From: Azoarcus sp. L1K30
GTDB lineage: Bacteria; Pseudomonadota; Gammaproteobacteria; Burkholderiales; Rhodocyclaceae
Length of the DNA stretch: 64,000 nucleotides
Direction of reading: 5' to 3'
NCBI RefSeq assembly: GCF_018122735.1
Contig: NZ_JAGRRD010000001.1
Location: 4,585,486 to 4,649,485, forward strand
In this document: positions 1 to 64,000 of the stretch, one piece after another
How positions within the stretch are numbered: the first letter of the stretch is position 1
How the letters are laid out: every line of letters starts with the position of its first letter
Translations under genes and position numbers: made by a program
Notes under the pieces: generated by a model
Database searches by the model: none
The model's input: the letters and a program-made list of their open reading frames with translations, nothing else
Told to the model about the DNA's origin: nothing

Positions 1-1
1 G

Positions 2-349
2 GTTGCGACCGTCCCGACGCTGGCGCCTGCGGTGCCGGCCAATGTGCCTGCCGGTGTCTCGGCGCCAGCGACCGAGGCGACGCCGGCAGGGGCCGAGGCT
101 GCTGCCGAACCGCCTCCGCCACTGCGGTTCACCTTTTCGGGCGAATCCTGGGTCGAAGTGCGGGATGGGGCGGGCACGATCGTATTTTCGGGGCTTGGCG
201 TTGCCGGCAGCTCCCGCACCGTGCAGGGCAAGCCGCCCTTTGCACTGGTGATTGGCAATGCACGCAGTGTGCAGCTCGAATTCAACGGCAATCCGGTCGA
301 TCTTGCACCGCACACCAAGGTCTCGGTTGCCCGACTGACGGTCAAGTGA
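2..349 (+). CDS. rodZ: RodZ-like cytoskeletal protein, C-terminal part (5' end outside window)
   Basis: The reading frame is open from the first bases and ends with TGA at 347-349, so only the C-terminal ~115 residues are present. A Pro/Ala/Glu-rich linker comes first, followed by a beta-rich module with [12 protein letters not shown] and a closing VARLTVK. This is typical of the periplasmic C-terminal (DUF4115) domain of RodZ, which couples MreB to the wall-elongation machinery. The N-terminal HTH and membrane segment would lie upstream of the window. The position directly before ispG is the usual one in betaproteobacteria. The identification rests on this domain and the gene order. Confidence 0.75.
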
Positions 350-350
350 C

Positions 351-1598
351 ATGACGCAATCCACTCCAGTATTCGCCCCGCTGCCTCGTCGTGCAACGCG
401 CCTTGTCCGCATCGGAAAGGTCGCCGTCGGCGGCGCTGCACCCGTAGTCATACAGTCCATGACCAATACCGATACCGCGGATGTGCTCGGTACGGCGATG
501 CAGGTCGCCGAGCTCGCCCGTGCGGGATCGGAAATGGTGCGCATCACCGTCAACAATGAAGACGCAGCGCGGGCCGTACCGCATATTCGCGACCGCCTGC
601 TGGCATTGAACATGGACGTGCCGCTGGTGGGCGATTTCCACTATAACGGTCATACCCTGCTCAGCAAGCATCCCGCCTGTGCCGAGGCGCTGGCCAAACT
701 TCGTATCAATCCGGGCAATGTGGGCGCAGGCAGCAAGCGCGACCCTCAATTCGCGGCGATCGTCGAGATTGCCTGCAAGTACGACAAACCGGTTCGAATC
801 GGCGTGAACTGGGGTAGTCTGGATCAGTCGGTGCTGGCTCGCATCATGGACGAGAATGCCGTTCGGGCGGTGCCGCGCGACGCCGGCGCGGTGATGCGAG
901 AGGCACTGGTCGTTTCGGCGCTGGAGTCCGCGGCCAAGGCCGAGGAGTACGGACTGGGTGCCGACCGCATCATCCTGTCGGCCAAAGTGTCCAGCGTGCA
1001 GGATCTGATTGCCGTCTATCGTGATCTGGCGCAACGCAGCGATTATCCGCTGCATCTCGGTCTGACCGAGGCCGGCATGGGCAGCAAGGGGATCGTCGCA
1101 TCCACGGCCGCCCTTGCCGTACTGTTGCAGGAAGGCATCGGTGACACGATTCGCATCTCGCTCACCCCTGAGCCCGGCGGCAGCCGAACCCAGGAGGTGG
1201 TGGTTGCGCAGGAGATTCTGCAGACGATGGGCTTGCGGGCGTTTACGCCCATGGTGACGGCATGTCCCGGCTGCGGCCGAACGACCAGCACTTTCTTCCA
1301 GGAGCTGGCCTCCGGCATCCAGAATTACGTGCGCGAGCAGATGCCGGTCTGGCGCGAGCAGTACGACGGCGTCGAGAACATGACGCTGGCTGTCATGGGA
1401 TGCGTGGTGAACGGGCCGGGCGAGAGCAAGCACGCCAATATCGGTATTTCCCTGCCAGGCACGGGGGAGTCGCCGGCGGCGCCGGTATTCGTCGATGGCG
1501 AAAAGACGGTTACCCTGCGCGGCGATAATATCGCCGCGGAGTTCAAGGCCATCGTCGATGATTACGTGGCCACTCGGTACATCAGAAAGGCGGGCTGA
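351..1598 (+). CDS. ispG: 4-hydroxy-3-methylbut-2-enyl diphosphate synthase (flavodoxin/ferredoxin), IspG/GcpE
   Basis: It converts methylerythritol cyclodiphosphate to HMBPP in the MEP isoprenoid pathway, in the cytoplasm. The 415 residues fit the family. The N-terminal TIM-barrel part contains [10 protein letters not shown] near residue 35. The C-terminal [4Fe-4S] site is seen as ACPGCGRT (Cys305, Cys308), then GCVVNGPGE with Cys351 and Glu358, the four expected cluster ligands. The ATG lies one base after the rodZ stop, so the two genes are probably translationally coupled. hisS follows after 45 bp, giving the conserved rodZ-ispG-hisS order. Confidence 0.97.
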
Positions 1599-1643
1599 GC
1601 ACCTGGCCCGACAACAACAAGACAACGACAAGCAGATCCATCC

Positions 1644-2954
1644 ATGAGTCAGACCTTGCAAGCCGTCCGCGGGATGAACGACATCCTGCCCGACGACGCC
1701 GAAATCTGGGAGCACTTCGAAGACATCGTGCGCGATTGGCTGCGCAGCTACGGCTACCGCCCGATCCGCATGCCCATCGTCGAGCCCACGCCGCTGTTCA
1801 AGCGTGCGATCGGCGAAGTGACCGATATCGTCGAGAAGGAAATGTATTCGTTCGAGGACGCGCTCAATGGCGAGCACCTGACGCTGCGTCCGGAAGGCAC
1901 GGCGTCGTGCGTGCGCGCAGCGATACAGCACAACCTGGTGGCGGCAGGGGGGCCGCAGCGCCTCTACTACCAGGGGCCGATGTTCCGTCACGAGCGCCCG
2001 CAAAAGGGACGCTATCGCCAGTTTCACCAGATCGGTGTCGAGGCGCTCGGCTTTGCCGGGCCGGACATCGACGCCGAACACATCATCATGTGTGCCCGGC
2101 TGTGGGATGACCTCGGTCTGGAGGATGTGAGGCTCGAACTCAATTCGCTCGGTTCCGCCGAGGAGCGGGCGTTGCATCGCGCGGCGCTGATCGCCTATCT
2201 CGAGCAGCACCAAGCCCGCCTGGACGAGGACGGGAAACGCCGCCTCTATACCAATCCGCTGCGGATACTGGATACCAAGAACCCGGATCTGCAGGATGTG
2301 GTCGAGGCGGCGCCCAAGCTGGCGGACTATCTCGGCGATGAATCGCAGGCGCATTTCAATGCGGTTCAGACGCTGCTCAAGGACGCCGGCATTCCGTTCC
2401 GTATCAATCATCGACTCGTGCGCGGTCTGGATTACTACAACCGCACGGTGTTCGAGTGGGTGACGACACGCCTCGGCGCGCAGGGCACGGTGTGCGCCGG
2501 CGGACGTTACGACGGTCTGGTCAGCCAGCTTGGCGGCAAACCGCAGCCGGCGGCGGGTTTTGCCATGGGCGTGGAGCGCTTGCTGGCACTGTGGCGCGAA
2601 AGCGGCGGCGAGGCAGAGCGCCCGGTGCCCGATGTGTACGTGGTGCATATGGGCGACACTGCTCGCCGGCTGGCTTTCCGCGCGGCCGAGGCCTTGCGCG
2701 GACATGGCTTCATGGCCGTCCTGCACTGTGGTGGCGGCAGTTTCAAGTCGCAGATGAAGAAGGCCGACGGCAGTGGCGCGGCGGTGGCGGTGGTGATCGG
2801 CGAGGACGAGGCGCTTGCCGGTGAAGTCGGCGTGAAGCCCCTGCGTGGGCCGGGATTGCAACAGCGCGTGGCGGTGGATCTGGTATCCGAGACCGTGGCG
2901 CAGCTCGTGTTCAACGAGAATGGCGAAGAAGGGGCTGACAATGGCAGTGTATGA
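1644..2954 (+). CDS. hisS: Histidyl-tRNA synthetase
   Basis: Class II aminoacyl-tRNA synthetase charging tRNA-His, 436 residues. Motif 2 is visible as [16 protein letters not shown] around residue 113. The histidine-binding signature [11 protein letters not shown] is near residue 257, and motif 3 is [10 protein letters not shown] near residue 305. A C-terminal anticodon-binding domain follows (VYVVHMGD onwards). The ATG at 1644 gives the family's usual start, [15 protein letters not shown]. The 3' end overlaps the start of yfgM by 14 bp. A second HisRS-like protein, HisZ, is encoded at 10005-11159 and is distinguished by lack of the anticodon domain. Confidence 0.97.
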
Positions 2955-3585
2955 CCTGGAAGAGCAGGAACAGATTTCCGAACTCAAGGCATGGTGGTCG
3001 CAGTATGGCAAGCTGGTGACAGCGATTGCCGTCGCTGCGGCGGTCACCTCGGTGGGTTGGCAGGGCTGGCAGTGGTACAGGAACAAGGTCGCTGCCGAAG
3101 CCGGCGCGGTGTATTACAGCCTGCAGCAGGCGGCAGCGGGGCAGGACGCACAAAGGGCGCGCGATGCCGCCGGGCGCCTGATCGGGGATTACGGCAGCAC
3201 CGCCTATGCACAGCTGGGTGCCCTGCTGTCTGCCTCGGTGCAGTTTGCCAAGGGCGATCTCGACAACGCCCGGGCGCAGCTCGAATGGGCCGCGGACAAG
3301 GGCGCAGACCCGGCCTTGCGCGAGCTTGCGCGATTGCGCCTTGCCGCCGTGTTGTTGCAGCAGGGCGCCAAGGATCAGGCACTCGAGCGTCTGCAACCGG
3401 TGCCGGCCGGTGCCTATCGCGCGCGTTTCGAGGATCTGCGCGGGGATGTGCTCGCGGCGCAGGGCAAGACGTCCGAGGCCCGTGCCGCCTATCAGGCCGC
3501 GATCGAGGCCCTGGCCATTGCGGGTGACGAGGCGGTGACGCTGCGCGAGGTTGTGCGCGTCAAACTTGAATCGCTTGAAGGCTGA
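2941..3585 (+). CDS. yfgM: YfgM-type Sec-translocon-associated TPR protein
   Basis: 214 residues starting at ATG 2941, which overlaps hisS. The protein opens with [19 protein letters not shown], has one membrane segment at about residues 20-40, then a periplasmic tetratricopeptide-like domain rich in Ala/Leu helices. This is the YfgM family (DUF2133), known in E. coli as a membrane-anchored periplasmic partner of SecYEG/PpiD. Its place between hisS and bamB is the conserved gene order. Longer in-frame starts exist upstream but would lie inside hisS and give non-homologous residues. Confidence 0.9.
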
Positions 3586-3588
3586 ATC

Positions 3589-4731
3589 ATGAAATCATCC
3601 AATCTGCGCATGTTGCCGATGCTGTGCGCCTTCGCCCTGCTTGCCGGTTGCTCCTCGCTGAACCCCTTCGCCAGCAGCGCGCCGAAGCCCGCCGAGCTGG
3701 CCGATTTCAAGCCCACTGTCGACCTGCACGAACTGTGGAAGACCAACATCGGCAAAGCCGGTACCTACGTCTTTCGGCCGGCGGTGGTCGGTGACAGCGT
3801 CTATGCGGCTGCGACGGGGGGCAGCGTCGCCCGCTTCGACGGCGCGCGCGCGGTGTGGCGCAGTGACGCAAAGACCGAGTTGTCGGCCGGCGTTGGCAGT
3901 GACGGCCGGCTTGCCGTGGTGGTGAGCGTTGGTGGCGAAGCCATTGCCTACGATGCGCAGAGTGGCGCCGAGCGCTGGCGTGTGCCGGTCGGGGCCGAGG
4001 TGCTCGCGCCGCCCGCGGTCAATGCCGATGTGGTGGTCATGCGTGCGTCAGATCACCGATTGATCGCACTCAATGCGCGGGACGGAAGCCGGCGCTGGGT
4101 GTATCAGCGCAACAACCCCGCGCTAGCCCTGCGCAGCCATGCAGGCGTGGTGCTCGAAGGCAATGTCTTGCTGGCGGGCTTCCCCGGCGGCAAGCTGGTG
4201 GCCGTCAACCTGGCCAACGGTGGCGCCTTGTGGGAGTTGAACGTGGCCACGCCGCGCGGCGCGACCGAGCTCGAGCGTGTGGCAGACGTTGCCGGCACGC
4301 CGGTGGTGAGCCGGCGCGAGGTTTGTGCCGTGACCTATCAGGGACGCGCAGCCTGCTTTGACGGCAGCAACGGCAACGCGCTGTGGGCGCGCGACTTCTC
4401 GAGTGCGGTGGGCATGGATCGCGACACCCGCTTCGCCGTCATTACCGACGACCACGATGCCGTGCAGGCACTTGACGTGTATAGCGGGGCGAGCATGTGG
4501 AAGCAGGATGCGCTGGTGCGGCGCAAAGTGTCGCGTCCTCTCATTGTCGGCGATTACGTCGCCGTCGGCGATGTCGAGGGATATGTTCATCTGTTGCGTC
4601 GCGAGGATGGTGCTTTCGCCGCCCGCCGGCGTGTCGATAGCAGTGCGGTCGTGGCCGACCTGCAGCGCCTGGGCGGCGGCTTCGTCGTTCAGACGCGCGA
4701 TGGCGACATCGTCGCCTATGACGTGCGTTAA
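3589..4731 (+). CDS. bamB: Outer-membrane assembly lipoprotein BamB
   Basis: 380-residue lipoprotein of the BAM complex that inserts beta-barrel proteins into the outer membrane. The N-terminus is a lipoprotein signal with lipobox LLAGC, lipidated Cys at about residue 21. The rest is a series of PQQ-type beta-propeller repeats, seen as recurring AxDAxxGxxxW-like units such as AYDAQSGAERW, ALNARDGSRRW and AVNLANGGALW. The gene begins 3 bp after yfgM and is followed at 15 bp by der. Both neighbours match the enterobacterial and betaproteobacterial order. Confidence 0.95.
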   Translation: MKSSNLRMLPMLCAFALLAGCSSLNPFASSAPKPAELADFKPTVDLHELWKTNIGKAGTYVFRPAVVGDSVYAAATGGSVARFDGARAVWRSDAKTELSAGVGSDGRLAVVVSVGGEAIAYDAQSGAERWRVPVGAEVLAPPAVNADVVVMRASDHRLIALNARDGSRRWVYQRNNPALALRSHAGVVLEGNVLLAGFPGGKLVAVNLANGGALWELNVATPRGATELERVADVAGTPVVSRREVCAVTYQGRAACFDGSNGNALWARDFSSAVGMDRDTRFAVITDDHDAVQALDVYSGASMWKQDALVRRKVSRPLIVGDYVAVGDVEGYVHLLRREDGAFAARRRVDSSAVVADLQRLGGGFVVQTRDGDIVAYDVR

Positions 4732-4746
4732 GTCGGAATACTCTTT

Positions 4747-6075
4747 GTGAAACCTACCATCGTCCTCGTCGGTCGTCCCAATGTGGGCAAATCGACGCTT
4801 TTCAACCGCTTGACGCGCACCCGTGATGCGCTGGTTGCCGACCAGCCCGGTTTGACCCGCGACCGCCACTACGGTATCGGTCGCGTGGGAGACCGGGACT
4901 ACCTCGTGGTCGATACCGCCGGCTTCGATCCCGTGGCCAAGGACGGAATCATGCACGAGATGGCGCGCCAGGCGGAGCAGGCCATCGCCGAAGCCGACGT
5001 GCTGCTCTTCCTCGTCGATGGCCGCGCCGGGCGCACGCCACATGACGAACAGATTGCCGCACGGCTGCGTCGAGCGGGGCGACCCGTTCACCTCGTCGTG
5101 AACAAAGCCGAGGGGCTGGAGCGCGCGCTGGCCTCGGCCGACTTCCATGCTCTCGGGTTCGGCGCGCCGTTGCCGGTGTCGGCAGCCCATGGCGACGGTG
5201 TCAAGCAGCTGGTCGAACTCGTTCTCGCACCGTTCGCGCCTGATGACGAGCCTGCATCCAGCGAGGACAGCGGTCCTTCGGTGGCGATCGTGGGACGACC
5301 CAACGTCGGCAAGTCGACGCTGGTGAATACGCTGATCGGCGAAGAGCGCGTGATTGCATTCGACCTGCCCGGTACCACGCGCGACGCGATTTCTATTCCA
5401 TTCGAACGTGGCGGCAAGCATTACACACTGATCGATACGGCCGGGCTGCGGCGACGTGGCCGGGTTTTCGAGGCGGTGGAAAAGTTCTCCGTGATCAAGA
5501 CCCTTCAGGCGATTCAGGAAGCGAACGTGGCCGTGTTGGTGCTTGACGCCTCGCAGGAGATCTCCGATCAGGATGCGCATATTGCCGGCTTCGTGCTCGA
5601 TGCCGGCCGTGCGCTGGTGGTGGCGATCAACAAGTGGGACGCCGTCGACGATTACCAGCGTGACCAGCTCAAGCAGGAGATTTCGCGCAAGCTCGGCTTT
5701 CTGTCATTTGCCCGCTTTCACCAGATTTCGGCACTGAAGGCCGACGGCGTGGGCGCGCTGCTGAAGTCGGTCGATGCGGCGTATGCAGCGGCGATGTCGA
5801 ACCTGTCAACGCCACAACTGACACGCACGATGCAGGCCGCCATTGCAAAGCAGGCACCGCCACGCCACGGCACTTCCCGACCCAAGCTGCGCTATGCGCA
5901 CCAGGGCGGCATGAACCCGCCGATCATCGTGATCCATGGTAATTCTCTGGAAAACCTCCCGACTTCCTATGTGCGTTACCTCGAACGTGCCTTCATGGAG
6001 GCATTCAAACTTCAGGGTACCCCCTTGCGCATCCAGTTCCGTACTGCGCACAATCCGTACGCGAGCAAACCCTGA
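4747..6075 (+). CDS. der: Ribosome biogenesis GTPase Der (EngA)
   Basis: Tandem-G-domain GTPase needed for 50S subunit maturation, 442 residues. Two complete Walker A motifs GRPNVGKS are visible, at residues 8-15 and about 182-189, with matching G3 (DTAG), NKxE/NKWD and SA signatures. A C-terminal KH-like domain spans about residues 355-440. The start is GTG at 4747, giving [16 protein letters not shown], the family's usual N-terminus. The gene follows bamB by 15 bp and probably belongs to the same transcript. Confidence 0.97.
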
Positions 6076-6124
6076 TTGCGCGAAATCCTTGTCTCCACAC
6101 CAGGATTTGCGCCGTGTTGTCATG

Positions 6125-6153
6125 TTGCGACGCAGCAATAATTACTATACATT
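6125..6153 (+). promoter_or_regulatory. Candidate hfq promoter
   Basis: In the AT-rich gap before hfq, TTGCGA at 6125-6130 and TACATT at 6148-6153 are spaced 17 bp. The -10 match is moderate. A Shine-Dalgarno-like AACGAGG follows just before the hfq ATG. The local drop in GC against its surroundings supports a promoter here, but the exact boxes are inferred. Confidence 0.4.
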
Positions 6154-6183
6154 CTTATAAACACAAGATAACGAGGTTCCACA

Positions 6184-6429
6184 ATGAGCAATAAAGGGCA
6201 ACTTTTACAAGACCCGTTTTTGAACACCCTGCGCAGGGAGCATGTGCCTGTCTCGATCTACCTGGTCAATGGCATCAAGCTGCAGGGGCAGATCGAATCG
6301 TTCGACCAGTATGTTGTGCTGCTCAAGAATACCGTCACCCAGATGGTCTACAAGCACGCCATCTCGACCGTGGTGCCCGCCCGCCCGGTGACCATACAGC
6401 AGCAGGAAGCGGCCGAGGGCGCCAACTGA
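6184..6429 (+). CDS. hfq: RNA chaperone Hfq
   Basis: 81-residue Sm-like hexameric RNA chaperone that pairs small RNAs with mRNAs. Sm1 is seen from [28 protein letters not shown] and Sm2 as [12 protein letters not shown] (the YKHA uridine-binding signature), both intact. The C-terminal tail is short, as usual in betaproteobacteria. It precedes hflX by 51 bp, the same hfq-hflX-hflK-hflC order as in E. coli. Confidence 0.98.
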
Positions 6430-6480
6430 TTTCCCCTTTCGGTCTAACCGCTCGGCGGCTACCTGCCGCGCTCAGTGCCC

Positions 6481-7656
6481 ATGTTTGAACGTCCCGAGAG
6501 CGGCGAGCGGGCGGTACTCGTCCAGCTCGATCTGCGGCAGGGGGCGTTCGAGGAGCGTCTTTCCGAACTCAAGCTGCTGGCTCAGAGTGCGGGCGCCAGC
6601 GTCGAAGCGGTGGTGTCCGGCCGTCGTGCTGCGCCTGATCCGGCGCTTTTCGCCGGGCGGGGAAAAGTCGCGGAAATCGCCGAGGCGCTGCGTGCCAACG
6701 AGGCCGATCTGGTCATCTTCAATCATGCGCTGTCGCCCGGCCAGCAGCGCAACCTCGAGCGCGAGCTCGGCCATCGGGTCATCGACCGTACAGCGCTGAT
6801 TCTCGACATCTTTGCGCAACGCGCGCGAAGTCACGAGGGCAAGTTGCAGGTCGAGCTGGCACAGCTCAGTCATCTGGCGACCCGCCTTGTGCGTGGCTGG
6901 ACTCACCTCGAACGCCAGAAGGGCGGCATCGGTTTGCGTGGGCCGGGCGAAACCCAGCTCGAGACCGACCGTCGCCTGCTGGGGATCCGGGTGAAGATGC
7001 TGAAGCTGCGGCTCAAGCAGATCGAGAAACAGCGTCGCACCCGTCGCCGCGGCCGTGACCGCCAGGATGTGCTGTCGGTGTCGCTGGTCGGCTACACCAA
7101 TGCGGGCAAGTCCACACTGTTCAACGCGCTGACCAAGGCAGGCGGCTACGCCGCCGACCAGCTTTTCGCCACGCTGGACACGACCTCGAGAAGACTTTTT
7201 GTCGGTTCCGGGAACGTCGTGCTGTCCGACACGGTCGGATTCATCCGTGATCTGCCGCATGCGTTGGTAGAGGCGTTCAAGGCGACGCTGGAGGAGACGG
7301 CCCAGGCTGACCTTCTGCTTCACGTCGTGGATTCGGCCAGCGAAGACCGCGATGCGCAGATTGCGGCAGTAAATGACGTGTTGGCCGAGATCGGCGCTGC
7401 CGATGTGCCGCAAATTCTGGTGTGGAACAAGATTGACCTGACCCACGCCGAGGCGGCAGTCGAGAGGGGTGACTGTGATAGAATCAGGCGCGTTTTTTTG
7501 AGCGCGAGAAGCGGCGATGGGGTGGACCTGATGCGTACTGCATTGGCCGAGATTGCACAGGCCTCGACCCAGCGCGTAATCGACGCTCGAGAAGCAGCTG
7601 CTTCCGATCCTGAGCACGACGTCGACTCCGTCAATAACTTTCCATTGCAACAGTGA
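6481..7656 (+). CDS. hflX: Ribosome-associated GTPase HflX
   Basis: About 391 residues. The N-terminal HflX domain carries the GRGKVAEI glycine-rich segment. A helical linker with RKxGGIGLRGPGETQLE-type motif (GGIGLRGPGETQLETDRR) follows, then a G domain with Walker A GYTNAGKST near residue 204, DTVGFI and NKID. HflX splits stalled or heat-damaged ribosomes. I take ATG 6481 (MFERPESGERA), matching family N-termini; an in-frame GTG at 6475 adds only two residues. The C-terminus overlaps the region just before hflK. Confidence 0.95.
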   Translation: MFERPESGERAVLVQLDLRQGAFEERLSELKLLAQSAGASVEAVVSGRRAAPDPALFAGRGKVAEIAEALRANEADLVIFNHALSPGQQRNLERELGHRVIDRTALILDIFAQRARSHEGKLQVELAQLSHLATRLVRGWTHLERQKGGIGLRGPGETQLETDRRLLGIRVKMLKLRLKQIEKQRRTRRRGRDRQDVLSVSLVGYTNAGKSTLFNALTKAGGYAADQLFATLDTTSRRLFVGSGNVVLSDTVGFIRDLPHALVEAFKATLEETAQADLLLHVVDSASEDRDAQIAAVNDVLAEIGAADVPQILVWNKIDLTHAEAAVERGDCDRIRRVFLSARSGDGVDLMRTALAEIAQASTQRVIDAREAAASDPEHDVDSVNNFPLQQ

Positions 7657-7670
7657 TAACAGGCATTCTC

Positions 7671-8924
7671 ATGTCACTCAACGATCCACGCTGGGGTAAC
7701 CGCGGAAACGACGGTGATCGCGGCGAAGGCAATCGCGGCGGTAACCAGGGGCCTCCTGATCTCGAGGAAGTCTGGCGCGATTTCAATCAACGACTTTCCG
7801 GTATGTTCGGCGGCAAGCGCGGCGGACGCGGCAGCGGTTCGGGCGGTGGCGACGGCGGCGATGGTCCACAGTTGCCGAACTTCTCGTTCAAACAGTTTGG
7901 CGGCGGCATCGGTGCACTGCTGGCGCTGGTTGTCGTCGTGTGGCTGGCGAGCGGTTTCTACACCGTTGACGCGAACCAGCGTGGCGTCGTGCTGCGGCTG
8001 GGCAAGTTCGTCGAGACGACCGAGCCCGGTCTGCGCTGGCGCCTCCCCGCACCGATCGAGTCGCACGAGATCGTCGACCTCACCGGTGTGCGCACGGTCG
8101 AAGTCGGCTATCGCGGCTCCGAACGCAACAAGGTGCTGCGCGAGGCGCTGATGCTGACTGATGACGAGAACATCATCAGCATTCAGTTCGCGGTTCAGTA
8201 CGTGCTCAAGAGTCCCGAGAGCTACGTCTTCAACAACCGTTTTCCGGACGAGTCGGTCGCCCAAGTGGCCGAAACTGGCATGCGCGAGATCGTCGGCAAG
8301 AGTCGCATGGACTTCGTGCTGTACGAAGGGCGCGAAGAGATTGCCGCCACTGCGCAGGAGTTGATGCAGCGCATTCTCGATCGCTACGAGACGGGTATCC
8401 AGATCAGCCGTGTGACCATGCAGAACGCGCAGCCGCCGGAGCAGGTGCAGGCTTCCTTCGACGATGCGGTGAAAGCGGGCCAGGATCGCGAGCGGCAAAA
8501 GAACGAAGGCGAGGCTTATGCGAACGACGTCATTCCGCGTGCGCGGGGTACGGCTTCGCGCTTGCTTGAGGAGTCCAGTGCGTATCGCGAGCGGGTGATC
8601 GCCAACGCCGAGGGTGAGGCGAGCCGTTTCAACCAGATCTACACCGAATTCAAGCGGGCGCCCGAAGTGACCCGGGAGCGCATGTACCTGGAGACCATGC
8701 AGCAGATACTGGCCAGCACCAGCAAGGTCATGATCGATGCCAAGGGCAATGGCAATTTGCTGCTCCTGCCGCTCGACAAGATCATTCAGCAGGCGGGCAG
8801 CGCACCTGCGCCAACCGTATCTGATCCGCAGGTGACCCTGCCTGCAGCAACCAATGCACCGGCCGGCAGCCTGGATCCGCGCAGTCGCGATCTGCTGCGC
8901 AGCCGTGAGCGGGGAGAGCGTTGA
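7671..8924 (+). CDS. hflK: FtsH protease regulator subunit HflK
   Basis: Membrane SPFH/band-7 protein that forms the HflKC cage around the FtsH protease. 417 residues with a Gly/Asp-rich cytoplasmic N-terminus (repeated GNRGGN, GGGDGGDG), one membrane segment around residues 78-98, the band-7 domain starting VDANQRGVVLRLGKF, and a helical Glu/Ala/Arg-rich part. ATG 7671 is chosen because the product then begins MSLNDPRWG, the usual start; an in-frame GTG at 7653 overlaps hflX. The stop TGA (8922-8924) overlaps the hflC ATG by one base. Confidence 0.95.
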   Translation: MSLNDPRWGNRGNDGDRGEGNRGGNQGPPDLEEVWRDFNQRLSGMFGGKRGGRGSGSGGGDGGDGPQLPNFSFKQFGGGIGALLALVVVVWLASGFYTVDANQRGVVLRLGKFVETTEPGLRWRLPAPIESHEIVDLTGVRTVEVGYRGSERNKVLREALMLTDDENIISIQFAVQYVLKSPESYVFNNRFPDESVAQVAETGMREIVGKSRMDFVLYEGREEIAATAQELMQRILDRYETGIQISRVTMQNAQPPEQVQASFDDAVKAGQDRERQKNEGEAYANDVIPRARGTASRLLEESSAYRERVIANAEGEASRFNQIYTEFKRAPEVTRERMYLETMQQILASTSKVMIDAKGNGNLLLLPLDKIIQQAGSAPAPTVSDPQVTLPAATNAPAGSLDPRSRDLLRSRERGER

Positions 8925-9805
8925 TGCGTGACAAGATTTCCCTGATCGGTGGTGCGCTGCTGTTCGTCGCAGCGGTGGCCTCCATGTCTCTATTTACGGT
9001 CGATCAGCGCCAGTTTGCGATCGTGTTCCAGCTCGGCGAAGTCAAGGATGTCATCAGTACGCCGGGTTTGAACGTGAAGCTGCCCCTGATTCAGAACGTG
9101 CGTTACTTCGACAAGCGCATCCTTACCATGGATACGCCGGAGCCTGAGCGCTTCATCACCTCGGAGAAGAAGAACGTGCTGGTGGACCACTTCGTCAAGT
9201 GGCGCATCATCGACCCGCGTTTGTATTACGAGTCGGTGGCGGGCGACGAATCGCGCGCCCGGATTCGTCTGGCGCAGACGGTCAATGCCGGGCTGCGCGA
9301 GGAGTTCGGCAAGCGCACGGTGCATGACGTCGTGTCGGGTGAGCGTGACCAGATCATGGAGGACATGCGTGCCAAGGCCGACCAGGACGCGCGCAAGATC
9401 GGCGCCCAGATCATCGATGTGCGCCTGAAGCGGGTCGATCTTCCCACCGAAGTGTCCGCTTCCGTGTATAGCCGGATGGAAGCCGAGCGCAAGCGCGTGG
9501 CCAACGAATTGCGCTCGCAGGGTGCGGCCGAGGCCGAAAAGATCCGTGCGGATGCGGATCGTCAGCGTGAGGTCATCATCGCTGAGGCCTACCGCGACGC
9601 CCAGCGTGAAAAGGGTGCCGGTGACGCCAAGGCAACCTCGATCTACGCCGACGCCTTCGGGCAAAGCCCGGAGTTCTATTCCTTCTATCGCAGCCTCGAG
9701 GCTTACCGGGCGAGCTTCTCCGGCAAGGACGACGTGATGGTGGTCGACCCGAGTTCGGACTTCTTCAAGTTCATGAAGAACTCCAAGGGGTCGGGACGGA
9801 ACTGA
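8924..9805 (+). CDS. hflC: FtsH protease regulator subunit HflC
   Basis: Partner of HflK in the HflKC complex, 293 residues. One N-terminal membrane segment (about residues 7-26) precedes the band-7 domain, FTVDQRQFAIVFQLGEVK. The YxxxxxGxGDAxA region appears as EKGAGDAKATSIYADAFG. The start ATG at 8924 shares its A with the hflK TGA stop, so translation is coupled; a TTG one codon earlier is less likely. Confidence 0.96.
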   Translation: MRDKISLIGGALLFVAAVASMSLFTVDQRQFAIVFQLGEVKDVISTPGLNVKLPLIQNVRYFDKRILTMDTPEPERFITSEKKNVLVDHFVKWRIIDPRLYYESVAGDESRARIRLAQTVNAGLREEFGKRTVHDVVSGERDQIMEDMRAKADQDARKIGAQIIDVRLKRVDLPTEVSASVYSRMEAERKRVANELRSQGAAEAEKIRADADRQREVIIAEAYRDAQREKGAGDAKATSIYADAFGQSPEFYSFYRSLEAYRASFSGKDDVMVVDPSSDFFKFMKNSKGSGRN

Positions 9806-9811
9806 TCCCTG

Positions 9812-9997
9812 ATGGGCAACTCCCTGCTGACGGCCTTCGCGCTGATGTTGATCATCGAAGGCATCGTCCCCTTTGTCGCGCCAGCTACCTGGCGCGAAAC
9901 CTTTTTGCGTCTCGCCCGCATGGCTGACGGCCAGATACGTTTCTTTGGCTTGTCATCGATGCTGGCGGGACTGGTCCTGTTGATTGTCTTTGGTTGA
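9812..9997 (+). CDS. DUF2065 small inner-membrane protein (YjeT-like)
   Basis: A 61-residue protein with two hydrophobic segments, about residues 5-24 and 43-60, separated by the loop [20 protein letters not shown]. This is the DUF2065/YjeT family, which regularly sits after hflC in proteobacteria. Its function is unknown. It starts 6 bp after hflC and ends 7 bp before the chosen start of hisZ, so it is probably co-transcribed. Confidence 0.85.
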
Positions 9998-10004
9998 TTC
10001 TTTC

Positions 10005-12474
<2,470 letters not shown>

Positions 12475-12545
12475 TGAACGTGCGCCGTGCGCCGGTTGTG
12501 AGACCGGCGCCGTCGCTGGCGTGCGCCGCAGGGCGGAAAAAGCAA

Positions 12546-12569
12546 AAAGCCGACACAAGGTCGGCTTTG
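12546..12569 (-). terminator. Rho-independent terminator of the upstream tRNA-Leu locus
   Basis: On the minus strand GCCGAC-CTTGT-GTCGGC forms a 6-bp stem, followed by a run of T. It lies about 10 bases beyond the encoded CCA end of the duplicated tRNA-Leu region. Read on the plus strand the same stem is flanked by TTTGCTTT, so it might also help end purA transcripts. Confidence 0.75.
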
Positions 12570-12623
12570 CTTTGAAACTGGTGCCCAGAAGAGGACTCGA
12601 ACCTCCACGCCTCGCAGCGCTAG

Positions 12624-12704
<81 letters not shown>

Positions 12705-12714
12705 AGGGAGGCGC

Positions 12715-12743
12715 ATTGTATCCGGATCATCTTGCCGATGGAA
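12715..12743 (-). promoter_or_regulatory. Promoter of the damaged tRNA-Leu copy
   Basis: On the minus strand TTCCAT (12738-12743) and TACAAT (12715-12720) are 17 bp apart, with the -10 box ending 10 bases before the tRNA 5' end at 12704. The bases after the -10 box (GCGC) match those after the -10 box of the intact copy, suggesting the promoter was duplicated with the gene. The -35 match is only fair. Confidence 0.5.
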
Positions 12744-12865
12744 GGCAAAATCGGCAAAAATTTCTGTCCGGTACGAGAACGGCTGTCGTGAGCGCGTTTC
12801 GTGTGCGTTGGCACTTGCCCTCAAGGCCGCCGTTGCAGATCGATCAATCAAAACTACAAAACAAA

Positions 12866-12890
12866 AAAGCCGCTCCGAAGAGCGGCTTTC
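12866..12890 (-). terminator. Rho-independent terminator of the intact tRNA-Leu gene
   Basis: Minus strand: AGCCGCTC-TTCG-GAGCGGCT, an 8-bp stem with a stable TTCG tetraloop, then TTTTTTG. It starts about 10 bases after the encoded CCA of the tRNA at 12900-12984. Confidence 0.9.
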
Positions 12891-12899
12891 CTGCGAAAC

Positions 12900-12984
<85 letters not shown>

Positions 12985-12995
12985 AAGAGCCGCGC

Positions 12996-13023
12996 ATTAT
13001 AAGCACCTAGAGAAGAATGTCAA
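12996..13023 (-). promoter_or_regulatory. Consensus sigma-70 promoter for tRNA-Leu, overlapping the rnr start
   Basis: On the minus strand TTGACA (13018-13023) and TATAAT (12996-13001) both match consensus, 16 bp apart. Transcription would start near 12989, five bases before the tRNA. The -35 box lies within the first codons of the divergent rnr gene (ATG at 13017). Confidence 0.85.
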
Positions 13024-15536
13024 TGACCAGAAATACAAAAAATACAAATCCCGTGCAGACTGCAAGCGCCGAGACGCCAACGAAGGCGACAGGCCGGCGT
13101 AATCGTGCCAAGGGGCCCAGTGCCATCCGTCGTGCCGACCCGTTTTTCGAGCGCGAGTCGCTCAAGTACGATCAGCCGCTTCCGAGCCGTGAATACATCG
13201 AACAGGTCCTTGTCGAGCAAGGCGTGCCGATGTCCTTCGAGGAGCTCGCGCGTGCGCTCGACATCACCAGCGCCGAGCTCGAGCATTTCGATCGGCGTCT
13301 GCGTGCCATGCAGCGCGACGGTCAGTTGGTCCGCAACCGCCGTGATGCCTATCTGATTCCAGACAAGGCGGCGCTGATTCGCGGCAAGATCGAGGGCCAT
13401 CCCGACGGTTTCGGTTTCCTGCGCAGGGATGATGGCGGCGCCGACATCTTCATCGGCCCCAAGGACATGCGCGAAGTGCTGCACGGCGATCGTGTCATCG
13501 TGCGCATTTCCGGACAGGATCGGCGCGGACGGCCCGAAGGCAAGATCGTCGAGATCCTGGAGCGCGCCAACACACGCGTGGTCGGGCGCGTGCTGAACGA
13601 ACACGGCGTCTTGCTGGTGGTGCCAGAGAACAAGCGCCTGGCGCAGGACATCCTGGTGGCCCCCGGGGGCAAGAAGCCGACGCCTGGGCAGGTGGTTACC
13701 GTAGAGCTGATCGAGCAGCCAACCAAATACGCGCAGCCGATAGGGCGTGTGGTCGAGGTGCTCGGCAACTATGCCGACCCCGGCATGGAAATCGAGATCG
13801 CGCTGCGCAAGCACGAACTGCCCTACGAGTTCTCGTCCGAGACCAAGGCCGAAACGCGCAAGCTGCCACTCAAGGTGCGCAAGAAGGACTGGGTGGGGAG
13901 GGAGGACATCACCGGACTGCCGCTGGTCACCATTGACGGCGAGACGGCGCGCGACTTTGACGATGCCGTCTATTGCGAGCGTGAGGGCCGAGGCTACCGC
14001 CTCATCGTGGCCATTGCCGATGTGTCGGCCTATGTCGAGTCGGGCAGCGCGCTGGACAAGGATGCCTACGATCGTGGCAACTCGGTGTATTTCCCGCGAC
14101 GGGTGATTCCGATGCTGCCGGAGAAGTTGTCCAATGGCCTGTGCTCGCTCAACCCGCAGGTCGAACGCCTGTGCATGGTCGCGGACATGAGCATCTCGAT
14201 GACGGGCGCGATCAAGGCCTATCGCTTCTACCCGGCAGTGATGTTCTCGCATGCCCGCCTGACCTATACCAAGGTCGCCGCGGCCCTGTATGACAAGGAT
14301 GCCGCTGCGCTGGAAGAAGTCGGCGAGCTTCTGCCCCACCTGCAGACTCTCGACAAGCTGTTCCGGACCCTGCTCAAGGCGCGCGCGAAGCGCGGTGCGA
14401 TCGACTTCGAGACCACCGAGACGCGGATGATCTTCGACGAGGGCGGCAAGATCGAGCGCATCGTGCCTGAAGTGCGCAACGATGCCCATCGCCTGATCGA
14501 AGAGTGCATGCTGGCAGCCAACGTCTGTGCATCGGACTTCCTGCAAGCGCGCAACCAGGCCGCGCTGTATCGTGTGCACGAAGGACCGACGCCCGAAAAA
14601 CTCGACAAACTGCGTGGCTTCCTGGGCGAGTTCGGTCTCGCGATCGGCGGCGGTGACGAGCCGCGTGCAAAGGACTACGCCGGGCTGCTGGAGAAGGTCA
14701 AGGACAGGCCCGATGCGCAGCTGCTGCAGACGGTCATGCTGCGATCTCTGCGGCAGGCAGTGTACAGTCCCGACAACCTCGGGCACTTCGGTCTGGCCTA
14801 CGAGGCGTACACCCATTTCACTTCGCCGATCCGGCGCTATCCGGACCTGCTCGTACATCGCGCGATCAAGGCCGCGCTCAGGAACGAGGCGTACCAGCCC
14901 GGCGACTGGGATGAAATCGGTGCGCATTGTTCGAGCACTGAACGACGCGCCGACGAGGCCACCCGCGATGTCGTGTCGTGGCTCAAGTGCTATTACATGC
15001 AGGATCGTGTCGGCGAGGAATTTTCCGGCAGCGTGTCGGCAGTGGTACCCTTCGGCCTCTTTGTCGCGCTGGATGATATTTTCATCGAGGGCCTGGTACA
15101 TATTTCGGACCTCGGTAGTGACTATTTCCACTTCGACGAGACCCGGCACGAGCTGGCGGGCGAGCGTACCAACGCGCGCTTCAGGCTGTCGGACAGGGTG
15201 CGCGTGCAATTGGTACGGGTCGATCTGGAAACCAACAAGATCGATTTCCGCCTGATCGAGGGCACGAGCCGTCCGACCGAGCGCAGCGGCAAGACTGCAC
15301 GCGATCACGCATCCGCATCCGATGGCCCTGTGGCGGCACCGACCCGGCGCAAGGCCCGTCCCGCGCCCGAGGAAAGCGTACGGCGTGTCGCTGACAGTCC
15401 GAAGCCGGCATCGCGCGGTAGTCGCAGCAGTAAACCGAAGACTGGCGCCCGGCCTCAGGCGGGTGCTGCCGGCAAGAGCAAACCCAAGGCTGCGGTAGCG
15501 GCCGCAACGAAGAAGAAAGGCAAGCGCCGTGGTTAA
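13017..15536 (+). CDS. rnr: Ribonuclease R (3'-5' exoribonuclease)
   Basis: 839 residues, an RNase II/R-family processive exonuclease for structured RNA. It has an N-terminal winged-helix region (PSREYIEQVLVEQGVPMSF), cold-shock/OB domains with DGFGFLRRDD and DIFIGPKDM, an RNB catalytic core with TARDFDDAVY near residue 308, and a C-terminal S1 domain (FSGSVSAVVPFGLFVALDD). The last ~80 residues form a Lys/Arg/Ala-rich tail. Two ATGs (13017 and 13023) are possible starts. The stop overlaps the rlmB GTG by 8 bp, the usual rnr-rlmB pairing. Confidence 0.96.
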   Translation: MSMTRNTKNTNPVQTASAETPTKATGRRNRAKGPSAIRRADPFFERESLKYDQPLPSREYIEQVLVEQGVPMSFEELARALDITSAELEHFDRRLRAMQRDGQLVRNRRDAYLIPDKAALIRGKIEGHPDGFGFLRRDDGGADIFIGPKDMREVLHGDRVIVRISGQDRRGRPEGKIVEILERANTRVVGRVLNEHGVLLVVPENKRLAQDILVAPGGKKPTPGQVVTVELIEQPTKYAQPIGRVVEVLGNYADPGMEIEIALRKHELPYEFSSETKAETRKLPLKVRKKDWVGREDITGLPLVTIDGETARDFDDAVYCEREGRGYRLIVAIADVSAYVESGSALDKDAYDRGNSVYFPRRVIPMLPEKLSNGLCSLNPQVERLCMVADMSISMTGAIKAYRFYPAVMFSHARLTYTKVAAALYDKDAAALEEVGELLPHLQTLDKLFRTLLKARAKRGAIDFETTETRMIFDEGGKIERIVPEVRNDAHRLIEECMLAANVCASDFLQARNQAALYRVHEGPTPEKLDKLRGFLGEFGLAIGGGDEPRAKDYAGLLEKVKDRPDAQLLQTVMLRSLRQAVYSPDNLGHFGLAYEAYTHFTSPIRRYPDLLVHRAIKAALRNEAYQPGDWDEIGAHCSSTERRADEATRDVVSWLKCYYMQDRVGEEFSGSVSAVVPFGLFVALDDIFIEGLVHISDLGSDYFHFDETRHELAGERTNARFRLSDRVRVQLVRVDLETNKIDFRLIEGTSRPTERSGKTARDHASASDGPVAAPTRRKARPAPEESVRRVADSPKPASRGSRSSKPKTGARPQAGAAGKSKPKAAVAAATKKKGKRRG

Positions 15537-16440
15537 ACACACATCCCGCAGCGGTCCCGGAAAACGTTCTGTCGCAGACGAGCCGCGTTCGGCACGTCCG
15601 GCAGTTCACGGTGATCGCGCATCGCGTCGGAAGCGCCCGGTGGCGGGCGAGCCGGGCGTGGACGCCGTGGCAGGCATCGCAGGCGAAAATGCAGACGCAG
15701 GACGGCCTGCGTCCCGCCTGATCTACGGCTTTCATGCGGTGCTGGGCAAACTGCGCCGCGATCCCGAATCGGTGTTCGAGATTCATCTGTCGAGCCAGCG
15801 CCAGGATGTCCGCGCCCGCGAGGTGACGGCGCTCGCTGAGGCGCAAGGGGTACGGTTGATTCCGAGTGAATCGGACCGGCTCGATGGCATGGTCGGCACC
15901 CGCCGCCACCAGGGGGTGATTGCCCGTGTCGATGCGCGCCATCGCGAGCTCAAGCTTGCAGACGTGCTCGATGCGCTGGAAGAGCCTGCGTTGCTGCTGG
16001 TGCTTGACGGCGTACAGGACCCGCACAATCTCGGTGCCTGCCTGCGCGTGGCCGATGCGGTGGGGGCGCATGCGGTGATTGCACCCAAGGATCGTGCGGT
16101 GGGCCTCAACGCCACCGCGGTCAAGGTGGCCAGCGGGGCAGCCGATAGCGTCCCTTACGTGACCGTGACCAACCTGGCTCGTGCCCTGCGCGAGATGCAG
16201 GAGGCCGGCATCTGGGTCATCGGGGCCGCTGGTGAGGCCGAAAAGTCGGTGTTCGAGGTCGAGCAGAAAGGGCCGGTGGCCTGGGTGCTCGGCGCCGAAG
16301 GCGACGGCCTGCGCCGGCTGACGCGCGACACCTGCGATGAGCTGGCAAGGATTCCCATGCTCGGCACCGTGGAGAGCCTCAACGTCTCGGTGGCGAGCGG
16401 CATTTGCCTGTTCGAGGCGCGACGCCAGCGCGGGGTCTGA
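15529..16440 (+). CDS. rlmB: 23S rRNA (guanosine-2'-O)-methyltransferase RlmB
   Basis: SPOUT-family methyltransferase for the 2'-O of G2251 in 23S rRNA. The 303 residues include a basic, Arg/Ala-rich N-terminal extension of ~60 residues. Then come the substrate-binding domain (LIYGFHAVLGKLRRDP) and the knotted catalytic domain with DPHNLGACLRVADAVGAHAV, WVLGAEGDGL and ESLNVSVASGI. The GTG at 15529 overlaps rnr. A later start near residue 60 would remove the unusual extension but has no better start signal that I can see. Confidence 0.94.
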   Translation: MVKHTSRSGPGKRSVADEPRSARPAVHGDRASRRKRPVAGEPGVDAVAGIAGENADAGRPASRLIYGFHAVLGKLRRDPESVFEIHLSSQRQDVRAREVTALAEAQGVRLIPSESDRLDGMVGTRRHQGVIARVDARHRELKLADVLDALEEPALLLVLDGVQDPHNLGACLRVADAVGAHAVIAPKDRAVGLNATAVKVASGAADSVPYVTVTNLARALREMQEAGIWVIGAAGEAEKSVFEVEQKGPVAWVLGAEGDGLRRLTRDTCDELARIPMLGTVESLNVSVASGICLFEARRQRGV

Positions 16441-16541
16441 CGGTTTGCCAGTGGCGGGGCATCGCACACATATTGCTTGATTTGCAGCGTAAAGGACGCT
16501 TGCGAGCATGTGCGGATGGTGAATCGGGGGAGCGTGGGAAG

Positions 16542-17834
16542 ATGAAATCGGCACTGGGTTTTCTGATCGCTGCGCGACGCTGTGAGATCCACGGACTCGA
16601 GCAGCTCGAGGTCACCAGCGAACTGGTGAAAGGCGTGAGCGAACTTGTGCACATGCTGCAGCGTGAGCGCGGTACCTCGAACATCTATCTCGCCTCGGGC
16701 GGCAAACGATTTGCCGGGCAGCGTGCAGAACGTGTCGCGGCGAGTCTGGCGGTCGAGTCGGCGGTGCGCGAGCAGTTTTCCGGGCTCGACACCGACAGCG
16801 GGCGCATGGCCGGCGGTGTGCGCCTGTTCAGCCGGATTGCCCATGTCCTGCACGGGCTGGACTCGCTCCCGGCGCTGCGGGAGCGAATTGCCGCGAATGA
16901 CATTACGTCCGACGAAGCCATGCGCTGCTATACCGAGCTGGTCGCCGGCTTGCTCGCGGTGGTGTTCGAAGCGGCCGACACGGCGGCCAATCCGGTGATT
17001 TCGCGTGCCCTGGTCGCCCTGTTCAATTTCATGCAGGGTAAGGAACTCGCGGGTCAGGAACGTGCGGTGGGGGCGGCAGGTTTCGCGGCGGGACGCTTCG
17101 ATGCTGCGGGTCAGCAACGCTTGGCGCACCTGATCGACGCCCAGGAGCGGTGCTTTCAGATTTTCACGGAGTTTGCCGACGCAACCCTGCGCACGATCTG
17201 GCGCAATGCCCAGAATTCGGAGGCCGTCGCCGCGCTCGAGCGCATGCGTCGTATTGCCTGCGCCGCGTCGCCGGCAGCGTTCGACGGCGATGCCGGCGAG
17301 CGTTGGTATGAGTGTGCCACCGCACGGATCGATGTGATGCGCCAGGTCGAAGACTGTGCGACCAATGCGTTGCTGCACGTGTGCGAAACGCAATTGACCG
17401 AGGCCCGGGCAGATCTGCAGGATCACAAACGGTTTCTCGACAGTCTTTCGGCGCTTGGCGGACAGGCGGCTGCGCCGGTCGCCATCTTTCTCGACAAGCC
17501 GGCACGGTCCGACGACGTCGGTGCGGCGGGCGACAATGAGGGGCTGTTGAGTGCGGGCGGGCTCGGTCCCCACCTGGGGCGGTCGGTGCTCGATCTGATG
17601 CAGGCGCAGTCGCAGCGCCTGCAGACCATGAGCGACGAGCTCAATACGGCGCGCGCGGCGCTCAATGAGCGCAAGTTGGTCGAGCGTGCCAAAGGGCTGC
17701 TGATGTCGCGGCTGGGGCTGAATGAGGCCGAAGCGTACAAGATGCTGCAGCAGACCGCGATGAACCAGCATCGCCGCCTCGCCGATGTGGCGGAAGCGAC
17801 CCTGTCACTGGCCGATTTCCTCAAGCGCGGCTGA
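16542..17834 (+). CDS. nasR: Nitrate/nitrite-sensing NIT-ANTAR transcription antiterminator, NasR type
   Basis: 430 residues. The N-terminal ~300 residues are a helical NIT domain containing LVHMLQRERGTSNIYLASGG (Arg41/Arg43), the nitrate/nitrite-binding type. The C-terminal ~60 residues (LNERKLVERAKGLLMSRLGL onwards) form an ANTAR RNA-binding domain. In the known Klebsiella system, NasR binds hairpins in the nas leader and lets RNA polymerase pass a terminator. Here the next gene is nrtA, and its leader carries matching hairpins (18114-18172). I chose ATG 16542 with a GGGAG-like upstream sequence; a longer frame from 16404 overlaps rlmB. Confidence 0.93.
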   Translation: MKSALGFLIAARRCEIHGLEQLEVTSELVKGVSELVHMLQRERGTSNIYLASGGKRFAGQRAERVAASLAVESAVREQFSGLDTDSGRMAGGVRLFSRIAHVLHGLDSLPALRERIAANDITSDEAMRCYTELVAGLLAVVFEAADTAANPVISRALVALFNFMQGKELAGQERAVGAAGFAAGRFDAAGQQRLAHLIDAQERCFQIFTEFADATLRTIWRNAQNSEAVAALERMRRIACAASPAAFDGDAGERWYECATARIDVMRQVEDCATNALLHVCETQLTEARADLQDHKRFLDSLSALGGQAAAPVAIFLDKPARSDDVGAAGDNEGLLSAGGLGPHLGRSVLDLMQAQSQRLQTMSDELNTARAALNERKLVERAKGLLMSRLGLNEAEAYKMLQQTAMNQHRRLADVAEATLSLADFLKRG

Positions 17835-17904
17835 CGCTCGCCGCACGGCGGCAAATGGATGGCTCCATCCTGCTTGCGGCCGAGTCCTGTCACGCTTTCC
17901 CGCG

Positions 17905-17921
17905 CCTGCGGGCGCCGCAGG
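17905..17921 (+). other. Perfect short hairpin after nasR
   Basis: CCTGCGG-GCG-CCGCAGG is a 7-bp GC stem with a 3-base loop, 70 bases after the nasR stop. No T run follows, so it is at most a factor-assisted terminator or RNA-end stabiliser. Confidence 0.35.
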
Positions 17922-17958
17922 AACAAGGCTTCAAACCCGGGTTCAGGTCCCCATTCCT

Positions 17959-18006
17959 TGCACTAAGCCTGTGCGGGCGGTGCTGCTATTGCACTGCAGC
18001 AGTGCG
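17959..18006 (+). promoter_or_regulatory. Two NtrC-like enhancer sites upstream of nrtA
   Basis: Two 17-bp dyads of the form TGCACY-N5-RGTGCA: TGCACTAAGCCTGTGCG at 17959-17975 (one weaker half) and TGCACTGCAGCAGTGCG at 17990-18006. Their centres are 31 bp apart, about three helical turns. They lie about 143 and 112 bp before the predicted sigma-54 start site. This spacing resembles the strong NtrC sites of enterobacterial glnA. The assignment is by pattern only. Confidence 0.75.
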
Positions 18007-18083
18007 TGGCTTTCGCCTTGCTTCCGCGCGGGTTTTCCGGTCAATCCCACTGTTTTCGGGTGTTTCCCGCGAAATCGACGACC

Positions 18084-18099
18084 TGGCACGCTTACTGCG
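18084..18099 (+). promoter_or_regulatory. Sigma-54 (-24/-12) promoter of the nitrate assimilation operon
   Basis: TGGCACGCTTACTGCG has the invariant GG (18085-18086) and GC (18097-18098) with 10 bases between, and 5' TGGCACG is the consensus -24 element. Transcription would begin near 18110, four bases before the first regulatory RNA hairpin. NtrC-type enhancers lie upstream at 17959-18006. Confidence 0.85.
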
Positions 18100-18113
18100 T
18101 TAGTCACTGCAAA

Positions 18114-18172
18114 GCTGGACCAATGATGGTTCGGCGTTCGACACAATCCCGAACACTGGACAAAGGCGTCCA
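18114..18172 (+). promoter_or_regulatory. ANTAR-target dual-hairpin RNA in the nrtA leader
   Basis: P1: GCUGGACC (18114-18121) pairs over 8 bp with GGUUCGGC (18128-18135), closing the hexaloop AAUGAU. P2: UGGAC (18157-18161) pairs with GUCCA (18168-18172), closing AAAGGC. Both loops are six bases with A at position 1 and G at position 4, the known recognition features for ANTAR proteins. The 21-base linker could form a small GUUCG/CGAAC stem. P2 uses bases 18162-18172, which are also the 5' arm of the terminator, so the two folds exclude each other. The encoded NasR-type protein upstream is the expected ligand-dependent binder. Confidence 0.85.
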
Positions 18173-18217
18173 TTCCCTCAGCGTCAGATGCGCCGAGAAG
18201 GAATGAGGCGCCTTTTT
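18162..18217 (+). terminator. Leader terminator before nrtA, competing with the ANTAR hairpin
   Basis: The 5' arm 18162-18179 (AAAGGCGUC, CAUUCC, CUC) pairs with 18195-18215 (GAG, GGAAUG, GGCGCCUUU), with only a bulged AA and a bulged A. The U run is 18213-18217. The stem has about 18 pairs and ends 30 bases before the nrtA ATG. Its 5' arm begins exactly at the first loop base of P2. Confidence 0.9.
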
Positions 18218-18247
18218 GCATTCCCGAATTCAATCAAGGAGTTCAAC

Positions 18248-19648
18248 ATGACCAAGCAGACAATCAAGACCCCCGAGCTGACCCGCCGTGGCTTCATCAA
18301 GGCCAGTGCCGCCGCCGGGACGGCTGCGATGTTGTCCGGCCTCTTCCCCGCAGGCGTGTGGGCCGCCGGATCGGAAGGGCTGGAGAAGACAGCGCTCAAG
18401 TTCGGCATCATTCCACTGACCGACTGTGCCCCGATCGTGATTGCCAAGGAGAAGGGTTTCTTCAAGAAGCATGGCCTCGATGTGGAGATCTCCAAGGAGG
18501 CTTCCTGGGCCAACATCCGCGACAAGGTCTCGCTGGGCGAATTGGACGGTGCGCACATGCTTGCCGGCATGCCGTTGGCCGCCACGCTGGGTGTCGGTGC
18601 CACCCAGCAGGAGACCGTCACTGCCTTCTCCATGGACCTCAACGGTAACGGCATCACGGTGTCTAACGAACTTTACGATCGCATGCTCGCTGCCGACCCG
18701 GCGGCGATGAAGGGGCGCCCGACGTCCGCCTTGGCGCTGAAGAAGGTGATCGACGAGGACAAGAAGGCCGGCAAGGAGCCGATGACCTTCGCCATGGTGT
18801 TTCCGGTGTCCACCCACAACTACGAAATCCGTTACTGGATGGCGTCTGCCGGCATCGATCCGGATCAGGACGTGCGCCTGATCGTGATTCCGCCGCCGCA
18901 GATGGTTGCCAACCTGCAGTCGAAGAACATCGTCGGTTACTGCGTGGGCGAGCCGTGGAACCAGCGTGCGGTGGAAATGGGCATCGGGCGCTCGATCATC
19001 ACCAATTACGAGATCTGGAACAACAACCCGGAGAAGGTGTTCGGCGTCACCCGCGAGTGGGCGGACAAGAACCCCAATTCGCACAAGGCGGCGGTGCGCG
19101 CGCTGATCGAGGCGGCGCAGTGGATGGACAAGCCCGAGAACCGTGGCGAGGTGGTGAAGATCATTTCGGCCAAGTCCTTCGTCAATGCCCCGGAATCGGT
19201 GGTCGAGAACTCGATGACCGGCACCTGGCTGTACACCAAGGCCGAAGGCCCGCAGAAAATGCCGGACTTCAATGTCTTCTATCGTTATGCGGCCACCTTT
19301 CCGTGGCGTTCGCATGCGGTGTGGTTCCTGACCCAGATGGTGCGCTGGGGGCAGATCGATCAGGCCATCAACTTCAGGAAGGTCGCCGAGCAGGTCTATC
19401 GCGCAGATATCTACCGTGATGCGGCCAAGGACCTTGGTATCGCCATTCCGACCATCGATTACAAGAGCGAAGGCACGCATACCGGGGGCTGGACGCTGGA
19501 CAAGGCGTCCGCACCGATCGCCATGGGGCCGGATCACTTCTTTGACGGCATGACCTTCGACCCGTCCAAGCCGGTGGACTACCTCAAAGGCTTCAAGGTG
19601 AATTCGATGAAGGTCAGTCTCGACGCATTGGCCAAGGCAAACGGTTGA
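18248..19648 (+). CDS. nrtA: ABC-type nitrate/nitrite transporter, substrate-binding protein NrtA/NasF
   Basis: 466 residues. It starts with a twin-arginine signal (TRRGFIKASAAAGTAA), so it is exported folded to the periplasm. The mature part fits the NrtA/CmpA family: LKFGIIPLTDCAPIVIAKEKGFFKKHGL, then GYCVGEPWNQRAVEMGIG. ATG 18248 follows AAGGAGTTCAAC, a good ribosome-binding site; an earlier in-frame ATG at 18188 lies inside the terminator stem and is not used. First gene of the operon nrtA-nrtB-nrtC-cobA-nirB-nirD, behind the sigma-54 promoter and ANTAR leader. Confidence 0.95.
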   Translation: MTKQTIKTPELTRRGFIKASAAAGTAAMLSGLFPAGVWAAGSEGLEKTALKFGIIPLTDCAPIVIAKEKGFFKKHGLDVEISKEASWANIRDKVSLGELDGAHMLAGMPLAATLGVGATQQETVTAFSMDLNGNGITVSNELYDRMLAADPAAMKGRPTSALALKKVIDEDKKAGKEPMTFAMVFPVSTHNYEIRYWMASAGIDPDQDVRLIVIPPPQMVANLQSKNIVGYCVGEPWNQRAVEMGIGRSIITNYEIWNNNPEKVFGVTREWADKNPNSHKAAVRALIEAAQWMDKPENRGEVVKIISAKSFVNAPESVVENSMTGTWLYTKAEGPQKMPDFNVFYRYAATFPWRSHAVWFLTQMVRWGQIDQAINFRKVAEQVYRADIYRDAAKDLGIAIPTIDYKSEGTHTGGWTLDKASAPIAMGPDHFFDGMTFDPSKPVDYLKGFKVNSMKVSLDALAKANG

Positions 19649-19674
19649 ATCCTGTCATGGACGAGGAGAAGGAC

Positions 19675-20598
19675 ATGAGTGCAATTTCGATCACGACGTC
19701 GCCGCCAGTTGCGGAGCCGGTCGCAACGCAGCCACTCCCTGCGCAAACTGCTGCACGGCCTGCCCTGCAGGCGGCAGACTCGGTGGAGGCGCGGTCCCCG
19801 ACGCTGGGTGAGCGCATCGCACCGGCCGCGGGAAAGGTGGTGCGCGCACTGGTGGCGATGATTTCGGGCATGGGCTTGCTGCTTGCGATCTGGTGGGCGG
19901 TGTCAAGCCGCATCGACATGTTCCCCGGCCCGGTGGTGACCTGGCACGCGGCGGTCGAGTTGCTGTCCGATCCGTTCTACAGCAATGGTCCGAACGACAT
20001 GGGCATCGGCTGGAACGTGCTTTATTCGCTGGGTCGTGTCGGGGTCGGCTTTGGCTTGGCGGCCCTGGTCGGCATCCCGCTGGGTTTCGTCGTCGGACGC
20101 TTCAAGTTCATGAACATGGCCACGGAGCCGGTGATCGGTCTGTTGCGTCCGGTATCGCCTCTGGCCTGGTTGCCGATCGGCCTGCTGGTGTTCCAGGAGG
20201 CCAATCTCGCCGCCATCTGGGTGATCTTCATCTGCTCGATCTGGCCGATGATCATGAACACCGCGGCTGGCGTGCGCTCGGTGCCGCAGGATTACCTGAA
20301 CGTGGCCCGCGTGCTGAACCTGTCCGAGTGGAAGATCGTTACCAGGATCCTGTTTCCTGCGGTGCTGCCCAACATCCTGACCGGCGTGCGCCTGGCCATC
20401 GGCACCGCCTGGCTGGTGATCGTTGCCGCGGAGATGCTGACCGGTGGTGTCGGTATCGGCTTCTGGGTGTGGGACGAGTGGAACAACCTCAAGGTCGAGC
20501 ACATCATCATCGCCATCTTCATCATCGGCATCGTCGGCCTGATTCTCGAACAGGCGCTGATGCTGGTGGCCCGACGTTTCAGCTACGAAAGCCGCTAA
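19675..20598 (+). CDS. nrtB: ABC-type nitrate/nitrite transporter, permease NrtB/NasE
   Basis: 307-residue inner-membrane permease. A variable N-terminal ~50 residues precede six or so membrane segments. The EAA-loop signature is near the C-terminal third (VARVLNLSEWKIVTRILFPAVLPNILTGVR), and GTAWLVIVAAEML is typical of nitrate/sulfonate/taurine permeases. ATG 19675 is preceded by GAGGAGAAGG, which decides the start over the TTG at 19645. It follows nrtA by 26 bp. Confidence 0.95.
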   Translation: MSAISITTSPPVAEPVATQPLPAQTAARPALQAADSVEARSPTLGERIAPAAGKVVRALVAMISGMGLLLAIWWAVSSRIDMFPGPVVTWHAAVELLSDPFYSNGPNDMGIGWNVLYSLGRVGVGFGLAALVGIPLGFVVGRFKFMNMATEPVIGLLRPVSPLAWLPIGLLVFQEANLAAIWVIFICSIWPMIMNTAAGVRSVPQDYLNVARVLNLSEWKIVTRILFPAVLPNILTGVRLAIGTAWLVIVAAEMLTGGVGIGFWVWDEWNNLKVEHIIIAIFIIGIVGLILEQALMLVARRFSYESR

Positions 20599-20608
20599 GG
20601 GGATCGTC

Positions 20609-21403
20609 ATGACGAAGAAAATCGTACAGATCGAAAATGTCGGTCAGTCCTTCGACACCAAGAAGGGGCCCTACGTTGCGCTGCGCGAGATCAATCTCGA
20701 CATCCGCGAGGGCGAGAGCATCGCGTTGATTGGCCACTCGGGCTGTGGCAAATCGACCCTGCTCAACCTGATTGCCGGACTCACGCTGCCCAGCAGCGGC
20801 GTGATGCTGTGCGACGGCCGCGAAATTGCCGGCCCCGGCCCCGAGCGCGCGGTGGTGTTCCAGAACCACTCGCTGCTGCCATGGCTGACCTGCTTCGACA
20901 ATGTCTATCTGGCGGTGGAGCGCGTGTTCGGCGCCAGGGAAGGCAAGGCCAGGCTCAGGGAACGGACGCACGCTGCGCTCGATCTGGTGGGCCTGAGCCA
21001 TGCCGAGAACAAGCATCCGCACGAAATCTCGGGCGGCATGAAGCAGCGTGTGGGCATTGCCCGGGCGCTGTCGATGCAGCCGCGCATTCTGCTGATGGAC
21101 GAGCCCTTTGGTGCGCTCGACGCGCTGACCCGCGCCAACCTGCAGGACGAGTTGATGAAGATCCTTGCCGCCACCAAGGCCACCATGGTGATGGTGACCC
21201 ACGATGTCGACGAGGCGGTGTTGCTGTCAGACCGCGTGATCATGCTCACCAACGGGCCGGCAGCCACCATCGGCGAGATTCTCGAGGTCGATATCGAGCG
21301 CCCGCGTGACCGCCTTGCGCTGGCCCATGATGCGCACTTCGGCGAATGCCGGGCGGCGATCATGGAGTTCCTCTACAACAAGCAACTCAAGCGCGCCGCC
21401 TAG
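20609..21403 (+). CDS. nrtC: ABC-type nitrate/nitrite transporter, ATPase NrtC/NasD
   Basis: 264-residue ATPase energising NrtAB. Walker A GHSGCGKST is near residue 46, the Q-loop FQNHSLLPWL near 90, signature SGGMKQRVGIARAL near 143 and Walker B ILLMDEPFGALD near 163, followed by the H-loop VTHDVDEAV. It has no fused substrate-binding domain, so it is of the NrtD/NasD rather than cyanobacterial NrtC type. It begins 10 bp after nrtB and is followed by cobA at 13 bp. Confidence 0.95.
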   Translation: MTKKIVQIENVGQSFDTKKGPYVALREINLDIREGESIALIGHSGCGKSTLLNLIAGLTLPSSGVMLCDGREIAGPGPERAVVFQNHSLLPWLTCFDNVYLAVERVFGAREGKARLRERTHAALDLVGLSHAENKHPHEISGGMKQRVGIARALSMQPRILLMDEPFGALDALTRANLQDELMKILAATKATMVMVTHDVDEAVLLSDRVIMLTNGPAATIGEILEVDIERPRDRLALAHDAHFGECRAAIMEFLYNKQLKRAA

Positions 21404-21416
21404 CCGGGAGCCCGAC

Positions 21417-22181
21417 ATGTCAAAAGTGTATCTGATCGGTGCCGGACCGGGCGCCGCGGACCTGCTCACCCTGCGCGCGGCCAGGCTGCTTGCGGAGAAG
21501 GCCGAAATCGTGCTCGCCGACGACCTCGTGTCGGACGAAATCCTCGCCATGGTGCGCCCCGAAGCGCGGGTGCTCAAGGTCGGCAAGCGTGGTGGCAGGG
21601 CGTCCACGCCGCAGGGCTTCATTCATCGGCTGATGGTGCGTTACGCACGACGCAGCGGGTGCGTGGTCAGGCTCAAGGGAGGCGATCCGTATGTGTTCGG
21701 ACGCGGCGGAGAAGAGGTTGAAGCACTTGCGCTGGCCGGGGTGGAGACCGAAGTGGTGCCCGGGCTGACCGCCGGCATTTCGGTGCCGGCTGCGGTCGGC
21801 ATTCCGGTCACCCATCGCGCCTACACCCAGGGCGTGACCCTGGTGACCGGCACCTCCGGCGACGGCTGCACCGAGCCCAACTGGCCGGCGCTGGCGCGCA
21901 GCGGCACGACGCTGGTGATCTACATGGGCCTGTCGCGGCTGCTCAACATCGTTGCGCGCTTGATCGCCGGCGGCCTGCCGCCGGATACCCCGGCTGCCGC
22001 CATCGCATCGGGCACGCTGCCGGCGCAGCGCCATGTGAAAGGTACGCTCGCCGACCTGCCGGCACGGGTCTGTGCCGAAGGACTTACCTCGCCGGCCATC
22101 ATCGTGGTTGGCGAAGTTGCCGCACTGGCGGTGGAGGCTGCGGGTTCGCAGGACCCGTCCATTCGCACCCTCGCGGCCTGA
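21417..22181 (+). CDS. cobA: Uroporphyrinogen-III C-methyltransferase (SUMT)
   Basis: Methylates uroporphyrinogen III twice to precorrin-2, the precursor of siroheme needed by the adjacent nitrite reductase. 254 residues with [18 protein letters not shown] at the N-terminus, [18 protein letters not shown] and [21 protein letters not shown], all diagnostic. It lacks the dehydrogenase/ferrochelatase half of CysG, so that step must be encoded elsewhere. ATG 21417 is chosen because it gives [12 protein letters not shown]; a longer frame overlaps nrtC. Confidence 0.95.
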
Positions 22182-22192
22182 AGGAGAACATC

Positions 22193-24691
22193 ATGCAGAA
22201 ACAAAAGCTTGTAATGGTCGGAAACGGCATGGCAGGGGTCAAGACGCTTGAAGAGTTGATCAAGCATGCCCCCGACCTTTTCGACATCACCGTGTTTGGT
22301 GCGGAGCCGCACGGCAACTACAACCGCATCCTGCTGTCGCCGGTACTCGCTGGGGAAATGACCCTGCCCGACATCATGCTCAATGATCTCGACTGGTATC
22401 GCGACAATGGCATCACCCTGCATGCCGGGCGCAAGGTCGTGGAGATCAATCGCGCGCGGCGCACGGTGCGGGCCGATGACGGCACCGAGGTAGCGTACGA
22501 CCGCCTGTTGCTGGCCACCGGCTCGGTGCCCTTCATCCTGCCGGTGCCGGGCAAGGACTTGCCGGGCGTGATCGCCTATCGCGACATTGCCGATACCGAA
22601 GCGATGATCGAGGCGGCGCAGCACCATCGCCATGCGGTGGTGATCGGTGCCGGCCTGCTCGGACTCGAGGCCGCCAACGGGCTGATCCTGCGCGGCATGG
22701 AAGTGACCGTTGTCCACCTCGGTGGCTGGATCATGGAGCGTCAGCTCGACAAGGCCGCGGCAGACATGCTGCAGGCGTCGCTCGAGGCCAAGGGCATGAA
22801 GTTCTGCCTGCAAGCACAGACCGCAGAACTGCTGGCCGCCGACAGTGGGCGCGTCGGTGCGGTCCGTCTCAAGGATGGCACCGAACTGGCTGCCGATCTC
22901 GTGGTGATGGCTGCGGGCATCCGCCCCAGCACCAGCCTGGCCGAATCGGCCCGCCTGCACTGCGAACGCGGCATCGTCGTCACCGATACGCTGCAGACCG
23001 TCACCGATCCACGCATCTATGCGGTGGGCGAGTGCGCCAACCATCGTGGCACGGCATACGGCCTGGTGGCGCCGCTGTTCGATCAGGCCAAGGTGTGCGC
23101 AAACCATCTTGCCGGCTTCGGCATCGGCCGTTACCTCGGCTCGGTGACGTCGACCAAACTCAAGGTCACCGGTGTGGACGTGTTTTCCGCCGGCGACTTC
23201 CAGGGCGGCGCGGATTGCGACGAGATCGTGCTCCACGACCGCGCCGGCGGCGTGTACAAGAAGCTGGTGCTCAAGGACGACAAGCTCGCAGGTGCCGTGA
23301 TGGTGGGCGATACGGCCGATGGAGCCTGGTACTTTCAACTCGTGCGCGAGGGCAAGGACGTCGCCGAGATGCGCGACCACCTCATGTTTGGCCAGAGTTT
23401 CACCCAGTCGCAACTGGGCGATGCCGGCCACCAGGGGCAGAGCCAGGCTGCGCTGTTACCGGATACGGCCGAGATCTGCGGTTGCAATGGCGTGTGCAAG
23501 GGCACCATCGTCAAGGCCATCCGCGAAAAGGGCTTGTTTACGCTCGACGAGGTGAAGAAACACACCAAGGCATCGTCGTCCTGCGGGTCATGCACCGGTC
23601 TCGTCGAACAGATTCTTGCCTCGACCGTGGGCGGTGCATATCAATCGACCGACAAGTTCGCCAAGCCCGTCTGCGGGTGTACCGAGCACACACATGGCGA
23701 GGTGCGCGAAGCGATCCGTCAGCAGAAGCTGCTGACCATTCCCGACACCATGCGGGCACTTGAATGGAGTACGCCGAATGGCTGCGCAACCTGCCGCCCG
23801 GCGCTCAACTACTACCTGATCTCCACCTGGCCGTTCGAGGCCGAGGATGATCCGCAAAGCCGCTTCATCAACGAACGTGCTCACGCCAACATCCAGAAGG
23901 ATGGCACCTACTCGGTGGTGCCGCGCATGTGGGGCGGGCTGACGACGCCGGACGAACTGCGTGCGATCGCCGATGCGGCGGAGAAATACAAGGTGCCGAC
24001 GGTCAAGGTCACCGGCGGTCAGCGCATCGATCTGCTGGGCGTGAAGAAGTCCGATCTGCCGCTGATCTGGTCCGATCTCAACGCCGCTGGCATGGTGTCC
24101 GGCCATGCCTACGGCAAGAGCCTGCGCACGGTGAAGACCTGCGTCGGCAAGGAGCACTGCCGCTTCGGCACTCAGCTGGCGATGGATCTCGGGGTGAAGC
24201 TGGAGAAGATGCTGTTCGGCATGTGGAGCCCGCACAAGGTGAAGCTGGCCGTGTCCGGCTGCCCGCGCAATTGCGCCGAATCCGGCATCAAGGACGTGGG
24301 CGTGATCGGCGTCGATTCCGGCTACGAGCTCTACGTGGCAGGAAACGGCGGGATCAAGACCGAAGTCGCGCAGTTCTTCTGCAAGGTCGGCAGCGACGAA
24401 GAGGTGATGGAGTACGGCGGCGCCTTCCTGCAGTTGTACCGCGAGGAGGCGTATTACCTCGAGCGTACCTGCCACTACATCGAACGGGTCGGGCTCGAGC
24501 ATGCAAAGAAGCTGGTCGTTGAGGATGCGGCCAACCGAAAGGCGCTGTACGAACGCCTGCTGTTCGCGCTCAAGGATGCGCCCGACCCGTGGGCCGAACA
24601 GCGTACCGCGCCGCTGGTACGCAACTACCAACCCATTGACCTGACAAACAACGGAGATCGCCATGGCCTGGCAGAAACTGTGTCCTCTTGA
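22193..24691 (+). CDS. nirB: Assimilatory NAD(P)H nitrite reductase, large subunit
   Basis: 832 residues; reduces nitrite to ammonium in the cytoplasm. An N-terminal FAD/NAD oxidoreductase part (VMVGNGMAGVKTLEEL; GAGLLGLEAANGL) is followed by two BFD-like [2Fe-2S] segments with CGCNGVCKG/CGSC around residues 425-470 and CGCTEH/CATC around 500-540. Then come the sulfite/nitrite reductase half domains. The siroheme/[4Fe-4S] ligands are Cys650 and Cys656 (TCVGKEHCRFGT) and Cys690 and Cys694 (SGCPRNCAE). The gene overlaps nirD by 29 bp. nasB is an equivalent name. Confidence 0.96.
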   Translation: MQKQKLVMVGNGMAGVKTLEELIKHAPDLFDITVFGAEPHGNYNRILLSPVLAGEMTLPDIMLNDLDWYRDNGITLHAGRKVVEINRARRTVRADDGTEVAYDRLLLATGSVPFILPVPGKDLPGVIAYRDIADTEAMIEAAQHHRHAVVIGAGLLGLEAANGLILRGMEVTVVHLGGWIMERQLDKAAADMLQASLEAKGMKFCLQAQTAELLAADSGRVGAVRLKDGTELAADLVVMAAGIRPSTSLAESARLHCERGIVVTDTLQTVTDPRIYAVGECANHRGTAYGLVAPLFDQAKVCANHLAGFGIGRYLGSVTSTKLKVTGVDVFSAGDFQGGADCDEIVLHDRAGGVYKKLVLKDDKLAGAVMVGDTADGAWYFQLVREGKDVAEMRDHLMFGQSFTQSQLGDAGHQGQSQAALLPDTAEICGCNGVCKGTIVKAIREKGLFTLDEVKKHTKASSSCGSCTGLVEQILASTVGGAYQSTDKFAKPVCGCTEHTHGEVREAIRQQKLLTIPDTMRALEWSTPNGCATCRPALNYYLISTWPFEAEDDPQSRFINERAHANIQKDGTYSVVPRMWGGLTTPDELRAIADAAEKYKVPTVKVTGGQRIDLLGVKKSDLPLIWSDLNAAGMVSGHAYGKSLRTVKTCVGKEHCRFGTQLAMDLGVKLEKMLFGMWSPHKVKLAVSGCPRNCAESGIKDVGVIGVDSGYELYVAGNGGIKTEVAQFFCKVGSDEEVMEYGGAFLQLYREEAYYLERTCHYIERVGLEHAKKLVVEDAANRKALYERLLFALKDAPDPWAEQRTAPLVRNYQPIDLTNNGDRHGLAETVSS

Positions 24692-24968
24692 AGAGATTCC
24701 GGCACTGGGTGCCCGTGTGGTCGAACATGCCGACGGTGATATCGCCGTGTTCCGTGCCGCGGGCGACAGCGTGTTCGCCGTCGCCGATGCCTGCCCGCAC
24801 AAGGGCGGCCCGCTGTCGCAGGGCATCGTCCACGGGCACAAGGTGACCTGCCCGCTGCATGGCTGGAACATCGAGCTGGCGTCCGGTCACGCCTGTGCGC
24901 CGGACGAAGGATGCGTGCGCAACTATCCGGTGCGTATCGAGGCCGGCACGGTGTGGCTGGAACTCTGA
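24663..24968 (+). CDS. nirD: Assimilatory nitrite reductase, small (Rieske-type) subunit
   Basis: 101 residues with a Rieske-like [2Fe-2S] fold. Ligands Cys44 and His46 (ACPHKGG) and Cys63 and His66 (CPLHGW) are all present, so this one should bind a cluster. Overlaps the 3' end of nirB. It is the last recognisable assimilation enzyme; no nitrate reductase gene follows. The chemoreceptor begins 18 bp downstream. Confidence 0.94.
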   Translation: MAWQKLCPLEEIPALGARVVEHADGDIAVFRAAGDSVFAVADACPHKGGPLSQGIVHGHKVTCPLHGWNIELASGHACAPDEGCVRNYPVRIEAGTVWLEL

Positions 24969-24986
24969 GGGCTTGATCGAACGAGG

Positions 24987-26219
24987 ATGCATGTCGTGAG
25001 CAGTCAGCTGCGGGTTCTGGACAGGCAGGTGGAGGAGAGCAATTCCGGAACCACCGCGCGACGCTTGCCGCGCGGTGGTGCACGGATCGTGGGGATGCTG
25101 GTGCTTGCTCTGGCCGGCGGGCTGTGCCTCGGGCACGGTATCAACGCCGATGCCGATCCGGTGCTCATTCCGCTGGGCGCGGTCACCTCCGCGGCCAGCA
25201 TCCTGCTCATGCGGTCGATATTGAGCACGGAGCGTCGCTGGCGGTGGGCCTTGTCCGCGTTTGCCGAGGCGCTCGAGGCAGGCAACCTCACCGCGCGGGT
25301 TGCCCGGGAGGACGCCGTGCTGCAGCCGGACCTTGCCGAGCGGCTCAACGCGATGACGCATGCCCTGGCGCAAGTGTTTGTCGATTTCTCGCGTTCGACC
25401 CACGAGATGTCGAGCGTTGCCCGTGAAGCGGCCGCCAATGCGGCCGATGGTGCCGTAGGGGTCAGTGCGCAGCGCGATGTCACCGTGTCGTCTGCAGCGA
25501 GTCTCGAGCAGCTGTCGGCCAGTCAGCAAGCCTCCAGCGAACAGGCTCGAACCGTGGCCGGCGTCGCTGCCCAAACGCAGGCGGTGGCGGCGAACTGCGC
25601 CGGCCGCATCGTTGATCTGTCGCATTCGCTGGAAGATCTCGCCGACAGGGTCGCTGCCGCGGTGGACCAGGCTTCTGGCCTGGACAAGCGGTCGCAGGAG
25701 ATCGGCAGCATCGTCCGCGTTATCGCCGAGATCGCGGATCAGACCAATCTGCTCGCCCTCAATGCCGCGATCGAAGCCGCACGCGCGGGTGAGCAGGGGC
25801 GTGGTTTCGCGGTCGTGGCCGACGAGGTGCGCAAGCTCGCAGAGCGCACGTCCGTGGCGACGCGCGAGATCGGGCAGCGTATTGGCGGCGTGCAATCCGG
25901 TATCGCCGGCATGGCCGAGGGCATGAACAGCGTGGACGTCGTCGCGCGTCGTAGCGCCAGCGACGCGCGCGAAGCCGTCGCCGATCTCAAGGGCATGGAG
26001 GGCAGCGCTGCGCAGGCTGGCCAGCTCGTTCGGGAAATGGCCGATGCCAGTCGTGAGCAGAGTGTTGCGAGCGAGGCGGTTGCAGCCAATATCGACGAGG
26101 TGGCTCAACTCGCCGACACCAATGAACGCAGGGTGCGGGAGAACACCGAGCTTGCGCGACACCTCGACCAGCTTGCCAGGCAATTGACGGAGCGTATCGG
26201 CCGCTACCGGTTCGAATGA
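24987..26219 (+). CDS. Methyl-accepting chemotaxis protein without a periplasmic sensor domain
   Basis: 410 residues. Two close hydrophobic segments at about 33-50 and 58-74 leave almost no periplasmic loop. A cytoplasmic linker and a full signalling domain follow, with the hairpin tip seen in [20 protein letters not shown] and [18 protein letters not shown] around residues 250-290. It therefore needs an input from the membrane, the cytoplasm or a partner. It starts 18 bp after nirD and ends 34 bp before a NIT-like membrane protein, which suggests a role in nitrate/nitrite taxis. ATG 24987 sits very close to GAGG; GTG 24996 is an alternative start. Confidence 0.9.
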
Positions 26220-26253
26220 GCGGGCCGGGTCAGGCGGCCGTGGGAGGAATACG

Positions 26254-27192
26254 ATGAGTTCGGGTCTGATGCTTGTGCTTTCCTTGCTGGCGCTGATGCT
26301 TGGCGTGTGGGCGCTGCGTGTCCGACGCACGCGCTATCGCAGGCGCATTTCGCGCGAGGAGGTGAAGCGTGCGCTTGGCGCGTGTACCAGTCTGATCGAC
26401 ATGCTGGCGGCCCTGCAACAACATCGCGGCCTCAGTACCGGATGGCTTGCCGGAGACAGGGGCTTCGAGCGCCGCATGCTTGCGCGCAGGCGCGACATCG
26501 AGCGGCTCATGCCCGCGTTGATGCGGGCTGCGGAGCTCGAGACTGGGGCGATTCGACCCCGTTTCACGGTCAATGATGCAAGCGTGTTCCGCCACCGCTG
26601 GAAGGTGCTGGTGGATGATCTGGGTGCGTCGACGCCGGAGCAGAACATCGGGGCCCACACAAGACAGATCGAGCGCCTGACCGCGATGATCGCAGCCCTG
26701 GGTGAGGCCCGGATCGAGCTGCCTGCAGCGTCGGAGTTGCCCGTCGGCATGGCGAGGAATTTTGCCTGTCGCCTGCCGGCACTCAGCGAATGTCTCGGGC
26801 AGACAAGGGCAATCGGCAGTGCTGCGGCCGCTGCCGGATACTGTGCGCCGGTGGCGAGGGTCAGGCTCATGTTCCTGGTGTCGCGTGCCGAGTCCTTGCT
26901 TCGTCAGGCAGCAGAGCTCGATGCCGGGCAGCATGCGATGCTGGCACGGCAGCATGTAGAACGGCTTGCACGTCAGGTGCGCACGGGACTGCTCGACGCA
27001 GCGGGGACGAACGTTAGCGCAGACGCATTCTTTGCGACGGCGACAACCGCCATCGACTGCATCTTCGACTGGATCCGGGCGAACGCGGAAGCGATCGAGA
27101 AGTGCATGCACTCGCCTGGCGCTGCCCGGGCGGCATCAAATACCATTCCTGTTGCTGCGGCAGGCACAAGACTCGCCACGGCGGCACGATAG
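26254..27192 (+). CDS. Membrane-anchored NIT-like (nitrate/nitrite sensing) domain protein
   Basis: 312 residues. An N-terminal membrane helix (residues 4-22) is followed by Arg-rich RVRRTRYRRR, which by the positive-inside rule puts the rest in the cytoplasm. Residues ~40-290 are all-helical. Residues 46-64 (SLIDMLAALQQHRGLSTGWL) resemble the ligand-binding helix of NIT domains, including that of NasR at 16542-17834 (LVHMLQRERGTSNIYL). There is no output domain such as a kinase, ANTAR or GGDEF. It ends 3 bp before the convergent exonuclease gene. The NIT assignment is by motif resemblance and is not certain. Confidence 0.6.
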   Translation: MSSGLMLVLSLLALMLGVWALRVRRTRYRRRISREEVKRALGACTSLIDMLAALQQHRGLSTGWLAGDRGFERRMLARRRDIERLMPALMRAAELETGAIRPRFTVNDASVFRHRWKVLVDDLGASTPEQNIGAHTRQIERLTAMIAALGEARIELPAASELPVGMARNFACRLPALSECLGQTRAIGSAAAAAGYCAPVARVRLMFLVSRAESLLRQAAELDAGQHAMLARQHVERLARQVRTGLLDAAGTNVSADAFFATATTAIDCIFDWIRANAEAIEKCMHSPGAARAASNTIPVAAAGTRLATAAR

Positions 27193-27195
27193 CCG

Positions 27196-27936
27196 TCATG
27201 ACCAGAGCACTTTGACTGGTGTGTCCGGCGAGAAACGGTAGGCGATCTGGGCCTGTAGCAATTCCGCGCACGCGAGCGCATCGGTCAGCGCATGATGAGG
27301 GCGGTAGCGCGGCAGGCCATAGCGGTTGCGGCATGCGGCCAGACGGATGGACGGTTGTTTGTGGCCGAGCAGCCGCGTAATCAGTCCGGGGCGTTTCTTG
27401 CGATGAAAGCGGGCTTCGAGCTCCATGGTATCGATCGTCGGGAACTCGATCCCCTCCCCAAGGCGCGGCCGCAGCGCACCGTTGAGAAAGCCGCGCTCGA
27501 TCGCGCTGCAATGCACGACCACGACATGGCCGGCCATGTACTGGAGTACCTCGTCCAGGACCTCCGTCAAATCAGGTGCGTTGTCGAGCTGGGCGTCGGT
27601 AATGCCGTGGATCGTCACCGATTCTTCGGCCAGCGCGACGCGCGGTTTGAGAAGCCAGTGCCGCGCGCGGCTGGCGAAGATGCGGTCCACCTGCATCGGC
27701 ACGAGTCCGATGCTGACGATGCCGTCGCGCACCGGGTCGAGTCCGGTCGTTTCGAGGTCCAACGCCATCAGTGGCGTCGCTGACAGCAAGGTGTCGCCGG
27801 TGACCATCCCGCGTGCGTAGTAGCGTCGCAGCCGGTCGTCACGCGTACTGTCGGCAAGCTGGCGAAAGCACGCGGGCCAATCCGTTTCCCCGGCGGCGGG
27901 CTGCGTTTGCTGCTGGAGGTGGCCAAGATGGAGCAC
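27196..27936 (-). CDS. DnaQ-like 3'-5' exonuclease (DNA polymerase III epsilon-type)
   Basis: 246 residues. Exo I is MALDLETTGLDP near residue 58, and Exo III is HHALTDALACAELL, consistent with a DEDDh nuclease. Exo II reads VVVHCSAIERGFL, with Glu where the family usually has Asp. It is not the replicative epsilon subunit, since it lacks the polymerase-binding tail. It starts 10 bp after the CBS/nucleotidyltransferase gene. This pair is often seen beside solute transporters in proteobacteria; a BCCT gene lies upstream here. Confidence 0.8.
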   Translation of the reverse strand: MLHLGHLQQQTQPAAGETDWPACFRQLADSTRDDRLRRYYARGMVTGDTLLSATPLMALDLETTGLDPVRDGIVSIGLVPMQVDRIFASRARHWLLKPRVALAEESVTIHGITDAQLDNAPDLTEVLDEVLQYMAGHVVVVHCSAIERGFLNGALRPRLGEGIEFPTIDTMELEARFHRKKRPGLITRLLGHKQPSIRLAACRNRYGLPRYRPHHALTDALACAELLQAQIAYRFSPDTPVKVLWS

Positions 27937-27946
27937 GGTGTCGGCG

Positions 27947-29824
27947 TCAGCCCGCGCGACCGGGCTGGTAGCGGAACTTGAGGTATTTCTGCGCGTTGCC
28001 GAGAATCATGAATGCGTCGCGCAGGCTCTTGCGCTCGAACTCCGACAGGCTTTCGGGCTCGATGCTGTTGTCGGGCGTGTTTCCCGCCGCAAGGTCCTCG
28101 GCCTGATTGCGGATGCGGACCATGGATACGAACTCGAGTGCGTCATGCAGATCCTGGCCGCGTCCGCGCGGCAGGATGTCCGCGTCGATGATGTCGCGCA
28201 GGCGCTCGAACGAATTCAGCGCAACCGAACCTACCGCGAGGGCGTGGACCCGGATGAGGTCCGCCAGTGGAGCCGTACCCCGGCGCTTGAGATTGATGGC
28301 ACGGGTATGGCGGCCGTCCGACTCGACGACGAAGTCTTTGAAGAAGCCCAGCGGCGGTGTGCGTAGCAGCGCGTTGCGCGCCATGCACGCGAGAAAGCGG
28401 GAACTCCCCTTGGCCCTGCGCGTGATCAGGCTGCGCAATCCATCGATCCATTCGGTCTTGCCCCATACGCCGTCGAGATCGAAGAAGATCGCGCTGTCGA
28501 GCAGCGATTGCGGTGTGGGCCGCTCGATCCATTCGGTGAAACACGCTTCCCATTTGCGCAGAGGCTGACGCCACCTGGTGTTGGTGGCCATCACGTCGCC
28601 GCTGCAGTAGCTGTAGCCGCAGCGGGCCAGACCATCGCAGACGAAGGCGGCCAGATTCCTGAAATAGTCATCGTGGCGGGCGGGGTCGAAGCTGTTGTCC
28701 AGCACCAGCGCGTTGTCCTGATCGGTGACGATGAGTTGCTCCTGCCGCGCCATCGAGCCGAGCGCCAGAAAACAATAGGGAACCGGTGGCGGGCCGAGTC
28801 GCTCCTCGGCGAGCTCGAGCAGCCGCTGTTTGAAGCTACGACCGATGACTGCCATCGCGCTGCCGATCATGCGCGAACTGGCATCCTCGGTCACCATGCG
28901 CGAAAAGCAAGCGCGCACATCGGTCGTCAGCGCGGCCAGTTCATCGACCCCCTGCTGGCGGAAAATGCTGCTGACCACGAACAGGCTGTTGCGCGACTCG
29001 TAGCGGATGATGTCCGATAGCGCGATCACGCCGATCGGGCGATGATTCCTCAGCACCGGAAGATGATGCACATTGTGGCGCAGCATCTGCAGCATGGCTT
29101 CGAACACGAGCTGATTGTGTTCCACCCAGACCAGTCCGGAGGACATGATCTCGCTGACCGGCGTGTCGTGACCAAGGCGCTGCGACAGCAGGCGCACGCG
29201 CAGGTCGCGGTCGGTGAGAATGCCGGCCATGCGGGGGGGCTCATCCGCGCTGCCGGCAGCGTCCATGATGAGCAGGGAAGAGACGCCGTCGTCGGTCATG
29301 CGCCGCGCGGCGTCCACAGCCGTTGCCTCGCATCCCAGCGTGACTGGCGCCCGATTGATCAGGACCTCGACGGTGGCTGACATCAGCTGGTTGGCATCTG
29401 CGCGTCGCGACACGACATGGCGCAGGCGGGTGCGGTCTTCGATCTCGACCAGATCGGCGAACTGTTCGTTGTTCTCGAACAGATCGGTGAATACCGGCTC
29501 GGGGATCAGGTAGAGCAGGGTGTCTTCCAGCGCGGCCGCCGGAAACCTCACCCTTTTACGGTGCAGCAGGCCGAATTCGCCGAAGTAGCCGCCTGCAGTC
29601 AGCCGGTTGTAGAGCATGCCATTGCGGCGGAAGATCTCAACTGCGCCGCTACGGACCACATGCCACGCCAGGGCCGGCTCGCCAAACTCGACGATGCGGC
29701 TGCCAGCGCGAAAATAGCGCACATCGACCGAACTCGCCACCCGGCGCAAGGTTTCCTCGGGCAACTCGCTGAACGGTGGGTAGCGGCGCAAGAAATCGAG
29801 AATCTCGAGCTGTTCGTCCTGCAT
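27947..29824 (-). CDS. cNMP-binding/CBS/nucleotidyltransferase (DUF294) signalling protein
   Basis: About 625 residues. A cyclic-nucleotide-binding-type domain comes first (about residues 10-125, with GGYFGEFGLLHRKRVRFPAAA). A CBS pair follows (about 150-275, GILTDRDLRVRLL), then a DUF294 GlnD-like nucleotidyltransferase with ALGSMARQEQLIVTDQDNALVL around 345, and a helical C-terminal DUF294 domain. Such proteins probably nucleotidylylate a partner in response to ligand binding, but targets are unknown. ATG 29824 is chosen; in-frame GTGs at 29833/29836 add up to four residues. Likely co-transcribed with the exonuclease gene. Confidence 0.85.
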   Translation of the reverse strand: MQDEQLEILDFLRRYPPFSELPEETLRRVASSVDVRYFRAGSRIVEFGEPALAWHVVRSGAVEIFRRNGMLYNRLTAGGYFGEFGLLHRKRVRFPAAALEDTLLYLIPEPVFTDLFENNEQFADLVEIEDRTRLRHVVSRRADANQLMSATVEVLINRAPVTLGCEATAVDAARRMTDDGVSSLLIMDAAGSADEPPRMAGILTDRDLRVRLLSQRLGHDTPVSEIMSSGLVWVEHNQLVFEAMLQMLRHNVHHLPVLRNHRPIGVIALSDIIRYESRNSLFVVSSIFRQQGVDELAALTTDVRACFSRMVTEDASSRMIGSAMAVIGRSFKQRLLELAEERLGPPPVPYCFLALGSMARQEQLIVTDQDNALVLDNSFDPARHDDYFRNLAAFVCDGLARCGYSYCSGDVMATNTRWRQPLRKWEACFTEWIERPTPQSLLDSAIFFDLDGVWGKTEWIDGLRSLITRRAKGSSRFLACMARNALLRTPPLGFFKDFVVESDGRHTRAINLKRRGTAPLADLIRVHALAVGSVALNSFERLRDIIDADILPRGRGQDLHDALEFVSMVRIRNQAEDLAAGNTPDNSIEPESLSEFERKSLRDAFMILGNAQKYLKFRYQPGRAG

Positions 29825-29916
29825 CGGGGTCACCACTGGCTACGGGAGGGATACCGGGCGCGGCCTTTGGTCGCATGCACCCGCCCGGTTCGGCGACCGG
29901 GCGGAATGCCCCGGGA

Positions 29917-31548
29917 TCAGGATGGTCGCGGCTCGGATGCCAGACCCTTGACGACTGAAATCGTGGACACCAGCAGCACGATCGCGAACGGAAAACCGGT
30001 AGACACGGCCATGGCCTGTAGCGCGACCAGGCCGCCACCGAGGATCAGTGCGATCGCGACCAGCCCCTCGAAGGTGCACCAGAACACCCGTTGCGGCGTG
30101 GGCGCATCGACCTTGCCGCCAGCCGCGATGACGTCGATCACCAGCGACCCCGAGTCGGACGAGGTGACGAAGAACACCACGACCAGAATGATGGCGAGGA
30201 AGGAGGTAATCTGCGCCAGCGGCAGCACATCGAGCATGTAGAAGAGCTGCAGCGGCAGCTCGGCCTTGGCAGCGGCCTCGTAGCCGTCCTGCACCAGCTG
30301 CGTGATCGCGGTGCCGCCGAATACCGTCATCCACAGCACGCAGGCCAGCGAAGGGACGAGCAGTACCGATACGATGAATTCGCGCACGGTACGTCCGCGC
30401 GAGACGCGGGCGATGAACATGCCGACGAAGGGTGACCACGAAATCCACCATGCCCAGTAGAAGGCGGTCCAGCCCTGCGAAAAGTTCACGTCTTCGCGGT
30501 TGATGGGATTGGCCAGCGCGGGCAGGTACTCGAGGTAGGCACCGAGGTTGGAGAAGAAGCCGGTCACGATGGCCAGCGTCGGGCCGACCAGAATGACGAA
30601 GGCCAGCAGCAGCACCGCAAGTACCATGTTGATCTCGGACAGGCGCTTGACGCCGGCATCGAGTCCTGCAAGCACCGATGTCGTCGCGATGGCGGTAATG
30701 CCGATGACAAGCACAATCTGCGTGGTGCTACCGAGCGGAATGTCGAACAGGTAGTTCAGACCTGCCGCCGCCTGCGAGGCACCAAAGCCGAGCGAAGTGG
30801 CCAGTCCGAACAGGGTAGCCAATACGGCGAGGATGTCGATCACATGACCGGGCCAACCCCACACGCGCTCGCCGAGCAGGGGGTAGAACACCGAGCGGAT
30901 CGTCAGTGGCAGCCCCTTGTTGAAGGAAAACAGCGCCAGGCCGAGCGCGAGGATGGCGTAGATTGCCCACGGATGCAGACCCCAGTGGTAGATCGTCGCC
31001 GCCATCGCCAGTCGCGATGCGCCGGCGGGATCGCCGGCTGCTGCACCGAGGGGTGCCCAGTCGGTGCGCACGCCGTTCTCCATCGCCGTGCCGCCGAGCG
31101 AACTTGCGAAATGCGAGAGAGGCTCGGATACGCCGAAGAACATCAGGCCGATGCCCATGCCGGCGGCGAACAGCATGGAGAACCAGCCGGTGTAGGTATA
31201 GTCGGGCTTGGCTTCGGTGCCGCCGAGTCGGACCTTTCCCAGCGGAGAGAGGGCCAGGCCGATGCAGACGAGCACGAAGATATTGCCGACGCTGATGAAG
31301 AACCAGTCCAGGTTCGATGTCAGCCAGGCGCGAACGCTGCTGAACAAGGGCTCGACCTGGGTCTGGAACATCAGGGTCAGCGCGACGAACAGGATGATCG
31401 CCAAGGCCGAAACCGCGAAAACCCGGTTGTGAATGTCGAGGCCGAAAGGGCCGACGTTAACGAGGATGTTGTCCTGGCCGATCTTGTAATCGGTGTCGAT
31501 GGGGGTGACGTCCCCGTCGGGGATCATGGGGTCCCGTTTCTCTGTCAT
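29917..31548 (-). CDS. BCCT family betaine/carnitine/choline-type transporter
   Basis: 543-residue inner-membrane secondary carrier with about 12 membrane helices. The BCCT core is visible as FYWAWWISWSPFVGMF followed by IARVSRGRTVREF, and earlier MFFGVSEPLSHF. The substrate is inferred to be a quaternary ammonium compound such as glycine betaine, most likely for osmoprotection. The long regulatory C-terminal tail of BetP is absent. ATG 31548 is preceded by AGGAAAC; the longer frame to 31596 has no such signal. Confidence 0.92.
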   Translation of the reverse strand: MTEKRDPMIPDGDVTPIDTDYKIGQDNILVNVGPFGLDIHNRVFAVSALAIILFVALTLMFQTQVEPLFSSVRAWLTSNLDWFFISVGNIFVLVCIGLALSPLGKVRLGGTEAKPDYTYTGWFSMLFAAGMGIGLMFFGVSEPLSHFASSLGGTAMENGVRTDWAPLGAAAGDPAGASRLAMAATIYHWGLHPWAIYAILALGLALFSFNKGLPLTIRSVFYPLLGERVWGWPGHVIDILAVLATLFGLATSLGFGASQAAAGLNYLFDIPLGSTTQIVLVIGITAIATTSVLAGLDAGVKRLSEINMVLAVLLLAFVILVGPTLAIVTGFFSNLGAYLEYLPALANPINREDVNFSQGWTAFYWAWWISWSPFVGMFIARVSRGRTVREFIVSVLLVPSLACVLWMTVFGGTAITQLVQDGYEAAAKAELPLQLFYMLDVLPLAQITSFLAIILVVVFFVTSSDSGSLVIDVIAAGGKVDAPTPQRVFWCTFEGLVAIALILGGGLVALQAMAVSTGFPFAIVLLVSTISVVKGLASEPRPS

Positions 31549-31662
31549 GGCATGTTTCCTTGTCGGGGACGAATGAGGGGGTATCGTCAGACACAAGGCG
31601 CAAACTTCTGCTGTGACCTTGGCGTGAGTTTAGCACGCCGGAAAAAAGGGCCATTTACGCGG

Positions 31663-31691
31663 GCCGCATGCGCTTGCCAGCGGCATGCGGC
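31663..31691 (-). terminator. Hairpin downstream of the 31698-33107 gene
   Basis: GCCGCATGC (31663-31671) and GCATGCGGC (31683-31691) form a perfect 9-bp stem with an 11-base loop, 7 bases after the stop of the minus-strand gene. The T run on the minus strand comes only about 20 bases later, so termination here is plausible but not canonical. Confidence 0.45.
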
Positions 31692-31697
31692 TTCAGT

Positions 31698-33107
31698 TCA
31701 TTCGGAATCGAATCCCAGTAGCCTGTCTTCGATGATGCGCCTTGCCACCCCCTCGGGAACGTCCTTCTCCCAGTCGCCAGGGCCGCGACGCAGCCCGGCA
31801 AGGGTTTCTGCCGAGTCGATCTCGAGGTGGCTGACATCCTGCGGCTCGATGGCCACCAGCTTGCCGTTCTCGCGCAGGTGCGCCAGCAGGTGGCGCAGGT
31901 GACCGGGAACCGGCACGTTGTCGAGCGTGGTCATATCGGCCTCGCCATGGCGGCGCGACGGGTAGACATAGACGTGCGTGTTGTCGGGGAAGAGCTTGCC
32001 GAAGGCTTCGAGGATGCCGCCTTCGAGGCCTTCATAGTATTTCTCGTCGAACAGCGCCTCAAGGTCGCGCACGCTCATGACGATGCCGATGGGCTTTTGT
32101 GTGTAGCGGCGCAGGTAGGCACGCAGGCGGAAAAAGCGCACATAGTCCGAGATCATCACCGTGTAGCCCTGCGAGGCGAGCAGGTCGATGCGGGCCAGGA
32201 AGTCGGCGCCGTCGATATTGTCGCCGCTGACGAGGGAGTTCATGGTGATCTCGGCCAGCGAGAGGACCTCCCTCTCGTCGACTGCCGAGACCTGGCTGAA
32301 CTGCTTCTGGCCGCCGAGCATCATGTCGAGATTGACGCAGGTGACCGGTTTGAAGCTGCCGCGGATCACCAGCATCGGCTTGCGGTAGAGCAATTCGCCG
32401 GGCACCACGACATTGCCGTCGGGATTGAAGATGACCGCGCGGGTCAGCCAGCTTCGAATCAGGTGGAGGTTCATCAAGCGGTTCTCGACCTCCTCGAAGT
32501 AGGGACCGGAAAAGTGAATCAGGTCCACTTCGATGCGTTCGGGCGACAATCCGTCGCCAAGGCCTTCGACGACCCATTCGGGCTGGTCATGATGAAAGAA
32601 TGCGCCGTAGATCAGGTTGACGCCCAGGATGCCCAGCGCCTCGGACTGCAGGGCATTGTCGTTGTCGAGCATGCGCACGTGCAGGATGACATCGCTCGGT
32701 GCCGCGCCCGGATGCAATTGCAGGCGGATGCCGATCCAGCCATGGCATTCGTTTTTCTGCTTGAAACTGCGCGCAGTGACAGTCGCGGCGTAGGCGAAGA
32801 AGGTGGTGTTCTTCGGACGCACATGGGCGAGGCGGTCGACGACCTGCGAGAATTCCTTGTCCAGCATCTGCATCAGGCGGGCACGGCTGACATACCGGTC
32901 CACATGACCGTAGATGTCGTCGCTGACCGCCATGTCATAGGCCGACATGGTTTTGGCGACGGTACCGGCGGCCGCGCCCACATGGAAGAAGCGGCGCGCG
33001 ACCTCCTGACCGGCGCCAATTTCAACGATCGATCCGTACTTGAACTTGTCGAGATTGAGGGCGAGCGCCTTCTGATCGGTGCTCAGGCTGTTGTCACGTT
33101 TGCGCAT
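31698..33107 (-). CDS. Conserved protein of unknown function (469 aa)
   Basis: A soluble-looking protein with no signal peptide or membrane helix. The N-terminus reads MRKRDNSLSTDQKALALNLD, then YGSIVEIGAGQEVARRFF, which resembles a nucleotide- or cofactor-binding loop. The sequence is well balanced, with many conserved-looking Asp/Arg/Tyr positions (FFRLRAYLRRYTQKPIG; VYPSRRHGEADMTT). I do not recognise a catalytic signature. Proteins of this look carry inconsistent labels in databases, so I assign no function. It stands between the BCCT gene and a nitroreductase, all on the minus strand, with gaps of 149 and 79 bp. Confidence 0.75.
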   Translation of the reverse strand: MRKRDNSLSTDQKALALNLDKFKYGSIVEIGAGQEVARRFFHVGAAAGTVAKTMSAYDMAVSDDIYGHVDRYVSRARLMQMLDKEFSQVVDRLAHVRPKNTTFFAYAATVTARSFKQKNECHGWIGIRLQLHPGAAPSDVILHVRMLDNDNALQSEALGILGVNLIYGAFFHHDQPEWVVEGLGDGLSPERIEVDLIHFSGPYFEEVENRLMNLHLIRSWLTRAVIFNPDGNVVVPGELLYRKPMLVIRGSFKPVTCVNLDMMLGGQKQFSQVSAVDEREVLSLAEITMNSLVSGDNIDGADFLARIDLLASQGYTVMISDYVRFFRLRAYLRRYTQKPIGIVMSVRDLEALFDEKYYEGLEGGILEAFGKLFPDNTHVYVYPSRRHGEADMTTLDNVPVPGHLRHLLAHLRENGKLVAIEPQDVSHLEIDSAETLAGLRRGPGDWEKDVPEGVARRIIEDRLLGFDSE

Positions 33108-33186
33108 CGGGTCTGTTCCGTCGTGTAGAGAGCTCGTCGGCGACCGTGCCGTCGCCGGGAGGGAAGGCGGTGAAGTTCGGTGCCGG

Positions 33187-34008
33187 CTACTTGAGCGCGA
33201 AGCCCCGCTTGTGCAGCGCGTCGACCAGGGTATCGCGTCCCGACAGGGTTTCCGGTCCGGCGATTCGCTTGGCGGAGTGGACGGCCCAGGTGCCGTGCAC
33301 GTTCATCTTCTGCTCGTCATAGAACGCAGCCATGGCACTGTTGTAGGCCTCGATGCCGGCATCCTGTGCGGCGAGCGAGTAGCGGTCGTGATGCACGACG
33401 ACGGATTGTGGCGGGCGCGGCTTGATAGACGCCGGTTTGGCAGGGTCGGGCGTGCCGACACACATGCCGAACACGGCGACGACCTTCTGTGGCAGTTCGA
33501 GCAGTGTGGCAACGGATTCGGGCTTGTTGCGCATGCCACCGATATACACCGTGCCCAGCCCGATGGATTCTGCCGCGGTCACGGCATTCTGGGCCGCGAG
33601 GGCGGCGTCGATGACGCCCACCAGGAACATTTCGAAGTAGTCGAGGGCCGCGCTCGGGCGTTCATTCTCGGCCGCGAGTTTTTCCAGGCGGGCGAGATCG
33701 GCGAGCCAGACCAGTTGCAGGGGCGCATCGCGCACATGCGCCTGGCCGCCCGCGTATTCCGCCAGGGCTGCGCGCTTTACCGGGTCACGCACGGCGACGA
33801 CGGACCACGCCTGGAGATTGGACGAACTCGCGGCGGACTGGGCCGCGGCGATGATGGCGGTGAGCTGGTCGTCGCTGACCGGATCGGGCAGAAAGCTGCG
33901 CACCGAACAATGATCGAGCAGGCTGTCGATGACCGGACTCCAGCTGTGCGGCGCAGGCATGGCATTGATGCCGTATCGGATGTTGAGGCGGGTCTGGGCG
34001 TCTGACAT
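33187..34008 (-). CDS. NADPH-dependent nitroreductase-family oxidoreductase (NfsA-like)
   Basis: 273 residues of the FMN nitroreductase family, NfsA/FRP branch. It begins with LLDHCSVRSFLPDPVSDDQL, contains the FMN-binding SAASSSNLQAWSVVAV and the ESIGLGTVYIGGMRN segment, and ends with a basic tail. These enzymes reduce nitroaromatics, quinones or flavins; the physiological substrate is unknown. ATG 34008 gives MSDAQTRLNIRYG with a purine-poor leader, so the start is moderately sure. Confidence 0.85.
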   Translation of the reverse strand: MSDAQTRLNIRYGINAMPAPHSWSPVIDSLLDHCSVRSFLPDPVSDDQLTAIIAAAQSAASSSNLQAWSVVAVRDPVKRAALAEYAGGQAHVRDAPLQLVWLADLARLEKLAAENERPSAALDYFEMFLVGVIDAALAAQNAVTAAESIGLGTVYIGGMRNKPESVATLLELPQKVVAVFGMCVGTPDPAKPASIKPRPPQSVVVHHDRYSLAAQDAGIEAYNSAMAAFYDEQKMNVHGTWAVHSAKRIAGPETLSGRDTLVDALHKRGFALK

Positions 34009-34153
34009 GGGGGAAATGCTCCTTGCCAATGGTGAATTGGGTGCAGGCGGGCAGCGGCGCGCCACCGCGCGTTCGACCCGAGTATACGTGCCAATGCGTG
34101 GCTTCGTGCATTGCGACTGTCGGCGCGACGCATTCGCTGGTATAGTGCCGGCC

Positions 34154-34254
<101 letters not shown>

Positions 34255-34271
34255 CTCATTCCGTAAGGGAG

Positions 34272-34294
34272 CATCTTCGCAGAAGGTGTCTTTT
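34272..34294 (+). terminator. Probable terminator of ffs
   Basis: CATCTTC-GCA-GAAGGTG forms a 7-bp stem (one G-U pair) followed by TCTTTT, 18 bases after the SRP RNA. It separates ffs from erpA. Confidence 0.6.
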
Positions 34295-34427
34295 CTCCTT
34301 GCCTGCCAGGCAACTCGCCTTCAGACGCGCGTTCGCGCGGGAACTTGTACACTTGGAAATGATCCGACTTTGACGCGGGAGATCGGATGGCGCATCATCG
34401 CTCCCTGCCCTTGACAGAGGAGAAAAC

Positions 34428-34778
34428 ATGAACGCTGAAGTTGAAACCCCCGACATCCTGGTATTTACCGACAATGCGGCCGGAAAGGTGCGCGAACTGA
34501 TTGAAGAAGAGGGCAATCCCTCGCTCAAGCTGCGTGTCTTCGTCAGCGGTGGCGGTTGCTCCGGCTTCCAGTACGGCTTCACTTTCGACGAGGAAGTGAA
34601 TGAAGACGACACCACCTTCGAGAAGAACGGCGTCATGCTGCTCGTCGATCCGATGAGCTATCAGTATCTGGTGGGCGCCGAGATCGACTATACCGAAGGG
34701 CTCGAGGGCTCGCAGTTCGTCATTCGCAATCCGAATGCGACCAGTACCTGCGGTTGCGGATCGTCCTTTTCGGCCTGA
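34428..34778 (+). CDS. erpA: Iron-sulfur cluster insertion protein ErpA
   Basis: 116-residue A-type carrier that hands Fe-S clusters to apo-proteins such as IspG. The three ligand cysteines are present: Cys44 in [10 protein letters not shown], and Cys108 and Cys110 in CGCGSSF at the C-terminus. ATG 34428 is preceded by AGAGGAGAAAAC. A bidirectional terminator follows at 34801-34828. Confidence 0.96.
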
Positions 34779-34800
34779 TCGACGAAACGCACATTCAATG

Positions 34801-34828
34801 CAAACGGGGCGCCTAGGCGCCCCGTTTG
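34801..34828. terminator. Bidirectional terminator between erpA and the M23 peptidase gene
   Basis: A near-perfect palindrome, CAAACGGGGCGCC-TA-GGCGCCCCGTTTG, with A/T runs on both sides. It lies between the convergent erpA and M23 peptidase genes and can serve both. Confidence 0.9.
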
Positions 34829-34847
34829 CATTGGTCGAACCGCAGAA

Positions 34848-36179
34848 TCAGCGAGTGGCGACCTCGGTCTTGCTCTTGTAGTTGAGCAGAGCGATACGCT
34901 GCAGCAGGGGTTCCGCCTTGCGCTTGAACAGCGCGAGTTCCTTGCCTTCGAGCGCATCGGCCGCGGGCAGCGCGACCTTCATCGGGTCACGAGGGGTGTT
35001 GTCGATGCGGACTTCGTAGTGCAGGTGCGGTCCGGTTGCCCAGCCGGTGGAGCCGACATAGCCGATCAGGTCGCCCTGATCGACGGACATGCCCTTGCGC
35101 AGACCGCTCGCAAAGCCGTTAAGGTGTGCGTATGCGGTGGAAAACTTGCCGCGGTGACGGAGTACGACAATGTTCCCGTAGCCGTTCTGCTGGCCGGCAA
35201 AGTCGACCACACCATCTGAGGTGGCCTTGACCGGCGTGCCTCTGGGGGCGCCGAAGTCGACGCCGTTATGACTGCGCCAGTTCTTGTGGATCGGGTGCAG
35301 GCGACGCCCGAAGCTGGAGGTGACACGCGAGAATGCGAGTGGCGAACGTAGAAAGCCCTGACGCAGGCTACGCCCCTCGCCGGAAAAGTACTGTTCCTTG
35401 CCGTTGGCGCCTTCGTGCAGGATGACGACGTGGCGCTTGCCCTGGTTGATGAATTCGGCTGCAAGCACGCGACCGGTTTGTGCAACCGAGCCCTGATCGT
35501 AGGCTGTCTCGTACACGACGCTGAAGCTGTCACCCTTGCGCAGGTCGGTATGGAAGTCGATCTCGGTGCCAAACAGGTCTGCAAGCTTCGTTGCGACACT
35601 GTCGGGCAGGCCTACCTCGTCCGTTGCCCCGAAGAGCGAATGACGGATGGTGCCGCTGCGCATTTCGACAATGGTCTCGAGCGTGGCGTCTTCCTGGGTG
35701 CGGACGCTGAAGTCTGATTCGATCTTGTCGCGTTCGATGGTGAAACGCTCGCTGCCATAGGGCAGGCTCAGGGACAGGAGCTGTCCGCCTGGCGTGACAG
35801 TCGCCGTGATCGAACGCCCAGCGCGCAGTTGGCGTAATACCTGCAGTCCGGTCTTGTCGTTCTGGATGAAGCTCAATGCGTCTGCATCGTCGATGCCGAG
35901 GCGGTTGAATACGGCGGGGAGCGTGTCACCGGGCTGTATCCGGTCTTCGTGGATGTAAGGCAGTGTGCTCGGGGCGATGCTGACCGGGATGGTCGCAATG
36001 TCTTCGATGACCGGGTGCGCGTCGAGGACGGTGGCGGGCGAGGTCTGAGGGACCACCGCCGTTGCGGCTACGACGCCCAGCAATGAGATTCCCGCCACAC
36101 CCGCAATCAACCAGGGGCGTCCATGACTGACAAGCTTGGACGGCAGTTCGGCTAGAATCGTGGTTTTTCTGACCTGCAT
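34848..36179 (-). CDS. M23 family peptidoglycan metalloendopeptidase
   Basis: About 443 residues from ATG 36179. An N-terminal membrane anchor (WLIAGVAGISLLGVVAATAVV) is followed by a LysM-like/OapA-type region (DRIQPGDTLPAVFNRLGI) and a C-terminal LytM/M23 domain. The zinc site is seen as HNGVDFGAPRGTPV and GPHLHYEV. It would cleave peptide crosslinks in the periplasm, like MepM. Further in-frame ATGs at 36221 and 36260 exist, but the codons between 36221 and 36179 have low GC at third positions, unlike the gene. The divergent tyrS starts 81 bp away. Confidence 0.92.
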   Translation of the reverse strand: MQVRKTTILAELPSKLVSHGRPWLIAGVAGISLLGVVAATAVVPQTSPATVLDAHPVIEDIATIPVSIAPSTLPYIHEDRIQPGDTLPAVFNRLGIDDADALSFIQNDKTGLQVLRQLRAGRSITATVTPGGQLLSLSLPYGSERFTIERDKIESDFSVRTQEDATLETIVEMRSGTIRHSLFGATDEVGLPDSVATKLADLFGTEIDFHTDLRKGDSFSVVYETAYDQGSVAQTGRVLAAEFINQGKRHVVILHEGANGKEQYFSGEGRSLRQGFLRSPLAFSRVTSSFGRRLHPIHKNWRSHNGVDFGAPRGTPVKATSDGVVDFAGQQNGYGNIVVLRHRGKFSTAYAHLNGFASGLRKGMSVDQGDLIGYVGSTGWATGPHLHYEVRIDNTPRDPMKVALPAADALEGKELALFKRKAEPLLQRIALLNYKSKTEVATR

Positions 36180-36259
36180 GGCTTGAGTCCGGGCAAAAAC
36201 TTTTTGGATTCTAGCAAACATTCCGTGCAGGCCGGTGAATGATTGACTGGAGAAAGACA

Positions 36260-37456
36260 ATGACTGATGTGCAGGCCGCGATCGAACTGATCCGGCGGGG
36301 AGCGGACGAGTTGCTGATCGAGAGCGAACTCGTCGACAAGCTCAAGAGCGGGCGATCGCTGAAGATCAAGGCCGGATTCGACCCGACCGCACCGGATCTG
36401 CACCTCGGGCACACGGTGTTGATCAACAAGCTGCGCCATTTTCAGGAGCTTGGTCATCAGGTCATGTTCCTTATCGGCGACTTTACCGGCATGATCGGGG
36501 ACCCCAGCGGAAAGAACAGTACTCGGCCGCCGCTGTCGCGCGAGCAGATCCTGGAAAACGCCAGGACCTATCAGGAGCAGGTGTTCAAGATCCTGGATCC
36601 GGCAAAGACCGAGATCTGCTTCAATTCCGCCTGGATGGAAGGCCTCGGTGCTGCCGGCATGATTCGTCTTGCCGCACAGCAGACGGTGGCGCGCATGCTC
36701 GAGCGCGAGGATTTTTCCAAGCGCTATACGAACAATCAGTCGATCGCCATCCACGAGTTCCTCTACCCGCTGTGTCAGGGCTACGATTCGGTGGCGATGA
36801 AAGCCGACGTGGAGTTGGGCGGGACCGACCAGCGTTTCAATCTGCTGATGGGGCGCGAGTTGCAGAAGCATTACGGGCAGACGCCGCAGTGTGTGCTGAT
36901 GATGCCGTTGCTCGAAGGTCTTGACGGTGTGAACAAGATGTCCAAGTCACTTGGTAATTACATTGGTATTGCCGAGGCCCCAAAGGAGATCTTCGGCAAG
37001 ACGATGTCGGTATCCGACACCTTAATGTGGCGCTATTTCGACCTCCTGTCCTTCCGTTCGTCGGCCGAAATTGCGGCGCTTCGGGCCGGGATCGAAGGCG
37101 GGCGAAATCCGCGTGACGTCAAGGTAATGCTGGCGCAGGAACTGGTCGCCCGATTCCATGGGCAGCAGGCTGCCGTGGACGCGCTCAGTGATTTCGAGGC
37201 ACGTTTTCAGCGTAACGCCATCCCCGACGACCTGCCCGAAGTCCGGGTTGCGGTCGGCGAAGGGCTGCCGGTGTTTCAGGTGGTGAAGCAGGCCGGACTG
37301 ACGGGGACGACCTCCGAGGCCATGCGCATGATCGAGCAGGGCGCGGTGCGTCTGAACGGCGACCGCGTCGACGACAAGGGCGTGATGCTCACGGCCGGTG
37401 AAACTGTGGTCCTGCAGGTGGGCAAGCGCAAGTTCGCGGCGGTCGTGCTCGAATGA
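36260..37456 (+). CDS. tyrS: Tyrosyl-tRNA synthetase
   Basis: 398-residue class I enzyme of the long (TyrZ-like) type. HLGH (the HIGH motif) occurs in [16 protein letters not shown] near residue 50 and KMSKS in [10 protein letters not shown] near 230. A C-terminal S4 RNA-binding domain follows ([17 protein letters not shown]). ATG 36260 follows CTGGAGAAAGACA; the ATG at 36239 would add seven residues and lacks such a signal. murI starts 40 bp downstream. Confidence 0.96.
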
Positions 37457-37496
37457 GGGACATGCTCGCCGGGTGCTTGTGCGGCAAGGCGACGCC

Positions 37497-38306
37497 ATGA
37501 GTACCGATACGTCGAGACCGATTGGCGTCTTCGACTCGGGCGTCGGCGGGCTGACGGTGGTGCGGGCGCTGATGGAGCGCCTGCCGCTGGAGCGCATCGT
37601 CTATTTCGGCGATACCGCGCGTGTGCCCTATGGCGTCAAGTCGGTGTCGACGATCGAGCACTATACGGCGCAGATCACCGACTTCCTGCTGCAGCAGGAC
37701 GTGAAAATGCTGATCGTCGCCTGCAATACGATGGCGGCGGTGGCTGCTCACATCGTCGCCGGGCGGGCGGGTGCGGTGCCGGTGATCAATGTCATCGAAG
37801 CGGGCGCACAGGCTGCGGTGGCGCAGTCGGCCGGTGGGCGCATCGGTGTGATCGGCACACCGACGACGATCAACAGCAATGCCTATGCGCGGCGCATGCA
37901 TGCGCTCGATGCAGGTGTGCGGGTGTATTCGCAGGCATGCCCGCTATTCGTCCCGCTGGTCGAAGAAGGCTGGCTCGATCATGCGGTCACGCGCATGACG
38001 GCGCAGGAGTACCTGCGCCCGGTACTGGCCGAGGAAGTCGATAGCCTGGTGCTCGGCTGCACCCATTACCCCTTGCTCAAGCCCTTGCTACGTGACGTGG
38101 CGGGACCGGCGGTGCGATTGATCGATTCGGCCGTCACCACCGCGGAACTGGCGGCAGGCTGTCTGCAGGCGGAAGGGCTGGCCAATGATGGGACGCGGCC
38201 GGCGACCTATCGCTTTGTCGTGACGGATGTGCCGCTGCGCTTCCAGACCATCGGCGAGCGCTTTCTCGGGCGTTCGCTGGGCGTGATCGAGCGTATCGAC
38301 TGGTAG
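37497..38306 (+). CDS. murI: Glutamate racemase
   Basis: 269 residues; makes D-glutamate for peptidoglycan. The two catalytic cysteines are in VACNTMAA and LGCTHYPLL. FDSGVGGLTVV and YFGDTARVPYG are the expected substrate motifs. ATG 37497 gives MSTDTSRPIGVFDSGVGG; longer frames run into tyrS. It converges with the sulfurtransferase gene, leaving only 10 bp. Confidence 0.96.
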   Translation: MSTDTSRPIGVFDSGVGGLTVVRALMERLPLERIVYFGDTARVPYGVKSVSTIEHYTAQITDFLLQQDVKMLIVACNTMAAVAAHIVAGRAGAVPVINVIEAGAQAAVAQSAGGRIGVIGTPTTINSNAYARRMHALDAGVRVYSQACPLFVPLVEEGWLDHAVTRMTAQEYLRPVLAEEVDSLVLGCTHYPLLKPLLRDVAGPAVRLIDSAVTTAELAAGCLQAEGLANDGTRPATYRFVVTDVPLRFQTIGERFLGRSLGVIERIDW

Positions 38307-38316
38307 TGTGCGGGTT

Positions 38317-39171
38317 TCAGGCGGGGCCGGTGGCCACCGGCCGCGTCGGGTCTGCACACCATTCGCTCCAGGAGCCGGGATAAAGGCGGGAGGAGGCGAG
38401 CCCGGCCGATTCCATCGCAAGCAGGTTGTGGCAGGCGGTGACGCCCGAGCCGCACTGGTGCACAACTTCGCTCACGGCACGCCCCTGAAGCAGGGCCTCG
38501 AATTCTCGCCGCAAGGTCATGGGCGACTTGAAGCGCCCGTCGGCATCGAGATTGTCGCGGAAAAAGCGGTTGATGGCCCCCGGAATGTGCCCGCCGACCG
38601 GATCCAGCGTTTCGTTCTCGCCGCGGAAGCGATCAGGGCTGCGCGCATCGATGAGCAGCATGCCCGGCTTGCCAAGGTTTGCCCGGACCGTGGCGGCGTC
38701 TACACGGCAGGCCTGCAGGCACAGGCTGAAAGTGTCCGACTTCGGTTCGGGCTCATCGGTACTCAGGGGTTGTCCGTCACCGACCCAGGCTTGCAGGCCA
38801 CCGTCGAGGACTGCGACCCGATGGTGCCCTAGCCAGCGCATCATCCACCACAGTCGGGCGGCGAACATTCCGCCGGCATCATCGTAGGCGACGATCTGGG
38901 AGTGGTTGTTGACACCACAGGCCTCGAGTCGGGCCGCGAGCGCGGCCGGATCGGGCAGTGGGTGACGACCATTTCGTCCGTTCCGTGGCCCGCTGAGATC
39001 GCTGTCGAGATCCATGAAGAAAGCCCCCGGAATATGGCCGCGCGCATAGGCGTCACGCCCGAAGTCCGGGTTGGCGAGATCGAATCTGCAGTCGAACACG
39101 ACCCAGCCCGAATCATGAAGGCACGCGGCCAGATCACGGGCGCCGACGAGCGCCGAGTACGATGCATTCAC
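38317..39171 (-). CDS. sseA: 3-mercaptopyruvate/thiosulfate sulfurtransferase (two rhodanese domains)
   Basis: 284 residues with tandem rhodanese domains. The catalytic Cys240 lies in QCGSGVTACH, the CGSGVTA loop typical of mercaptopyruvate sulfurtransferases rather than thiosulfate-preferring enzymes. The first domain carries the usual VAYDDAGGMFAAR. The start is GTG 39171, which overlaps the TGA stop of the upstream SpoIIAA-like gene in a GTGA, implying coupled translation. Upstream in-frame starts lie inside that gene. Confidence 0.9.
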   Translation of the reverse strand: MNASYSALVGARDLAACLHDSGWVVFDCRFDLANPDFGRDAYARGHIPGAFFMDLDSDLSGPRNGRNGRHPLPDPAALAARLEACGVNNHSQIVAYDDAGGMFAARLWWMMRWLGHHRVAVLDGGLQAWVGDGQPLSTDEPEPKSDTFSLCLQACRVDAATVRANLGKPGMLLIDARSPDRFRGENETLDPVGGHIPGAINRFFRDNLDADGRFKSPMTLRREFEALLQGRAVSEVVHQCGSGVTACHNLLAMESAGLASSRLYPGSWSEWCADPTRPVATGPA

Positions 39172-39530
39172 GAGGCTGTCTCTTCCGCGATGCCGAGCCA
39201 GGCACGGGCGTCTTCCTGGGTACTGAAGACCTGGACTTCCGCGTCCACGAACAATTGCGAGATCCACGCACTCCATGTGACCCACTGGTCTTCGGTCAGG
39301 ATCGCGATGCGACGGAAATCATGGGCATGTTCTCGCGAGAAGCGAATTTCCTCCCATGCCAGATCGAGAGTGAAGCCCGCCATCTCACGCAGGTCGAAGA
39401 ACAGATCCACCGGTCCGCCGAACTTGATCTTGTAATTGACCAGCTCTTCGAACTCGCGATAGTCAGCCAGCGTAAATTCGCCGAATACAGTCAGTGAAAC
39501 CAGATTGTCCTTGTGGTCGGTGCTGATCAT
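39168..39530 (-). CDS. SpoIIAA-like (STAS/CRAL-TRIO fold) small protein
   Basis: 120 residues starting MISTDHKDNLVSLTVFGEFTLADYREFEELV. This is the SpoIIAA-like/DUF3478 family: a beta-alpha fold that in related proteins binds hydrophobic ligands or acts in stress responses. WVTWSAWISQLFVDAEVQVF near the C-terminus is typical of the family. Its role is unknown. It is translationally coupled to the sulfurtransferase gene. Confidence 0.8.
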   Translation of the reverse strand: MISTDHKDNLVSLTVFGEFTLADYREFEELVNYKIKFGGPVDLFFDLREMAGFTLDLAWEEIRFSREHAHDFRRIAILTEDQWVTWSAWISQLFVDAEVQVFSTQEDARAWLGIAEETAS

Positions 39531-39587
39531 GACGGCCTCCGTGATGTTGTGCTTGTGTGCTCACTATAGTCCTCGACGCCACCGTGC

Positions 39588-40436
39588 TCAATCGCCGGGC
39601 TTGTGCCGCGAGGCCAGCGATACCGCGAGGCCGCTGGCGATGATCATGGCAACCGCCAGCCACGCCGCCGCAGGAAGGTGCTCGTCCCAGATCAGGATGC
39701 CGAACAGGCTGGCGAAAATCACCGTGCTGTAGCTCAGTGCGGCCGACACAATGGTCTTGCCGAAGCGGTAGGAACGGGTCATCGCCAGCTGCGCAAGACC
39801 GCCGAACAGGCCAACACCTACAAGGGCTGCGGCACCAGCGGCATCAGGGGTGTGAAAGTCGTCGGACAGGGCCCAGAGTGCGCCGAGGAGGCTGGTAACG
39901 CAGGAAAACCAGAACACGGTCCGGACCTCCGGCTCTCCAGCCTTGCCCAGCTCGCGCACGCTGATGTAGGCAAGGCTTGCGATCATGCCCGCGCCGAGAC
40001 CGGTCACTGCGCCGAGCCACTGCGACGGTTGCAGCGTGGGGCGCAGCAGCAGCACGACGCCGGCAAATCCCGTCAATAGTGCAAGGGCGATCGGAGGCCG
40101 GAGCTTCTCGCCGAACAGCACGATGAGTATGAGGGCGACGAACATCGGCGAGGTATAGCTGAGCGTGGCAGCGGTCGCCAGGGGCAGGACGCCAATGGTG
40201 AAAAAGTAGCACATCAAAGCCAGCGAACCCGATACGCTGCGCGACAACTGCATGCGCCAGTGTGGCGTTGCCAGCGAGGTGCCGGTCAGCCTGGCGGTGA
40301 TCGCCATCATGACGACGCCGAACAGGCCACGGTAAAAGACCAGCTCCCCGGTGGAGAACTGTGCCGAGCCAAGCTTTACGCAAACGCCCATGCAGGCGAA
40401 CAGGAAGCTGGCAATGATCATCCAGATGGCGGGCAT
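39588..40436 (-). CDS. DMT superfamily (EamA) transporter
   Basis: 282 residues with about ten membrane helices in two EamA repeats (e.g. SFLFACMGVCVKLG at the start; VIFASLFGILIWDEHLPAAAW near the end). The substrate is unknown; relatives export metabolites such as amino acids. ATG 40436 is preceded by CGAGGCC. The divergent glpK gene begins 141 bp away. Confidence 0.88.
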   Translation of the reverse strand: MPAIWMIIASFLFACMGVCVKLGSAQFSTGELVFYRGLFGVVMMAITARLTGTSLATPHWRMQLSRSVSGSLALMCYFFTIGVLPLATAATLSYTSPMFVALILIVLFGEKLRPPIALALLTGFAGVVLLLRPTLQPSQWLGAVTGLGAGMIASLAYISVRELGKAGEPEVRTVFWFSCVTSLLGALWALSDDFHTPDAAGAAALVGVGLFGGLAQLAMTRSYRFGKTIVSAALSYSTVIFASLFGILIWDEHLPAAAWLAVAMIIASGLAVSLASRHKPGD

Positions 40437-40577
40437 GGCCTCGATGTTGCATTGCAATGTGGTAGCCGCGCATTGAACCATATCCGGTGCCGGCGGTGCA
40501 TGCCGGATGTGCGCAAGGCTGGTCAGTTCGATGCTGAGAGGCTACGCTTGGGCTGAATCCTTTCCGGGGAGGCGCTC

Positions 40578-42068
40578 ATGGCCCATGTTCTTGCCCTTGA
40601 TCAGGGAACGACCAGTTCGCGTGCGATGGTTTTCGACGCGGATGGGAAGATCTGCGGACAGGCCCAGCTCGAGTTCGCGCAACATTTCCCCCGGCCGGGC
40701 TGGGTCGAGCATGATGCGCACGAGATCTTGCAGACGCAGTTCGATTGTGCGCGTGCCGCGCTTGCGGCAGCGGGGGTCGCTGCGGCCGATGTCGCCTCGA
40801 TCGGTATCGCCAACCAGCGTGAGACGACCGTGCTGTGGTCGCGCAAGACGGGGCGCGCGCTGGCTCCCGCAATCGTGTGGCAGGACCGCCGGACCACCGA
40901 CCACTGCGCCGCCTTGCGCGCCGAAGGCTGGAGCGACGACGTCCGCGCGCGCACCGGACTGGAGCTCGACCCCTATTTCTCGGCAACGAAACTGGCCTGG
41001 TTGCTCGAGCATCTGCCAGGCGCCCGCGAACGGGCCGAGCGTGGCGAGCTCGCGTTCGGCACGATCGACAGCTGGCTGATCTGGCACCTTACCGGTGGGC
41101 GACTGCATATCACCGATCCCGGCAATGCCGCACGAACATTGCTGTTCAACATCCATCGACATGAATGGGATGCGGATCTGGTGGCGCGGTTCGCCATTCC
41201 GGAGAAGGTACTGCCGACGGTCGTCGACAGTGTCGGCGTGTGTGGTGAAACCGATCCTGACATCCTTGGCGCTGCGATCCCGATTGCCGGCATTGGCGGC
41301 GACCAGCAGGCGGCAAGCTTCGGGCAGTGCTGTTTCGCGACGGGGATGGCCAAGAACACCTACGGCACGGGGTGTTTCCTGTTGATGAACACCGGTGTCG
41401 AACCGATCGAGTCGGCCCACCGGATGCTCACCACCATTGGCTGGTCCGGGGTGGGGCAGACGGTGTATGCGCTCGAGGGAAGCGTGTTCATGGGCGGCGC
41501 GATCGTGCAGTGGCTGCGCGATTCGCTCGGTCTGATCGGTAGTGCAGGTGAGATCGAGGCGTTGGCGCGGCGTGCGGGCGATAGTGGGGGCGTTGTCATG
41601 GTGCCCGCGTTCACCGGCCTTGGCGCGCCGTACTGGGACCCCAATGCGCGCGGCACCCTCTTCGGGCTGACGCGCGGTACGGGCGCTGCGCAGATTGCGC
41701 ATGCCGCGCTCGAGGCGATCGCCATGCAGACGCTCGATCTCGTCGAAGCGATGCAGCTCGATGGTGCGGGGCCGCTGTCCGAGCTTCGGGTGGATGGCGG
41801 CGCGGCGGCCAACGACCTGCTGATGCAGATGCAGGCCGATATGCTGGGGGCCCCGGTGGTGCGTCCGAAGATGCTGGAGACGACCACGCTGGGCGCGGCC
41901 TATCTCGCCGGACTGGGGGCGGGTGTGTGGCCAGATACCCGGGCGCTCGAGCGTCAGTGGCAAGTCGACCGTGTGTTCGAACCCGCCCTTCCAGAAGACC
42001 GCCGCCTTGCGCGCCGGGCAGCGTGGGTGCGGGCCGTCGCCTGCGCGCGAAGCTGGGGGCATACGTGA
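40578..42068 (+). CDS. glpK: Glycerol kinase
   Basis: 496-residue FGGY kinase; phosphorylates glycerol to glycerol-3-phosphate. The phosphate-binding [15 protein letters not shown] is at the N-terminus, with [28 protein letters not shown] and the C-terminal [12 protein letters not shown] also present. Its GTGA overlap with glpD means the second gene follows directly. No glpF or glpR is in the window. Confidence 0.96.
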
Positions 42069-43633
42069 CCAGTGCGCCGGCCTCCTGTCTTGCCGAACGC
42101 AGCCGTCAGGCCCTGTTGGCGCGGCTGTCCGAACCCCGGGTTTGGGATGTGGTGGTCATTGGCGGCGGCGCAACCGGACTCGGCTGTGCGGTGGACGCGG
42201 CATCGCGTGGTTATTCGGTTCTGGTGGTCGATCGTGAGGATTTTGCCAAGGGCACGAGTTCGCGGGCGACCAAGCTGATTCATGGTGGCGTGCGTTATCT
42301 CGCGCAAGGTAATTTCCCGTTGGTGCGCGAAGCGCTTGCCGAGCGTGCGCGTCTCCTCGTCAATGCCCCTCATCTGGTCCGTCCGTTGCGCTTTGTGGTC
42401 CCTGCCTACCATCTGCACGACAAGCCGATGCTGTTTGCCGGGCTCGGACTGTACGACTTGCTCGCCGGCGGTCGCGGCATCGCACGCAGTCGTGTGCTGG
42501 ATGTGGCGCACACCATCGAAGCCTTGCCGGGTGTCCGGGAGTCGGGCTTGCGCGGCGGGGTTGCCTACTGGGACGCGCAGTTCGACGATGCGCGGCTGGC
42601 ACTGGCACTGGCGCGCACCGTGGCGGATCTGGGCGGCGTTGCGCTCAACTACTGCGCCGTGACCAGCCTGGTGGAGAAGGCTGGCAGAATCTGCGGTGTC
42701 GACCTGAATGAGCGTGAATCGGGCACGACGTATCGCGTCGACGCCAAGGTGGTGATCAACGCCGCCGGCGTATGGGCTGACAGCGTGCGCCGACTGGCGA
42801 GCCCGGCCGCGGAGGCGAGGCTCAGCCCCAGTCAGGGCGCGCATCTGGTGGTGGACCGCGCGTTCCTGCCGGGTGATTCGGCCCTGCTGGTGCCGCATAC
42901 CGACGACGGTCGCGTGTTGTTCATGATTCCCTGGCAGGGCAGTGTATTGCTGGGCACGACCGACTCCCCCCGGCCCGACCTGCCGGTCGAGCCCCGGGCG
43001 CTGCCGGGCGAGGTCGATTTTATTCTGGAAACGGCCGCCCGATACCTCTCGCGACCGCCGACGCGTGTGGATGTCCGTAGCGTGTTTGCGGGGCTGCGGC
43101 CACTGATCGGCGGCGGGGACGGCTCACCTACGCGCAGATTGTCGCGTGAGCACCTTGTCGACGTGTCGGCGCAGGGCCTCGTCAGCATTACCGGGGGCAA
43201 ATGGACGACTTATCGTGTGATGGCCGAGGATGCGGTGGATGCGGCACAAGCGGCAGGGGGCCTTCGATCGCGATCATCGGGTACCGCGCATCTGCGCCTG
43301 CACGGTGCACCGGCGCAGCACGCGGATGACGTGTATGGGCTTGACCGCACCCAGGTGCAGGCGCTGCCCGGCTCGGGACGATGCGTGGTCGAGGGGCTGA
43401 GCTTGACCGAAGCGGAAGTGCGTTACGCAGCACGTGCCGAGTATGCGCGTACGGTCGAGGATGTACTTGCCCGGCGCCACCGCGTGCTGTTCTTTGATGC
43501 TGCGCGGGCGATCGACGCGGCACCGGAGGTCGCGCGCATCCTTGCCGAGGAACTTGGCAGCAGCCAGGATTGGATGGCGGCCGAGGTGGCGCGTTTCAAC
43601 GCCGTAGCCGCGCAGTATCGGGTCGAGATCTGA
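42065..43633 (+). CDS. glpD: Aerobic glycerol-3-phosphate dehydrogenase
   Basis: 522-residue FAD enzyme at the inner membrane that feeds electrons from glycerol-3-phosphate to quinone. The dinucleotide fold [21 protein letters not shown] is near residue 30, then [15 protein letters not shown], and the C-terminal domain has the usual [21 protein letters not shown]. The start is GTG 42065, sharing bases with the glpK stop. A longer frame from 41927 lies within glpK and is discounted. Confidence 0.95.
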
Positions 43634-43673
43634 GCCCCAGTCGTGGTCGTTTGGGTGGCCGTGCGGCTCGCCT

Positions 43674-44996
43674 TCAGGCGGTCGGTCGCCGCAGGCTGAC
43701 GCGGGCCTCGAGTCCGCCGTCCGGGTGATTCGACAGACTGATTTCCCCTTGCTGCGTGCGCAATAGATTGCGGGCAATCGCCAGGCCCAGTCCCGTTCCC
43801 CCGGTTTCACGATTGCGCGAGGACTCCGTGCGGTAGAAGGGGGCGAAGACCTTCTCCAGCTCGGACGGATCCAGTCCGGGGCCGTGGTCGCGAATGCGGA
43901 TCGAGACCTCGCCGGGCGCCTCCTCGATCGTGATGTCCACCTGTCCGCCGAATTTCGCCCCGTTCTCGATCAGATTCCACAGCGCGCGCCGCAGGGCGGA
44001 GAGCTGCCCCTGAAAGGGTGAGTTTGCCCGGCCTGCCAGCGTTATCGTCCACCCCATGTCGAGCGCGTCGTTGCTCAGGGCCTCGAGCAGCTGGTTCAGA
44101 TCCACCGCCTGTTTCTCGTTGCTGCTTTCCATGCTGCGGGCGTAGGCGAGGCCTTCCTTGATCAGGCTCTGCATGGCGTCGAGATCGGCCTGAATCCGGG
44201 TCTTGAGGTTGTCGTCATCCACTTGTTCTGCGCGTAGGCGCAGGCGCGTGATGGGTGTCTGGAGATCGTGCGAAATGGCCGCGAGGATGCGGGTACGCTC
44301 GCGCATGTGTTCGCCGATGCGTTGCTGCATCTGGTTGAAGGCCGCCACCGCGTTGGCAACTTCGGTTGGTCCGCGGATGTCGAGTGGCGCGCGTTCGGGG
44401 TCTTCACCAAGGGCCGTCGCCGCGGCCGAAAGACGCGATAGCGGGCGTGTGGCGACGCGCACGCTGAACCAGATCAACGCGCTGACGCCGATGACCAGCG
44501 CCAGCAGGGCCGAGAGCAGCTGCCCGGGCGGTGGAACATGGAATTCGGGCGAGAACGGTACGCCGGGAAGGCGGATGATGAGCGGCGCGCCATCGGCCAG
44601 CTGCGTTGAAATCAGCAACACCGGGTGGCCTTCCTCTCCGCGCCGGTTCCCGTACAGGTTGACAGCCCGTTCCGGCATGGCCTCCCTCAGCGCCGGCAGC
44701 AGTGGATGCTCTATGGGCAGCGGACGCGCATGCTCGGGGAGCGGGTGCAGGCTCAGACGCAGGCGTCGGCGACCGAGTTCGTCCACCCAGCGCTCGCGCT
44801 CGTCCGGGGTCATCCGGTCGAGCACGTCGGCTGTGGCCGCGACCTCCTGCGCCAGACCCTGAAACAGCGCGTGTCGTCCCACCCGGTCGCGTTCGCCGAC
44901 AAAGAGCATGAAGCTGACCGCAAGAACCAGGGCGATGCCGGCAAGCCAGATCAGCATGAGGCGCGAAAACAGGCTCCGGGGCCAGGGTATGCTCAT
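43674..44996 (-). CDS. Two-component sensor histidine kinase
   Basis: 440 residues. Membrane helices at about 13-34 and 158-178 bracket a ~120-residue periplasmic domain. HAMP, the phospho-acceptor region (ILAAISHDLQTPITRLRLRA) and the ATPase domain follow (N box NLIENGAKFG, G1 DHGPGLDP, G2 GGTGLGLAIA). The N box reads ENGAKF rather than ENAxKY, a mild variant. ATG 44996 overlaps the stop of the regulator gene (ATGA), so they are coupled. Signal unknown; the Spy-like gene at 45965 suggests an envelope cue. Confidence 0.92.
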   Translation of the reverse strand: MSIPWPRSLFSRLMLIWLAGIALVLAVSFMLFVGERDRVGRHALFQGLAQEVAATADVLDRMTPDERERWVDELGRRRLRLSLHPLPEHARPLPIEHPLLPALREAMPERAVNLYGNRRGEEGHPVLLISTQLADGAPLIIRLPGVPFSPEFHVPPPGQLLSALLALVIGVSALIWFSVRVATRPLSRLSAAATALGEDPERAPLDIRGPTEVANAVAAFNQMQQRIGEHMRERTRILAAISHDLQTPITRLRLRAEQVDDDNLKTRIQADLDAMQSLIKEGLAYARSMESSNEKQAVDLNQLLEALSNDALDMGWTITLAGRANSPFQGQLSALRRALWNLIENGAKFGGQVDITIEEAPGEVSIRIRDHGPGLDPSELEKVFAPFYRTESSRNRETGGTGLGLAIARNLLRTQQGEISLSNHPDGGLEARVSLRRPTA

Positions 44997-45757
44997 GGTG
45001 CGGACTGCCCGCGGGATTCTGCCGTAACCTCGCACGCGAGAACGTACCCTTCATTGCGGACGGTCTTGATGATCGCCGGTTCACGTGCGTTGTCGGAAAG
45101 ACGTTGGCGGAGACGGCTGACCAGCAGGTCGATGGAACGGTCGAACACGTCAGCCTCTCGTCCCTGAGTGAGCTCCATCAACTGGTCGCGTGAGAGTACG
45201 CGCTGTGGATGGGCCAGAAAAACCCCAAGCATGCGATATTCGGCGCCGGACAGGGCGACGACGGTGCCGTCCGCGGCGACCAAGTGCCGATTGACGGTGT
45301 CGAGTGTCCACTGGGCAAAGTGCATGGCCCGGGAGCCAGCCATCGGGGCCGTCTCCAGATTGGGCGGAAGTGCGCGTGCGCGACGCAGGATGGCACGGAC
45401 GCGGGCATAAAGTTCGCGCGGCACGAATGGTTTGGGCAGATAGTCGTCGGCACCCATCTCGAGGCCGAGGATGCGGTCCATGTCCTCCCCGCGTGCGGTG
45501 AGCATCAGGATGGGCGTTCCGGCATGGGCGTCGTTTCCGCCTCGAAGGTTCCGGCACAGCGTCAGTCCGTCATCGCCGGGCATCATGATGTCGAGCACGA
45601 TGAGGTCGATCCGGTGATGTTCGAGTACGGACTTCATCTCGCGCCCGTTCGCGGCTGTGGAGCAGCGCAATCCCTGCTTCTCGAGGTAGTCGGCAAGCAG
45701 GTTGCGGATGTCGCGATCGTCATCGACGATCAGGATATGGTCTGGTTGAGTGGACAT
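44993..45757 (-). CDS. OmpR-family response regulator
   Basis: 254 residues. The receiver domain has acidic residues DDDRD near 13, phospho-acceptor Asp in DLIVLDIMMPGDDGL (about residue 55) and the Lys in LPKPF. The winged-helix DNA-binding domain has LSGAEYRMLGVFLAHP and RSIDLLVSRLRQRL, typical of the OmpR branch. Paired with the downstream kinase. A direct repeat GTATC-N5-GTATC lies 48 bp upstream (45805-45819) and may be its own target. Confidence 0.94.
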   Translation of the reverse strand: MSTQPDHILIVDDDRDIRNLLADYLEKQGLRCSTAANGREMKSVLEHHRIDLIVLDIMMPGDDGLTLCRNLRGGNDAHAGTPILMLTARGEDMDRILGLEMGADDYLPKPFVPRELYARVRAILRRARALPPNLETAPMAGSRAMHFAQWTLDTVNRHLVAADGTVVALSGAEYRMLGVFLAHPQRVLSRDQLMELTQGREADVFDRSIDLLVSRLRQRLSDNAREPAIIKTVRNEGYVLACEVTAESRGQSAP

Positions 45758-45804
45758 GCGAGATCTCCTTGATCCGAATCTTAAGCTGGCGCAGGAGCAT
45801 TCTT

Positions 45805-45819
45805 GTATCCCAACGTATC
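45805..45819. promoter_or_regulatory. Direct repeat, candidate response-regulator site
   Basis: GTATC-CCAAC-GTATC has a 10-bp period, the geometry used by OmpR-family dimers. It lies in the 207-bp divergent gap between the response regulator and the Spy-like gene. The site is inferred only from spacing and context. Confidence 0.35.
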
Positions 45820-45964
45820 GGACTCCGTTGTCGAGACATCAACATGCAATCCGGCGCGATCCCGACACTTGCGGCTTACATCGAGGTGATCAAATGGGCT
45901 CGTCGTCTCAGTCAAGCAGGAAATCGGGACGAATGATCAATCGAACAATGCAAGGAGAGGCATC

Positions 45965-46507
45965 ATGAAGACCTGGATCAAGACCACTATCGCGGTAGCG
46001 CTGATTGCAACATCCGCAGTAGGCGCGACGGCCATGGCACGCGGCGGGGAGTGTGACGGCATGCGGGGCGGGCAGTCTGCCTGGCAGGAAATGTCGCCGG
46101 AGAAGATGAAGGCGCGGATGACCGAGCGGGTCGAACTGCAGGCAGCCCGACTGGAACTGGCGCTGGCGCTGACACCCGAGCAGAAACCGGCCTGGCAGGC
46201 GTTCAAGACGGCGCTCAAGGACAGGAGCGAGCACATGGCGTCACAGATGGAAGCTCGTGCCAATGCGGCTCGGCCGAAAACCGTACTCGAGCGCATGGAT
46301 CGAATGGCGGAAATGAGCGCGTTGCGGCAGACTGAAATGGCCGACATGCGAAAGGCCGTCGAGTCCTTCTATGGCACCCTGTCTGCCGCCCAGAAGACGG
46401 TGTTCGATGCCGAGTTCGACCGCATGGGGCGACGTCATGGTGCGGACGGGTACGGTATGGGGGGGCACATGCGTGATGGTGGCCCGTCGGGCGCGCGCCG
46501 TGGCTGA
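45965..46507 (+). CDS. Spy/CpxP-like periplasmic LTxxQ protein
   Basis: 180 residues with a signal peptide (KTTIAVALIATSAVGATAMA). The mature protein is helical and charged, with two LTxxQ-type motifs: LALTPEQKPAW near residue 62 and LSAAQKTVFD near 140. Spy-family members are periplasmic chaperones or modulators of envelope-stress kinases. It is divergent from the two-component genes, so a feedback role is plausible. Gly/His/Met-rich end (RRHGADGYGMGGHM), possibly metal-binding. Confidence 0.85.
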   Translation: MKTWIKTTIAVALIATSAVGATAMARGGECDGMRGGQSAWQEMSPEKMKARMTERVELQAARLELALALTPEQKPAWQAFKTALKDRSEHMASQMEARANAARPKTVLERMDRMAEMSALRQTEMADMRKAVESFYGTLSAAQKTVFDAEFDRMGRRHGADGYGMGGHMRDGGPSGARRG

Positions 46508-46558
46508 GGCGGGTGGGACGAGGCCGCAACCCTGACGGGGGACGCCACGAAAAGAAAA

Positions 46559-46592
46559 TGCCGCCTGGCAGCATGCTGCCAGGCGGCATTTC
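46559..46592. terminator. Bidirectional terminator between the Spy-like gene and aceA
   Basis: A long palindrome (AATGCCGCCTGGCAGC-AT-GCTGCCAGGCGGCATT) with A-rich upstream and TTTCTG downstream sequence. It lies between the two convergent genes. Confidence 0.88.
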
Positions 46593-46638
46593 TGTGAGCA
46601 ATATGTAGCGGCTGGGCCGCCACGCATGCGGGTTCGAC

Positions 46639-47955
46639 TTAGTGGAACTGTTCTTCTTCGGTCGAACCGGTCAGTGCCTTCACCGACGAGGAGCCACCCT
46701 GGATCACGGTGGTGACGTCGTCGAAGTAGCCCGCGCCGACTTCCTGCTGGTGAGACACGAAGGTGTAGCCCTTTTCGCGTGCAGCGAATTCCGGCTCTTG
46801 CACCATTTCGGTGTAGTGCTTCATGCCTTCGCCACGAGCATAGTTGTAGGCGAACTGGAAGGTGTTGTACCACATGAGGTGGATACCGGCCAGGGTGATG
46901 AACTGGTACTTGTAGCCCATTGCCGCCAGCTCGTCCTGGAACTTGGCAATGGTGGCCTCGTCGAGGTTCTTCTTCCAGTTGAAGGACGGCGAACAGTTGT
47001 AGGACAGCAGCTTGCCCGGGCAGGCGGCATGCACGGCCTGCGCGAATTCACGGGCGAAGCCGAGGTCCGGCGTGCCGGTTTCGCACCACACCAGATCGGC
47101 GTAGGGGGCGTAGGCGACGCCACGGGAGATGGCCTGCTCAAGACCGTTCTTGACGCGGTAGAAGCCTTCCTGGGTCCGCTCACCGGTCAGGAAGGGCTTG
47201 TCGTTTGCATCGTAGTCGGAGGTCAGCAGATTGGCGGCCTCGGCGTCGGTACGGGCCAGGATCAGCGTCGGCACGCCCATCACGTCGGCAGCGAAGCGAG
47301 CCGCGGTCAGCTTCTCGACGGCTTCACGCGTCGGCACCAGCACCTTGCCACCCATGTGACCACACTTCTTCACTGCGGCCAGCTGGTCTTCGAAGTGAAC
47401 ACCTGCAGCGCCCGCGGTGATCATGTTCTTCATCAGTTCGAAGGCGTTGAGCACGCCACCGAAGCCGGCTTCGGCATCGGCCACGATCGGCAGGAAGTAG
47501 TCGATGAACTCGGCGTCGCCCGGGTTGATGCCACGGCCCCACTGGATCTCGTCGGCACGCTTGAAGGTGTTGTTGATGCGACGAACCATGGTCGGAACGG
47601 AGTCGTAGGCGTACAGCGACTGGTCCGGGTACATGGTTTCGGAGGTGTTGCCGTCGGCAGCGACCTGCCAGCCGGACAGATACACGGCTTCCAGGCCAGC
47701 CTTGGCCTGCTGCATGGCCTGACCGGCCGTGATGGCGCCAAAGGCATTCACGTAGCCCTTCTTCGCGCCGCCGTTCACCTTTTCCCACAGCTTTTCTGCA
47801 CCACGCTTGGCAAACGTGTGTTCCGGCTGCAGGCTACCACGCAGACGGACGACATCAGCGGCGGTGTATCCGCGCTTGACGCTGTTCCAGCGGGGATTCT
47901 CGGCCCAGTCTTTTTCGAGGGCGGCAATTTGCTGTTCGCGGGTCAGGTTCATCAT
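46639..47955 (-). CDS. aceA: Isocitrate lyase
   Basis: 438 residues; cleaves isocitrate to glyoxylate and succinate in the glyoxylate shunt. The catalytic KKCGHMGGK is near residue 193, with SYNCSPSFNWKK near 320. ATG 47955 (MMNLTREQQI) follows AAGGAAGC; longer frames run into the promoter region. Malate synthase is not adjacent. An AT-rich upstream region holds a 20-bp palindrome and TTGCAAA/TTGCGAAA repeats. Confidence 0.96.
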   Translation of the reverse strand: MMNLTREQQIAALEKDWAENPRWNSVKRGYTAADVVRLRGSLQPEHTFAKRGAEKLWEKVNGGAKKGYVNAFGAITAGQAMQQAKAGLEAVYLSGWQVAADGNTSETMYPDQSLYAYDSVPTMVRRINNTFKRADEIQWGRGINPGDAEFIDYFLPIVADAEAGFGGVLNAFELMKNMITAGAAGVHFEDQLAAVKKCGHMGGKVLVPTREAVEKLTAARFAADVMGVPTLILARTDAEAANLLTSDYDANDKPFLTGERTQEGFYRVKNGLEQAISRGVAYAPYADLVWCETGTPDLGFAREFAQAVHAACPGKLLSYNCSPSFNWKKNLDEATIAKFQDELAAMGYKYQFITLAGIHLMWYNTFQFAYNYARGEGMKHYTEMVQEPEFAAREKGYTFVSHQQEVGAGYFDDVTTVIQGGSSSVKALTGSTEEEQFH

Positions 47956-48271
47956 GCTTCCTTGTCTGTTTGATAAGGGGGTCAATCCGGGTCGGCCGGG
48001 ATCGGGAGCCGGTACAACCGGTTGTTTTCGACCGGCGCGAATTCGAGGGAGAAAGTTGCGTCGGTTGATGAACAGTATAGGGCGCATTCCGCGCAGCAGC
48101 AATATGTCTTATATAAGACATAAGAAAAAACTTTATTTAATAAAAACAAAAACTTGCAAATTGTGTTTTACATTGCGAAACGCGGATCAGGCTGGTGAAA
48201 TGAAAAGACGGGGTTGGGGTGCTGCGATGCACATCCGGAGGCCCCGTCGATCATATTGACAGCCCTGTCGC
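47956..48271. other. Regulatory gap upstream of aceA
   Basis: The 316-bp stretch between aceA and the RraA-like gene contains no coding frame that I can support. Bases 48100-48180 are strongly AT-rich against the surrounding GC-rich DNA and carry a perfect palindrome (48103-48122) and two similar TTGC-A-A repeats (48154-48160 and 48173-48180). This looks like the promoter/operator region of aceA. Confidence 0.6.
48103..48122. promoter_or_regulatory. Perfect 20-bp palindrome upstream of aceA
   Basis: TATGTCTTAT-ATAAGACATA is fully symmetric. It lies about 150 bp before the aceA start codon. It could be an operator for a dimeric repressor of GntR or similar type. The regulator is not in the window. 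Confidence 0.6.
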
Positions 48272-48751
48272 TCAACTCAATGCGGTGGCGGAAATGATCA
48301 CGCCGTCTTCGTCCGCGTAGACGTAGTGGCCGGGCTGGAAGGTGACGCCACCGAAGGTGACTGCAATGTCCGTTTCGCCGCTGTTGCGCTTTACCGTCTT
48401 GCGCGGATGCGTGCCGAGCGCGAAGACCCCCAGATTCATTGCGCCGATGGCTTTTGCGTCGCGAATGCAGCCGTAGACGATGATGCCGGCCCAGTTGTTC
48501 TTCACTCCGAGTTCGGCGAGTTGGTCGCCGACCAGCGCGCAGCGCATCGAGGCGCCACCATCAATGACCAGGACCCTGTTCCGGCCGGGCGATTCAAGTG
48601 CCTTGCGCACAAGTGAATTGTCCTCGAACAGCTTGAGAGTGGCGATTTCGCCGCCAAAGGCGGTTTGGCCGCCAAAGCTGCGAAACATCGGGGCGACGAC
48701 ACTGACCTTGTCTTCGTGGGCGTCGCAAAGATCGGCTGTCTGAATCTGCAT
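48272..48751 (-). CDS. RraA-like protein / 4-hydroxy-4-methyl-2-oxoglutarate aldolase family
   Basis: 159 residues. The family core is clear: TADLCDAHEDKVSVV, GDQLAELGVKNNWAGIIVYGCIRD and GTHPRKTVKRNSGE. In E. coli RraA inhibits RNase E; in other bacteria close relatives are metal-dependent HMG/oxaloacetate aldolases with the GxxxxxxxxxGxRD motif also seen here. Sequence alone does not separate the two roles. Confidence 0.88.
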   Translation of the reverse strand: MQIQTADLCDAHEDKVSVVAPMFRSFGGQTAFGGEIATLKLFEDNSLVRKALESPGRNRVLVIDGGASMRCALVGDQLAELGVKNNWAGIIVYGCIRDAKAIGAMNLGVFALGTHPRKTVKRNSGETDIAVTFGGVTFQPGHYVYADEDGVIISATALS

Positions 48752-48844
48752 GGGAGCTCCGTGAGGCGTTGAATGGATGAAGTGATCGTTCCGAGGCCGT
48801 GATCATAATGGAGCGTGCAGTGGTACGAACAGCCGCGGACGGAC

Positions 48845-48875
48845 GAAAAAAAGCGCGACCCTGAGGTCGCGCCTT
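48845..48875 (-). terminator. Terminator downstream of clpA
   Basis: On the minus strand GGCGCGACC-TCA-GGGTCGCGC is followed by seven T. It begins about 35 bases after the clpA stop. Confidence 0.9.
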
Positions 48876-48909
48876 GTCGAGATGGCCTGGTGCGAAGCGG
48901 TTGCCGGCG

Positions 48910-51192
48910 TCAGGCCGTGGCCACCTCGGGCTGGTCAAACACGAGCTTGACCTTGTCGTCCTTTGCATCCTCGTCGAGGTCGATGGTGACCTTGCCGCCA
49001 CTTGCGAGACGTCCGAACAGGAGTTCGTCAGCGAGCGCTGAGCGGATGGTGTCCTGGATCAGGCGCGCCATCGGGCGGGCGCCCATCAGCGGGTCGAAGC
49101 CCTTCTCGGCCAGCCAGGACTTGAGCCGGTCGGTGAAGTGCGCCTCCACTTTCTTGTCGTGGAGTTGCGCTTCAAGCTGCATCAGGAACTTGTCCACCAC
49201 GCGCAGGATGATGTCGCTGTCGAGGGCCTTGAACGAAATCGTCGCATCGAGCCGGTTGCGGAATTCAGGCGAGAACATGCGCTTGATGTCGCTCATTTCG
49301 TCGCCGGCTTCACGTTTGGCCGAGAAGCCGATGACGGACTTCTGCATAGTCTCGGCGCCCGCATTGGTGGTCATGATGATGATCACGTTGCGGAAATCCG
49401 CCTGGCGGCCATTGTTGTCGGTCAGGGCACCATGATCCATCACCTGCAACAGGATGTTGTAGATGTCGGGGTGTGCCTTCTCGATTTCGTCGAGCAGCAA
49501 CACGCAGTGCGGCTTCTTGGAGATCTGCTCGGTCAGCAGGCCGCCCTGGTCGAAGCCGACATAGCCCGGCGGTGCGCCGATCAGGCGGCTGACGGCATGG
49601 CGCTCCATGTACTCCGACATGTCGAACCGCACCAGATCGATACCCAGCGTATAGGCGAGCTGGCGGGCGACTTCGGTCTTGCCCACCCCGGTCGGTCCGG
49701 AGAACAGGAAGGAGCCGATCGGCTTGGCCGGATTGCCCAGACCCGAGCGCGACATCTTGATGGCCTTGGCGAGCGCATCGATGGCCGCGTTCTGACCGAA
49801 GACGACGTTCTTGAGATCTCGCTCGAGCGTCTTGAGTGCCGTCTTGTCGTCGTTGGAGACCGTGCGCGGAGGAATGCGCGCGATCTTGGCGACGATTTCC
49901 TCGATTTCGTTCTTGCCGACTGTCTTCTTCTGCTTCGACTTGGGCAGGATCCGCTGCGCCGCACCGGCCTCGTCGATGACGTCGATTGCCTTGTCCGGCA
50001 GGTGGCGGTCATTGATGTACTTGGCCGACAGTTCGGCTGCGCTGGCCAGTGCGGAGGCTGAGTACTTGATGCCGTGGTGCTCTTCGAAGCGCGATTTCAG
50101 GCCTTTCAGGATCTCGACCGTCTCGGCGACCGAAGGCTCGACTACATCCACTTTCTGGAAGCGGCGTGAGAGCGCATGATCTTTCTCGAAGATCTGGCGG
50201 AACTCGTTGTACGTGGTCGCGCCGATACACTTCAACTGGCCCGAAGACAAGGCCGGCTTGAGCAGGTTGGATGCGTCGAGTGTGCCGCCCGATGCAGCAC
50301 CTGCACCAATGAGCGTGTGGATCTCGTCGATGAAGAGGACAGCATCCTTGTTTTCGAGGAGTTGCTTGAGCACAGCCTTGAGGCGTTGCTCGAAATCGCC
50401 TCGATACTTGGTGCCGGCAAGCAGCGCGCCCATGTCCAGCGCGTAAACCTGCGCGTTCTCGAGGATCTCGGGAACACGGCCTTCCACGATGCGATGGGCC
50501 AGACCTTCCGCGATTGCGGTTTTGCCCACGCCGGCCTCGCCGACCAGCAGCGGATTGTTCTTGCGCCGGCGGCACAGCGTCTGGATGACGCGCTCCACTT
50601 CCTTGTCGCGCCCGATGAGGGGGTCGATCTTACCCACCAGCACCTGCTGGTTGAGATTCTGCGTGTAGTTCTCGAGTGCGCCACCGGAAGACTTTTCTTC
50701 CTGCTCCTGCTCACCCTGATCCGGCTCGCTGCGATTTTGCGGTGCTGCACCACCTTGGGGCGTTTTGGCGATGCCGTGGGAGATGAAATTCACCACATCA
50801 AGGCGCGAGATGTTCTGGCGCTGCAGGAAATAGACCGCGTGCGAGTCCTTCTCGCCGAAGATCGCCACGAGCACGTTTGCGCCGGTGACCTCCTTCTTGC
50901 CGGAAGACTGCACGTGCAGAATCGCACGCTGGATCACGCGCTGAAAACCCAGTGTCGGCTGGGTGTCGATCTCGTCGCCACCTTCAACCTTGGGGGTATG
51001 CTCGTTGATGAAATTGGTCAATTCCCGACGTAATTCGTCGGTATTGGCGGCGCAGGCGCGAAGCACCTCTGCTGCAGAAGGGTTATCGAGCAGTGCGAGC
51101 AGCAAGTGCTCCACCGTGATGAACTCATGGCGCTTCTGCCGTGCTTCGACAAAGGCCATGTGCAGGCTGACTTCAAGTTCTTGCGCGATCAT
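48910..51192 (-). CDS. clpA: ATP-dependent Clp protease ATPase subunit ClpA
   Basis: 760-residue AAA+ unfoldase that feeds ClpP. The N-terminal double-Clp repeat ([19 protein letters not shown]) is followed by an acidic Gln/Glu-rich linker and D1 with [10 protein letters not shown] near residue 215. D2 follows with [14 protein letters not shown] near 495 and the ClpP-docking IGF loop ([11 protein letters not shown]) near 620. It follows clpS without a gap: the clpS TGA is directly followed by the clpA ATG. Confidence 0.97.
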
Positions 51193-51519
51193 TCAATTTT
51201 CCTCCATCACGCATACCAAAGGGTGCTGGTGCTGCCGAGCATGGGAAACCACCTGTTCCACCTTGGTTGATGCGATGTCCCGTGGAAAGACACCGCACAC
51301 GCCCATACCTTCTCTGTGGACTTGGAGCATGACCCGCGTGGCGCGTTCGCGGTCCATGCTAAAAAATTTCTGCAGGACGTCGATCACGAAATCCATCGGT
51401 GTGAAATCGTCGTTCAGCAGAAGCACCTTGAACAGCGGGGGCGGACGGGTTGCCGTCCGCTTTGCTTCCAGTACGAATCCGTCTTGTTTCTGTGTGCCCA
51501 TGCGACCCATTCTAATCAA
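51193..51519 (-). CDS. clpS: ClpA adaptor protein ClpS
   Basis: 108 residues. It delivers N-degron proteins to ClpAP. The binding-pocket residues are visible in [16 protein letters not shown] (Asn-Asp-Asp) and the conserved [16 protein letters not shown] region. The unstructured N-terminal tail is ~25 residues. It abuts clpA and shares its transcript. Confidence 0.96.
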
Positions 51520-51892
51520 CTCGAAGCAGAGTGCAACAACGTGCTCATGTGTGAAATCGGGATGGAAATAAGTAATTCAAGTGCCGCCTGCCTTGCGTCA
51601 CCTGCCGGGTCGCATCTTTCGTGAAGCCAGAATCGTGCCATCCAGGGGTGTTGCGGTGGAAACGTGCTGCGTTGCAGCAGCGATAGCCGTATCGCAAATA
51701 GCCGTTGACGCTGTGCGGACAAGTGCGTAAAAAACGAAACGTGTGTTTCTCGTGTGCCGTGCGCATGTGCGCTTGTTCACCATGGTGTCGGGTCACCGAC
51801 ATCGATGACGGGCGATGCAATCGCTACATGTCTAACGCGCCGTTCGGGAAGGTCCCGGACTGTACCAAGTCACTTTGAAGGATTATGGCAAT
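51520..51892. other. Gap between clpS and the cold-shock gene
   Basis: 373 bp with no supported gene. It must hold the clpS promoter on one strand and the cold-shock gene's promoter and long leader on the other. GTCGG-GTCA-CCGAC at about 51788-51801 is a small stem in the leader. No clear pair of promoter boxes was picked out. Confidence 0.5.
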
Positions 51893-52096
51893 ATGGCAAC
51901 TGGCACCGTTAAGTGGTTCAACGACTCCAAGGGTTTTGGATTTATTACGCCTGATGACGGCAGCGACGACCTGTTCGCGCATTTCTCCGCCATCTCCATG
52001 AGCGGTTTCAAGACCCTGAAGGAAGGCGACAAGGTCACTTTCGAAGTGACCCAGGGCCCGAAGGGCAAGCAGGCCTCGAATATTCAGCGCGCCTGA
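51893..52096 (+). CDS. Cold-shock domain protein (CspA family)
   Basis: 67 residues: a single cold-shock OB fold with RNP1 KGFGFIT and RNP2 LFAHFS, both intact, and the typical start [18 protein letters not shown]. It is a single-stranded nucleic acid chaperone. A GAAGGA sequence lies 10 bases upstream of the ATG. Paralogues are common, so no specific csp letter is given. Confidence 0.96.
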
Positions 52097-52135
52097 TGCA
52101 TTCCGGTTGCGCCCTTGCGGCGTGACCGGTAATAA

Positions 52136-52168
52136 GTAAGGGCCACCGGTGGTGGCCCTTACTTTTTG
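52136..52168 (+). terminator. Terminator of the cold-shock gene
   Basis: GTAAGGGCCACC-GGT-GGTGGCCCTTAC forms a perfect 12-bp stem followed by TTTTT, 40 bases after the stop codon. Confidence 0.95.
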
Positions 52169-52226
52169 GCGGATCCAGGTTCGGTCTCCTGCATCGCGCC
52201 TGGCGCACTCCCCGGAGGGAGTGGAA

Positions 52227-52394
52227 TTACTTCAGCTTGATTTCCTTGTACGGGACGTGCTTGCGCGCGACCGGATCGTACTTGTTGAACTCGAGCTTCT
52301 GCGGGGTGGTGCGCTTGTTCTTCGACGTGGTGTAGAAATGACCCGTGCCGGCGGTTGATTCCAGCTTGATCTTTTCGCGGATGCCTTTTGCCAT
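52227..52394 (-). CDS. rpmG: 50S ribosomal protein L33
   Basis: 55 residues, read from the minus strand: starts [20 protein letters not shown] and ends YKEIKLK. This is the zinc-free (C-minus) form of bL33, without the CxxC pairs. The gene lies 52 bp after rpmB on the same strand, the conserved rpmB-rpmG order. Confidence 0.95.
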
Positions 52395-52446
52395 GGCAGT
52401 CTCCGTACAGTTCTTGCGGCTGCTGCCGCAGGGTTAACGCCAGGGC

Positions 52447-52683
52447 TTAGAGCTTTTCGCCGCGGGCACGCAGTTCGGCAACGACGATGTCGATGCCCTT
52501 CTTGTCGATCGTCCGGAGACCGGCATTGGACACGCGCAGGCGGATCCAGCGGTTTTCGGTCTCGCTCCAGAACCGGCGGTTTTGCAGGTTGGGGAGAAAA
52601 CGACGCTTGGTTTTGTTGTTTGCGTGGGAAACGTTGTTTCCCACCATCGGTGCTTTACCGGTCACTTGGCAGACGCGAGCCAT
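52447..52683 (-). CDS. rpmB: 50S ribosomal protein L28
   Basis: 78 residues starting [29 protein letters not shown], the standard bL28 N-terminus. Upstream on the same strand is radC, downstream rpmG; the radC-rpmB-rpmG order is common in proteobacteria. Confidence 0.97.
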
Positions 52684-52799
52684 ACGATGCTCCAGGGAAT
52701 TCGGATTGCGAAAACGATGGAGGATAGCGTAAGTGGCGACCGTAAGGCAAGTATGTTCTCGGTTTTCATTGTGATGGGCTCTCCAGCATACCGGACGCG

Positions 52800-53477
52800 C
52801 TAGAGCAGACCGCGCTCGGCAAACGACAGCGGGCGGCCATGCGCCGGCACGATGAAATGGTCGAGGACGCGTATGTCAACGAGGCCGAGCGCGTCGCGCA
52901 GCGTGCGCGTCAGCATTTCGTCCGCGTTACTTGGTTCGGCTGCGCCGGAAGGGTGGTTGTGCGCGAGAATGACGGCTGCGGCATTGACGCCGAGCGCGAG
53001 CTTGACCACTTCGCGGGGATATACGCTGGTCTGGGTCAGCGTACCGCGAAACAGGTCGACTGCCCGGATCAGGCGATTGCGAGCGTCGAGCAACAGAATG
53101 CAGAACGTTTCATGTGCGAGGTGTCCGAGATGAAGTTGCAGCCAGTCGCGAACAGTGGAGGGCGAATCGAAGAGGCTGCGTTCACTCATCTGCTCGCTCA
53201 ATGCGCGTCGGGCCAGTTCCATCACTGCCTGCAGTTGGGCATACTTCGCGAGTCCCATGCCGGGAACGGCGGCGAAATCCTGGGCGCTGGCGTTGCACAG
53301 GCGGGTGAGCGAACCGAAGCGGTGCAGCAGGCTGCGCGCAAGATCGACCGCGGTCTGGCCGCGAATGCCGACTCGCAGAAAGAGGGCGAGAAGCTCCGCG
53401 TCGGACAGGGCGTGTGCGCCGCTGTCGAGCAGTTTTTCTCGCGGGCGCTCGTTTTCGGGCCAGTCGGTAATTGCCAT
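52800..53477 (-). CDS. radC: RadC family JAB/MPN-domain protein
   Basis: 225 residues. The N-terminal helix-hairpin-helix region ([44 protein letters not shown]) is followed by the JAMM metal motif HNHPSG with downstream Asp ([14 protein letters not shown]). The biochemical role of the family is unsettled despite the historical name. Its start is 46 bp from the divergent coaBC, with an AT-rich shared promoter gap. Confidence 0.95.
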
Positions 53478-53523
53478 GGCGATCCCGTTTATTCCAATGT
53501 AATTTTATTTTAACCTGAATGGC

Positions 53524-54723
53524 ATGAATCGACTGCAGGGTAGAAAACTCGTTCTCGGCGTGACTGGCGGCGTTGCTGCGTACAAGGCCGCCGAACTCGT
53601 GCGCCTGCTTGGAAAGGCGGGCGCAGATGTTCACGTGGTGCTGACCGAGGGCGGGGCGCGCTTCGTGACGGCAGTCACCTTCCAGGCCTTGTCGGGCAAT
53701 CCGGTGTGGACCGATCTGTGGGATCCGCGCATGGACAACAACATGGCTCATATCGATCTTGTCCGTGGCGCCGATGCGGTGCTGATCGCGCCGGCCACGG
53801 CCGACTGCCTGGCCCGCCTGGCGCAGGGGCGGGCGGATGACTTGTTGTCCACGCTGTGTCTGGCACGCGACGTTCCACTGCTGGTGGCGCCCGCCATGAA
53901 CCGCCAGATGTGGGAGCATCCGGCCACCCAGCGCAACGTCGCGTGCCTGGCCGGCGACGGCGTGACCATCGTCGGTCCGGCGGCCGGGGAGCAGGCCTGC
54001 GGCGAGACCGGAATGGGACGGATGCTCGAGCCCGAGGAGCTATTCGAAGCGGTCATTGCGTTCTTTGTGCCGAAACGCCTCGCCGGGCGCAAGGTGGTCA
54101 TGACTGCCGGGCCTACCTACGAGGCGATCGATCCCGTGCGCGCCATCACCAATACCAGTTCGGGCAAGATGGGCTATGCCATCGCTGCGGCCTGTGCGCG
54201 TGCCGGCGCCGAAGTCGTGCTGGTGAGCGGACCGGTTGCGCTGCCGGTGCCGGCGGGCGTGAAGCGGGTCGATGTGCGCAGTGCGCTCGATATGCGGGCG
54301 GCGGTGTTCGATGCGCTGCCCGGTGCGGATGTCTTCGTCGGGGTCGCGGCTGTGGCGGATTATCGGCCCATGCTCGCAGCCGAGCACAAAATCAAGAAAT
54401 CCGGCGAACAGATGAGCATCACGCTGACACCCAACCCGGATATTCTGGCCGAGGTGGCAGCCCTGTCGGACGCGCCTTTCTGTGTCGGGTTTGCAGCCGA
54501 GAGCCGGGATCTGGACGCCTATGCGGAGGGCAAGCGGGCAAACAAGAAACTGCCCATGCTCGTCGGCAATCTGGTCGCGGACGGTCTGGGGGGGGATGAC
54601 AACACGGTCGTCCTTTACGACGATGCGGGTCGTCATCCCTTGCCCCGTGCAGCCAAGGCAGATCTGGCCGCGCAGATCGTTGACCACATGGCAGGCCTGC
54701 TTCCGCCCGTTGGCGGGCGATAG
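53524..54723 (+). CDS. coaBC: Bifunctional phosphopantothenoylcysteine decarboxylase / phosphopantothenate-cysteine ligase
   Basis: 399 residues; two steps of coenzyme A synthesis. The CoaC flavin domain has GVTGGVAAYKAAEL at the N-terminus, APAMNRQMWEHPATQ, and the active-site Cys in CGETGMGRM near residue 159. The CoaB domain begins around 190 with AGPTYEAIDPVRAITNTSSGKMG. The gene is followed by dut, as in E. coli. Confidence 0.97.
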   Translation: MNRLQGRKLVLGVTGGVAAYKAAELVRLLGKAGADVHVVLTEGGARFVTAVTFQALSGNPVWTDLWDPRMDNNMAHIDLVRGADAVLIAPATADCLARLAQGRADDLLSTLCLARDVPLLVAPAMNRQMWEHPATQRNVACLAGDGVTIVGPAAGEQACGETGMGRMLEPEELFEAVIAFFVPKRLAGRKVVMTAGPTYEAIDPVRAITNTSSGKMGYAIAAACARAGAEVVLVSGPVALPVPAGVKRVDVRSALDMRAAVFDALPGADVFVGVAAVADYRPMLAAEHKIKKSGEQMSITLTPNPDILAEVAALSDAPFCVGFAAESRDLDAYAEGKRANKKLPMLVGNLVADGLGGDDNTVVLYDDAGRHPLPRAAKADLAAQIVDHMAGLLPPVGGR

Positions 54724-54744
54724 AACCTTCTTCAAGGAGAAGTC

Positions 54745-55194
54745 ATGCACCGTATCGATGTCAAACTGATCGATTCCCGCCTCAAAGGGCACCCACCGGC
54801 ATACGCCACCACCGGCGCAGCGGGGTTGGACCTGAGGGCGTGTCTCGATGCGCCCGTTCTGCTTCATCCAGGCGAGACCACACTTGTTCCGAGCGGACTT
54901 GCGATCCATCTCGACGACCCCGGCCTCGCGGCCATGGTGTTGCCGCGATCGGGGCTGGGGCACAAGCACGGCATCGTGCTCGGCAATCTGGTGGGCCTCA
55001 TCGATTCGGACTACCAGGGGCAAATCTTCGTCTCGGTATGGAACCGGGGGCGGGACGTCTTTACCATCCAGCCAATGGAGCGCATTGCGCAACTTGTGGT
55101 GGTACCGGTCGTGCAGGTCGGTTTCAATGTCGTGGACGACTTTGTCGCCAGCGAACGGGGCAGCGGCGGGTTCGGCAGTACCGGAAAGCACTGA
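54745..55194 (+). CDS. dut: dUTP diphosphatase
   Basis: 149-residue trimeric dUTPase. The motifs are visible: AGLDLRA (I), [11 protein letters not shown] (II), GLIDSDYQG (III) and the C-terminal glycine-rich [11 protein letters not shown] (V). It keeps uracil out of DNA. ATG 54745 is preceded by AAGGAGAAGTC. Confidence 0.97.
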
Positions 55195-55201
55195 AGCTGC
55201 G

Positions 55202-55660
55202 ATGCACCAGGGAATCCCGACGGGTGTGCACATCCTGTGCGAAGTGGGCGACCGTGTCCTGCTGATGCGGCGAAGCGGCACGGGCTTCTTCGATGGGCTC
55301 TACAGCCTACCGGGAGGGCATGTCGAAGCGGGTGAGGCGATCGTTGAGGCCGCTGCGCGCGAATTGATGGAGGAGACCGGCCTGCGCGTCGCCATGTGCG
55401 ATCTCGAGTTGATTGGCGTGGTGCACCGCAAGTCGGACACTAACCGCATTGATTTTTTCGTCCGCGCACGCACGTGGCTGGGCGAGCCGGCGATCCGCGA
55501 ACCCGACAAGTGCGATGGACTCGAATGGTTCGGGCGCAGCGCCTTGCCCGATGCGCTGGTGCCCTATGTCCGTGCAGCGCTGGACCAGCCCCGGATTCCC
55601 TGGATCATGGAAAATGGGTGGGCCATTGCCGTCTCGGAGGGTGATCTCTCAGTAAATTAG
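55202..55660 (+). CDS. NUDIX hydrolase
   Basis: 152 residues. The Nudix box is complete: GGHVEAGEAIVEAAARELMEETGL fits GX5EX7REUXEEXGU, starting near residue 37. It hydrolyses a nucleoside diphosphate derivative of unknown identity. ATG 55202 is 7 bp after dut, so the two are probably co-transcribed and may share a nucleotide-sanitising job. Confidence 0.9.
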   Translation: MHQGIPTGVHILCEVGDRVLLMRRSGTGFFDGLYSLPGGHVEAGEAIVEAAARELMEETGLRVAMCDLELIGVVHRKSDTNRIDFFVRARTWLGEPAIREPDKCDGLEWFGRSALPDALVPYVRAALDQPRIPWIMENGWAIAVSEGDLSVN

Positions 55661-55712
55661 CGGATTCTGATAATCTCTCGCGTTCGGGCGGCAGTGGCAG
55701 GGAGGGGGCGGA

Positions 55713-56333
55713 ATGAAGCGCTACATGATGAGGATGTTTGCGGCACTGATGGCTGTAGGCATTCATGGCACGGCCATCGCGGCCGACTACCCGCAGGTCG
55801 ATCTGGCGCGCGCCGAGGAGATCAGCACCGGGCGGTGCTTTCTGTGCCACGGCGTCGACGGCGAGAGTACGACTGCGCTCTATCCACGGCTTGCGGGCCA
55901 GCATTATCAGTACATCGCCAAGCAGCTGGGCGATTTCAAGTCCGGCCGCAGGCAGAGCGACACCATGGTCAATATGGCAGCGGATCTGAGCGCGGAAGAC
56001 ATGCTTGCGCTCGGTGTGTATTTCGAACAGAAACCCGCGCGCGCGCAGCCCGTCGAAGATGCCGGACTCGCGGCAATCGGCGCGTTCATCTTCAGTCGCG
56101 GCAACGAGTATTCGGGCGTCGCCGCCTGCGCGTCCTGTCATGGTGACAAGGGGCTGGGCACGTCGGCACTGCCGCGTCTGGCGGGGCAGGTGCCACAATA
56201 CATCGAGCGCCAGCTGCGCTCTTTCAACACGCGCGCGCGAACCAACGACAATGCGATCATGCATTCGATCGCGTCGAAACTGACGGAGCTCGAAATCAAG
56301 GGCGTTGCGCTCTACATCAGCTCGCTGAACTGA
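55713..56333 (+). CDS. Periplasmic diheme cytochrome c4-type protein
   Basis: 206 residues with a signal peptide (MFAALMAVGIHGTAIAA). Two class I cytochrome domains each carry a CXXCH: CFLCHG (Cys42, Cys45, His46) and CASCHG (Cys139, Cys142, His143). Candidate Met ligands follow each. Such c4-type proteins pass electrons to terminal oxidases. It lies beside fccAB and sox, so it may accept electrons from sulfur oxidation, though it converges with fccB and is its own unit. Confidence 0.88.
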   Translation: MKRYMMRMFAALMAVGIHGTAIAADYPQVDLARAEEISTGRCFLCHGVDGESTTALYPRLAGQHYQYIAKQLGDFKSGRRQSDTMVNMAADLSAEDMLALGVYFEQKPARAQPVEDAGLAAIGAFIFSRGNEYSGVAACASCHGDKGLGTSALPRLAGQVPQYIERQLRSFNTRARTNDNAIMHSIASKLTELEIKGVALYISSLN

Positions 56334-56365
56334 ATTCGGTCGCGCAGGCGTGCTGACTTCAAGCA

Positions 56366-56393
56366 CAAACGGCGCCCACCAGGGCGCCGTTTG
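56366..56393. terminator. Bidirectional terminator between the cytochrome gene and fccB
   Basis: CAAACGGCGCCC-ACCA-GGGCGCCGTTTG, a 12-bp stem flanked by A and T bases, between two convergent genes. Confidence 0.88.
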
Positions 56394-56425
56394 CAATGGT
56401 GCGTCGCACGGACGGTGATGCTGCC

Positions 56426-57700
56426 TCAGGCCAGCATGTCGGCCCAGATGTTCTGCGCCCAGGCGTGCGCGAACTTGCCCTCGATCTCGTTTGCCGCGGG
56501 CGAAACGCCGCCTGCGGCCGCGACCGGCATCGGCTGTTTCTTGATTGCATCGTACTGATGTACCGATGCGACATGCATGGCGTTCTTTCCGTCGACGAAG
56601 CTGTAACAGGTGTTCATGACCACCGGCGAGGCATTCGGCGCCTCGCCTGCAAGCAGGTTGATGATCGCGGCTGCAACCACCTTGCCTTGCTGGTTGGCCA
56701 TATGCCCGGACTTGGGCATTGTTGGTGCGGGAAACAATGCATCGCCGATGACATGAACGCCCGGTACCCCCTTGGCCTCGTAGGTGATCCAATCGACATC
56801 GACCCACCGGTCGTTGATCAATGGCAGGCCGGATCGGGCGGCGATATCGCCCGCACGCATCGGCGGAATCACGTTGAGCACGTCTGCCTTGACCTTGTCG
56901 AAGTCGAGCTCTGCTGTGCGCGTCTTCGCGTCGACGCTGCGCAGTTCGTTGTTGGGGCGATATTCGATCAGGCCCTTGTAGCTTTCGAAGGCCTTGGTGA
57001 ACAACGCCTTCTTTGACTGGATCTCGCCGTTGGCGTCGAGCACCAGTACCTTGGACTTCGGCTTGGCCTGTCGCAGGTAGTTGGCGACCAGACACGCGCG
57101 CTCGTAAGGCCCTGGCGGGCAGCGATAGGGTGCTTTCGGAATATGTATTGCGAATATTCCGCCATCTTTCATGGATTCCAGTTGGGTGCGCAGGATCACC
57201 GTTTGCGGACCAGCCTTCCAGGCGTGCGGAACGAGCGCCTCGTTCCCGCTGAGTCCGCCGACGCTGTCCGTCATGAAGTCGATGCCGGGTGACAATACGA
57301 CGTGGTCATATGTAATCGTTCCGTTGTTTGTGGTTGTCAGGGTGCGCTTCGCGGTGTCGAGGGCGCGTACTTCGTCGGTGATGACGGTGACGCCCCATCT
57401 CGATTTCAGGTTGTCATAACTCATCGTGATGTCGGCCATGGTCTTGAGGCCGCCGATCACCAGATTCGATACCGGACAGGACACGAAGGCCGTATTGCGC
57501 TCGATCAGCGTCACCCGGATCTGCCCCTCACTCCACATGCGCAGGTACTTGGCCACCGTTGCGCCGCCGTAACCGCCGCCTACGACGACGACATGACCAC
57601 CCGAGCCCTTTCCCATGCCGGCACAGCCCGCGATGCCGAAAACGGAACTGCCTGCCGCGGCAATGCCTGCGGTCTTGAGGAAATCACGTCTGTTCTGCAT
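56426..57700 (-). CDS. fccB: Flavocytochrome c sulfide dehydrogenase, flavoprotein subunit
   Basis: 424 residues. A twin-arginine-type signal (NRRDFLKTAGIAAAGSSVFG) directs it to the periplasm. The FAD fold HVVVVGGGYGGATVAKYL is near residue 36, and the redox-active cysteine SCPVSNLVIGG lies near 74. The C-terminal FCSD-flavin-binding domain follows (NTCYSFVDGKNAMHVASV). It oxidises sulfide to sulfur and passes electrons to the cytochrome encoded 15 bp upstream. SoxF is the equivalent name in sox clusters. Confidence 0.93.
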   Translation of the reverse strand: MQNRRDFLKTAGIAAAGSSVFGIAGCAGMGKGSGGHVVVVGGGYGGATVAKYLRMWSEGQIRVTLIERNTAFVSCPVSNLVIGGLKTMADITMSYDNLKSRWGVTVITDEVRALDTAKRTLTTTNNGTITYDHVVLSPGIDFMTDSVGGLSGNEALVPHAWKAGPQTVILRTQLESMKDGGIFAIHIPKAPYRCPPGPYERACLVANYLRQAKPKSKVLVLDANGEIQSKKALFTKAFESYKGLIEYRPNNELRSVDAKTRTAELDFDKVKADVLNVIPPMRAGDIAARSGLPLINDRWVDVDWITYEAKGVPGVHVIGDALFPAPTMPKSGHMANQQGKVVAAAIINLLAGEAPNASPVVMNTCYSFVDGKNAMHVASVHQYDAIKKQPMPVAAAGGVSPAANEIEGKFAHAWAQNIWADMLA

Positions 57701-57715
57701 TTGTCTCTCCCCTGT

Positions 57716-58018
57716 CTATTTTTGCGCGGCAAAGTACGTCGTGATCAGATCGAGTTGCTCGTCGGTGTAGCCTCTTGCGATCTGGTGCATGACCGATGCT
57801 GGCTTTTCTCCCGAGCGGTAATCGGCCAGCTTCTGCAGCAGTTTCTGCTTGGGCTCCCCCGCCAGACTTTCAATGCCGCCCAGGCTCTTGCCGTTGGTTC
57901 CATGGCAGTTGGCGCAGGTTGCCGCAAGGTTGCGAGCAAGGTTTGGGTCTGTTGCATGGACAAGTCCGGTCGTGCCCATCAGACACAGGGTGATCAATGC
58001 AGTCTTGGCAAGGTTCAC
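57716..58018 (-). CDS. fccA: Monoheme cytochrome c subunit of sulfide dehydrogenase (FccA/SoxE-like)
   Basis: 100 residues with a signal peptide (KTALITLCLMGTTGLVHA) and one CXXCH in CANCHG (Cys35, Cys38, His39). A likely Met ligand is in ASVMHQIARGYTDEQ. The c553-type fold and location before fccB mark it as the electron acceptor of FccB. Promoter boxes TTTACA/TATACT are upstream (58121-58148). Confidence 0.88.
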   Translation of the reverse strand: MNLAKTALITLCLMGTTGLVHATDPNLARNLAATCANCHGTNGKSLGGIESLAGEPKQKLLQKLADYRSGEKPASVMHQIARGYTDEQLDLITTYFAAQK

Positions 58019-58120
58019 GGCTTTCTCCTCTCGTTTTTTTCATTGACGCAAACACGAACAGCCTGAACAGCAAGGGGTTTCCGGTGTGCGGATCGCACGC
58101 TGGATGCATGCTAAGGGCTC

Positions 58121-58148
58121 AGTATATCCCACCGGGGTTTGCTGTAAA
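58121..58148 (-). promoter_or_regulatory. fccAB promoter
   Basis: On the minus strand TTTACA (58143-58148) and TATACT (58121-58126) are 16 bp apart. Transcription would start near 58114, giving a leader of about 95 bases before the fccA ATG. The dyad TGTCT-N7-AGACA lies 21 bp upstream of the -35 box. Confidence 0.7.
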
Positions 58149-58219
58149 GCACCGATTATTAAAGGAAATGTCTGCTGCGGAGACAGACCGGAAATGGCGC
58201 GCTGCACAAATATTAGTAG

Positions 58220-58248
58220 TTGACCATATGCGTGTATGGTCATAAAGT
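58220..58248 (+). promoter_or_regulatory. Promoter of the ArsR-type gene with an inverted-repeat operator in the spacer
   Basis: TTGACC (58220-58225) and TAAAGT (58243-58248) are 17 bp apart. The inverted repeat TGACCATA-TGCGTG-TATGGTCA occupies 58221-58242, filling the -35/-10 spacer with perfect 8-bp arms. A dimer bound there would block RNA polymerase. The ArsR-type protein encoded 32 bp downstream is the natural candidate (self-repression). Confidence 0.75.
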
Positions 58249-58279
58249 AATTCCATCAAGGCATAAAGCCGGGGGCGTG

Positions 58280-58639
58280 ATGAACGAGCTCAACAAAGTC
58301 TTCGAGAGTGTTGCCGAGTACTTCGGAATGCTCGCGGAGCCTTCCAGGCTCAAGATTCTGCATTGCCTGTGCAACGGTGAATTGCCGGTCAATGAGGTGA
58401 TGGAGAAGGCGGGGCTGGCGCAGGCGAATGCCTCGCGGCATCTGAACCTGCTGTACCGGGCCGGCGTGGTAGATCGCCGACGTGACGGCGCGCAGGTGCT
58501 GTACCGCATCGTGGATCCGAACTTTGCTGACCTCTGTCGCACCGTGTGCGTGAGCATTGCGTCACGCAGCGATGTCGGCACTCCGCGCCGGGAAGGCTTG
58601 TTGAAGCTCGAGCAGGAACTGGGCTCAGGGCACGACTGA
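58280..58639 (+). CDS. soxR: ArsR-family repressor of sulfur oxidation genes (SoxR/SqrR type)
   Basis: 119-residue winged-helix protein. The recognition region is AGLAQANASRHLNLLYRAGVV. Cysteines occur at 29 and 31 (LHCLCNGE) and 86 and 90 (LCRTVC), in helices comparable to the two reactive cysteines of the persulfide-sensing ArsR proteins SqrR/BigR. The name here means this sulfur regulator, not the redox-cycling MerR-type SoxR. It precedes soxC by 52 bp. Its own promoter carries an inverted repeat. The inducer is inferred. Confidence 0.78.
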   Translation: MNELNKVFESVAEYFGMLAEPSRLKILHCLCNGELPVNEVMEKAGLAQANASRHLNLLYRAGVVDRRRDGAQVLYRIVDPNFADLCRTVCVSIASRSDVGTPRREGLLKLEQELGSGHD

Positions 58640-58691
58640 GGGGCGGACGCAATGAATCTTGAATGGGTCGAATCTGTGGGGGAGCGCACGT

Positions 58692-60029
58692 ATGGATAAA
58701 AATGAGTTCAGGCTTGGTCGTGTCAGACCTGCGCCCGAGAATTTCCTGACCGACGAGGACATTCAGGCGGTGCAGGCGGGGCGGCGCGACTTTCTGCGCA
58801 AGGCCTTGCTCGGCGCCAGTGCGGCAATGCTGGCGCCGGCGGCGGCGCGCGCTGCCAGCGATGGCGACCCGGCCATCCTGAATCTGCCGCCATGGTCGAC
58901 GAGTCTCGGCATGCCGGTGGCCAGCCATCCATATGGCTTGCCCTCCAAGTATGAGCGCGGCCTGGTGCGGCGCGAGAGTCCGGGCCTGACCCGGGTTGGC
59001 GGATCCTCGGTGGCCTTTACGCCATTGCAGGGGCTGTTCGGCATCATCACGCCCTCGGGGTTGCATTTCGAGCGCCACCATCAGGGCTGGCATGACGTCG
59101 ACCCGTCGGCGCATCGGCTGATGATCAATGGGCTGGTGAAGACCAATTCCGTATTCACCATGGATGACATCATGCGCCTGCCGTCGGTGTCGCGTGTCCA
59201 TTTCATTGAATGCGGTGCCAATACCGGTATGGAGTGGGGCAACGTTGCCGTGCCCACGGTGCAATACAGTCACGGCATGCTGTCGTGCTCCGAGTTCACC
59301 GGTGTGCCGCTCAAGGCCATCCTCGACATGTGCGGCGCCGATTACAGGAAGGGGCGTTTCATTCTCGCAGAGGGCGCCGACGGTTCATCGATGACGCGAA
59401 CGATCCCAATGGAGCTGGTGGAGTCGGGGGAGGTGCTGGTCGCCTACGGCATGAATGGCGAGATGCTGCGCCCGGAGAACGGCTATCCGTTGCGTCTGGT
59501 CGTGCCCGGCGTGCAGGGCGTGAGCTGGGTGAAATGGCTGCGTCGGATCGAGGTCGGTGACAAGCCTTGGGCCACCAAGGACGAAGCGGTACATTACATG
59601 GACCTGCTGCCCGACGGTCAGCATCGGCAATACACCTCCGTGCAGGAGTGCAAATCGGTCATCACCACTCCGTCGGGTGGGCAGATCCTGCTCGACAAGG
59701 GGTTCTACAACATCTCGGGCATGGCCTGGTCCGGACGCGGCAAGGTCAGTCGTGTCGACGTGTCGACCGACGGCGGCATCAACTGGCGTCCGGCACGCCT
59801 GGAAACGCCGGTGTTGTCGAAGGCGGTGACGCGATTCAACATCGACTGGGTGTGGGACGGCAAGCCGGCGATCCTGCAGTCGCGAGCGGCAGATGAAACC
59901 GGGTTCGTGCAGCCTGGGTACGGGCAACTGCGCGCCGCACGCGGAACAAAGTCGATCTATCACAACAATGCCATCCAGTCGTGGAAGGTGGTCGAATCCG
60001 GGGAGGTGAGCAATGTCCAGGTTCTCTAA
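58692..60029 (+). CDS. soxC: Sulfane dehydrogenase SoxC (molybdopterin subunit)
   Basis: 445 residues. A twin-arginine signal (GRRDFLRKALLGASAAML) begins about 30 residues in, for export of the folded Mo-cofactor protein. The Mo-ligand Cys174 is in HFIECGANTGMEW. The C-terminal dimerisation domain follows (GRGKVSRVDVSTDGG). With SoxD it removes six electrons from SoxY-bound sulfane sulfur. ATG 58692 has GGGGGAGCG upstream. The 3' end overlaps soxD by 17 bp. Confidence 0.95.
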   Translation: MDKNEFRLGRVRPAPENFLTDEDIQAVQAGRRDFLRKALLGASAAMLAPAAARAASDGDPAILNLPPWSTSLGMPVASHPYGLPSKYERGLVRRESPGLTRVGGSSVAFTPLQGLFGIITPSGLHFERHHQGWHDVDPSAHRLMINGLVKTNSVFTMDDIMRLPSVSRVHFIECGANTGMEWGNVAVPTVQYSHGMLSCSEFTGVPLKAILDMCGADYRKGRFILAEGADGSSMTRTIPMELVESGEVLVAYGMNGEMLRPENGYPLRLVVPGVQGVSWVKWLRRIEVGDKPWATKDEAVHYMDLLPDGQHRQYTSVQECKSVITTPSGGQILLDKGFYNISGMAWSGRGKVSRVDVSTDGGINWRPARLETPVLSKAVTRFNIDWVWDGKPAILQSRAADETGFVQPGYGQLRAARGTKSIYHNNAIQSWKVVESGEVSNVQVL

Positions 60030-61089
60030 GACGCTGAACGCGCTTGCCTTGGCCGGCGCGATGGCGGCTGTGGTGGCGCCCGCCGTCGCTCTCGACCGTT
60101 ATCAAGGGGTTGGCAGGGCCGCCACGGCGGCGGAGGTCAAGGCGTGGGATATCGACGTGCGCCCGGATTTCACGGGCTTGCCGAAGGGCAGGGGCACGGT
60201 GGACCAGGGCATAGAGGTGTGGGAGAAAAACTGCGCCAGCTGTCACGGCGCCTTCGGCGAGTCGAACGAAGTCTTCACGCCGCTCGTCGGTGGCACGACG
60301 GTCGACGACATCAAGACCGGTCACGTAAAGGCGTTGATCACCGGCTCCTTTCCGCAACGAACGACGCTGATGAAGGTGGCGACGGTATCGACCCTGTTCG
60401 ACTATATTCAGCGTGCCATGCCGTGGACTGCACCGAAGTCGCTCAAGCCCGACGAGGTCTATGCAGTCGTTGCCTATCTGCTGAATCTGGCCGAGGTCGT
60501 GCCCGCCGATTTCGAGTTGAGCGATCAGAACATTGCCGAAGTACAGGCGCGCATGCCCAACCGCAACGGCATGACGACGGATCATGGCATGTGGCCGGGG
60601 GCATCTGCGGCCGCCGGCGGTATCGGCAATGGGGGCAAGCCCGATACACGGAACCTTGCGTGCATGAAGGACTGCAAGAAGGACGTCGAAGTGGTGTCTT
60701 TCCTGCCGGCCTACGCTCAGGATGCGCACGGCAATCTGGCGGAGCAGAACCGCCCGGTGGGTCAGACCCGCGGCAAGCACACTGGTGACCCGTCCCAGGA
60801 CGCCGCTGCGGCCACGCCTTCTGTTGCTGCCGCCGCACTGGCGCTGGCGAACGAAAAGGGGTGCATGGCCTGCCATGGCGTCGCGAACAAGATTGTCGGG
60901 CCGGCCTATAGCGATGTTGCGGCAAAATACAAGGGGCAGGCCGATGCCGGTACGCGCTTGATGGCGAAGATCAAGGCGGGGGGGCAAGGTGCCTGGGGGG
61001 CGGTGCCCATGCCGCCGCAAGGCCACGTGAAGGACGAGGAACTGAAGCAGCTCGTTCAGTGGATTCTGGATGGCGCGAAAGCGCAGTGA
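60013..61089 (+). CDS. soxD: Sulfane dehydrogenase SoxD (diheme cytochrome c subunit)
   Basis: 358 residues with a signal peptide (LAGAMAAVVAPAVAL). Two heme sites: CASCHG (Cys74, Cys77, His78) and CMACHG (Cys284, Cys287, His288), the second with a Met-containing loop AVPMPPQGHVKDEELKQL. A Gly/Pro-rich linker joins the domains. It accepts electrons from SoxC. The two-heme form matches the Paracoccus type. Confidence 0.94.
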   Translation: MSRFSKTLNALALAGAMAAVVAPAVALDRYQGVGRAATAAEVKAWDIDVRPDFTGLPKGRGTVDQGIEVWEKNCASCHGAFGESNEVFTPLVGGTTVDDIKTGHVKALITGSFPQRTTLMKVATVSTLFDYIQRAMPWTAPKSLKPDEVYAVVAYLLNLAEVVPADFELSDQNIAEVQARMPNRNGMTTDHGMWPGASAAAGGIGNGGKPDTRNLACMKDCKKDVEVVSFLPAYAQDAHGNLAEQNRPVGQTRGKHTGDPSQDAAAATPSVAAAALALANEKGCMACHGVANKIVGPAYSDVAAKYKGQADAGTRLMAKIKAGGQGAWGAVPMPPQGHVKDEELKQLVQWILDGAKAQ

Positions 61090-61111
61090 TAATTCAACGA
61101 GGAGAGACGGG

Positions 61112-61579
61112 ATGAACATTCAACGCAGGGATACCCTGAAGGCGGGCGGCGGTCTCGGCATGCTGGGTCTGCTGGTGGCCGCAGGCCTGATCCGGCCCGA
61201 ACTGGCCGAGGCAGCCTGGAACAAGGGAGCATTCGATGCCAAGAGCCTCGATGCCGCAATGGCCGCAATGGGGGCGGGCAAGCCGGCAGAGAGTGCCGAC
61301 GTCCAGATCGCCGCGCCGGATATCGCAGAAAATGGCGCCGTCGTACCGGTCGGTGTCGTCAGCAATCTGCCCAAGACCGAGCAGATCTCGATCATGATCG
61401 AGAAGAACCCGAACATGTTGGCCGCCACGTTCGACATTCCCGAGGGCACCATCGCCGACGTGCAGACGCGGGTCAAGATGGGGCAGACCTCGGACATCTA
61501 TGCGGTGGTCAAGGCCGACGGCAAGTTCTACATGAGCAAGAAAGAAGTCAAGGTTACCCTCGGCGGCTGCGGCGGCTGA
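61112..61579 (+). CDS. soxY: Sulfur carrier protein SoxY
   Basis: 155 residues with a twin-arginine-like signal (NIQRRDTLKAGGGLGMLGLL). The swinging-arm C-terminus VTLGGCGG carries the sulfur-binding Cys153, two residues from the end, exactly as in the family. It forms a heterodimer with SoxZ; sulfur from thiosulfate is carried on this Cys. It starts 22 bp after soxD with AGGAGAGACGGG upstream. Confidence 0.96.
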   Translation: MNIQRRDTLKAGGGLGMLGLLVAAGLIRPELAEAAWNKGAFDAKSLDAAMAAMGAGKPAESADVQIAAPDIAENGAVVPVGVVSNLPKTEQISIMIEKNPNMLAATFDIPEGTIADVQTRVKMGQTSDIYAVVKADGKFYMSKKEVKVTLGGCGG

Positions 61580-61609
61580 GTCACGGACTGGAACAAAGGA
61601 GAATTCTCA

Positions 61610-61921
61610 ATGGCAAATCCAATGCGTATTCGCGCGTCCGCCAAGGATGGTGTGACGGAAGTTCGCGTGCTGATGTCTCATGTCATGGAAACCGGGCAGC
61701 GCAAGGACGCCTCCGGCGCACTCATCCCGGCGCATTTCATTACCGAACTGACCGCGAAGCACAACGACAAGGTCGTGCTCTCTGCCCAGTTCGGTCCCTC
61801 GGTGTCGACCAACCCCTACCTTGCTTTCAAGTTCAAGGGTGGCGCCAAGGGCGACAAGGTGACCGTGGGGTGGACGGACAATAAGGGCGAAAGCCGCGCC
61901 GACGAGGTTCAGATTTCCTGA
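61610..61921 (+). CDS. soxZ: Sulfur carrier partner SoxZ
   Basis: 103 residues with no signal peptide; it is co-exported with SoxY through the Tat system. The fold is immunoglobulin-like: MRIRASAKDGVTEVRVLMSHVMETG near the start and FKGGAKGDKVTVGWTDNKGE at the end, both family marks. AAAGGAGAATTCTC precedes the ATG. Confidence 0.96.
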   Translation: MANPMRIRASAKDGVTEVRVLMSHVMETGQRKDASGALIPAHFITELTAKHNDKVVLSAQFGPSVSTNPYLAFKFKGGAKGDKVTVGWTDNKGESRADEVQIS

Positions 61922-62028
61922 ACTTTTCTTGCAGCCCGCCTGCATCGTTGGCCGGGCGCGGTGGTTTCCGGGGTACACCGCCGTTGAACAAGAATACGAA
62001 CGCCCCATCCTCGGAGGAGAGAGAGACG

Positions 62029-62832
62029 ATGAGGAATGCACTCAAACCGATCGCAATTGTGGCAGCGCTCGTGATGTCGCACGGGACCGCAGTTGCGCAG
62101 TCCACTGCCGACGACATTGCCAAGTATCGCGAGATGATCGCCGATGGCAACCCGTCGGAGCTTTTCGAGATGGAAGGCGAAGAGCTGTGGAAGACGCCAC
62201 GCGGGCCGATGAAAGCAACGCTTGAAAAATGCGACCTGGGTATGGGGCCGGGCGTGGTGAAGGGCGCGTCAGCCCGAATGCCGCGCTTCTTCAAGGATAC
62301 CGGCAGGGTACAGGATCTGGAGTCGCGCCTGCTGACCTGCATGCAGACCTTGCAGGGCATCGACCCCAAGCTCGTCATCGACGGCAAGTTCAACAGCGGC
62401 GAGCGCAAGACTATGGCCGCCCTGGTGGCCTACGTGGTCACACATTCCAAGGGCGACAAGGTCCGGGTTGATATGACGAACCCGCAGATGAAGGAACTCT
62501 ATGCTCTGGGCGAGCGTGCCTTCTACTATCGCACCGGGCCGATGGACTTTTCCTGCGCCACCTGTCATGGCGAGGATGGCAAGCGGATCCGTCTGCAGGA
62601 CCTGCCCAATCTCACCAAGCATGAGGGGGCCGCGGCAGGCTGGGGCAGCTGGCCAGCCTACCGGGTGTCGAACAGTCAGTTCTGGACCATGCAGCACCGC
62701 CTGAACGACTGTTTCCGCCAGCAGCGGACCGCAGAACCCATCTATGCATCCGATGTCACCATCGCGCTGTCGGTCTACATGGCGGCAAAAGCGAATGGCG
62801 GCGAGGTGATGACCCCTGGACTGAAGCGCTGA
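62029..62832 (+). CDS. soxA: L-cysteine S-thiosulfotransferase subunit SoxA (monoheme form)
   Basis: 267 residues with a signal peptide (IAIVAALVMSHGTAVAQ). Only one CXXCH is present, CATCHG (Cys176, Cys179, His180); the N-terminal heme of diheme SoxA is absent. The active-site cysteine is Cys228 in LNDCFRQQRT. SoxAX joins thiosulfate to SoxY. ATG 62029 follows GGAGGAGAGAGAGACG, a strong ribosome-binding site that fixes the start. Confidence 0.95.
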   Translation: MRNALKPIAIVAALVMSHGTAVAQSTADDIAKYREMIADGNPSELFEMEGEELWKTPRGPMKATLEKCDLGMGPGVVKGASARMPRFFKDTGRVQDLESRLLTCMQTLQGIDPKLVIDGKFNSGERKTMAALVAYVVTHSKGDKVRVDMTNPQMKELYALGERAFYYRTGPMDFSCATCHGEDGKRIRLQDLPNLTKHEGAAAGWGSWPAYRVSNSQFWTMQHRLNDCFRQQRTAEPIYASDVTIALSVYMAAKANGGEVMTPGLKR

Positions 62833-62845
62833 GGAGACACGAGCC

Positions 62846-63463
62846 ATGAATAGAATACTGATTGCGCCCCTGGCCCTTGCCGTCGCAGTGCTGTCGATAC
62901 CTGCCCATGCAACCAGCCCGGAAGAACTCGACATCCGTGCGCGGCAGATGATGAAGGATTCCTTCAAGGACCACGGCATCGCCAAGACCTACCGCATGCT
63001 GCAGCTCGATTTCCAGCAGGCCTGCTCGCAGGCCAAACCGCCCTCGGCCGACGTCATGAAGCAGATCGAGGCCGAACAGATGAAAACCATCAAGTGGCCT
63101 GCCGACGGCAAGTATTTTGGTGACTGGAAGGAGGGCGAGAAGATCGCCATCAGCGGGCGAGGCCTGACCTGGACCGACAAGGCTGGCGCCGAGAATGGCG
63201 GCGGCTGCTACAACTGCCACCAGCTTTCGCATCACGAGATCTCCTACGGCACGATCGGCCCCAGCCTGCTCGAGTACGGCAAGGTGCGCGGCAATTCGGA
63301 TGAGATCGTCAAATACACCTGGGGCAAGCTGTGGAATGCCAAGGCGTATAACGCCTGCAGCAACATGCCTCGCAATGGTGATGCGGGCATCCTGACCGAA
63401 GATCAGATCAGGCATCTGATGGCCTATCTGTTCGATCCGGCTTCCCCGGTCAACAAGCGCTGA
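62846..63463 (+). CDS. soxX: Cytochrome subunit SoxX of thiosulfate-activating SoxAX
   Basis: 205 residues with a signal peptide (LALAVAVLSIPAHA). One heme: CYNCH (Cys121, Cys124, His125), and a distal Met in CSNMPRNGDAG. The ~100 residues before the heme make it longer than the Paracoccus SoxX, as seen in other betaproteobacteria. It begins 13 bp after soxA. A hairpin with a T run follows before soxB. Confidence 0.94.
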   Translation: MNRILIAPLALAVAVLSIPAHATSPEELDIRARQMMKDSFKDHGIAKTYRMLQLDFQQACSQAKPPSADVMKQIEAEQMKTIKWPADGKYFGDWKEGEKIAISGRGLTWTDKAGAENGGGCYNCHQLSHHEISYGTIGPSLLEYGKVRGNSDEIVKYTWGKLWNAKAYNACSNMPRNGDAGILTEDQIRHLMAYLFDPASPVNKR

Positions 63464-63478
63464 AACGTTCTCCCGTCC

Positions 63479-63511
63479 GGCCCGGTCCGTGACACGGCCG
63501 GGCCATTTTTT
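63479..63511 (+). terminator. Intergenic hairpin between soxX and soxB
   Basis: GGCCCGG (63479-63485) and CCGGGCC (63498-63504) pair over 7 GC bases with a 12-base loop, followed by ATTTTTT. It would act as a terminator or partial attenuator inside the sox cluster. Confidence 0.75.
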
Positions 63512-63562
63512 CGCCCGCATTGCCGTTGCCCGCCCATTTTGCATGACGAAAGGATTCAGACC

Positions 63563-64000
63563 ATGAGCATGAATCGCCGCGAGTTTCTCCAGGTTCTGGC
63601 TGTTGCCGCTGCCGGTGGAATGACACTGCACAGCGATATTGCGAGCGCAGAGAAGGCCGCAGACAAACTCTACGATGTGCCGAAGTTCGGCAATGTCAGC
63701 CTGTTGCACATGACCGATTGTCATGCGCAGTTGCTGCCGATCTATTTCCGCGAACCGAACGTCAACCTCGGGGTCGGTGACATGCTCGGCAAGGCACCCC
63801 ATGTCGTTGGCGAGACGTTTCTCAAGACCTTCGGCATCAAGCCCGGTGGTGCGGAGGCGCACGCCTTCACCTATCTCAATTTCGTCGAGGCTGCCAGGCA
63901 TTACGGCAAGGTGGGCGGATTTGCGCACCTGTCCACGCTGGTCAAGAAAATGAAGGCGAGTCGCCCGGGTGCGCTGCTGCTTGATGGCGGCGACACGTGG
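63563..64000 (+). CDS. soxB: Thiosulfohydrolase SoxB (3' end outside window)
   Basis: The first 146 residues are present; the frame is open at the window edge. A twin-arginine signal (MNRREFLQVLAVAAAGG) leads into the metallophosphoesterase-type domain, with the dimanganese ligands in LLHMTDCHAQLLP near residue 50 and LLLDGGDTW at the edge. SoxB hydrolyses sulfate off the SoxY-bound sulfonate. ATG 63563 has AAAGGATTCAG upstream. Confidence 0.95.
   Translation, partial: MSMNRREFLQVLAVAAAGGMTLHSDIASAEKAADKLYDVPKFGNVSLLHMTDCHAQLLPIYFREPNVNLGVGDMLGKAPHVVGETFLKTFGIKPGGAEAHAFTYLNFVEAARHYGKVGGFAHLSTLVKKMKASRPGALLLDGGDTW

Follow-up and report, generated by a model that had tools for sequence, protein, structure and literature searches.

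In Klebsiella, as the available portions of the published reports describe it, the adenine at position 1 and the guanine at position 4 of the loops (A1 and G4) and the stem of the first hairpin (P1) are essential, and the second hairpin (P2) is the antiterminator (PMC3369936, PMC3369931). The protein NasR binds paired A1/G4 hexaloops, with an affinity of about 1 µM, only with nitrate or nitrite, and its read-through in vitro was reported as 52% with nitrate versus 5% without (PMC7496416). In the eut system the distance between the two hairpins is limited: the available parts of two papers report that a linker of 14 nt drastically reduced induction and that the addition of 20 nt abolished antitermination (PMC3369931, PMC8934654). 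Furthermore, a review describes the Pseudomonas RNA NalA as the leader of nirBD, with a sigma54- and NtrC-dependent start, bound by NasT (PMC12830290, in the part available).

Here we describe a leader upstream of nrtA in the window, by which we mean the whole stretch of 64,000 nt of Azoarcus DNA that was analysed. With a probability of roughly 88%, this locus is an attenuator of transcription of the NasR type that is controlled in two steps, first by NtrC and sigma54 and then by a NIT-ANTAR protein. A switch of this kind is already known, and what the analysis adds is the promoter logic, a reading of the narK RNA family and a set of natural linker variants. The features of the locus are the following.

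16542 to 17834, plus strand: gene of a NIT-ANTAR (NasR-type) regulator of 430 aa, the proposed trans-acting antiterminator (Pfam NIT 1.4e-58, ANTAR 5.1e-19)
17959 to 17974, plus strand: NtrC-type palindrome TGCAC-N7-GTGC, one of the two perfect matches in the window
17990 to 18005, plus strand: NtrC-type palindrome TGCAC-N7-GTGC, 31 bp from the first, with the inverted repeat GCACTGC/GCAGTGC
18084 to 18098, plus strand: sigma54-type (-24/-12) promoter TGGCACGCTTACTGC, the sole perfect match to TGGCACGNNNNCTGC in 64 kb
18114 to 18135, plus strand: P1 hairpin of 8 bp with hexaloop AAUGAU (A1, G4), from the predicted fold and compensatory changes
18136 to 18154, plus strand: linker stem GUUCG/CGAAC, abutting P1, with 18136-18140 paired to 18150-18154 (5 bp) in the predicted fold
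18157 to 18172, plus strand: P2 antiterminator hairpin of 5 bp with hexaloop AAAGGC (A1, G4), from the predicted fold
18162 to 18217, plus strand: intrinsic terminator from the predicted fold, mutually exclusive with P2, with a U-tract at 18213-18217
18236 to 18241, plus strand: AAGGAG, the likely ribosome-binding site of nrtA, by inspection of the sequence
18248 to 19648, plus strand: gene of an nrtA-type binding protein, the first controlled gene (Pfam NMT1_2 1.1e-100; likely Tat signal)
19645 to 20598, plus strand: nrtB, nitrate ABC permease (TIGR01183, 243.1 bits against a cut-off of 209.05)
20609 to 21403, plus strand: nrtC/D, nitrate ABC ATPase (TIGR01184, 336.7 bits against a cut-off of 291.8)
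21420 to 22181, plus strand: cobA, uroporphyrinogen-III methyltransferase for sirohaem (TIGR01469, 281.5 bits against a cut-off of 185)
22193 to 24691, plus strand: nirB, nitrite reductase large subunit (TIGR02374, 923.1 bits against a cut-off of 578.35)

The leader, about 108 nt long, lies 3′ of the NIT-ANTAR gene (16542-17834) and 5′ of nrtA (18248), and it has two predicted folds. RNA from 18112 to 18217 folds into P1, the linker stem and the terminator, with a minimum free energy of -48.1 kcal/mol (z -5.76) that none of 200 shuffles matched, while RNA ending at 18174, before the 3′ arm of the terminator, folds into P1, the linker stem and P2 (-24.3 kcal/mol, z -3.70). The predicted terminator consists of 18 bp and an apical stem of 4 bp, and loop base 1 of P2, at 18162, is where its 5′ arm begins. 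In the free RNA, the P1 loop is predicted to have A1 paired with U6. Both loops are closed by C-G, a reported feature of NasR SELEX targets (PMC7496416, in the part available), and the linker of 21 nt, with two nt unpaired 3′ of its stem, falls inside the limit of 2-25 nt given in the available part of another report (PMC8164766). The leader thus has two neighbouring small hexaloop hairpins with A1 and G4, the arrangement of an ANTAR target, and folding and pairing predict that P2 overlaps and excludes an intrinsic terminator, as is also expected of such a target. The preliminary description had given P1 and P2 with these coordinates, bases and loops, and we found them correct; the terminator of about 18 bp that it placed at 18162-18217, starting at P2 loop base 1, was reproduced by folding, its exclusivity with P2 is seen in the alternative folds of the full and the 18174-ended RNA, and the 21-base linker does hold a small stem of its own (18136-18140 with 18150-18154, 5 bp). 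The observation is therefore confirmed as real.

Two A1/G4 hexaloop hairpins, the second pairing into a T-run, occur at one place on both strands of the window and at none in 40 first-order Markov copies of it, in a search for stems of at least 5 bp whose thresholds were chosen with the case already known.

Next we examined the conservation of the leader at NIT-ANTAR relatives, drawn from 150 family genomes and from a species collection. We found both hairpins by pattern search at 95 of 105 NIT-ANTAR loci (the window's included), 91 of them with a sigma54-like element, and no leader by this pattern search at the remaining 10, where the species-collection part comprises the best 80 of 330 loci. 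An NrtA homologue starts at most 400 nt past the terminator in 85 of 94 leaders; among the other nine, the DNA beyond the leader measures just 247-1,238 nt in eight and 5.7 kb in L075. The search pattern required A1, G4, three inner P2 pairs and a 4-bp P1 stem, so that statistics from the alignment of 60 leaders are partly circular and the invariance of A1 and G4 in it is uninformative. The pattern also chose the wrong P1 in five loci, two of which (L042, L090) were dropped before alignment together with two copies of the window (L001, L003) and with rows lacking a terminator or, with four exceptions, a sigma54-like element. Thinning took 94 rows to 63, and removal by hand of the other three loci with a misassigned P1 (L073, L107, L112) left 60 non-redundant leaders.

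In these 60 leaders, 90.0% of the P1 and P2 cells are paired and seven of the eight P1 pairs vary on both sides. The covariation score of P1 and P2 together is 0.495 versus 0.141 in shuffled alignments, a value that none of 500 shuffles reached and that exceeds the maximum of 0.153 obtained by sliding the structure, with the reservation that kinship among leaders can inflate such scores. Because the original pattern required a 4-bp P1, we added two further checks. Picking the leaders had placed no requirement on the outer four pairs of P1, and these alone score 0.821 versus 0.227 (0 of 500 shuffles). Furthermore, a selection of sites on P2, terminator and sigma54-like element, P1 not being required, gave 127, of which 110 have an A1/G4 hexaloop hairpin of at least 5 bp in the spacer upstream of P2 (shuffled mean 2.8, maximum 8); after thinning, 49 of 59 do (shuffled maximum 6). 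P2 is not assessable by covariation, since its four inner pairs are invariant and three of them were required by the search pattern. The covariation check on both hairpins that the preliminary description had proposed thus came out positive for P1, through its outer pairs, and found P2 invariant. C:G closure of the loop is seen in 58 of the 60 leaders for P1, where scoring favoured it, and in all 60 for P2, where the pattern required it.

The terminator partner pairs with P2 loop base 3 at 106 of 128 sites (shuffled maximum 78). A repeated co-evolution of P2 loop and terminator was considered and rejected: a tree of 87 proteins shows two independent switches, the sign test is not significant, and an unpaired C/U state at loop base 3 occurs in 10 of the 87 tree rows. 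With two independent switches only, the co-change at this base is weak support. A third ANTAR hairpin in Variovorax was likewise rejected; an extra 5′ stem is common there, and we left it uncounted because its loop, by eye, often has no A1.

We then ran a covariance model of P1 and P2 only, promoter and terminator excluded, on whole genomes. In the family, whose genomes overlap the training set, 55 of 150 genomes match the model (E at most 0.01), and an ANTAR protein is encoded in all 55 versus 93 of 150 overall; 38 of these 93 ANTAR-bearing genomes have no model match. In the class, whose genomes may share species with the training set, 24 of 185 genomes match, 22 of them with an ANTAR protein versus 64 of 185 overall, and the two matching genomes without one (G211, G287) both have E above 0.006. 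The best match lies at most 2 kb from an ANTAR gene in 18 of the 23 class genomes besides the window's, and at most 5 kb in 20. Outside the training alignment, 37 of 51 model matches have a sigma54-like site (background 15%), some of these at unusual distances, and 47 have a T-run (background 10%); for the 37 matches of at least 30 bits the counts are 29 and 37. These 51 derive from 61 matches in a search of 59 chosen loci, after removal of six duplicates, one training leader (L140), L182, L154 and the second match in L147.

In the window's own genome, a model match at C1:2287831 (E 0.19) is within a coding frame, and we attribute it to chance; three further matches have E above 7. Leaders of the same kind precede a cobA-like gene at four loci (L170, with a TP_methylase match; L171, L172 and L175, by eye), 3.4-5.1 kb from another model match in the same genomes (G086, G026, G130, G044). 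The model search of the window showed no leader before cobA.

Neither the sigma54-type promoter nor the pair of NtrC-type palindromes 5′ of it appears in the preliminary description. The pattern TGGCACGNNNNCTGC is a sigma54-type consensus form that was fitted to the site at 18084-18098, and TGCAC-N7-GTGC is the consensus form for NtrC. With mismatches allowed, the window is no richer in either pattern than its shuffles. Among relatives, 78 of 91 leaders have an NtrC-type site with at most one mismatch 5′ of their sigma54-like element, versus 8% of random windows, and the sigma54-like sites themselves are similar in sequence and position. From the promoter we infer an RNA start near 18110, which would place P1 within the first few bases of the RNA.

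The gene upstream of the leader does encode the NIT-ANTAR protein that the preliminary description had named, with both domains in a single chain (NIT 1.4e-58, ANTAR 5.1e-19). Its closest solved relative is NasR (4akk, 8.9e-56), and the match spans both domains. Relative to NasR, the positions of R340 and K347 are kept and that of W362 is Tyr. In a set of 92 aligned proteins to which the window's own belongs, 90 have Arg at the R366 position, but the window protein has Gln there (residue 403, codon 17748-17750); at the N373 position it has His, found in 3 of the 92 versus Asn in 69. In the available part of the NasR study, changing R366 to alanine abolished RNA binding and N373 was likewise needed (PMC7496416). 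The presence of R340 and K347 in 92 of 92 is uninformative, because the pattern used to pick the proteins required both. Of the three autoinhibitory pairs proposed for NasR, Q194-W362 is the sole one kept, as Gln with Tyr; E191-R340 and R193-E359 are absent, with Ala-Arg and Gln-Ala in their places. Given the two absent pairs, and given that as many as 53 of 92 aligned proteins carry Ala in the place of E191, this NIT-ANTAR group may be gated differently from NasR. The missing pairs weaken the statement that the protein is gated exactly as NasR, not the statement that it works like NasR.

The window holds a second NIT-domain protein at 26254-27192 (Pfam NIT 9e-10, no ANTAR match), whose gene lies about 1.6 kb after nirB and adjoins a frame resembling a chemotaxis receptor. 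The window's genome also holds a second ANTAR protein, a REC-ANTAR (L002, C1:963240-963398) beside a HisKA_2 histidine kinase.

Two ANTAR proteins in one genome raise the question of which one works the switch. With Gln at the R366 position weakening the NIT-ANTAR protein, and a kinase adjoining the REC-ANTAR, the latter could be the regulator of what would still be an ANTAR switch. We consider this improbable: the NIT-ANTAR gene is the neighbour of the leader, the leader accompanies 95 of 105 NIT-ANTAR loci (the collection part being the best 80 of 330), two congeners (G067, G115) have a single ANTAR match and it stands beside the same leader, and the NIT-ANTAR protein keeps the R340 and K347 positions, with Tyr for W362. 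The leader model shows no site near the REC-ANTAR gene.

Next, we compared the leader with Rfam. No match was found at the window leader at gathering score; its best match is P11 (RF00625) with 29.1 bits, below the gathering threshold of 70, and narK RNA (RF03032) reaches 24.4 bits, below 43.2. P11 is presumably NalA. Among 20 leader loci searched at gathering score, the only matches are to narK RNA, at L148 and L149, both originally fetched by that model. The family name "sRNA P11" and its type as a gene would suit a reading of the locus in which a short terminated RNA with a role in trans is the chief product and attenuation comes second. This we regard as very improbable, because 29.1 bits is far under the P11 cut-off, NrtA lies past the terminator in 85 of 94 leaders, and NalA itself is described as a NasT-bound nirBD leader (PMC12830290, in the part available). 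A reading without protein control, in which the terminator is an ordinary one and the hairpins arose by chance, is scarcely credible, given the conservation and covariation of P1 and the tie between leader and ANTAR genes across genomes.

The narK RNA family was reportedly described in Weinberg 2017. We found that a search for it in the 185 class genomes returned 11 places in 10 genomes, two of them above gathering score, and that nine of these 10 genomes encode an ANTAR protein versus 64 of 185 overall. Five matches (L148, L149, L150, L151, L158) have a sigma54-like site, P1, P2 and a T-run, and so does L152, where the promoter is looser; L153, L156 and L157 have hairpins and a T-run with a poor or absent promoter, L154 has no such hairpin pair, and L155, from the genome without ANTAR, has a P2-like hairpin only. 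L148 precedes a major facilitator family gene that by eye is NarK-like. Based on these sites and hairpins and on the ANTAR-encoding genomes, we consider it most likely that narK RNA is a leader targeted by an ANTAR protein, which proposes an ANTAR regulator for this Rfam family; among the open-licence papers searched we found none that names a regulator or an ANTAR link for it. At L153 and L156, three successive A1/G4 hexaloop hairpins stand before an NMT1_2-family (nrtA-like) gene, with no clear sigma54 site.

Linker length varies from 8 to 50 nt in the 60 leaders. Linkers of at least 15 nt fold at -1 kcal/mol or lower in 34 of 37 cases, shorter ones in 1 of 23. At -2.5 kcal/mol or lower we count 32 of the 37 long linkers versus a mean of 15.4 and a maximum of 21 after dinucleotide shuffling, and for 16 clustered representatives none of 200 shuffled sets is as low in energy. 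Compared with length-matched genomic pieces the difference is small (0.86 vs 0.70), and the unpaired linker length of the 16 representatives shows no clear difference from shuffles. Pairing of the linker stem is kept in 93.3% of cells in 15 related leaders, without covariation there, and linker-stem covariation is weak or absent overall. It is possible that the linker stems serve to keep the unpaired linker short.

A second leader is found in the window's own genome.

L182:2920-3290 (C1 about 429,919-430,289), minus strand: second own-genome ANTAR-type leader, 5′ of the gene of a formate/nitrite transporter, retaining P1 (loop AAAGGC), P2, the terminator and a sigma54-like site

In the congeners G067 and G115 (L168, L169) the second leader stands before a formate/nitrite transporter gene and has no insert; the transporter gene of the window's genome matches Pfam Form_Nir_trans at 8.2e-63. 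In the own-genome copy, P1 and P2 are separated by an insert of about 190 nt that is largely dispersed repeat: a 129-nt piece of it has 73 BLAST matches in the genome, the self match included and many of them partial. The stretch from P1 through the insert to P2 folds tightly (z -6.82). With folded linkers and this naturally inserted repeat, the published rule on linker length becomes open to direct test. Tentatively, and with more doubt than confidence, we propose that the sigma54/NtrC-started, ANTAR-controlled leader is one widespread module that includes narK RNA and P11, in which the EutV rule for the P1-P2 distance is satisfied by folded linkers (stems, up to the structured repeat of about 190 nt in the second leader) that bring the loops within reach of one dimer.

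Downstream, the genes nrtA to nirB would be those controlled. The nrtA product has a TAT_signal score of 21.5 bits, slightly below the cut-off of 22.7, and its neighbouring genes point to a role in nitrate uptake. In Azoarcus olearius BH72, likely a relative of the window organism, nitrogen-fixing conditions raise the expression of nirC and of genes for the uptake and reduction of nitrate more than 50-fold, and lower nitrate reductase expression is reported for an ntrBC mutant (PMC8467165, in the part available).

Taken together, the NasR-type attenuator with two-step control would work as follows. Judging from the sites, when nitrogen is limiting, phosphorylated NtrC on the two palindromes (17959-18005) would activate sigma54 RNA polymerase at 18084-18098, and transcription would begin near 18110, a few bases 5′ of P1. 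In the predicted ground state without inducer, the RNA would fold into the terminator at 18162-18217 and transcription would stop before nrtA. Once it has bound nitrate or nitrite, the NIT-ANTAR dimer would grip the hexaloops of P1 and P2, and because P2 would then be held by the protein, the terminator could not form and read-through into nrtABC-cobA-nirB would follow. The linker stem may reduce the distance from one loop to the other. Expression of the nitrate-uptake genes would thus probably require two conditions at once, a shortage of nitrogen and the presence of nitrate or nitrite. The preliminary description's interpretation as an ANTAR-type antitermination switch is supported by these results, and the complete cis/trans pair it saw here is what we infer from leader and neighbouring gene. 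A single, testable switch with two conditions would then govern the uptake of nitrate in Azoarcus-type bacteria and in many Burkholderiales.

Among known systems, as far as the available portions of the cited papers describe them, the eut leaders of Enterococcus faecalis resemble the window in having dual A1/G4 hexaloop hairpins in which P2 excludes the terminator (PMC3369931), whereas EutV, unlike the window protein, is a phosphorylated response regulator (PMC3369931) and the eut linkers are 5-12 nt long versus 21 nt with a stem in the window (PMC3369931, PMC8934654). The narK RNA consensus shares with the window a sigma54 -24/-12-like start and a hairpin, there with loop AACGGC, and its segment CGAC-AAAGAC-GUCG is a potential second hexaloop hairpin (P2) unmodelled by Rfam; unlike the window, it has a short consensus linker, and the Rfam model has one stem. 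The Pseudomonas NalA leader shares the sigma54 and NtrC start, an ANTAR protein and a terminator (PMC12830290), and the sensor there, unlike in the window, is the NasS-NasT pair. The P11 consensus has a sigma54-like element, a hexaloop hairpin and a stem between the hairpin and the terminator arm, as in the window. The window differs from Klebsiella oxytoca nasF in that it controls nrtABC-cobA-nirB, in its 21-nt linker with a stem of its own and in the lack of conservation of several NasR interface residues, and it resembles the NasR/nasF system in its NIT-ANTAR protein, in its two A1/G4 hexaloop hairpins, in a P2 that overlaps the terminator and in the control of nitrate assimilation (PMC3369936, PMC7496416).
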